From positions 1 through 28,953 of the IMG/VR virus record IMGVR_UViG_3300031638_000013: 28,953 bases of DNA; one strand, written 5' to 3'. Position 1 is the first letter of the stretch. Each line of letters opens with the position of its first letter. The notes under the pieces are model-generated. The model was not told where the DNA came from. It was given only the letters and a program-made list of their open reading frames with translations, and made no database searches. Shown here piece by piece: positions 1-28,953 of this stretch. Both the position numbers and the translations under genes were made by a program. This DNA comes from a virus.

Positions 1-3000
1 CCATAAGTTATAAAGAAAAACCCACCCTTGCGTGGCGGTGTAATTGCAGCAGCAGCATCATTAGCAATACTTACTTCGGTTGTTACGAGTAAATCTCTAA
101 CAGTGAGGTCGCCATTAGGGATAGATACATCGCCATTAGCTAGACAAGATATAGCTGCAACAGCGTTTGCCGAATTAATGTTTGTTATACCGTTCGCCTC
201 TGCTGTTCCAACAACCATTGTAGTATTAGCATGATTGTATTGAATTTGAGCAGCAATATTATCAGCAGCATCAGCCCACACAATTCTCGACTCTGTTGTA
301 CCACCAATCGTTATCCCTGACGTTGTCGACCCTTGCACCAGTAAATTAGCATAAGTAGCATTTGGTGTACCACCGTATGCTGCACCTACAGTTAAATCAC
401 CAGCCGGGATGGTTACGTCTTGAGTAGAATTAATAGAAAGGGCAGTAGTTCCCGTTAAAGTAGTGCTGTTGGCAGCAGTAAGTAAGACAATACTTGTAAC
501 AGCGTTTAATGAGCCATCGCCTCCGCCTATACTTATTTGCCCTGCGGTAGCACTCGAAGAGGTAGCTCGAATTACACACAGGTCTTGCTCTGAATTTGTG
601 TAATGCTTACTTCCATATGTAGAATACTTGGCGGTTGCGTTTGCAGTGCTGCTACCCATTGATAAAGTTAATCTGGCAGAGTCAACTACGCTTAATGTGC
701 CAGCACTTACAGTGAGGTCGCCAGCCGATACAGTGAGGTCGCCCCCTTGAACATCCATAACTGTGGAAGAAATACTAAGTCTCTCAGTTCCATCTAGATG
801 CACTTGGAACTGACTTGACGCTGCCTCATTGTTTTGGTCAACTTTAATAAAGAAACTCCCAGCCGATGAACTGGCGGAAAGTTGTGTATCAGCCCCGCTA
901 TCTGAATCAGTCAGAGTTATAATAGGGGCTGAGTTACTGATAGTTAAATCACCAGCAGTTAGAGTACCTGTTGTAGCTATGGCGTTGGCTTGGAAGTTAA
1001 ATTTGGATGCACTGAAATCATAGTGTAGTGTGGTAGTGGTGTCCTTGCGGAGTAACAAGTCCCCAGTCTGGGAGTGTGTCCCGCCATACATACGCAGGTT
1101 AGTACCAGTCGTAATATTGTTTGAGCCGGTTATCGCTAATACACCCGCTGACTGGGCTTGTGCAAAGCTAAAGGTATCGCCTGTACTCCCAGCGTCACCA
1201 ATAGTGATAATGGTGTCGGCTACCTGAAACCTTTCAGCGGTTGCATTGTCATCAATACCTGTTGAAGTTAGCGCCCCACAAGCTAGAGTACCTGTGGTTG
1301 TGAGGTTTTCGTTACTGAAACTGATAGCGCCAGAGCTGTCTGTCACACTTCCCGAACCAATCGTAAGTGTTCCTGCGGTCAACGTATCAAACCAGCCTTT
1401 CAGCCACCTAACGCCCGTTGAGCCTAGACTATCTGTGCTGTCAGTGTCTGAAAGAATACTTGAACCACTTGTGATGCCGCCTGTTGCTACCTGCGTAGCT
1501 GTAGTCGTTAGTACACCTGTGACGAGAGCAGTAGTCGCCATATTCACTGCGCCATCGATGTCCACCACATCTAGGTTGGTGGTTCCGTCAACATCTATAT
1601 CGCCTGAAATATCTAAATTAGTGAATACTGAGGTTCCCGCTGCGGTGACGATTCCTGTAGTAGTCAGGTTTTCATTACCGAATGAAATAGCACCAGAGCT
1701 ATCTGTGACACTACCAGAACCAATCGTAAGTGTTCCTGCTGTTAGGGTGTCGAACCAACCCTTCAGCCATCTAACCGCCGTAGATCCTAAACTGTCTGTG
1801 CTGTCTGTGTCTGAAAGAATACTTGAACCACTTGTGATCCCGCCAGTCGCCACTTGCGTAGCTGTTGTGGTTAGAACGCCTGTGACCAGCGCAGTAGTCG
1901 CCATATTTACAGCGCCATCGATATCTACAACGTCTAGGTTTGCAGTACCATCAATATCTATATCTCCGGCAACGGTCAAGCCCGCCGCCCCGACTAATTT
2001 TAAATCATCAGCACTTTCATCCCAAAGCATATAAGCTCCAGAGGTTGCTCCAAATAATTTAACGTCATATCCGGTGTCATCAACACCTACAATAATCGTG
2101 GAGTTAAATTGTGACGCGCCACCTTGAGTAAGAGTTCCCGACACATCTAAGTTAGCGTTAACGTCCACCAGAGTGGCGTTTAATTCAACTTCATCAGTAG
2201 CGTTAATGTCCAGCACTGTACTGGAAGGCGCATTAATGAACTGAGATGCATCGTAAAATTGCAGTTGCATATTAGTATTTAATCGTATTCCTGTATCTGC
2301 AATGTGCGTCAGCGTTACATCTTGGTCTGCGCCTAATCCTATCACTGCACCATCTGCCAAGTACAAATCTGAGAACTCTAGAGAAGTAGTACCAAGAGCA
2401 GCACCATCGGCAGCATCAGGAACAAATGCTGTTGTTGCTGTTATTGTCGTGCCTTGAAGTGTGCTTGAGCCTGTTAATGCTCCGGCAACAACCACAGTGC
2501 CAGATACATCTAATGCGCCATTAAGATCGACAGTGGTAGTTGCAATCTGTACTTCAGTGTCAGCAACAATATCAAGCTGCCCGTCTGCGCTAGAATTAAT
2601 GTAGATAGCAGCGTCACGGAACTGAACCTTATCGGTTGTGGTCGTTTCTATATCTGTGCCGCTGGTGGTGTTACCGATAGCAAGCGTTTCAGCTAAAGTG
2701 TCAACCGTATCTACCTGCGCGTCTACATAGGCCTTAATAGACTGCTGCGTGGCAAGAACGGTGGCACTATTAGATGCCAGGTTGTCTTCGTCAAGGATGT
2801 TTGTAACAGCTACCGATCCCGTACCGGACAAAGAATCAAACTCGACGGTGGCGGCATCAACGGCACCCGAGACAACCAAAGCATCAACTTTTAAGTTTGC
2901 GTAAACGTTAACTACCGTCGCGCCGGTGCCCGCCCCGTTAAATTTGACAAGCACATCGGTGCCCGCAGCAATTTCAAGATCATTGCTGGTGCTATAAGTG

Positions 3001-3344
3001 CCTTGGAAAATAAAAACAGATCGGCTCCCCGAAAGGCTGTTCCGGATAAAACATATTTTTTCAGCGTCATTTGGAACAAGCTGGACATACGCTGCGGCGC
3101 TTAAATCGCCGCCATCGGCAAATTCAATCCACTTATTACGACCGGTAGAAGAGGCACCGTTGGTGATGGCTAGTTCATTGGGGGAGCCTGACGAACCTGC
3201 GGAGGTCAACGTTATTGTAACAACCCCATTTACCGCCTCGTCTATAATATTAGAGTTGTCGTTAACGGTGTCGCCCCATGTTCCGGACTGTTCGCCGGTA
3301 GCCGGTTTTTCAATACCAAGGTTGACTGTATAAGTGCTAGGCAT
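1..3344 (-). CDS. Large repetitive tail fibre/appendage protein, partial (3' part beyond window)
   Basis: An open frame of 1114 codons starts at ATG 3344 and reaches the left edge without a stop, so the C-terminus is missing. The start is preceded by AAGGA about seven bases upstream. The N-terminus (MPSTYTVNLGIEKPATGEQ, followed by a SGTWGDTVN stretch) is of a type I remember from phage fibre or appendage proteins. The rest is low in Lys/Arg and very rich in Thr, Ser, Gly, Ala and Asp, with recurring motifs such as LDVSGTL, DLTVSAGDLTV and SSGAISF, as expected for a trimeric beta-structured fibre shaft. A 121-residue unit is tandemly duplicated (DNA 1291-1973). It probably contacts the host surface. 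It lies 10 bases after a small virion-like gene at the end of the neck operon. A receptor-binding tip or chaperone domain, if any, would lie outside the window. Confidence 0.85.
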   Translation of the reverse strand, partial: MPSTYTVNLGIEKPATGEQSGTWGDTVNDNSNIIDEAVNGVVTITLTSAGSSGSPNELAITNGASSTGRNKWIEFADGGDLSAAAYVQLVPNDAEKICFIRNSLSGSRSVFIFQGTYSTSNDLEIAAGTDVLVKFNGAGTGATVVNVYANLKVDALVVSGAVDAATVEFDSLSGTGSVAVTNILDEDNLASNSATVLATQQSIKAYVDAQVDTVDTLAETLAIGNTTSGTDIETTTTDKVQFRDAAIYINSSADGQLDIVADTEVQIATTTVDLNGALDVSGTVVVAGALTGSSTLQGTTITATTAFVPDAADGAALGTTSLEFSDLYLADGAVIGLGADQDVTLTHIADTGIRLNTNMQLQFYDASQFINAPSSTVLDINATDEVELNATLVDVNANLDVSGTLTQGGASQFNSTIIVGVDDTGYDVKLFGATSGAYMLWDESADDLKLVGAAGLTVAGDIDIDGTANLDVVDIDGAVNMATTALVTGVLTTTATQVATGGITSGSSILSDTDSTDSLGSTAVRWLKGWFDTLTAGTLTIGSGSVTDSSGAISFGNENLTTTGIVTAAGTSVFTNLDISGDIDVDGTTNLDVVDIDGAVNMATTALVTGVLTTTATQVATGGITSGSSILSDTDSTDSLGSTGVRWLKGWFDTLTAGTLTIGSGSVTDSSGAISFSNENLTTTGTLACGALTSTGIDDNATAERFQVADTIITIGDAGSTGDTFSFAQAQSAGVLAITGSNNITTGTNLRMYGGTHSQTGDLLLRKDTTTTLHYDFSASKFNFQANAIATTGTLTAGDLTISNSAPIITLTDSDSGADTQLSASSSAGSFFIKVDQNNEAASSQFQVHLDGTERLSISSTVMDVQGGDLTVSAGDLTVSAGTLSVVDSARLTLSMGSSTANATAKYSTYGSKHYTNSEQDLCVIRATSSSATAGQISIGGGDGSLNAVTSIVLLTAANSTTLTGTTALSINSTQDVTIPAGDLTVGAAYGGTPNATYANLLVQGSTTSGITIGGTTESRIVWADAADNIAAQIQYNHANTTMVVGTAEANGITNINSANAVAAISCLANGDVSIPNGDLTVRDLLVTTEVSIANDAAAAITPPRKGGFFFITY
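1291..1973. repeat. Tandem 363-bp coding repeat inside the fibre gene
   Basis: Two adjacent copies (about 1291-1610 and 1654-1973) align at an offset of 363 bases, exactly 121 codons, so the frame is kept. They share long identical stretches, for example around the DTDSTDSLGST and VRWLKGWFDTL peptide segments, while third positions differ at many sites. This suggests an in-frame duplication of a fibre shaft module with later drift under protein-level selection. Confidence 0.85.
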
Positions 3345-3354
3345 TTTTAGTTCC

Positions 3355-3528
3355 TTACGTTGCTATGGTGGACCAATCAGCGTCTTGGCTAGGCGTTTCC
3401 GCTGACCACGATGGTGACTGACTGGGTGTAATGCTACTATAGTTTGCAGTTTGATCTGGCACAATACTTTCATAAACAAGCACTTGTCCGACACTGCCTG
3501 TGGCATAGACTCCTGTTACGTTAGCCAT
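3355..3528 (-). CDS. Small conserved-looking virion-associated protein (57 aa), unknown
   Basis: A 57-codon frame begins at ATG 3528, which overlaps the stop codon of the upstream gene (TAATG), and ends at TAA 3355, ten bases before the fibre start. The protein begins MANVTGVYATGSVGQVLVYE and is rich in Ser, Thr and Trp near its end (SPSW, DADW). I recognise no domain. The tight stop-start overlap and the lack of room for anything else between two well-supported genes make translation likely. By position it could be a small fibre-associated or structural protein; that is inference only. Confidence 0.7.
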   Translation of the reverse strand: MANVTGVYATGSVGQVLVYESIVPDQTANYSSITPSQSPSWSAETPSQDADWSTIAT

Positions 3529-3980
3529 TAGGCTATCCGAATAATCGCGTTACTGGCATCAGCCGTTGGAAACACTACTGTGAAATCCCCCGACGAGGCT
3601 GATTTATCCGAACCAAAGTCCAAAACAGCCACAGCAGGGTTTGTTAAGGAAATAGAGGTCGTATTGGGCGTTGAGTTATAAACTAATGCTCCGCGAGCGG
3701 TGATCGTCACGTTAGAAAAAGTTTCGTCTGTAAAATCAGCCAGAGCGGTGGTCCCGGAGGTGGTTGGGTCAACCGAGGTTAAAGCCTGTCCACCTGCCGT
3801 ATAATTAGTCCCACTTGTTTCGTTAGTGGTTGCGTAAGCTGTCGTAGCCGCCGTCATCGAGGCCGAGCTTGTATAGAGTGCAATTTTAAAAGTATCGCCG
3901 CTAGAAGCGTCGAAGTCGTGTGCACCAAGCAGTATTTCTTTCTTAAAGCTGGTGCACATGAAGTTTCCGGTAAACGCCAT
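3528..3980 (-). CDS. Putative virion structural protein (150 aa)
   Basis: The frame could start at GTG 3986, but ATG 3980 sits nine bases after AAGGAG and is the better start. The product (MAFTGNFMCTSFKKEIL, followed by a Thr/Ser-rich body) has the composition of a small beta-rich phage structural protein. Segments such as DTFKIALYTSSA and GALVYNST look like repeated beta strands. The last strand motif is DFTVVFPTADASNAIIRI. It lies between neck/adaptor genes and the fibre, so a role in the tail or as a fibre accessory is plausible. No catalytic motif is visible. I remember similar proteins as uncharacterised neighbours of fibre genes in phage genomes. Confidence 0.75.
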   Translation of the reverse strand: MAFTGNFMCTSFKKEILLGAHDFDASSGDTFKIALYTSSASMTAATTAYATTNETSGTNYTAGGQALTSVDPTTSGTTALADFTDETFSNVTITARGALVYNSTPNTTSISLTNPAVAVLDFGSDKSASSGDFTVVFPTADASNAIIRIA

Positions 3981-3982
3981 GG

Positions 3983-4282
3983 TCACAGTCTCCTTATGTG
4001 GTTAGCAAGCTCGGGGTGGCCTGCGTCGATTAAAGCATTATATACGGTGGTTCTATCAGACTTAACCGCTTCGCTAATATAAAACTCCAAAGTTTTTAGT
4101 ATCCGCCTTCTAAAAGCATGGGCCTGTGCTCTAATGGCAGGGTTTGCGTCATCAGAAATATCAATTATCGTCTCGGCGCATCTTTCCGCCACCTCTTCCG
4201 GCGTAAACCCCCTTCCACTGGTAGTGTGTGCCACCACTTTGAAGGCTGGTACAACCCCTGTGTTTAAGGCGGAACCGCTCAT
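3983..4282 (-). CDS. Conserved phage protein of unknown function (99 aa)
   Basis: The 99-aa product starts MSGSALNTGVVPAFKVVAHT and ends HIRRL. It is predicted mostly helical after residue 25, with a basic patch AFRRRIL around residues 56-63. ATG 4282 overlaps the end of the adaptor gene by four bases (stop at 4279), which suggests translational coupling, and its own stop precedes the next start by two bases. I recognise the sequence type from several phage genomes, where it sits among neck or tail genes, but know of no assigned function. A small virion or assembly component is the most that can be inferred. Confidence 0.75.
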   Translation of the reverse strand: MSGSALNTGVVPAFKVVAHTTSGRGFTPEEVAERCAETIIDISDDANPAIRAQAHAFRRRILKTLEFYISEAVKSDRTTVYNALIDAGHPELANHIRRL

Positions 4283-4929
4283 TGTTTAGGCCTTATTACT
4301 TGGCCCGTGCGGTATTCGTCCGTCACTTCTTTAGCCTCACCAAACATTTTCATTCCAGTAATCGCCTCGGAAAACCGTTTCTCATACAACGCCATCATAT
4401 CTTGTTCACCCTTCATGTAAGTACACGCTTCCAGCAAAGAACCATACAGCATGGCTATCTCCGCGTTTGTACTAAGCCAGGTTGTTCCACCGTCGGCACC
4501 AGCAGTCAAACTAGCGGGACGATAGAAATAATGAAGTGCCACGCTGTACGCACTATCGGGGGTTGGCCCCAAAATAAAGTTATCAACGTCAAAAGTGGCG
4601 TAAAACCGTGGGCTCCCCGAAGTAGCGGAGATAGGATTAAACGTCTGGACAAAATCCGAGTCTTTAAACTCTAGGAAAACGTGGTTACTACTGCCGTCTA
4701 CAAAAGCTAACGAATAAGGCGCTAAAAAATCGGTGGGCGCTGCCAAAAATCGGTTATCCGCAGTCATGGCACCGCTTACGTTCTTACGAAAAAGACTTAA
4801 TTGAACGTTTTTTAGTATTCTTTCTTCTGCTTGACGTATAAAAACAGGAAGATTGTTAACGAAAGACGTTTCGTCGTTCTCCGTGTAGTCTCGAACAGCT
4901 TGTTTTAGTTGATCGTAAGTAAAGCTCAT
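4279..4929 (-). CDS. Head-tail adaptor (connector) protein
   Basis: I chose ATG 4929, which overlaps the upstream stop as ATGA, rather than the open frame's first start at 4965; the protein then begins MSFTYDQLKQAVRDYTENDE. This N-terminus, the following FVNNLPVFIRQAEERILKNV helix and the later LGPTPDSAYSVALHYFYRP segment match what I know of phage adaptor proteins of podovirus type (SU10/phiEco32-like adaptors). Such proteins form a ring below the portal and carry the tail. The C-terminal helices (LLEACTYMKGEQDMM, ALYEKRF) fit the family. Its place in a row of neck genes supports the call. Exact family membership needs a profile search. Confidence 0.75.
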   Translation of the reverse strand: MSFTYDQLKQAVRDYTENDETSFVNNLPVFIRQAEERILKNVQLSLFRKNVSGAMTADNRFLAAPTDFLAPYSLAFVDGSSNHVFLEFKDSDFVQTFNPISATSGSPRFYATFDVDNFILGPTPDSAYSVALHYFYRPASLTAGADGGTTWLSTNAEIAMLYGSLLEACTYMKGEQDMMALYEKRFSEAITGMKMFGEAKEVTDEYRTGQVIRPKQ

Positions 4930-5228
4930 GTTGTCACCGTTACTGTTCCAACTTGACCCAAGCACTGTATAGGTTGTAGGTTAGGGGCAACCACCAAAGG
5001 CAACCCAACGTAAACATCCAAAGGCTCTACCCTATCTGGACGAGCGTTTTGAAGTGCTTCGGGGTCCGAAACCTTACGGAAGGGTCCTAATTGAGGCTGT
5101 TTAGGCTCAAACTCGTCGGGACCTACCAAAAGCCCGTTCCATTCCTTTTTCATTAATCGGTAAGGGTAACGAAAACCCGACCTATCAGAGATTGCCCACG
5201 CCTTTTTTCCAGAAGCAAACTTAGCCAT
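4926..5228 (-). CDS. Small conserved phage structural-region protein (100 aa)
   Basis: The product begins MAKFASGKKAWAISDRSGFR and contains the segments KKEWNGLLVGPDEFEPKQPQ and RPDRVEPLDV. This pattern, a short basic N-terminus followed by a WNG-L-VG-DEFE block and RPDR, is one I recall from small proteins encoded between neck genes in marine-type phages; their function is unknown to me. ATG 5228 is immediately adjacent to the end of the 222-aa neck gene, and its stop overlaps the adaptor start. It has no membrane segment or signal peptide. It is probably a minor virion or assembly protein. Confidence 0.7.
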   Translation of the reverse strand: MAKFASGKKAWAISDRSGFRYPYRLMKKEWNGLLVGPDEFEPKQPQLGPFRKVSDPEALQNARPDRVEPLDVYVGLPLVVAPNLQPIQCLGQVGTVTVTT

Positions 5229-5896
5229 CAGCCTGACCTGTAGTAATCCAACCGGGGCACAACATTAAAGGATGAACGGTCCCTGTCCTCTATGGCCGCC
5301 CGGTCAAACTCTTCTTCGTACACGCCCTTTAACATTTCAACACGGTTTGGGGCGCGTTTTAACGCAATGTAATAAGCTAACCCCGCCGCTAAACAGGGGT
5401 AAAACCTAAAAGGTAAGTCCATAGTGTTGGTGTATATATCCGCGTCGTCCATGCGCGTTAAAGCGTCATAATAAACAACGTCGGTGCTATTGTCGGGGAC
5501 GGGCCATAACTTCAGATTAGGGGTGACCTGCCTGTCCAAGAAAAATTGATTAACGCGACCCTGGGTAGTCTTGTTTGGTATAGTAAGAAAGCCGTCTCTG
5601 CTCAAGCGCATTAACGAATAATCGGTACTGTCGCGCTTAACCACCACGGACAAAACGTCAATAACGTCGGTGCCAACAGCGTATGCGCCTGTTCCCGAAA
5701 CCATTGCAATGGTACGCTGCTTGATAGTCCATTGGTTAAGGCCACGGTTAGCCCAATCCGCCAGCAAAAGGTTCAAGGACCGCTTTGCGGATTTTAAGTC
5801 ATAACCTGTCCGAACCTCAAGTCCGCACCGTTCAAAGGCTTCTTCGACATATTCGGCAACGTCTAGTTCAAAATCTGTGCTTCCGGATGTAGCCAT
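5228..5896 (-). CDS. Neck / tail-tubular-like connector protein (222 aa)
   Basis: The 222-aa product has an N-terminal helical section (VAEYVEEAFERCGLEVRTGY, then SLNLLLADWANRG) and a beta-rich middle (VIDVLSVVVKRDSTDYSL). It ends with ALKRAPNRVEMLKGVYEEEF and DRDRSSFNVVPR. This layout, including the NLLLADWANRGLN and RFYPCLAAGLAYY blocks, resembles phage neck proteins that join the portal/adaptor to the tail, often annotated as tail tubular protein A-like. It is the first gene of the neck group after the signalling cassette and is separated from it by a 138-base gap. Function by resemblance and position, moderate confidence. Confidence 0.7.
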   Translation of the reverse strand: MATSGSTDFELDVAEYVEEAFERCGLEVRTGYDLKSAKRSLNLLLADWANRGLNQWTIKQRTIAMVSGTGAYAVGTDVIDVLSVVVKRDSTDYSLMRLSRDGFLTIPNKTTQGRVNQFFLDRQVTPNLKLWPVPDNSTDVVYYDALTRMDDADIYTNTMDLPFRFYPCLAAGLAYYIALKRAPNRVEMLKGVYEEEFDRAAIEDRDRSSFNVVPRLDYYRSG

Positions 5897-6034
5897 GGCC
5901 TGTACCTACTCTAATTTTGGCATAAAAAATAACATATTAGCCTTTTTTATCCCGCTTGTCTTGCTAATATATTTTAAAAAACCTACTTCAAGGGGAGGGC
6001 CGAAGAAAAAATAAATCACGGCTAAAACAGTAAT
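5897..6034. other. Intergenic gap between signalling cassette and neck genes
   Basis: This 138-base AT-rich stretch separates the cyclase stop from the neck-protein start. I see no open frame with a ribosome site, no convincing hairpin terminator and no clear -35/-10 pair. It is the largest gap within the late genes and the obvious place for an undetected phage promoter. Confidence 0.5.
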
Positions 6035-7798
6035 TTACACAGTATTTGAACCCCATGTATATACCCTCAAGGCGTTTTCTTTACCTTTCACTTTAATGGG
6101 TTCAAGCTCTTTTAGCAAATACCTACAATTTTGTGCGGTTTCATGTCCAATCAAAATATCTACGCCTACTTCCTTGGTGCTTGACTCATATCGTGCGGCT
6201 TCGTTAACACAGTTGCCGATTGCTGTGTAATCGAAGCGTTGGGAAGATCCCATGTTGCCTATAACTGCCCACCCACTCTGTACTCCAACCCCGATTGCTA
6301 TATCTGCCTCCATCGTTCCATTTAACGCCTTAACCCTTTCCTGTATTCGTACAGCGGCTTCAATCGCCTTATTTTCATGTTCCGGCAAGTCCAGGGGTGC
6401 CGAAAAGATCCCCATGCAAGCATCTCCAATAAACTTGTCAACCATACCACCTGCCCGCTGTATTTCCTCAACCTGAACGGTCAAGGTGGCATTCATAATT
6501 TCCGTAACCTCCTCTGGCGTTAACTTTTCGCTCATTGAGGTGAATCCGCGTAAATCAGTAAATAAAAACGTACAATACCGAGTTTCTCCCCCTAATTTAA
6601 GCAATTTTGGGTCTTTTTGTAGTAGTTTTACCTGTCTAGGGTCTAAATAATGCTCAAACTGCTTCTTAATTTGCTGTCTCAGCTTGAATTGTTGCCGGTA
6701 ATTCAGATAAAACGCCGTAGAAGCCGTTAAAAACTGTGAAACAATCGTCCAAGTAACATCGATCAAAACTCCTTTTTGTATCAAACCCATCCCCAAATAA
6801 CCTGTAGCAACTGTTATTGCTCCCGCTAACACTAATCCCCACGTTACGCCCAAAAGGTTTAATAAAACCCACACCAAAGACACCGTTACTAGAAAAATAC
6901 CCAGTTCTGCTGATAGGGAGTAATCAGGGATATAGGGACTGTTTTGCACTAGCATTGATTCAGCCAGCGCAGCTTGAATATAGTGCGGCTCTAAAAGTCC
7001 AACTGGCGTTGCGATTTGAGGCATTACCCCCGAAGCCGTTACACCCACAAAAACAAACCGCCCAGCTACATCCATTTCTTGCAATGATGTTTCATGTGGA
7101 ACAATCCAACTAATCCACTTTCTCCCTAGACTATCCGTTTTAACAGGCGGTATCCCTTTTACGGCTATTTCTTGTATGCCATTTTCATTAGTAGTAATGA
7201 TGTAAGTGCTCGAACCTGTTAAGGATTTTAACACCTGCGTACCGAATGAAGCGACCCACCCGTCAGGGCTTCTGAGGAGAAGGGGGATTCTCCTAACAAG
7301 CAAGTCTAATTCGGTCGGTGCTACGGCAATCCCTTGTAGCGTGTTTTCTGTTAGCTGACTAATATTTTGCTTTACCCCTGAAGATAATATTCCACCAATA
7401 TCCTGACCTCTGAGGACAATGCCTGTTGGTGCGGGGAATACACCCTTCCCATCCTCAAACATGGCTATGACAGAACCGCCTTGCCCCAAAGCAGTTGCAA
7501 AATCTCCATCACCGCCTAGCCTGTCAGGTTGTGGGAAAGAAATGACCCACCCAACGCCTGTTGCTCCTTTCGCTAATAGTTCGTTATGTATCTCGGCTAA
7601 ACGCTGGCGTGGAAAAGGGTATCCACCCTCTCTTTCAACATCTTCTTCAGTGATGCTAAGAACTGTAAAGTTTCCTGAAGGTTCTTGCGGTGCTACAAAA
7701 GCGTCAAATGTCTTTAGTTTTAGTACCTCAGTCGGCATTGACCGCATGAGCAGAGGGATAGCCAGTACCGCAAGTATTATAAATATAAGTCTTTTCAC
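6035..7798 (-). CDS. Membrane adenylate cyclase with periplasmic CHASE2 sensor
   Basis: The 587-aa product has an N-terminal membrane segment (about residues 4-20), a periplasmic CHASE2-like region (about 21-290), three further membrane helices (about 297-317, 319-340, 345-366), a short linker and a class III cyclase domain (about 405-580). The cyclase keeps its key residues: metal-binding Asp415 in FTDLRGFT and Asp459 in KFIGDA, purine-specifying Lys455 and Thr525 (DYTAIG), and transition-state Asn532 and Arg536 in VNEAAR. It should therefore be active and ATP-specific by family rules, making cAMP. The GTG start at 7798 overlaps the FecR stop (TAGTG), so the two are coupled. FecR/CHASE2-cyclase neighbours are known to me in bacteria; inside a phage structural operon this is unusual. 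It is full length, with no frameshift. Confidence 0.92.
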   Translation of the reverse strand: MKRLIFIILAVLAIPLLMRSMPTEVLKLKTFDAFVAPQEPSGNFTVLSITEEDVEREGGYPFPRQRLAEIHNELLAKGATGVGWVISFPQPDRLGGDGDFATALGQGGSVIAMFEDGKGVFPAPTGIVLRGQDIGGILSSGVKQNISQLTENTLQGIAVAPTELDLLVRRIPLLLRSPDGWVASFGTQVLKSLTGSSTYIITTNENGIQEIAVKGIPPVKTDSLGRKWISWIVPHETSLQEMDVAGRFVFVGVTASGVMPQIATPVGLLEPHYIQAALAESMLVQNSPYIPDYSLSAELGIFLVTVSLVWVLLNLLGVTWGLVLAGAITVATGYLGMGLIQKGVLIDVTWTIVSQFLTASTAFYLNYRQQFKLRQQIKKQFEHYLDPRQVKLLQKDPKLLKLGGETRYCTFLFTDLRGFTSMSEKLTPEEVTEIMNATLTVQVEEIQRAGGMVDKFIGDACMGIFSAPLDLPEHENKAIEAAVRIQERVKALNGTMEADIAIGVGVQSGWAVIGNMGSSQRFDYTAIGNCVNEAARYESSTKEVGVDILIGHETAQNCRYLLKELEPIKVKGKENALRVYTWGSNTV

Positions 7799-8907
7799 TA
7801 GCTGCCCTGGCTGATCTTTATGGAACTGTTGCTTCCACCGTTGATGGTTATTACTCTGGATACACCGTCTTGCGTAAAAATGATGGTATAACTGCCTGAC
7901 TTATCTATGTCTACCCTGGTTGAATCGCTTACATTTCTTTGCAGAGTTAATATTTCTCCAGTCATAAACGTGGTAATTTGAGTATCTTTGTCTTGTCCAA
8001 ACGCTGTACCAACAATTTTTACCGCCCCTGCGTCTTGCAGAGCATCTTCTTGTTTTGCTACTTGCAATGCGTCTAACACATTTAGCATGTCTTCTAAGAA
8101 ATTTACATCAAGATAATTAATATCTAGCTCGGTAAACTCCCAGTTTTCTTCTTCCAGCAAATCCTCGTCCAAGTAATCAATGTCTAAATCATTGAAATCC
8201 AGCAGGTTGGCTGACTGTGCTGTTTGTTGCGCTATAAACTCTACTTTCTCTTTTGGTGGCGAAACAATGAGCATATTGTCAATAAGTTCTAGTGTTAGGT
8301 CTAAGATGACAGGAGCAGACGGAGCAGACTCAAATACTGATACCGTAGTCGCTTCATAAGGCTTATTCAAAAGAACACTGCCCATTGCTGTGACCACCTC
8401 AATTTCACCGCTAGACAACCCTAGCGCATCCGGTAACAGGATAATGAGTGACCTGCCAAGCTCATCTACTGTCGCAGTGAAATCCGTTCCTCGTATTGCA
8501 ATATTAGCCGTGGGCGTTCTAAGGCTTATGTTTTGCTTGGCAATTCTATTAAGATTACCTGTAATAAATCGGGCTGTTCCTAACCCAAAAGTAAGAGCCA
8601 TCTTGGATTTAGAAGGGTCAGGATCATAGATGTATTCGTCTATTGTTAGCTGAGAATGCTCGGTCAGACTGACAGTGGAATCATCAAGAAAAGTAATAGC
8701 CATTCTGCCATTAGTTGTAATGGCTTCGTCATTGCTCTGTATAGCAAAGTTCACCGCCGCATTATACGGTTGGTCACGAACTACCTGCGCTGTGCCGTTT
8801 AGCTCTGTCACACCGCCAATATCAACAGCTTGTGCTAGTACCTTGGTCGTCTTGAACGACACACACAGTACCATTGCTACCAATGCTAATAATTTTAAGC
8901 CAGTCAT
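7798..8907 (-). CDS. FecR-domain periplasmic protein with acidic repeat region
   Basis: The 369-aa product has a cleavable-type signal peptide (residues 1 to about 26, ending VLAQA), then a FecR domain (about 60-155). The family landmarks are visible: FLDDSTVSLTEHSQLTIDEY, LTFGLGTARFITG and TPTANIAIRGTDFT. Residues 235-275 hold an acidic leucine-rich double repeat (DIDYLDEDLLEE and DINYLDVNFLED). The C-terminal 75 residues look beta-rich. FecR domains bind or relay signals in the periplasm; here the partner is probably the CHASE2 cyclase encoded directly downstream. ATG 8907 lies inside the curlin-like gene (86-base overlap) and is needed for the signal peptide. I see no Shine-Dalgarno, so translation probably depends on the upstream gene. 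Confidence 0.88.
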   Translation of the reverse strand: MTGLKLLALVAMVLCVSFKTTKVLAQAVDIGGVTELNGTAQVVRDQPYNAAVNFAIQSNDEAITTNGRMAITFLDDSTVSLTEHSQLTIDEYIYDPDPSKSKMALTFGLGTARFITGNLNRIAKQNISLRTPTANIAIRGTDFTATVDELGRSLIILLPDALGLSSGEIEVVTAMGSVLLNKPYEATTVSVFESAPSAPVILDLTLELIDNMLIVSPPKEKVEFIAQQTAQSANLLDFNDLDIDYLDEDLLEEENWEFTELDINYLDVNFLEDMLNVLDALQVAKQEDALQDAGAVKIVGTAFGQDKDTQITTFMTGEILTLQRNVSDSTRVDIDKSGSYTIIFTQDGVSRVITINGGSNSSIKISQGS

Positions 8908-9544
8908 TATTTAATGTGCTTTGTTGGTCTACAGTGAACGTTCTGGAACTTCCTGTATGGTCGAGGTAAAAATAGCCACCCGCAGATGCAGTTACCCCAT
9001 CGCCATCATAGGTCAGCGTGTTGTCTGAGCCATCAATATCCACATAGTTTGTAGCGCCGTCTATGTCAATATTAGACGTTAAAGTGTTGTTAGATCCTTG
9101 GATTATCCAGTCCAGATCAAGCGTTGCCGCTAACGCACTGACAGCCTGATTTAATACCACAGTATTACCGCTACCGGATACCTCTATATTTTGGTCAGAA
9201 CTATCCGCACCGTATGTATTCGTGGGGTCTACCTGAATGGTAAAGGTGTTAGTGTCACCCGTGAACTCATAAAATCCCGTAAAAGAATCAGCCCAAATAT
9301 CACCTAGAAAGATGTTGGTATCGCCAATCTGGTTTATATCAAGTGTCATTGTGCCACCATCAAGATCAAATGCAGTCGGTGTTCCCGCAACAGCGTCTGT
9401 GCCACCAATAATATTGGATTGACCTAATTGTTCTAGGTCTATATTTGCCGTTGCGCCGGACTGGTCAACAAAAATTTCATTATCCGCAGCGTGGGTGTTA
9501 CCGCAAAGCATGATTACACAAAATAAATTAATTAATTTCTTCAT
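8822..9544 (-). CDS. Secreted curlin-like repeat protein (putative amyloid-type subunit)
   Basis: The 240-aa product has a signal peptide (to about residue 20, ending THAA) and a mature part with spaced curlin-like motifs: VDQSGATANIDLEQLGQSN (27-44) and INQIGDTN (70-77). Weaker GxxN units follow around 95-99, 124-127, 150-153 and 172-175. In curlins, Q-x-G-x-x-N repeats build the beta-helical amyloid core. It is acidic, almost free of Lys/Arg after the signal, and ends with two cysteines (228 and 240). It follows csgG with a 17-base overlap, so it is the likely export substrate. It is longer and more degenerate than CsgA. It could be an amyloid fibre subunit, a CsgB-like nucleator or a non-amyloid beta-solenoid. 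Confidence 0.75.
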   Translation of the reverse strand: MKKLINLFCVIMLCGNTHAADNEIFVDQSGATANIDLEQLGQSNIIGGTDAVAGTPTAFDLDGGTMTLDINQIGDTNIFLGDIWADSFTGFYEFTGDTNTFTIQVDPTNTYGADSSDQNIEVSGSGNTVVLNQAVSALAATLDLDWIIQGSNNTLTSNIDIDGATNYVDIDGSDNTLTYDGDGVTASAGGYFYLDHTGSSRTFTVDQQSTLNNDWLKIISIGSNGTVCVVQDDQGTSTSC

Positions 9545-10349
9545 GTGTCCAAAACCCTCTATCGTAGCCGATATTTATCAATTCTAAGACTGCTCCCTCA
9601 ATGGCGATTATTAAAGAAACGGTCGTTGACTCGTTGCGAGAATTTCCTAATTCTATTTCAATGAGATCCCTTCCTCGCGCTATAAACTTAAAAACATCTT
9701 CGGATTGACCATAACTAAAGATGGTTTTCTGGCTCAACACTTCTACAAGAATTTCACCCGTAGCAACCGACACCATCCGTAACGATACGGTCACGTTATC
9801 TTCTCGGTACTGGATGCTTCTTCCTATTCCGAAGTACCTAGCACCAATTCCACCCGTAGTCAAATTACTATCATACGCTATTACCGCGCCTTCAAGCAAT
9901 ACTCCGGCAAATAGCAGTGGCATCAAGGCTTTTTTGCCCTCATCACTCTGAAACTGTTCACGCGCTGACCGGATCAACTGCCTCTCTTTAGTAAGGTTAT
10001 CCAACCCCACGCGCTCCACGACTCTAAAAAACTTCCCGTGACTGGCGTGTTTTAATGCTCTAATCAGAAGGGAAGAAGGTTGTTGGGTCAATGCTGTGGA
10101 AAACAAAGCAAATTCTGAGTTACTTTTGCGCTGACCTGTCTGGTCTGTAAAAGAATTGGGATAAACAGCAACAATAGGCATTACTGCGGGAGCCTGAACA
10201 CCAAGCAAGGCCTTGGACTGAAGTTCCTCTATTTTTACTACATTGTTTTCTTCAAACCTTCGGCTATAGGTATCTTCAAATTGATCAAATATTGAGCAAC
10301 TAGAAAGTAAAAGAGCCGATAGGCAAAGTAATTTCAGTCGTATTTCCAT
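9528..10349 (-). CDS. csgG: CsgG-like outer-membrane curli secretion lipoprotein
   Basis: The protein (273 aa from ATG 10349; an in-frame TTG at 10358 is possible) has a lipoprotein signal ending LLLSSC, lipidated at Cys18. It then follows CsgG closely: AVYPNSFTDQTGQ, RALKHASHGKFFRVVERVGL, the ERQLIRSAREQ helix, EGAVIAYDSN, the near-invariant GGIGARYFGIG, VSVATGEIL, and a C-terminal INIGYDRGFW like the INDGIDRGLW of E. coli. CsgG forms a nonameric outer-membrane pore for unfolded curlin export. In the constriction loop the Phe equivalent to E. coli Phe56 is kept, but the positions of Tyr51 and Asn55 appear changed. The start lies inside csgF. Confidence 0.93.
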   Translation of the reverse strand: MEIRLKLLCLSALLLSSCSIFDQFEDTYSRRFEENNVVKIEELQSKALLGVQAPAVMPIVAVYPNSFTDQTGQRKSNSEFALFSTALTQQPSSLLIRALKHASHGKFFRVVERVGLDNLTKERQLIRSAREQFQSDEGKKALMPLLFAGVLLEGAVIAYDSNLTTGGIGARYFGIGRSIQYREDNVTVSLRMVSVATGEILVEVLSQKTIFSYGQSEDVFKFIARGRDLIEIELGNSRNESTTVSLIIAIEGAVLELINIGYDRGFWTHEEIN

Positions 10350-10776
10350 CTGGGTCAATTATCATTAAAGTTATAAAATCACCATTGCTGGTGTAGGTAA
10401 TTGTATTTCCTTCTAGCTCTATTTCACCGTGTGTGCTTGGCGTTTCGCCAAACAGGTTATCGACTAACTGCCTGGATAACTGCGCGTATACACGAGATTC
10501 GAGATTACGAATAAATCTGGCGAGTGTGGTATTGTTCTTATCTCTTTCAATTTCTTCCTGCAATGCTTCAATTTCTTCTTTAATAGACGCTTCTCTATTA
10601 AATTCTTGGTTTTCTATGGTTAAATAATGACTTGAAGTGCCAATTCCGCTAAAAGAGGGTGATTTAAACTTATGCGTAATAGCGTCTGGGAAAGCTATTG
10701 GTGAGAAAAGCACAGCATATATAGCGGTGACTGTTGCAGCTTTACTCCACCCCTTTATTTTTCTTTTCTTCCTCAT
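10300..10776 (-). CDS. csgF: CsgF-like curli assembly factor
   Basis: The 158-aa product has a basic N-terminus and a hydrophobic signal (residues 12 to about 28). The mature start, ITHKFKSPSFSGIGTSSHYL, matches the E. coli CsgF N-terminal segment that inserts into the CsgG pore (pattern F-x-x-P-x-F-x-G). A helical region (60-108, coiled-coil-like) and a C-terminal beta section (DFITLMIIDPDGNTTEITLP) follow, as in CsgF. In E. coli CsgF couples secretion to nucleation at the cell surface. It overlaps the previous membrane-protein gene by 35 bases and csgG by about 50. It is about 20 residues longer than E. coli CsgF, mostly in the central helix. Confidence 0.85.
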   Translation of the reverse strand: MRKKRKIKGWSKAATVTAIYAVLFSPIAFPDAITHKFKSPSFSGIGTSSHYLTIENQEFNREASIKEEIEALQEEIERDKNNTTLARFIRNLESRVYAQLSRQLVDNLFGETPSTHGEIELEGNTITYTSNGDFITLMIIDPDGNTTEITLPIGSFTF

Positions 10777-11005
10777 TCTGACCGCGCACCCCCAGCACCG
10801 TGTTGACCTTCTCTTGCAATCTTATCATGTCCTGATCTAATAATCTAAGCTGGTCGGTTAGCCGTATAATGGTGGTTTTCATGTCCTGTACAGCAGGATC
10901 AATTATAGTGGTAATCGTTTGCCACACGAAATAAACGAAATACCCAAGACCAACTACCATGATTACCGGAAAGCCAAACTCTGCAACCAGTTGTGCTATG
11001 TCCAC
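10742..11005 (-). CDS. Single-span membrane protein with coiled-coil tail, paralogue of its neighbour (87 aa)
   Basis: The product has one membrane helix (about residues 12-32, VIMVVGLGYFVYFVW) and then a charged helical tail (VQDMKTTIIRLTDQLRLLDQ) ending in EEEKKNKG. It aligns without gaps over 68 residues to the protein encoded just upstream, sharing E-x-G-x-P, GYF and DMIR. The GTG start at 11005 overlaps the previous stop as TAGTG. The shape, short N-terminus, one helix and coiled cytoplasmic tail, resembles BhlA/UviB-type holin-like proteins, but this is only topology. Its place directly before csgF suggests a link to the outer-membrane pore, or it may be a lysis gene. Confidence 0.75.
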   Translation of the reverse strand: MDIAQLVAEFGFPVIMVVGLGYFVYFVWQTITTIIDPAVQDMKTTIIRLTDQLRLLDQDMIRLQEKVNTVLGVRGQNEEEKKNKGVE

Positions 11006-11304
11006 TAATCCCGCCTTGCGTCTATCTTCCCATCTTCGACGAAATTCTCTGCTCTGGCAATTCGCTGTAAATCTGGTGAAATATTTAGTGCTCTAGAGAC
11101 AGAGGTATCTATGCGGATCATGTCGTTGTTCATAATCGAGGCTCTGGTGATAAGCATTTTTGTAATGCCTTGTATGGTATTAATTTCACTCACTAACCCG
11201 CCCATAAGCTGCTTCATGACTAAAAAAATAAAATAGCCCATGATAAGACCACTGGCAATAGGTATACCTAGTTCAGAAATTAGGTTAAAGGCTTCCAACG
11301 CCAA
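11005..11304 (-). CDS. Single-span membrane protein, first of a duplicated pair (99 aa)
   Basis: The frame opens with a TTG codon at 11304, four bases after AAGGCG; no in-frame ATG lies before the membrane helix, so TTG is the likely start. The product has one membrane helix (about 13-33, with GLIMGYFIFLVM) and a helical tail (INTIQGITKMLITRA, NNDMIRIDTSVSRAL), plus a charged C-terminus ending DARRD. It is a paralogue of the 87-aa protein that follows. It begins 18 bases after a decoration-like protein gene and opens the curli/signalling cassette. Possible roles are a holin-like pore or a membrane anchor for the cassette; neither is proven by the sequence. Confidence 0.7.
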   Translation of the reverse strand: MALEAFNLISELGIPIASGLIMGYFIFLVMKQLMGGLVSEINTIQGITKMLITRASIMNNDMIRIDTSVSRALNISPDLQRIARAENFVEDGKIDARRD

Positions 11305-11322
11305 TCTTCGCCTTGTTAGTTA

Positions 11323-11937
11323 TTATGCATGAAATACTGTGAGTGTTAAAAATGTAGACACAGTATATTGGATGTATATCCCAGCACTAAATACTACGCC
11401 TTCTTCGGGAATTACTACATCGCGTGTTGCATCAGCATCGCCTACAGAACTTAACCCCATAATACTTGTTCCAGACGGAGAAGTATTTAAAAAATCAACA
11501 GTTCCCGCCGTAGCTGTACTTGTTAGATAAATACCTTTTAATCGACTTCTACCTGCAAATATCACATCTGCGGCGGAACCGTTTACTCCTGCTGAAACAT
11601 TTCCAGCGGGATTGCCGACCGCTGAAATACCAGAAATAGTTAAAAAGTATTTACTTCCAGTAGCGGTTCCCGCATTAGCTCCAGTGATTGACTCAGTTTG
11701 AGCGTCACCGTTCACATCAGTACCCGTCACCGTAAAAGATTTCGCAGCGTCATTACCCGCAGATAGGATAGTCACTAACCTTCCGTGACTAAGCGCAACA
11801 GCACCTCCAGAAGCTAACGCCCCCCCTATTACAAGGGCTGCATTGTTTCCAACAGCGGCGGCTACTGATATACCATCTGCGTCTAAGGCCACTGTATCGG
11901 CAGTAATTGTAACTGCGATTACATCTGAACTAGCCAT
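11323..11937 (-). CDS. Putative capsid decoration or minor head protein (204 aa)
   Basis: The product begins MASSDVIAVTITADTVALDA and is very rich in Ala, Gly, Thr, Ser and Val, with few charged residues, as in beta-sandwich decoration or fibrous head proteins. The first half repeats short Ala/Gly/Val-rich strands (NNAALVIGGALASGGAVALS); the end has IYIQYTVSTFLTLTVF. The start ATG 11937 is preceded by GGGAG at a good distance. It is the second gene behind a promoter and lies downstream of the major capsid and a similar gene. No domain is recognised with certainty; a head-surface role is inferred from composition and position. Confidence 0.6.
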   Translation of the reverse strand: MASSDVIAVTITADTVALDADGISVAAAVGNNAALVIGGALASGGAVALSHGRLVTILSAGNDAAKSFTVTGTDVNGDAQTESITGANAGTATGSKYFLTISGISAVGNPAGNVSAGVNGSAADVIFAGRSRLKGIYLTSTATAGTVDFLNTSPSGTSIMGLSSVGDADATRDVVIPEEGVVFSAGIYIQYTVSTFLTLTVFHA

Positions 11938-11965
11938 TGTCTTTCTCCCGTATGCGTAATTGGAC

Positions 11966-11979
11966 GGGGCCGAAGCCCC
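11966..11979 (-). terminator. UUCG-loop hairpin between two decoration-like genes
   Basis: On the transcribed strand, GGGGC-TTCG-GCCCC makes a five-pair GC stem closed by a stable UUCG tetraloop. It lies in the 61-base gap between the 194-aa and 204-aa genes. There is no run of T after it, so it may be a weak terminator, a processing or stability element, or a barrier protecting upstream mRNA from exonucleases. Confidence 0.5.
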
Positions 11980-11998
11980 ACCCAGGATTAATCAGGTA

Positions 11999-12583
11999 CT
12001 AGCTATCAACAAACGGAGTAGCCAATGTGCCGTCACCCATCAGGAAGGCCTCAACAAACCAGGTCGTGGTGTTTACGCCCATCAGCCGGATAAACCCGCC
12101 TGTTAGCCAGCCTTGCTCGACAGCGCCTAAGTCGATAATGTCGTTCGAGGCTGCTGGGTGAAAGTTATCTGTTTCTCCAATCTCACCTGTGTCAAACAAA
12201 AAAGCGGTTCCAAGAAACCCATCGGTTCCGTCGGTGGTGGCAGTCTTAATTTGGCCGACCCCTGTAAAAGTGGTTTCGACCAGGAATTGGTAATTAACCC
12301 CAGCGGCTGGAGTTGGCAGTGTTACGACGATTCCAGCGGCGCGGTTAAAGCCAAAAGTAGTGCCTGAATCCGCCGAAGTAATTGTTTTTGTTGCTGCTGT
12401 GATCGACTCGTAGTCGGCAAGGATATTAGCCGCTCCGGTTAGCTTCAGGGTGCCTGTGCCAGACACGTTGCCGCTTGAGTCTACGTCAAAATTGTTTGTA
12501 ACAGCCCCGGTAACAGCAGTTTTGGTTATTTGCTCAAAACCGCCTTCCGACCGAACTGGTCCATTAAAAGTTGTGTTTGCCAT
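11999..12583 (-). CDS. Putative capsid decoration / head fibre-like protein (194 aa)
   Basis: The product begins MANTTFNGPVRSEGGFEQIT, a start I associate with virion proteins encoded just after the major capsid gene in marine-type phages. The body is beta-rich (NFDVDSSGNVSGTGTLKL, AGIVVTLPTPAAGVNYQFLV) and ends with TTWFVEAFLMGDGTLATPF. GAGG nine bases upstream supports ATG 12583. It is the first gene behind the promoter at 12681-12710 and follows the capsid terminator, so it can be expressed separately from the head genes. No enzyme motif is seen. A decoration or surface-exposed head protein is the best guess. Confidence 0.65.
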   Translation of the reverse strand: MANTTFNGPVRSEGGFEQITKTAVTGAVTNNFDVDSSGNVSGTGTLKLTGAANILADYESITAATKTITSADSGTTFGFNRAAGIVVTLPTPAAGVNYQFLVETTFTGVGQIKTATTDGTDGFLGTAFLFDTGEIGETDNFHPAASNDIIDLGAVEQGWLTGGFIRLMGVNTTTWFVEAFLMGDGTLATPFVDS

Positions 12584-12680
12584 TTGATTGTCCTCATATG
12601 CAAGTTACGGAAAATCTGTCTGCATATCGTCAGTCGGGACTGTCAGATTCACCGGATAATTCCCCGATTAAGTCAAACAT

Positions 12681-12710
12681 ACCATAACATGCAGTGGCGT
12701 TAACTGTCAA
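12681..12710 (-). promoter_or_regulatory. Sigma70-type promoter for the second late transcript
   Basis: On the minus strand a perfect TTGACA (12710-12705) is followed after 18 bases by TATGGT (12686-12681). It lies between the capsid terminator and the start at 12583, the expected place for a promoter. The -10 is imperfect. It would drive the decoration genes and, by read-through, the curli/signalling cassette. Confidence 0.55.
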
Positions 12711-12719
12711 TATTCATAA

Positions 12720-12745
12720 AAAAAGGGAGCCGAAGCTCCCTTTTT
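12720..12745 (-). terminator. Intrinsic terminator after the major capsid gene
   Basis: A perfect 11-pair stem (12720-12730 with 12735-12745) with loop CGAA (TTCG on the transcribed strand) gives GGGAGC-TTCG-GCTCCC flanked by A and T runs. It starts 23 bases after the capsid stop. The symmetric A/T flanks mean it could work in both directions. It ends the packaging/head transcript. Confidence 0.9.
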
Positions 12746-12767
12746 AATACAACACTTTACCTCTGGG

Positions 12768-13679
12768 TTACGCAGCGCCAGGCGTACCGAAACAAGTCCT
12801 CCAATCAGAAACCCCGAAAGAGTACCGTTCTCTAGCCTTAAAGCGCATGTTACCGGTATCAAAATCTCCTTCCATTGCCGTTTTAATAGGCGAACGGTTA
12901 AAGTATTTGAAGCCGTTAGGCGCATCAGTCTTAATAAAGAAGGCGTCCGTATCAGTGAGGAAGTGATTTACCACCGCACCGTCTGGAAGCATTCCCATAG
13001 ACTTTACTGCATTGTTGTCGTTATCCGCAGTGCCCGGACGCAGGTTCGAGTTCATAACTCGCTCTGCGATAAACTGAAGCTCTTTAGGAATAAGGAGCTT
13101 CATGCCGCGAACAGCGATCTTCAGACCACGCTCATCCGTCATACCAGCAACGTCAATCAACATCTGCTCCAACGAAGTTTCGTTGAGGTCAGCAGCAGTT
13201 GACAAGACGTTTGATTGAGTGCCCGAAAGAGACGGGTGAGATGCGGAACAAAGTGCTACACCATCGCCAATTGCATTAACACCTGCCGAGAACGCATTGT
13301 TCAGGATAGATGCTGCTTTAATTTGCTTAGTCTGTGCCATGGAGCGGGCAAGGGCCTTGGTGTATCGCGATGCAAGCCGATCATATAGGTTATCTTCAAT
13401 TGCTTCTTCGGTAATGCTAAAAGCAAGTGCGATAGTTTGTGCGACATACCTAGCCGTGTAAGTTTCTTGAGCGTCGTCAAAACTGATGGACTGTCCTTCA
13501 TTTTTAACAGGTGCCGTTGAGAAACCTCCTAACATAACCTCTTCTTCAAAAGCTCTGTCCGAAGACTCTTCTTCAAAGATTTCAGAATGCTCGTTTTCGT
13601 AGCGTTGGTACTCCAGGCCAAACAAAGCGTTTAACCCCGGCTCTAGTTCAGCCGCTAATTGTGCGCGAGAAATTGCCAT
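12768..13679 (-). CDS. Major capsid protein
   Basis: The 303-aa product carries the pattern of HK97-fold major head proteins of the Mu gpT-like group: an N-terminal charged region (GLEYQRYENEHSEIFEEESS), then FSITEEAIEDNLYDRLASRY, KALARSMAQTKQIKAASILN, LCSASHPSLSGTQSN, and a C-terminal MRFKARERYSFGVSDWRTCF. This last RYSFG-DWR block, near the C-terminus, is typical of phage capsid proteins. GGGAG upstream supports ATG 13679. It lies after scaffold-like and head genes and ends just before a strong terminator, as expected for the most abundant virion protein. There is no protease gene nearby and no obvious cleavable N-terminal delta domain; the scaffold is separate. Confidence 0.85.
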   Translation of the reverse strand: MAISRAQLAAELEPGLNALFGLEYQRYENEHSEIFEEESSDRAFEEEVMLGGFSTAPVKNEGQSISFDDAQETYTARYVAQTIALAFSITEEAIEDNLYDRLASRYTKALARSMAQTKQIKAASILNNAFSAGVNAIGDGVALCSASHPSLSGTQSNVLSTAADLNETSLEQMLIDVAGMTDERGLKIAVRGMKLLIPKELQFIAERVMNSNLRPGTADNDNNAVKSMGMLPDGAVVNHFLTDTDAFFIKTDAPNGFKYFNRSPIKTAMEGDFDTGNMRFKARERYSFGVSDWRTCFGTPGAA

Positions 13680-13691
13680 AATGTGTCTCCC

Positions 13692-14336
13692 TTATAATCC
13701 AGTAGTCGAAACAGTACCAGCCGCAATAGAGCCCGTAGGCGCATTGAAGTGGTTGTTTATTCGAACGATTGCACCAATTCCTGCCGCAGAAAAATCTTCA
13801 TTAGCAGCGTCTTCCGTCCAACCCATTAACCTCACATTAAGAGTGTTGGTAGTAGCCAGTGTGCTAATAGCCAACATTCCGTAAGATAGGCCGGTGTCGT
13901 CAGAGCCGGTGATACTGGTTGTAAAGTTCGCGTTTAAAAAAACTGCCGCACGAGCCGTAGCTTCACTTGTCCACGTAGCATCCGTTGCAATCACAAACAA
14001 CTGGTTGGGATCGTCGCAAACAAATGCCTTTACAGCATGAGACGAGTTAGCCCCAGAACCAGGCCAGTAATTACTCCAGACCGGTTTTCCGGTAGTGCTT
14101 GAAATGTACTCACAGCCTTGGAAAACGCCCAATAAACTGACCGTTCCACCCGCAGCCGCTCCCGCAGCATCAATATATCCCGAAGCTAACGGAATAACAG
14201 GTTGACCGTGATACAGCTTGGTAGTGTTGTCGGAAGCAATTTCGTACATACTATAGCTCGAAACGCCCGTAGAATTGGACCCCGAACCTAATTTACTAAG
14301 AGGCCGAAGGCCCCACTTATCATTTGTATTCGCCAT
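13692..14336 (-). CDS. Head-associated structural protein (214 aa)
   Basis: The product begins MANTNDKWGLRPLSKLGSGS and continues with SSYSMYEIASDNTTKLYHGQ and PVIPLASGYIDAAG. The middle has LLGVFQGCEYISSTTGKPVW and the end MGWTEDAANEDFSAAGIGAI. I recall this protein type directly upstream of capsid genes in several phage genomes, with no catalytic role known. It is beta-rich, has few charged residues and lacks a signal peptide. GAGGTG ahead of ATG 14336 supports the start, and its stop lies 12 bases before the capsid start. A minor head or decoration protein is likely. Confidence 0.65.
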   Translation of the reverse strand: MANTNDKWGLRPLSKLGSGSNSTGVSSYSMYEIASDNTTKLYHGQPVIPLASGYIDAAGAAAGGTVSLLGVFQGCEYISSTTGKPVWSNYWPGSGANSSHAVKAFVCDDPNQLFVIATDATWTSEATARAAVFLNANFTTSITGSDDTGLSYGMLAISTLATTNTLNVRLMGWTEDAANEDFSAAGIGAIVRINNHFNAPTGSIAAGTVSTTGL

Positions 14337-14368
14337 TATAGCACCTCAAAAAGTTACATCGAATGTGC

Positions 14369-14857
14369 CTATTTTCTAGGCCCACCGAAAGTTACACGAG
14401 ATTGACGGTCAGGTTGACTGATCGTCATCGATGAATGTGCATTCTCTCTCATCATGTCGTGATCCACCGCGTCCATCTGGTCCTTACTTCGACTCTTGAA
14501 GTAAGCAGTCCTTTCGGCAACAGTTTCGTCAGGAATCCGAGCGAGAAGCAATCCTCCTATCCCAAACACACCTTCAAATTTACCTGTTTCAACAACGGGG
14601 GATTCAAAATCAGGATACTCATCCTTTCGGACCAGTTCCCAACCTTCCCTCAGTTTTGCACTGATGTTCTTAGTGTCATCAAACCCACGAGTTTCGGCGC
14701 GAATCCAACGATGCTTAAAGCCATCAGGGGCAGGCGGTGCATCTAATATAGACGGTGGAGCCCAAGGCTTGCGAGCAGCCTTTTTCTCCCGAGTTTGGTT
14801 AGCGCGAGAAGTACGGTTAACAGCCGAACTACCTTTCTGGTCATCTTGTTCAGTCAT
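14369..14857 (-). CDS. Conserved phage head-region protein (162 aa), unknown
   Basis: The product has a basic, disordered-looking N-terminus (RANQTREKKAARKPWAPPSI), then FKHRWIRAETRGFDDTKNIS and LREGWELVRKDEYPDF, and a C-terminal helix SKDQMDAVDHDMMRENAHSS. The central W-R-E-G-W block and the GIGGLLLARIPDE segment are familiar from unassigned proteins between scaffold and capsid genes in marine-type phages. AAGGAG ten bases upstream supports ATG 14857. It starts seven bases after the scaffold stop. A head assembly or internal protein is inferred only from position. Confidence 0.65.
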   Translation of the reverse strand: MTEQDDQKGSSAVNRTSRANQTREKKAARKPWAPPSILDAPPAPDGFKHRWIRAETRGFDDTKNISAKLREGWELVRKDEYPDFESPVVETGKFEGVFGIGGLLLARIPDETVAERTAYFKSRSKDQMDAVDHDMMRENAHSSMTISQPDRQSRVTFGGPRK

Positions 14858-14863
14858 TTTCTT

Positions 14864-15751
14864 TCACTCCTTCACGTATTTCGCATATTCTTCAAGTGGC
14901 ACACCCAATTTTTTCGCTATTGCGACTTGGCTCGGGGTGAGTCGAACCTTTCTACCACTGCGTCCAGATGGTGTTCTTGAAGCGCCAATGACTGTCTGAG
15001 CGGGCCGTCTAGCGGTGTTTTTTTCGCCGCTACCGAACTTGTCGGCAATACGTCGATCTAATTCAGTATAGTAGTCTTCGCCTTGCGGGTCAAACCCTTC
15101 ATCTTCTACTAATCTTTTATGTATTCCAAAAGCCGCGTAAGTCATAGCTTCGTCTGAGCCAAACCAGTCGTTACGACTAGCCCATTGCTCTGCTTTCGGG
15201 TCAGGCCTTTTTGGTTGTTGTGCAGGCATTGGTTGACGAGCTTGGTGCTGTTGTGCAGCCGCTTGTTGTTGTTGTGCAGCCGCTTGTTGTTGTTGTCCCC
15301 GATCAGACTGCATTTTTGCCTGTTCTGCGCGATCTTGTTGAATCGCCAGACTGGTAAGCGATCTTTGTGCTTCAACTGTTGCTTTACTGTCCCCAAGCTC
15401 AATAGCGCGTGTCAACTGTGCTTCTGCTTGAGATATTTGAGTGTTTACGCGACTGGTGTACTCCGCAACATAGTTCGTGTCTAAACTAGACATCCGATGT
15501 TTAAGGTCTGTCGACTCCTCTTGAACAGCTTGAGCGTACTTAATCGCCTCCTGCTCGCGCCGCTCGGCTTCACGCATCTTTTTGGTAAGGCGACTAATAC
15601 GTTTCTGAGTCGAAGTCTCTGCTTTTGAAAACTGGTCTTCGGTACTATCGGTACTATCGGACTCCTTCAGGTCTTCGGTAACCTCAACTTCTATATCTTG
15701 CGCCTCGGCGTCGCCAACGTCTATTTCGACTTGGTTGTCTTGATCAGGCAT
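14864..15751 (-). CDS. Putative capsid scaffold protein (295 aa)
   Basis: The open frame extends to 15844, but AAGGAG lies six bases before ATG 15751 (two consecutive ATGs, 15754 and 15751), which makes MPDQDNQVEIDVGDAEAQD the likely start. The N-terminal 70 residues are strongly acidic. A long coiled coil follows (RISRLTKKMREAERREQEAI through the VNTQISQAEAQLTRAIELGD region). A Gln/Ala-rich linker comes next (QQQQAAAQQ repeats near residue 160), then a basic C-terminus (GRSGRKVRLTPSQVAIAKKL) of the kind that binds capsid protein. Acidic plus coiled coil plus basic tail, just upstream of capsid genes, is the usual shape of a scaffold. Confidence 0.75.
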   Translation of the reverse strand: MPDQDNQVEIDVGDAEAQDIEVEVTEDLKESDSTDSTEDQFSKAETSTQKRISRLTKKMREAERREQEAIKYAQAVQEESTDLKHRMSSLDTNYVAEYTSRVNTQISQAEAQLTRAIELGDSKATVEAQRSLTSLAIQQDRAEQAKMQSDRGQQQQAAAQQQQAAAQQHQARQPMPAQQPKRPDPKAEQWASRNDWFGSDEAMTYAAFGIHKRLVEDEGFDPQGEDYYTELDRRIADKFGSGEKNTARRPAQTVIGASRTPSGRSGRKVRLTPSQVAIAKKLGVPLEEYAKYVKE

Positions 15752-15761
15752 CATGCTCTCC

Positions 15762-16322
15762 TTATGTTGATTGATAGATGTCTTCAGGGTCCAAAATGGT
15801 CGATAAAATCTCATCGTCATTAAGGATTCGGACTTCTCCCCCATCTATCTGAAAGCGTGAGCCAGCATAACGGGCAAACACCACCCACTGCTTTTCATGG
15901 CACCAGGCACCAGAAGGGAATTTAGTTGTATCTTTGTAGGCAAGAGGGCCTACTTTAAGTACATATCCAACTTGGGTAGAGATTTGGCTCTTCTCCTGAG
16001 TTTCTGTTGGGAGAAAAATACCACCAGCGGTTTTGCCCTTACCTCGATAAGGTAGGATCAAAATACGCCAGCCCGTAGGGTTGGGCATCCGGTCTAAGAG
16101 AGTTTTCCCGATTGCTTCCGGGTTAAGGCGCGGTTTAGCCACGTAAGCGTCGGCAAGGTTATCGACAGCTTTTTCTTCATCTGCCGCAGCTTTTACTCTT
16201 GCTCTTTCTTCGTTAGCAAGTTCTTTTGCGGTCTTTTCCACAACAGCACTTGTAGGTTTGTCGGTACTTTTTTCCACAGCTTGTTTAGCAGCGGATAAAT
16301 GTAACGTGTCTCGATTTTTCAT
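15762..16322 (-). CDS. groES: GroES-like co-chaperonin with N-terminal extension
   Basis: Residues 84-175 look like a GroES/Cpn10 fold: GWRILILPYRGKGKTAGGIF, with a mobile-loop-like hydrophobic motif (GGIFL, 100-104) where GroES has GGIVL to bind GroEL; then QVGYVLKVGPLAYKD, WVVFARYAGSRFQIDGGEVR and the closing LNDDEILSTI. The first 80 residues are a charged, Ala/Lys/Glu-rich helical extension absent from bacterial GroES. Phage co-chaperonins (T4 gp31, RB49 CocO) replace host GroES to fold large capsid proteins, and this gene sits just before scaffold and capsid genes. ATG 16322 overlaps the previous stop (ATGA). Confidence 0.85.
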   Translation of the reverse strand: MKNRDTLHLSAAKQAVEKSTDKPTSAVVEKTAKELANEERARVKAAADEEKAVDNLADAYVAKPRLNPEAIGKTLLDRMPNPTGWRILILPYRGKGKTAGGIFLPTETQEKSQISTQVGYVLKVGPLAYKDTTKFPSGAWCHEKQWVVFARYAGSRFQIDGGEVRILNDDEILSTILDPEDIYQST

Positions 16323-16513
16323 AAAGAATGCTCCTGTTTATCTAGCAGGCTCTTGAGTTCCTGTTCCACGTAAGTCAGGGTGTCTAAATTACCCATAAGC
16401 TCACGATAATGTTCCATAGATTTGACGTTATTGTATAGCATCAACTCTGTCACGGCTTGCCGCCTTTCTTTCAAAATGCGGAAAACTGCTTCAGCCACAT
16501 AAAGTTCGTCCAT
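16319..16513 (-). CDS. Small helical phage protein (64 aa), unknown
   Basis: The product, MDELYVAEAVFRILKERRQA followed by VEQELKSLLDKQEHSL, is predicted almost wholly helical with no signal or membrane segment. Its stop overlaps the GroES-like start by four bases, so the two are translationally coupled. I recall similar 60-70-residue helical proteins at this place in other phage genomes but know no function. It could be an assembly or chaperone accessory protein. Between its start and the endolysin stop lies an 81-base AT-rich gap in which I see no clear signal. Confidence 0.65.
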   Translation of the reverse strand: MDELYVAEAVFRILKERRQAVTELMLYNNVKSMEHYRELMGNLDTLTYVEQELKSLLDKQEHSL

Positions 16514-16594
16514 CTACCCCTCGCATATAATCAAACAATGTCTGATATAATCCTATCACACCTTATAGGCGGGTCGCTAGAGCAAAATGAATAA

Positions 16595-17137
16595 TTATGA
16601 AATTTTTTCGAAATGAGGCGCGTCAATAAAAGGCCTACGCCCTTGCGAACGCCGTAAATCTACATACGCCAGCATGGCAGCTTCTGAGGTTCCAGGGTAA
16701 GTTCGGATATCTCCCTCCGACCACGCCGCCCCCCACTTAATAGCAACACCTATCTCTTCGGCGGCTTCTTTCATGGCGTCTGCAATCTCATCATAAACGT
16801 TCAATTCCCAAACGCCTTTGTTGTTTACATAGGCCATAAGATCTACCGCATGGGCATATCCGTCTTCCTGTGTGAGGTGTTTGGATTTCATTGTTTGAGA
16901 GAGGCCCGCTGCTACATTACCCTCTTGTTCAGCAATCGTCCGAGTGCCTGCAATACAACCAAAGTCTACTGTGGTCAACTCGATAGCGCGTTTAACTGCC
17001 TCTATCAATTCGGGATGTACCCCCTCCAATTTAGACAAACTCCGCTGGGATAACTTAAAGCTCATTCGTTGACCGTAGACTAACGGCTCCCTGCTTTTGT
17101 TGTCCTTGTTTGCGTAATAATTTCGGTAATATCCCAT
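16595..17137 (-). CDS. M15-family peptidase endolysin
   Basis: The product cuts peptidoglycan peptide stems by family assignment. Zinc ligands of the M15/VanY type are visible (numbered from the first ATG): His87 (TMKSKH), Asp99 (HAVDLMAY) and His175 (DAPHFE), with a loop QEDGYA between the first two that I remember from endolysins of marine-type phages. The family core starts near residue 25 (MSFKLSQRSLSKLEGVHPEL), so ATG 17065 is a strong alternative start and the first 24 residues may be untranslated; neither start has a good ribosome site. There is no signal peptide, so release needs a holin. It lies in the head operon, not next to the membrane-protein genes near 28.3 kb. Confidence 0.88.
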   Translation of the reverse strand: MGYYRNYYANKDNKSREPLVYGQRMSFKLSQRSLSKLEGVHPELIEAVKRAIELTTVDFGCIAGTRTIAEQEGNVAAGLSQTMKSKHLTQEDGYAHAVDLMAYVNNKGVWELNVYDEIADAMKEAAEEIGVAIKWGAAWSEGDIRTYPGTSEAAMLAYVDLRRSQGRRPFIDAPHFEKIS

Positions 17138-17157
17138 ATCTGGCTTCTCGGGTCATC

Positions 17158-17982
17158 TTAACTTCTCCCTGCAAGAGAAATAATACCCTCGCGGGTAAAA
17201 GGATTGTTTTGTGGTTGTCCCGAAACCGGCGAGGGCCCTGCTAACGCATAATTAGTAGCAACCCGAACATTATCGGATTGTGCGGGCATAGGGGCGAGGT
17301 TTGCAACCAGGCCTACTCCCGTCCCATCCTCCTGAAGTACCGGACCTACTCCCGTCCCATCCTCCTGAAGTACCGGAACTACCCTGCCTTCGCCTTGCCC
17401 ATACTTCCCATAGTGACCTTCTCCCCACTCTGCCATACTTAGCCCTCTCGGATTCGCCCTATAAGCATTCAGTAGGTCGGCGTGGGTGTTAACGTAACTG
17501 CCGTAATCGTTTACAAAAGACCCCTCACCCGCCTCGGCCATAAAGTCCGCCATTCCGACCTGTTCCGCCATTGTCTCTATACCCGTTGGAGTATCTGGCA
17601 TCATCGGAGGAGGCGGCATCATCGGAGGCGACATCATCGGAGGAGGCGGCATCATCGGAGGCGACATCATCGGAGGAGGCGGAGGCATCATCGGAGGAGG
17701 CGGCATCATCGGAGGAGGCGGCATCATCGGAGGAGGAGGCATCATCATCGGAGGAGGAGGCATCATCATCGGAGGAGTATCAGTACCATAATCAGCCCTG
17801 CGGGGTCGCCCCGACCAATCCTCGCGCCTTTCTGACGGGGATGCGTCTAAATACTCGGCTAAATCTTCTTGATATTCGCTGGAGAGAACTTCTGGAAACT
17901 GAACGCTCTGCGGAGGCGGCAAAGCAGCTACTTGTCTCAAGCTTTTTTTGCCTCTTTTTTTGCCTCTTTTACCTTTAGCCAA
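17158..17982 (-). CDS. Met/Pro-repeat protein with C-terminal D-L-AY...EGR module (274 aa)
   Basis: The product has a very basic start (MAKGKRGKKRGKKSLRQVAA), an unusual tract of repeated PPMM and PPPPMM units (about residues 69-129), then a short domain SYVNTHADLLNAYRANPRGL...HYGKYGQGEGR. This domain resembles a motif (Y-x5-DLL-x-AY...HY-x3-G-x-x-EGR) seen in some exported and phage proteins. After it, an 11-residue unit (VLQEDGTGVGP) is repeated twice. It lies between the portal-side genes and the endolysin, so it is probably virion-associated. The Met/Pro tract looks like a flexible extended linker. I cannot assign a function; the frame is intact through the repeats. Confidence 0.65.
   Translation of the reverse strand: MAKGKRGKKRGKKSLRQVAALPPPQSVQFPEVLSSEYQEDLAEYLDASPSERREDWSGRPRRADYGTDTPPMMMPPPPMMMPPPPMMPPPPMMPPPPMMPPPPPMMSPPMMPPPPMMSPPMMPPPPMMPDTPTGIETMAEQVGMADFMAEAGEGSFVNDYGSYVNTHADLLNAYRANPRGLSMAEWGEGHYGKYGQGEGRVVPVLQEDGTGVGPVLQEDGTGVGLVANLAPMPAQSDNVRVATNYALAGPSPVSGQPQNNPFTREGIISLAGRS
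17312..17377. repeat. Perfect 33-bp tandem repeat (2 copies)
   Basis: Copies 17312-17344 and 17345-17377 are identical and encode the 11-residue unit VLQEDGTGVGP in frame. Perfect identity indicates a recent slippage or duplication event. Confidence 0.95.
17597..17777. repeat. Degenerate CATCATCGGAGGAGG microsatellite encoding Pro/Met tract
   Basis: About 180 bases consist of reiterated CATCAT and GGAGGAGG/GGAGGCGG blocks in units of 15 to 21 bases, all multiples of three. They code for PPPPMM and PPMM repeats on the minus strand. Unit-number variation by slippage is expected. Confidence 0.9.
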
Positions 17983-18009
17983 AGCAGTTGCTCCTATTGA
18001 AAACGCTGT

Positions 18010-18219
18010 TTACGTGGTTGAATAACCCGTGAAGCGGGTACCTTGGATCGCGGCACCCGTGCCCCGCATTTTCATCTTGCGCGGAATATCGCCGCACATC
18101 GGCGCAGTGGCAGTTTTGCCGTAAGGAATACGACCCTGGTCTTTAATGTCGGCATACGTTACCGCCTTTGGGCTCTTGCTGGGCGTGGCACCATTTACTT
18201 TAATTTTTCGATTTTTCAT
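18010..18219 (-). CDS. Small basic phage protein next to portal (69 aa)
   Basis: The product is basic: MKNRKIKVNGATPSKSPKAV at the start and RKMKMRGTGAAIQGTRFTGY near the end. The M-RGTGAA-x-x-GT-x-F block is one I recall from short proteins encoded beside the portal gene in podovirus-type genomes. A single cysteine lies in MCGDIPRK. It starts two bases after the portal stop. The role is unknown; with its charge it could contact DNA or the portal. There is no membrane or signal segment. Confidence 0.65.
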   Translation of the reverse strand: MKNRKIKVNGATPSKSPKAVTYADIKDQGRIPYGKTATAPMCGDIPRKMKMRGTGAAIQGTRFTGYSTT

Positions 18220-18221
18220 TG

Positions 18222-20672
18222 CTAAGTTCCCTCGTTGTTACGTTGTTTAAGTATCTCTCTTTCCATCGCGGCTTGAATACGAGCACTTGTTTGACGTTCT
18301 TGCGCCGCAATACGCTCGTCGAATTGTTCCGACCGCATTTCTTGGTTTTGTGAGTCCAACTGAAGTTTGGCTTGGTCAACCTGGTTGTCCGCTTGATCAT
18401 TCTGTGCTTTCGCCTGAATCTCCTGTTCCTTTAATTGTATCAAAGGGTCAGGTGCGCCCGCGCCCGACAACTCGCCGGATAGCTCTTTAACCTTCTGCAA
18501 GCCTTCTGCAATGAACCTTGCGGTCAAACGCTCTATCTCCAGCATCTGTTCGTCGTCGGCAGGTTGTCCCCCACTTTGTTGAACCTGTTGTAGGTAGCCT
18601 TCCGCCGCTTGTTCCCGCGCAGCAATTTGAACGTGCTCCATAACGTGCTTTTGAATCGTCATCGCAACCGGAGGCATACCCCCAACAATAGGAGATGTCC
18701 CAAAAATCAAATGCGCTGTAATGTGTGCCTGATGGTCTTGCCCTTCAAAAGCTTTTAAAGGAAGCATGTCCAACGAGTTTATGTTTTCTTGCGCCGGATC
18801 AATCGGTGCAGGCTCTTCCGTAGGCACCGACTTCATTATACGATCTACGTCCGGCACCCCCAAAGCTTCGTACATATCCCGATAAACTTCGTGAATATTG
18901 TGTATCTCCGGCGCTTGGGCTGCCAACTGCATTTTTGTCTGCGCCATCATTATACGCTGCGCTTGACTAAATACATTCGGATTACTGACCGGGACAACAT
19001 CTACACGGTCGTTAAAGTCGCTTTGCATGATCTTTTCATCGCCACCCGGCACCGAATACGGGTACTCTTGCGGCAAACTCTCAGACATCACGCGGGCAAG
19101 GATCTTAAACTCTTTCCGCATAGCATAATGCAGCCGCTTGTGAACGGCGCTCATGACGCGAGCGCCTTGCTCCATCATAGCCATCGTCGTGCCAACCGCC
19201 GCCTGCTGATTACCGTCGCCAACTTTAAGATCAGTTATTGTCGCAAACCGTTGTGCAGCATCTACCACAAAACCAAGGAGTTGAAACAATGTCTGGTCAG
19301 GCCCCTTGAAAGGCAAAGGCATTAAACTGTCGCGGATAGCACCGCCGGGGGCGTCCACATCTCGAAACTCTCCTGGCTGCAACGGGTTGTCGTCATCCCT
19401 GATCCGTAGGCCACGGGCCTTGAAACCAGCGGGAAGGTTCGACAACGTACCCGCATCAATCAACTGCCGAAGTGCTGACGTAGCCGTCCGCGACAAACCA
19501 CCAATAGTGTGGATTAACCCTAGACCATAAAAGCCAAAGCCGGGTAAAAACTTATAGTGTGTAAAATATTGTATTTTTTTATGGAGTCTATCTTCTTCAA
19601 GATAGTTTCGACGAATAGATAGAATTTGTCCGTTGTCCTCGGAGATTGTGACAATATAGGGTATTTTTATTCCCGTAACCTCGCCGTCTTCATCTTCGTC
19701 TTCGTAACCTTCTAAATCCAGATCCGCATGGCACTCTAAAATAGTGCAGTCATAATCTATTTGACCGGGCTCTTGGCCGTCAATTCTATTAAACTCATCT
19801 TCTAAGGAGGTCAGTTCTTTCTGCGAAGGTATAACCTCAACGTCTAAATAAACTCCGGCTACTTGACGCTTTCTCAAATCATTTAATGACATGCGCACTA
19901 CTTGAGTGATATTAGGGCATGTTTCAAGATCGGTCGTTTCATACGGGACAACGAGGTTCTCCGCAGGTACAAACTTGGATACCGCTCTATCAAGCGTTTC
20001 GTCGTAATACGTTTTCTTAAAAGTAGAACCCGCCAACGGCAAGAAGAACAACATCTGATCCATATCAGGCGTGTATTCTTCCATTACATTAGTAATGTAA
20101 TAGTTCATGAACTGTTTGACGCGCTGTGCTTGCTGCGTCTTTTTTTGCGTCTCTTTGCCCATAACGACTGTGCGAACCGGACCCGAAGGCGGCAAAAGTT
20201 CGTTAAAAGCTTGCGCTTGGAACTGCGTGGCAGCCTCGGCTAATAAAGGATGCGTTACACCGGAGGCTCCGCGAAAAGGCTGTGTACGCTCTTCGTAGCT
20301 AAATCCCAGCAACTCTAACCCATTAGAATACGCTTCTTCCCAATCTTGGCGACTTGCTTTGTTAGCGTCAAATTCGCCTAAAAGCTCTGAGGAAAGGCGC
20401 TGAAGATCGCGATCTGGGATCTCTTCCGCAAGGTTTGCGCCAAAATCTTGGCTCTCGCCCCGCTGATCGCTAGGATCAAAATCAATAATTACCCCGCCGT
20501 CCTCTTCTGGCGTGATTTCAATACCTTCCACATCCTCGGCATTCAACATCGCCATAACATCGTTTTGTGAGTCAGGTAGGATCAACTCGATTTCCGCCGT
20601 CAAATCCTCTGGATCTAACTGCGACGGAACATTGTTATCCATCAAACCCGCATTTGTTTTTCCGTTTGCCAT
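18222..20672 (-). CDS. Portal protein
   Basis: The 816-aa product has an acidic, low-complexity first 90 residues. A region of portal type follows: LELLGFSYEERTQPFRGASG, VTHPLLAEAATQFQAQAFNE, VKQFMNYYITNVMEEYTPDM and PLAGSTFKKTYYDETLDRAV. The long middle includes HYKFLPGFGFYGLGLIHTIG and the stem-like FATITDLKVGDGNQQAAVGT region. The C-terminal 110 residues are a Gln/Glu-rich coiled coil. These match the large portal proteins of podovirus-type phages (P22/phiEco32/SU10-like), which form the dodecameric DNA gate at the head vertex. It follows the terminase and precedes head genes, the usual order. ATG 20672 is preceded by GGAG. Confidence 0.85.
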   Translation of the reverse strand: MANGKTNAGLMDNNVPSQLDPEDLTAEIELILPDSQNDVMAMLNAEDVEGIEITPEEDGGVIIDFDPSDQRGESQDFGANLAEEIPDRDLQRLSSELLGEFDANKASRQDWEEAYSNGLELLGFSYEERTQPFRGASGVTHPLLAEAATQFQAQAFNELLPPSGPVRTVVMGKETQKKTQQAQRVKQFMNYYITNVMEEYTPDMDQMLFFLPLAGSTFKKTYYDETLDRAVSKFVPAENLVVPYETTDLETCPNITQVVRMSLNDLRKRQVAGVYLDVEVIPSQKELTSLEDEFNRIDGQEPGQIDYDCTILECHADLDLEGYEDEDEDGEVTGIKIPYIVTISEDNGQILSIRRNYLEEDRLHKKIQYFTHYKFLPGFGFYGLGLIHTIGGLSRTATSALRQLIDAGTLSNLPAGFKARGLRIRDDDNPLQPGEFRDVDAPGGAIRDSLMPLPFKGPDQTLFQLLGFVVDAAQRFATITDLKVGDGNQQAAVGTTMAMMEQGARVMSAVHKRLHYAMRKEFKILARVMSESLPQEYPYSVPGGDEKIMQSDFNDRVDVVPVSNPNVFSQAQRIMMAQTKMQLAAQAPEIHNIHEVYRDMYEALGVPDVDRIMKSVPTEEPAPIDPAQENINSLDMLPLKAFEGQDHQAHITAHLIFGTSPIVGGMPPVAMTIQKHVMEHVQIAAREQAAEGYLQQVQQSGGQPADDEQMLEIERLTARFIAEGLQKVKELSGELSGAGAPDPLIQLKEQEIQAKAQNDQADNQVDQAKLQLDSQNQEMRSEQFDERIAAQERQTSARIQAAMEREILKQRNNEGT

Positions 20673-20680
20673 AAGTGCTC

Positions 20681-21505
20681 CTAAGTACCAGGTAAGAAAT
20701 AACCTGAGTTGTCACGAGGAAAATATAAATCCGGCCCTGTTTCTGGACTACGGAAATTCCTGCTCCATCCCGACTTGTTAGAAGGCGCGTCCCGTTCTTC
20801 GATGTTTCTTCCTAGAATTATATTTAACTGTTCAAAGATGCGGTTGTCTACCATCACTGCAAGTTCATCTTCGGAGGGGTTTATTCCCGCTTTTTTAAAA
20901 AGATCTATACCCACCGCATTATTTCGGAGGTCCATGTGCCGATGCTCACGATTACCCGGCGGGATATATTCATTTATATTCCCAATTTTTTTTGCCGTCT
21001 CTGGACCATATTGATTAGCGGTTAGCGCCGAACCAAGCATGTGTGCGCGAGCGTCTTCTAGCTCTTGCGCCGTCGGCATATCCTCTCGCGGACGTAAATG
21101 GCGCGTTTTACCGTATAAATTAATACCGCTACCGCCCGCAGGCAGGTTCTCCACAGGGTAATTGTATTCGCCCGCCAACCGTTCAAAAAACGTTTGGCCT
21201 TCGGGGTAAAACATGTCTTTGGTGGTTGAGCCTGTACGACCAGAGTGCCGTATTTCATTTGCCATCGACTTATTCAAGAGAAAATCTTCTCCTTCCCGAG
21301 GCGTAGATCGAAACTGATCGATAATAAAAGAGCCTAGACCGCGTTCTGTATATTCTGGTTCCTCAGTAACCTCTTGAGTATTTTCCACAGGCTCTTCTAG
21401 CGTAACAGTAGCGCCGCCGTCGCCAAAATACGAAACAAGGCCTGCGGGCTGAAAGCCGCCTGCACCTAGATTAACTGCCGGACTATGCTGTCCCGCTTGC
21501 GCCAT
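20681..21505 (-). CDS. Uncharacterised protein with DAxxH...DLxNNxxG domain (274 aa)
   Basis: The product begins with a Gly-rich segment (NLGAGGFQPAGLVSYFGDGG) similar to leader segments of phage tail or internal virion proteins. Residues 151-199 contain DARAHMLGSA, YGPETAKKIG, E179 and MDLRNNAVG. This spaced set of His, Glu/Asp and NN residues resembles an uncharacterised domain of DUF6973 type found in secreted and phage proteins, possibly metal-binding. It sits between the large terminase and the portal, an unusual place for an enzyme, so an ejected or virion-internal protein is possible. The family match is from memory and is tentative. Confidence 0.6.
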   Translation of the reverse strand: MAQAGQHSPAVNLGAGGFQPAGLVSYFGDGGATVTLEEPVENTQEVTEEPEYTERGLGSFIIDQFRSTPREGEDFLLNKSMANEIRHSGRTGSTTKDMFYPEGQTFFERLAGEYNYPVENLPAGGSGINLYGKTRHLRPREDMPTAQELEDARAHMLGSALTANQYGPETAKKIGNINEYIPPGNREHRHMDLRNNAVGIDLFKKAGINPSEDELAVMVDNRIFEQLNIILGRNIEERDAPSNKSGWSRNFRSPETGPDLYFPRDNSGYFLPGT

Positions 21506-21527
21506 TCGCAGTCCCCCAATCCTATCG

Positions 21528-22979
21528 TTAATAATACACCTCTACTTTAACAGAGTTTTCCTCATCTTCCCAATCATCCGTGGGCAACTGCACAAAATTA
21601 CCTTGGCGATAACGCATAAGTGCTTGTGTCATGCTATCCACTAAATCGTCAAACTCGCCATTCGGAAAAGCCGCCACCTCCTCAATAAGCTCTTCTGCCC
21701 ATGTTTCGTCAGGTGCCCACACCATTCCGGCTTCAAACAGGGGCGACACGCTATGCACCCGCGTTAGCTTATCGTTGCCACGACTTGGTGTGAAATTAAC
21801 AACTGGTATGCCTTGCGCACGTAATTCCTGCGTCAAAGGCGTTCCAGTAGCTTTCGCCTCAATAATAACTGTATCCGGTTCCCAGAACTTATAAAGTTCT
21901 AATGCCACTTCCTTCAACTCAGGGAAATCCCAGCGCCCTTTTTTACTGTCCAATAATATTAAATTAGGACCGCTACCCCCCTCGTTCGGATAAAACACCC
22001 CCCACGTCGTAATAGCAGAATAATCCGCCGTCTCCCTCTTGGAAAAAGCAGTATCATAACTTTGGATCACATATTCCAATTGCGGGATCTTGGGGTTTTC
22101 CCACACCCGCCACCACTCCCGCTTGATGATAGCACTCTCTTCGCCCGTGGGGTTTTGCTGATACTGCGCGTTCCATTTGCTTAAAGGGATAGAAGCGCGG
22201 ACCGCAGTCAAATCCTCCAGACTCCAATACTCAGGCCAACAAGGCGTCCCGTCCTCGAAAATTGCCGGAAGCTCCACTACCTCCCATTGATCCGCTAATG
22301 GATCTTTAGCCATCGCCCGCAATAACTGACCCGTCATGTCCTTCTCAGACCAGCGCGTCTGAACGATAACTATCGAACCACTGGGCTGTAACCGCTGACG
22401 GGGACCCCCAGTATACCAATCCCAAGCGTCGTCAAAACCCGCCGCCGACATTGCCGTCTGCTCCGAGTGAGGATCGTCAATAATAATTAAATCCCCGCCG
22501 CGCCCCGCCAAGTTCGAACCAACGCCCACGGCATAGTACATACCCCCCGCGCTCGTGTCCCACCGGCCAGAAGCCTTGCTGTCCGCCGCTAACTTGACGC
22601 CCGGAAACACCTCCTTGTACTCGTCCGAGTCCAAAAGGTTCTTCGTCTTACGACCAAAGTTGACCGCAAGCTCCGTCGTGTGCGTCGCCTGAATGATCTT
22701 CATCTTCGGGTTCTTGCCCATCATCCACGCCGGAAAAAGAAAAGACGCAAACTCGCTCTTCGTGTGCCGCGGTGCCATGTTGATAATCAATCGCTTTAAC
22801 TCGCCGCTCGCGACCCTTTCAAGCTTGTCCGAGATAATCTTATGGTGCCGACCCACAATGAACTCGGGCCACATGACTTTTACAAAATTTAAAAATTTTT
22901 CACGACAAACCTCGTTTTTTTCAAGTCTCGCGAGCCGTAGCTCAAGTTTTAACTTCTTGTCGTCAATCGCTACATCCAT
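21528..22979 (-). CDS. terL: Terminase large subunit (DNA-packaging ATPase/nuclease)
   Basis: The 483-aa product has an ATPase half with a deviant Walker A (MAPRHTKS, 68-75), Walker B (LIIIDDP, 164-170) and a coupling-motif-like QTRWSEKD (207-214), followed by an RNase H-like nuclease half with acidic residues Asp309 (SYDTAF), Glu374 (IIEAKATG) and Asp445/Asp448 (FDDLVDS). It packages DNA into the prohead with the portal. AGGA six bases ahead of ATG 22979 supports the start. The probable small subunit lies about 4 kb away, on the other side of an oppositely oriented cluster. Length and motifs are complete. Confidence 0.95.
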   Translation of the reverse strand: MDVAIDDKKLKLELRLARLEKNEVCREKFLNFVKVMWPEFIVGRHHKIISDKLERVASGELKRLIINMAPRHTKSEFASFLFPAWMMGKNPKMKIIQATHTTELAVNFGRKTKNLLDSDEYKEVFPGVKLAADSKASGRWDTSAGGMYYAVGVGSNLAGRGGDLIIIDDPHSEQTAMSAAGFDDAWDWYTGGPRQRLQPSGSIVIVQTRWSEKDMTGQLLRAMAKDPLADQWEVVELPAIFEDGTPCWPEYWSLEDLTAVRASIPLSKWNAQYQQNPTGEESAIIKREWWRVWENPKIPQLEYVIQSYDTAFSKRETADYSAITTWGVFYPNEGGSGPNLILLDSKKGRWDFPELKEVALELYKFWEPDTVIIEAKATGTPLTQELRAQGIPVVNFTPSRGNDKLTRVHSVSPLFEAGMVWAPDETWAEELIEEVAAFPNGEFDDLVDSMTQALMRYRQGNFVQLPTDDWEDEENSVKVEVYY

Positions 22980-23029
22980 ACGGGTTCCTATAATTTAGAG
23001 GTCATACGTTTTAAAATTTAAAAATTTTT
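22884..23029. repeat. Pair of identical 17-base AT-only direct repeats
   Basis: AAAATTTAAAAATTTTT occurs at 22884-22900 (inside the start of the terminase gene) and again at 23013-23029 in the upstream region, 129 bases apart. The non-coding copy would melt easily. The coding copy encodes KFLNFVK. Confidence 0.8.
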
Positions 23030-23066
23030 TCCGGCACAATTCTTTCGGTGCACAATCTTTTGTAAA

Positions 23067-23082
23067 TGTTTCACGTGAAACG
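23067..23082. promoter_or_regulatory. parS-like palindrome
   Basis: TGTTTCACGTGAAACG matches the bacterial centromere consensus TGTTTCACGTGAAACA at 15 of 16 positions, and its inner 14 bases are a perfect palindrome. It lies about 85 bases upstream of the large terminase start. No ParB gene is in the window, so host ParB or a phage protein outside the window would have to bind it. Confidence 0.5.
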
Positions 23083-23289
23083 TTTCGCGGCTCACGGTAC
23101 GTATTATATGCGATATTACACGCTAATATAAGACAGTTAAAGCTCGTTTAAAAAAACTTGTGAATATTTGAGAGAAACATGGCTCTAGCCCCCGTCCCGC
23201 AAACCGTGGCGCGTCGTCGCTGGTTCGTGGTTTTTGCCGTTTTTGCCGTGCGATTTGACCCGATATTGGGGAGGCTCCAGGCGATTTTC

Positions 23290-23387
23290 GGGGATCGGGG
23301 ATCGGGGATCGGGGATCGCGGTGAGCGGATCAAGGTGAGGGGATCAAGGCGAGCGGTGAGCGGATCGGGGATCGTGGATCGCGGAGC
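23290..23387. repeat. Phase-locked 7-bp tandem array rich in GATC
   Basis: Fourteen 7-base units run without a break: four GGGGATC, then a mix of GCGGTGA, GCGGATC, AAGGTGA, GGGGATC, AAGGCGA, GTGGATC and GCGGAGC. Nine GATC sites start at 23293, 23300, 23307, 23314, 23328, 23342, 23363, 23370 and 23377, all spaced by multiples of seven. The array is GC-rich inside an AT-rich region. Confidence 0.85.
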
Positions 23388-23451
23388 GGTGCGTTTGAAC
23401 CATGCCTCGTGGGGCATGCCCCCGCTTATTTCACTGGAGAACACATGGTGC

Positions 23452-23480
23452 TTGACTATATCGCATACATACTATATATA
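23452..23480 (+). promoter_or_regulatory. Sigma70-type promoter for the rightward accessory cluster
   Basis: TTGACT (23452-23457) and TATATA (23475-23480) are 17 bases apart, and a start codon with an AAGGGG ribosome site follows at 23512. The -10 lies in an AT-only inverted repeat (ATACATA...TATGTAT), which could also be an operator or hairpin. Confidence 0.65.
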
Positions 23481-23511
23481 TATGTATCTACATATTATAA
23501 GGGGTACTGAA

Positions 23512-23910
23512 ATGAACCAATTAACCGACATTAAAAGAGTATACAAGGTTATAGATAGCTCGCTGTTTAACATAAAGGGCACGCTAGATTATGACAGGGT
23601 TACAGATGCCGTGATTAAACTTGCTGGGTTGTCGCATACTATTGAGTTGTTAGATGACGGTTATGAGTTATGGGACATTGGCGAAGGTGGCGAGTGTGCG
23701 CTAGCTGATTTTATCATCGGGGCTTATTGGCACTACTCAGAATATCATTCTGGACAATCATCCAAAGGTTATTACGCATTGTCCTTACTAGGTATGGTTT
23801 TTGATCCGAATATGACTGAAATGGATAACGATTCACCAGAATTTCACGCGTATCAATCATTAAATGAATTGGCGGCACAATATGACCCCCGACCGAGGCT
23901 AGTACCATGA
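23512..23910 (+). CDS. Unknown acidic protein, first gene of accessory cluster (132 aa)
   Basis: I place the start at ATG 23512, which follows AAGGGG at a seven-base spacing and the promoter above. The same frame stays open back to 23179, but that part only translates the 7-bp array. The product (MNQLTDIKRVYKVIDSSLFN...) is acidic and mixed helical, with the segments LSHTIELLDDGYELWDIGEG and GAYWHYSEYHSGQSSKGYYA. It ends with EFHAYQSLNELAAQYDPRPR. No domain is recognised. Its stop overlaps the next start as ATGA, so it is cotranslated with the Gp88-like gene. Confidence 0.7.
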   Translation: MNQLTDIKRVYKVIDSSLFNIKGTLDYDRVTDAVIKLAGLSHTIELLDDGYELWDIGEGGECALADFIIGAYWHYSEYHSGQSSKGYYALSLLGMVFDPNMTEMDNDSPEFHAYQSLNELAAQYDPRPRLVP

Positions 23911-24500
23911 TATCGATATCTAAAATGAGCGGCAAACTGGAAGGCATCCCCGCAATTAATACCAATACACTATCAAATAAATTTTGCATAAAACAGAATG
24001 CTAGGACTGATAATTCTATCTGTAAAGATTGCTATTCGGTGGCAATGCTTACAACGTTTAGAAAAAATGCAGTACCAGCGTTTCAACGCAATTCTGTAGC
24101 AATATCAGAGAAAATTATACATCCGGACGGGTTGCCCGTTGTCAATGCCGCTTATTTTCGCTTTTCAGGTCACGGTGAAATAATTAATAACAATCATTTC
24201 ATAAACTTGATCAATATAGCTGTAAAAAACCCGCGCACAAATTTTGCGTTATGGACGAAAAGGATCGATATTGTTAACAAAGCATTAAAGGATTATAAAA
24301 AACCTAAAAACCTTATCTTGGTTTATTCTAATCCACTGACAGACAGAATTATAACCGTGCCTAAAGGCTTTGATAAGGTGTTCAATAATGTATCAAGTGA
24401 TAATGGTACAAATTGTCACGGTAAATGCATTGATTGCCTAAAATGCTATAAATTCAGTAAATCCCACAAAAACAACGTCATAATTGAGAAGATCAAATAA
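23907..24500 (+). CDS. Gp88-family Cys-rich phage protein
   Basis: The 197-aa product resembles the actinophage 'gene product 88' family: MSGKLEGIPAINTNTLSNKF, a Cys cluster C27-x11-C39-x2-C42 followed by Y, the central FRFSGHGEIINNNHFINLIN, then ALWTKRIDIVNKAL, KPKNLILVYSNPL and FDKVFN. A second cluster, C170-x3-C174-x2-C177-x2-C180, closes the protein. Seven cysteines in two clusters suggest an iron-sulfur or zinc site. The family is common in phages and plasmids, but I know of no proven function. ATG 23907 overlaps the previous stop. Confidence 0.75.
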   Translation: MISISKMSGKLEGIPAINTNTLSNKFCIKQNARTDNSICKDCYSVAMLTTFRKNAVPAFQRNSVAISEKIIHPDGLPVVNAAYFRFSGHGEIINNNHFINLINIAVKNPRTNFALWTKRIDIVNKALKDYKKPKNLILVYSNPLTDRIITVPKGFDKVFNNVSSDNGTNCHGKCIDCLKCYKFSKSHKNNVIIEKIK

Positions 24501-24501
24501 T

Positions 24502-24597
24502 ATGCAATCCAATAAACAAGAATTAATCGGCTATTTTTGGCTGATATTGTCCGCAATACTAGCTGGAAGTATGTTTTTCTATTCACTACCCCTATAA
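24502..24597 (+). CDS. Tiny membrane protein (31 aa)
   Basis: The frame ATG 24502 to TAA 24597 encodes MQSNKQELIGYFWLILSAIL followed by AGSMFFYSLPL, one hydrophobic helix with a short polar N-terminus. It begins two bases after the Gp88-like stop and is followed by a normal 22-base gap with a ribosome site for the next gene. The upstream AG-rich stretch (GAGAAG, ten bases before) is a weak ribosome site. Position and membrane character support translation, but a protein this short cannot be certain. Confidence 0.45.
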   Translation: MQSNKQELIGYFWLILSAILAGSMFFYSLPL

Positions 24598-24619
24598 CCC
24601 TAAACTAAGAGGTGAAATT

Positions 24620-24817
24620 ATGAATAAATGCGATATATGCAACGCACCCGCTAAACTGCGCGAAACATTAGCAGGTCTAAATTCTTGTGATGAATGCTTT
24701 ATAGAAATATCGCCTCTTCATGTTAGCCAAGAGGATAAAGATTTTAAGCGATATGTAGACGATCTTCGCAAAATCGATGATTCATCTTTTACAGGTATTA
24801 CTAACATAAAACTATAA
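24620..24817 (+). CDS. Small zinc-ribbon-like protein (65 aa)
   Basis: The product begins MNKCDICNAPAKLRETLAGL and then NSCDECF. The two C-x2-C pairs (C4/C7 and C23/C26) form a likely four-Cys zinc site. The rest is acidic and helical (EDKDFKRYVDDLRKIDD). GAGGTG nine bases before ATG 24620 is a good ribosome site. It is one of several short genes in this rightward cluster. The function is unknown; small zinc ribbons in phages often bind DNA or host proteins. Confidence 0.65.
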   Translation: MNKCDICNAPAKLRETLAGLNSCDECFIEISPLHVSQEDKDFKRYVDDLRKIDDSSFTGITNIKL

Positions 24818-24840
24818 CCCACAAACTAGAGGTAATTATT

Positions 24841-25071
24841 ATGAACATAGGTGAAATATACATACAAAGTCATTCAGACGTTGACATATATGTTATGCCA
24901 ACAAAGTTGATGAAAAACGGGTCATATTATGGCCTGATGTTTCATGACTGGCATACTGGCAGATTTGGCGGTAAAGCTAAAAAAGGATCATTGCGTGATA
25001 TGTATCCCGCGCCTTCTTTGTCTCTTAATACGCCACAACAAGTAATAAATAAACTTAATGTGGGGTTATGA
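24841..25071 (+). CDS. Unknown small protein (76 aa)
   Basis: The product MNIGEIYIQSHSDVDIYVMP continues with SYYGLMFHDWHTGRFGGKAK and ends in LNTPQQVINKLNVGL. It looks like a compact beta-rich fold without signal or membrane segment. GAGGT about eight bases before ATG 24841 supports translation, and its stop is immediately followed by the next start. No family is recognised. Confidence 0.6.
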   Translation: MNIGEIYIQSHSDVDIYVMPTKLMKNGSYYGLMFHDWHTGRFGGKAKKGSLRDMYPAPSLSLNTPQQVINKLNVGL

Positions 25072-25326
25072 ATGAATCCACTTAACTACAATGCATCCCC
25101 TGACCATCTACGCGGGTTAATTGCCCAGTTTGGGGTATCAAGTAATGGTGCTGCAAGGCTAGTCGGATCACAAGAGCGTATATTCCGCAAGTACCTGACT
25201 GGTAAAGTTAACCCGCCATTTTCAATCGTGTTTTGCCTGCAATTCTATGCTGATAATCCAGGCATCGTTTCCGAGTACAGCAAAATTCTTAATGACCATT
25301 ATCAAAAGGGGTTAAACAATGAATAA
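25072..25326 (+). CDS. Possible HTH-type DNA-binding protein (84 aa)
   Basis: The segment LRGLIAQFGVSSNGAARLVG, followed by SQERIFRKYLTGKVNPPF, has the helix-turn-helix pattern of Xre/Cro-like proteins (A-A-R-L-x-G-x-x-x-R-x-x-R-x-Y-x-x-G). The rest is helical (FCLQFYADNPGI). ATG 25072 directly abuts the previous stop, and its own end overlaps the next start by eight bases. It could be a regulator of the rightward cluster or of the divergent promoters. The HTH call rests on pattern only. Confidence 0.6.
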   Translation: MNPLNYNASPDHLRGLIAQFGVSSNGAARLVGSQERIFRKYLTGKVNPPFSIVFCLQFYADNPGIVSEYSKILNDHYQKGLNNE

Positions 25327-25510
25327 TTTACAAAATAACAGATATCAAGAAAAAACCGACCACGCGGTTAGGGCTGATGGAATTTACATCTTTACTAAAG
25401 CAGATGTAACCATGCTCACGTTAGTATTCAACACCCTTCAAGCTACGGATAAACCTACGGGCAATTTGCTAGCGGAAGCTCTTCATAACGCATACTGCGG
25501 GCAAGTATGA
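25319..25510 (+). CDS. Unknown small protein (63 aa)
   Basis: The product begins MNNLQNNRYQEKTDHAVRAD and then GIYIFTKADVTMLTLVFNTL. A GGGG stretch lies close upstream of ATG 25319, inside the end of the previous gene, and its end overlaps the next start as ATGA. It is likely a mixed alpha/beta protein without known motifs. The tight overlaps on both sides are the main support for translation. Confidence 0.55.
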   Translation: MNNLQNNRYQEKTDHAVRADGIYIFTKADVTMLTLVFNTLQATDKPTGNLLAEALHNAYCGQV

Positions 25511-25836
25511 ACAACTACATGTTAGACCCGCATCCGTGCATCTTTTGCGACCATCCCACAAACTTTGGGTCGGGGCGGTTCGTAAACAGGCTCCCGGCTG
25601 ACACTTATCACGAAAAGGGCGGCATGGAAGAGTATCGAGACGGCTATGCTTGCGCGGAATGCATGGCTACGGAATGTGATCGGTGCCCGGAATTCCTAGA
25701 GCTGGACGAAGATGTTACCCCCGAAATGGTTTACGGTGAGTTGTTTGCAGGTCTTTTTTCTGACAGGGCGTACCGTGTGCATGCCGGGTGTCTGACCGAA
25801 GAAGAGGCGAGGCGGTGGCGGATCAGTGCCGGGTGA
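25507..25836 (+). CDS. Cys-rich putative zinc-binding protein (109 aa)
   Basis: The product carries two cysteine groups, HPCIFCDHP (C11, C14) and ACAECMATECDRC (C49, C52, C57, C60), plus a later HAGC (C95). This suggests one or two zinc sites. The remaining sequence is acidic (LELDEDVTPEMVYGELFAGL). It is richer in G+C than the preceding genes of the cluster. It is the last rightward gene and faces a leftward gene after 31 bases, with no clear terminator between them. I recognise no family. Confidence 0.6.
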   Translation: MNNYMLDPHPCIFCDHPTNFGSGRFVNRLPADTYHEKGGMEEYRDGYACAECMATECDRCPEFLELDEDVTPEMVYGELFAGLFSDRAYRVHAGCLTEEEARRWRISAG

Positions 25837-25867
25837 AGGGGTGCTGTTTTTAATATGATAACTATAA

Positions 25868-26206
25868 CTATTGGTATTTAACTAATATATCAAAAACTTT
25901 CTTTGGTATGTTATCGTGCGTTATATGGGGGTACTCTATAAGTGTGTAATCATACCAGCGCCCACCCTCTTCGTCCAACTCTTCTAAAGCATCTTGGAGA
26001 TACTTAGGGTATTCCTCACTATCTCTATCGACACCACCGCGCCATTCAACCCAAATAGCGTTGAGAATATCCTCCTCACACTCTCCTTTGGGTATCTTGA
26101 CCAGTTCGCTACCTTGATACTCTATAGCCCCCTCCCTCCCATTAATCTCAACAATCGATATCTTCAGGTACTTGTCCTTTTTCTCTAATTTTTTTTCTTC
26201 GCTCAT
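25868..26206 (-). CDS. Unknown acidic protein (112 aa)
   Basis: Of two in-frame starts, ATG 26206 lies nine bases after AGGGG and ATG 26212 only three, so 26206 is preferred. The product is highly charged: EEKKLEKKDKYLKISIVEIN, then ILNAIWVEWRGGVDRDSEEY and LQDALEELDEEGGRWYDYTL. It has no signal or membrane segment. It converges on the Cys-rich gene at 25836. No family is recognised. In the 92-base gap upstream I see only a weak GGG/CCC hairpin followed by TTTTT, a possible terminator for the preceding leftward gene. Confidence 0.6.
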   Translation of the reverse strand: MSEEKKLEKKDKYLKISIVEINGREGAIEYQGSELVKIPKGECEEDILNAIWVEWRGGVDRDSEEYPKYLQDALEELDEEGGRWYDYTLIEYPHITHDNIPKKVFDILVKYQ

Positions 26207-26298
26207 TGTCATTATCCCCTAAAAAGAGCGGGCAAAATTACCCACCCCAGTAATATCGCATAAACTCCCATACCATGCAAGTTAATATTTTAATCCGT

Positions 26299-26505
26299 TT
26301 ATCCATAGTCCTTCTGATAACCTCTTTCCAAAGCCTCACCGTATCCTTCGTGGTACGCCAAAACCTGCTCAGCAGTCATATCCCCTTCGTCAACCCTTAC
26401 ACCCTTTCCCGTGCCAGACGGCCAATAATGTGGTTCTGGCGGGCGGTGATACCAAAAATCCGCAGATCCCCTGTCACCTGGTTGCCCGTGATTATCTTTT
26501 TCCAC
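26299..26505 (-). CDS. Small conserved-looking phage protein (68 aa)
   Basis: The frame is open back to ATG 26556, but GTG 26505 has AGGAG eight bases upstream while the ATG has no ribosome site, so GTG is preferred. The product contains SADFWYHRPPEPHYWPSGTG, VRVDEGDMTAEQVLAYHEGY and ends QKDYG. The pattern P-H-x-WP-x-GT...MT-x-E-x-x-x-Y-x-x-G is familiar to me from short phage proteins of unknown function. It overlaps the 35-aa frame upstream by 14 bases. Confidence 0.6.
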   Translation of the reverse strand: MEKDNHGQPGDRGSADFWYHRPPEPHYWPSGTGKGVRVDEGDMTAEQVLAYHEGYGEALERGYQKDYG

Positions 26506-26599
26506 GATGATTTCTCCTATTTCGGGTCGGGTTTTTTTCAAAACCGTCAACGGCATCTTTGCCGTATAATAGAACAGCTATCCATTTTATTAAAAACAT
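26492..26599 (-). CDS. Tiny basic protein with hydrophobic N-terminus (35 aa)
   Basis: ATG 26599 follows GAGGAG at a spacing of about seven bases, one of the best ribosome sites in this part. The product is MFLIKWIAVLLYGKDAVDGF followed by a very basic tail (EKNPTRNRRNHRGKR). A short membrane anchor plus basic tail is possible. It contains A-AAA-AAC in frame, a classic -1 slippery heptamer, but the -1 frame stops after four codons, so a functional frameshift is doubtful. Translation is plausible but unproven. Confidence 0.4.
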   Translation of the reverse strand: MFLIKWIAVLLYGKDAVDGFEKNPTRNRRNHRGKR

Positions 26600-26646
26600 T
26601 GAAAACTCCTCGTTTAAATGAGTGTGAGATATATAACTATATAGAA

Positions 26647-27066
26647 TTAGATGGGAACAATCAATTGAAATATTTTTTCCCACTCGAAGGGCTCTTCCGT
26701 TTTAAAAGCAGCGTCAACCTTCAAGCCTTGCATTTTCAAGTCCATCGCATCGCGCCCATGGTGCAGGAAAAGACAAGCGGGCTTGTTCTTGGTAATCAGT
26801 TTCATGGTCAAAACCCAAACACTGGCGTGGTGATGTTTGGAAAGCCACGCAACTTGATGTGGGCGCAACTCAACCGCGTTACCTTTTGTCGCTTTTAGCT
26901 CAATGAAATGAAATCCACCTGATTCATCGCACAACAGCACATCAGGTACACCTGGAGTTGCCCAAGTTTCAAGACGTGTCGCTGTCAGCTTCCTCGGACT
27001 TTTCGTCAGTTCGCTTTTCATCTGTTTCCAAAAGACGCTTTCGCGCTTTGTTGCGATTTTGGGCAT
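26647..27066 (-). CDS. PD-(D/E)XK nuclease (VRR-NUC/Holliday-resolvase-like)
   Basis: From ATG 27066 (139 aa; the longer frame starts at 27108 with no properly spaced ribosome site) the product shows a nuclease core: Glu9 in an N-terminal helix, Pro41-Asp42 in TPGVPDVLL, Glu56-x-Lys58 in FHFIELKAT, and Gln71 in HQVAWL. That is the D-ExK-Q arrangement of VRR-NUC and archaeal-resolvase-like enzymes, which cut branched or flapped DNA. Here it could resolve replication intermediates before packaging. It overlaps the small terminase gene by 98 bases, and both are on the same strand. Confidence 0.75.
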   Translation of the reverse strand: MPKIATKRESVFWKQMKSELTKSPRKLTATRLETWATPGVPDVLLCDESGGFHFIELKATKGNAVELRPHQVAWLSKHHHASVWVLTMKLITKNKPACLFLHHGRDAMDLKMQGLKVDAAFKTEEPFEWEKIFQLIVPI

Positions 27067-27604
27067 TGCCCCCTCGCGTGGCAACAGCTTCGATAGTGAT
27101 TGGGGCATAACTTTGTTTGATCTCCTTTAATGCACTGAGGACTTCCTCGCGGGTCATTGAATCAATACTGCCGTGTCTGATTTCAGATTTACTAACGTAG
27201 ATGTCCCCTTGCGCCATGCCCCTTCGATACTCCGCCTGAACCGCCGCCGAATACGCGCCGTTAGTCATCGCGACATCCCGAATGGTTTGTAAGTCCCGCA
27301 AATGCCGTTGATAGTTAACGCCGTACTTTTGATCTAACTCAGACCGATACGCTTGAATTTGCGCGACAACGTGTGGACTCATGTGTGGATTGGTCAGTTC
27401 GTAAGCACGGGTGTGTGCACTTGAAGCGGGGTAACCGGCATTGATGGCGGCCTGTTGCATTGTAATCTGCCCGTCCTTGGAAACAAGTTCTTTGACAAAA
27501 AGCTCTTGCCGCCTGGTTAAAGGCTGGGCTTTGTGCGCCTTTGGCCTACCTGCCTTCCGCACAACAACCACGGGGTCAGATTTTGCAGTAAGTTTACGTG
27601 GCAT
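26969..27604 (-). CDS. terS: Putative terminase small subunit
   Basis: The 211-aa product has a basic start (MPRKLTAKSDPVVVVRKAGR) and then LTRRQELFVKELVSKDGQIT, QQAAINAGYPASSAHTRAYE and LTNPHMSPHVVAQIQAYRSE. The sequence LTxRQ-x-x-F-V...A-A-x-x-A-G-Y is the N-terminal helix-turn-helix signature of small terminases (Terminase_2/phage_terS type), which recognise the packaging site. The C-terminal third is charged (NRNKARKRLLETDEKRTDEK). GGAG six bases before ATG 27604 supports the start. It is separated from the large subunit by about 4 kb. Confidence 0.78.
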   Translation of the reverse strand: MPRKLTAKSDPVVVVRKAGRPKAHKAQPLTRRQELFVKELVSKDGQITMQQAAINAGYPASSAHTRAYELTNPHMSPHVVAQIQAYRSELDQKYGVNYQRHLRDLQTIRDVAMTNGAYSAAVQAEYRRGMAQGDIYVSKSEIRHGSIDSMTREEVLSALKEIKQSYAPITIEAVATRGGNAQNRNKARKRLLETDEKRTDEKSEEADSDTS

Positions 27605-27902
27605 TTTTTCTCCAGTTATTTCCAGTCAGTTTGTCTTAAAACGCCTTTCCTGTATAGGGCAATCTGAAAAAAGAAAATAAAAAAAAACAAATCTCAAACC
27701 GCATTGACGCATTTTTGCCTATTAGTTACATAAACTATTGATAGGTTACATTATTAAAAGTGACTTTGTGTTACCACTAAGTAATTGTATTTAAAAACAT
27801 TTTGTACTAAAGTTACATGGTTACACTGGTTACGGGTATATTTAAAGAAAATATTTTTTTTATATTTGAGATGCCCTATACCATAAAGCGCAATTAACCA
27901 CC
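27605..27902. other. AT-rich intergenic region with GTTAC repeats and flanking inverted repeats
   Basis: The 298-base gap upstream of the small terminase holds six GTTAC pentamers on one strand (27725, 27745, 27770, 27812, 27820, 27829). It is bracketed by nested inverted repeats: TATAGGGCAATCT (27653-27665) with AGATGCCCTATA (27869-27880), and ATCTCAAA (27691-27698) with TTTGAGAT (27865-27872). There is no gene. It is probably a promoter/operator or an iteron-like element. Confidence 0.6.
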
Positions 27903-28079
27903 TCAACCCGCCAAAATTCTCTTCCAAGCCTGTTCAATATTTGACTTCAGCAACTCTCTTTCGGCAAAAGTCAAAACCGGGTCGCGCCCCAGTCGCTGGA
28001 TGCGGTCGCTAACTACATCTTCAACCTGCTTGACAGCCCATTTCCACTCAATATCTACAACTTTTTTGTCGGTTTCCAT
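27903..28079 (-). CDS. Small helical protein (58 aa), unknown
   Basis: ATG 28079 follows GGAGG at a seven-base spacing, a strong ribosome site. The product METDKKVVDIEWKWAVKQVE continues VVSDRIQRLGRDPVLTFAER and ends KSNIEQAWKRILAG. It is predicted wholly helical and has no signal or membrane segment. It overlaps the end of the previous gene by 25 bases. No family is recognised; it is the last gene before the GTTAC repeat region. Confidence 0.65.
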   Translation of the reverse strand: METDKKVVDIEWKWAVKQVEDVVSDRIQRLGRDPVLTFAERELLKSNIEQAWKRILAG

Positions 28080-28270
28080 GTATCCACCTCCGTATACCAG
28101 TTTAAATTTCGACTTTCACACACTTGCGCGTTGATCCAGTCCCCTGTTTGCTCCGTGAGCCACGCCACGAGTTCTTCTCGCTGTATACTGAGGTTACACT
28201 TCACCCATTCGGGGGCGTTGTCCCGTGGTTTTTTAGCCATGAGGCCGTTCACAAACACCTTTTCCGTCAT
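28055..28270 (-). CDS. Small conserved-looking phage protein (71 aa)
   Basis: The product begins MTEKVFVNGLMAKKPRDNAP, then EWVKCNLSIQREELVAWLTE and ends WYTEVDTWKPTKK. The pattern VNGL-x-x-K-x-P-x-x-AP-x-(F/W)V-x-x-x-LSI...EL...W is one I recall from short phage proteins encoded with replication or accessory genes; the function is unknown. Its start overlaps the previous stop as ATGA and its stop lies within the next gene, so the three are cotranslated. Confidence 0.65.
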   Translation of the reverse strand: MTEKVFVNGLMAKKPRDNAPEWVKCNLSIQREELVAWLTEQTGDWINAQVCESRNLNWYTEVDTWKPTKKL

Positions 28271-28575
28271 TTTTCTTCACCCTTGAAGTTTTTAGACTGC
28301 GAAGTTCCGGCGTATATCCCAAAAACGGCGGCCATTGCGCCGACTACGACGGAAACAAGCCCTGCTTGCTCAAGGTTTGGTGTTTCCAGGGTCATGAACC
28401 ACGTTACAACTTCGTACAGCAGGTAGATGTAGACAGAAACGAAGGCGCGTGGAAAGATGCGCCAGGCATCGACAGTTTTAGCCAGATGTATCCATTTATG
28501 GTAAGGATTTTCGCCAATATTGTTCGTTGTTACCTCAAGTTCGAGGTCTACTCTTTTTTTGACTGGTGCCTCCAT
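28267..28575 (-). CDS. Two-helix membrane protein, holin candidate (102 aa)
   Basis: The product has a polar N-terminus (about 40 residues), then two membrane helices: AFVSVYIYLLYEVVTWFM (about 44-62) and AGLVSVVVGAMAAVFGIYAG (about 71-90), with a short charged tail. The WRIFPRAFVSVYIYLLY and QAGLVSVVVGA blocks look like small membrane proteins that sit in lysis modules of marine-type phages, some annotated as holins. Its start lies two bases after the stop of a lipoprotein gene, another lysis-type product. It could be the holin for the M15 endolysin, though the tandem membrane proteins at 10742-11304 compete for that role. Confidence 0.65.
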   Translation of the reverse strand: MEAPVKKRVDLELEVTTNNIGENPYHKWIHLAKTVDAWRIFPRAFVSVYIYLLYEVVTWFMTLETPNLEQAGLVSVVVGAMAAVFGIYAGTSQSKNFKGEEK

Positions 28576-28577
28576 AG

Positions 28578-28953
28578 CTACTCTTCCTCTTTCGGTTCGG
28601 TCTTTCTTGTGGGATCGTTATCTCGGTAGTACTGAATAATGTTCAGGTTCTGCCTGATGTACCGACGAATATCTGCTAGGTTGTTCGCAAGATTCTCATA
28701 TGCCTGTGCGGTCAAAGAATAATATGCCACGGCGGGCGCATCACCCGCATCATAATTTTCAATATACTCACGCATAATGCTGGGGTTCAGCACAATCCAT
28801 TCAATCTCGGCTGGTGCAAGGCCCTCGGGCAACGGCGGGTGGTACATGGGTGCTGGCACAGTAATCGTGACGACTTCAACGGGGGCGACTACCGGAACGG
28901 CTGTCGAGCAACCACTAATGAGGGTAATGCTACTCAGGATAATGCTACTCAGG
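28578..28953 (-). CDS. Outer-membrane lipoprotein, spanin-like, N-terminus cut by window edge
   Basis: The frame is open through the right edge, so the true start lies outside. The visible part begins LSSIILSSITLISGC, the end of a signal peptide with lipobox ISGC. A Pro/Val-rich mature start follows (CSTAVPVVAPVEVVTITVPA, then PMYHPPLPEGLAPAEIEWIV), and then a helical tail (QAYENLANNLADIRRYIRQN) ending KTEPKEEE. A Pro-rich lipoprotein next to a membrane protein fits an o-spanin of a lysis cassette, but no matching i-spanin is seen and the helical tail is longer than usual. A truncated version starting at GTG 28859 would lose the lipobox. Confidence 0.65.
   Translation of the reverse strand, partial: LSSIILSSITLISGCSTAVPVVAPVEVVTITVPAPMYHPPLPEGLAPAEIEWIVLNPSIMREYIENYDAGDAPAVAYYSLTAQAYENLANNLADIRRYIRQNLNIIQYYRDNDPTRKTEPKEEE
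28923..28953. repeat. Imperfect 14/15-base tandem repeat at the window edge
   Basis: TAATGCTACTCAGG occurs twice (28925-28938 and 28940-28953). On the minus strand the two copies encode LSSII and LSSIT in the signal peptide of the lipoprotein. Whether more copies follow cannot be seen. Confidence 0.8.

Follow-up and report, generated by a model that had tools for sequence, protein, structure and literature searches.

A phage curli export module with a predicted cyclase sensing arm recurs beside lysis genes in several phage backbones

The 28,953-nucleotide IMG/VR virus record analysed here (the window), from a marine phage, carries a phage curli module that is already known, at a site and in a sub-lineage that are new for it. 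The same gene set occurs in fixed order in several phage backbones and is frequently placed in lysis clusters; outside the lineage of the window, it usually adjoins the lysis cassette. We favor a reading, with a probability of about 0.5, in which the module is a mobile curli (type VIII) export machine that makes a late surface fiber and possesses a FecR-CHASE2-cyclase sensing arm. Since the phage curli module was reported in 2020, its function has been a matter of guesses, which the link to lysis narrows. Its close coupling to lysis genes across several backbones is a new and testable point. The presence of this coupling in several unrelated phage types poses a direct question, namely whether the module is expressed with the lysis genes and acts at lysis. 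The range of the module is also extended to siphophage-type phages.

The module consists of seven open reading frames (ORFs), mostly overlapping and all on the minus strand (as are all other features given below with coordinates), that span positions 6035–11304. A preliminary description of the DNA had assigned this block to CsgF, CsgG, a curlin-like subunit, FecR, a CHASE2-adenylate cyclase, and a pair of small membrane proteins. All of these ORFs were found there, and Pfam searches confirmed CsgF, CsgG, FecR, and CHASE2 with a class III cyclase; PHROG matches were obtained for every module gene except that encoding the curlin-like protein. The first two genes encode related, single-transmembrane (TM), coiled-coil-like proteins of 99 amino acids (11005–11304; TM residues 12–30) and 87 amino acids (10742–11005; TM near residues 6–24) that match phrog_18771 at 9e-23 and 1e-24, respectively. 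Neither protein contains a Pfam kinase domain at E values up to 1, no histidine is conserved across the alignment of the family, and the second protein has a faint match (0.04) to the holin family phrog_4898. These observations, which concern the window proteins and their family rather than published sequences, cast doubt on the reading of the module’s first genes as histidine kinases.

CsgF (10300–10776) matches PF10614 at 1.1e-13 and phrog_35372 at 1e-40. CsgG (9528–10358), the outer-membrane export pore, carries the lipobox LSSC and matches PF03783 at 8e-44 and structures of E. coli CsgG at 1e-43, so both curli export genes had been correctly recognized in the preliminary description. The lipobox cysteine is present in nearly all members of the family. 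The alignment reveals that the equivalent of E. coli F56 is kept in the phage protein, and that Y51 and N55 are not; we take these three to be residues of the constriction of E. coli CsgG. CsgE (PF10627) is absent from 19 module records in a search for which the E. coli control was positive. Alphaproteobacterial modules do not include CsgE either (PMC9599517), and CsgE therefore does not define the whole type VIII family.

The likely export substrate is the curlin-like protein (8822–9544), which has a signal peptide and was recognized through a phage-family profile and a structural model. The protein has no match in Pfam, including the curlin repeat (PF07012), and a regular-expression count of curlin motifs barely exceeds that of shuffled sequences. 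The profile of the phage family matches a csgG-adjacent protein encoded on an Amylibacter chromosome at 2e-14. AlphaFold (AF2) folds the phage protein into a solenoid made only of beta structure (pLDDT 77), which aligns in a VIA comparison with solved beta-helices, including SufB/SufD, adhesins, and an antifreeze beta-helix, with Z scores of 13–18; Foldseek searches with the model returned nothing significant. In the periplasmic FecR protein (7798–8907; PF04773, 3.3e-9; phrog_37870, 1e-65), the FecR domain is N-terminal and is followed by a linker of low confidence and, at the C terminus, by Q/N-containing curlin-like repeats. Its structural model (pLDDT 48) is too poor for use. The last gene (6035–7798) encodes a CHASE2 sensor (PF05226, 8e-24) joined to a class III nucleotide cyclase (PF00211, Guanylate_cyc, 9e-17). 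In the alignment, the metal-binding residues D415 and D459, the transition-state residues N532 and R536, and the adenine lysine K455 are kept. Position 529 is N in the window and D in relatives, and bacterial cyclases vary there. These residues are the catalytic set of a class III cyclase.

The module lies between head and connector genes, as the preliminary description had indicated. A decoration-like ORF (11323–11937) ends the upstream flank and is separated by an 18-nucleotide gap from the first module gene; TerL, portal, and major capsid protein (MCP) genes are located further upstream. The other flank is formed by an SU10-type adaptor (5228–5896; PF24175, 5.7e-14). Between the cyclase and the adaptor is a 27-bp promoter-like motif (5934–5960) that recurs exactly in L002, a locus from another metagenome, and in near-identical form in loci L003–L005; its core is also present in L095. 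None would be expected by chance. No RNA families or tRNAs were found in the 28,953-base window. The backbone is that of an HTVC023P-type podophage, with an MCP 70–71% identical and a TerL up to 64% identical to those of HTVC023P, HTVC027P, and 023Pt_psg01. The GC content of the window is ~46%, and its host is therefore probably not SAR11.

L002–L005, all from other metagenomes, share the gene order, both junctions, and the head–adaptor site of the window, and L084, from another metagenome, shares the left junction. Mis-assembly of phage and host DNA was rejected because of these recurring junctions. An MCP gene and an adaptor gene occur together in 67 relatives, 63 of which have no module between the two. 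The corresponding stretch in module-less relatives measures 1.1–3.8 kb and contains head genes and short accessory genes, including a family of small membrane proteins (c5); an ORF related to the decoration-like gene occupies the same place in many of them. The site is therefore a hot spot for accessory genes. Four HK97-type siphophage contigs (L007, L008, L197, and L208) harbor the module at the equivalent place between head and connector genes. The earlier view that the module is embedded in a structural operon thus stands for the lineage of the window and for one siphophage group; it does not extend to many other lineages, in which the module interlocks with holin-like, spanin, and endolysin genes.

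Module genes were found at 215 loci, which were reduced to 133 by dereplication. The order small TM–CsgF–CsgG–curlin-like–FecR–cyclase, in which the small TM gene may be single or paired, is complete in 81 of the 133 loci; most of the others are truncated. Nearly every untruncated locus pairs the curlin-like gene with CsgG. The module is carried by, among others, HTVC023P-type podophages, a group whose terminase differs, siphophage-type contigs (with a tape measure and a J-type tail fiber), HK97-type contigs, and T4-like myophages. Backbone labels, which were taken from partial contigs, are strongly mixed on the CsgG tree; supported branches alone force at least five and at least four changes in two groups and at least three in the siphophage group. 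The cassette therefore moves often between backbones, and its repeated transfer, now including siphophage-type phages, is a new observation here.

It had been suggested that a dedicated phage system would show a recurring gene order and phage sequences in a clade of their own. The fixed order indeed recurs in many phages, and CsgG sequences of phages other than myophages form one supported group (98/94); those of myophages form another (97/93). Conversely, the same block with bacterial flanks, and never in other phages, would have spoken against such a system; the searches turned up no such flanks for the full gene set. Eighteen alphaproteobacterial csgF/csgG loci have no homologues of FecR, the CHASE2 cyclase, or the small TM proteins within the stretch examined, in view of which a bacterial origin of the block as a whole was rejected. 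Pfam searches of ten neighbors likewise found none of the three. Apparent bacterial matches (L164–L170) look like phage contigs within MAGs.

The neighbors of the module in other lineages are drawn from a GH24 endolysin (phrog_7, 2e-63), an i-spanin (phrog_739), an o-spanin (phrog_812), a three-TM holin (PF11351/phrog_3427), and an M15 endolysin (phrog_894). Lysis genes, recognized through PHROGs and Pfam, were counted in loci that were anchored on CsgG, dereplicated, and flanked by four genes or more. With simple ORF calling and among loci that share descent, a lysis gene lies no more than four genes downstream in 38 of 52 loci and no more than two downstream in 33 of 52; a lysis gene on either side is seen in 22 of the 32 loci for which both flanks are available. 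The genes are on the same strand in all 71 loci, and the median distance from the cyclase stop to the next lysis or small TM gene is −6 nucleotides, a typical overlap. As background, 12–25% of gene positions in three near-complete genomes lie four genes or fewer from a lysis gene, and 3–6% have one no more than two genes downstream. When the o-spanin of a module phage was used as the anchor in searches that retain nearest relatives only, FecR or cyclase genes adjoined it in 52 of the 53 loci that extend 2 kb or more upstream. The window’s own o-spanin, as an anchor in the same kind of search, yielded 45 loci (again nearest relatives); in most of these, the o-spanin has the module on one of its two sides.

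This adjacency is not seen in the window and its near relatives, in the two cultured myophages, or in a few other cases. The window has no recognized lysis gene within four genes of the module, and the nearest, the gene for an o-spanin-like lipoprotein (28578–28952), is ~17 kb away. This protein was identified with an oSpanin profile built from the c7 family (phrog_812, 2e-11), and its relatives usually adjoin the module. Beside it is a membrane protein (28267–28575) that is a holin candidate by profile match; its family (c11), which elsewhere is often directly upstream of the module, matches phrog_10198, a PHROG of unknown function. HTVC008M and Melnitz have no recognized lysis gene within four genes of the module in the stretch examined. 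The placement of the module inside the lysis genes of many relatives points to a job late in infection; it could also reflect a hot-spot effect.

In the mechanism that we favor, CsgG and CsgF would form an outer-membrane channel that is made late in infection, and through this channel the curlin-like beta-solenoid protein would be exported to the surface of the infected cell. Periplasmic FecR and the inner-membrane CHASE2 cyclase may constitute a joint sensor that converts the state of the fiber or the envelope into a cyclic nucleotide. The two small single-TM proteins would be inner-membrane components of a holin-like or scaffold kind rather than histidine kinases. When virions are released, the surface fiber would alter the contacts of the dying cell with its neighbors through aggregation or retention; this benefit is our preferred reading and the most uncertain part of the proposal. 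In favor of the mechanism, with its inferred late expression, export, fiber formation, and FecR-to-cyclase signaling, we count the confirmed families, the fixed order, the lysis adjacency, the conserved catalytic residues, the beta-solenoid model, and the published metatranscripts of the module (PMC9599517). Against it we count the distance to lysis genes and the hot-spot site in the window, the missing CsgE, the loss of Y51 and N55, the lack of a Pfam curlin repeat, the poor FecR model, the missing receptor for cyclic nucleotides (cNMPs) discussed below, and the fact that clumping was not seen in Melnitz cultures (PMC9004378).

The same adjacency could mean that curli export, the FecR-CHASE2 cyclase, and the lysis genes are one lysis system, which builds and senses an outer-membrane fiber and in which a cyclic nucleotide, through a hypothetical receptor, shapes or decides bursting. 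We regard this as rather unlikely. We give a similarly small chance to a lysis-timing device, in which fiber, FecR, and cyclase sense the exterior or a superinfecting phage and tune the adjacent holin, spanin, and endolysin, comparable in effect to lysis inhibition in T4. Short overlaps interlock the module with lysis genes in many lineages, holin-like small proteins adjoin it, and the cyclase retains its catalytic residues, but the window, HTVC008M, and Melnitz depart from this arrangement. The output of the cyclase also argues against a timing device: a phage-encoded cAMP receptor was sought and rejected, as none of 33 module phage records contains a cNMP-binding gene, and only 2 of 60 SAR11-family genomes have such a gene. 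Class III cyclases are found in only 2 of the 60, and in each pair of positives, one is a MAG in which a phage contig is also present. With SAR11 as host, the cyclase would therefore have no known receptor, and one must suppose either a different kind of receptor or hosts other than SAR11.

It is likewise rather doubtful that the module is selfish or conditionally useful cargo, serving for example in nutrient uptake through the pore, that lands in hot spots near lysis or head-connector genes. The use of several insertion sites and the other accessory genes at the window’s site in relatives are consistent with cargo of this kind, but the adjacency to lysis genes far exceeds background and the coupling, with overlaps of a few bases, is tight. 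Another proposal, made in the Melnitz paper of 2022, is a pinholin or secretin role (PMC9004378), in which CsgG would be a gated or ungated outer-membrane channel for lysis or release and the other genes would regulate it. The missing CsgE gate and the lysis-gene neighbors fit this idea; we nevertheless judge it unlikely, as a mere pore would have no need of the curlin-like substrate that is retained with CsgG, and endolysin and spanins are already present beside the module. A surface fiber or pore that blocks competing phages, the superinfection exclusion proposed in PMC9599517, would suit cargo that spreads between phage backbones. We hold it to be quite unlikely, since exclusion would be expected to act early and the lysis and head genes to which the module is linked suggest that it is expressed late. 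A virion appendage built from the curlin-like protein, suggested by the position between head and neck genes in the window, is very improbable because CsgG, the curlin-like protein, and FecR begin with signal-peptide-like stretches that, together with a lipoprotein pore in the outer membrane, imply that the products leave the cell rather than join virions assembled in the cytoplasm, and the location is not conserved.

CsgF and CsgG were reported in pelagimyophages by Zaragoza-Solas in 2020 (PMC7029224). The impression in the preliminary description that a set including a substrate and a FecR/CHASE2 cyclase was new does not hold. Wittmers et al. described in 2022 a full HK-CsgF-CsgG-CsgA/B-FecR-(CsgA/B)-AC module in HTVC023P-type podophages and myophages, as well as its transfer between phage families (PMC9599517), and the genes are present in the HTVC008M and Melnitz records. 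Holin, lysozyme, endolysin, and spanin are not named in the main text of PMC9599517, and among the openly accessible main texts searched we found no paper that ties phage curli genes to a spanin, holin, and endolysin cluster.

The phage module of Wittmers et al. thus has the same genes, the same order, and the same podophage lineage as the window. The window differs in its ~46% GC lineage and head–adaptor site, and the lysis linkage and the siphophage carriers are not described in the examined passages of that report, whose “histidine kinase” genes correspond in the window to proteins without a kinase domain. The curli operon of HTVC008M and Melnitz (PMC7029224, PMC9004378) resembles the window in encoding CsgF, CsgG, a curlin-like protein, FecR, a cyclase, and two small TM proteins; it differs in a second curlin-like gene after FecR and in a CsgG that is merely 39–43% identical. 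Bacterial curli (type VIII) systems, represented by csgDEFG-csgBAC of E. coli and alphaproteobacterial csgFG, differ from the phage module in that the 18 loci have no FecR, CHASE2 cyclase, or small TM genes within the stretch examined, whereas the phages have no CsgE. Their CsgG and CsgF are clear homologues of the phage proteins, and in Amylibacter a curlin-type gene adjoins csgG as it does in the phages.

A promoter-like motif of 27 bp lies 5′ of the SU10-type adaptor gene at positions 5934–5960 of the window, on the minus strand. This motif is common to the window and L002, one of four related loci that carry the seven-gene module at the same site between the head and adaptor genes as in the window, and near-identical copies are found in the other three (L003–L005). 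L095, another locus, contains a match to the core of the motif.

The C-terminal stretch of FecR (7798–7900, minus strand) is curlin-repeat-like, with the pattern ..QDGxSxxIxINGGxxSxIxITQ; FecR could possibly dock on the fibre. Residue 529 of the cyclase, a base-recognition position, is Asn rather than the Asp present in nearly all phage relatives, a substitution that might alter nucleotide choice. The cyclase is split into two ORFs in L029, L166, L203, and L229; these splits could be assembly frameshifts or genuine breaks.

The phage module is also present on L164–L170, contigs from MAGs named as Maricaulis, Neomarinimicrobiota, Flavobacteriaceae, Rhodobacteraceae, and Pelagibacter. Some of these contigs carry phage genes as well, and all seven are probably phage contigs binned with bacteria. 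CsgG is encoded at 295–942 of OR851715.1 ("Salmonella phage S.Kent 1-2-1"), an unannotated record of 1,499 bases that looks like chromosomal csg DNA of Salmonella deposited under a phage label. Elsewhere in the window, local GC dips to 0.35 at 24001–25000, where a series of small plus-strand genes lies between TerL and the lysis genes.
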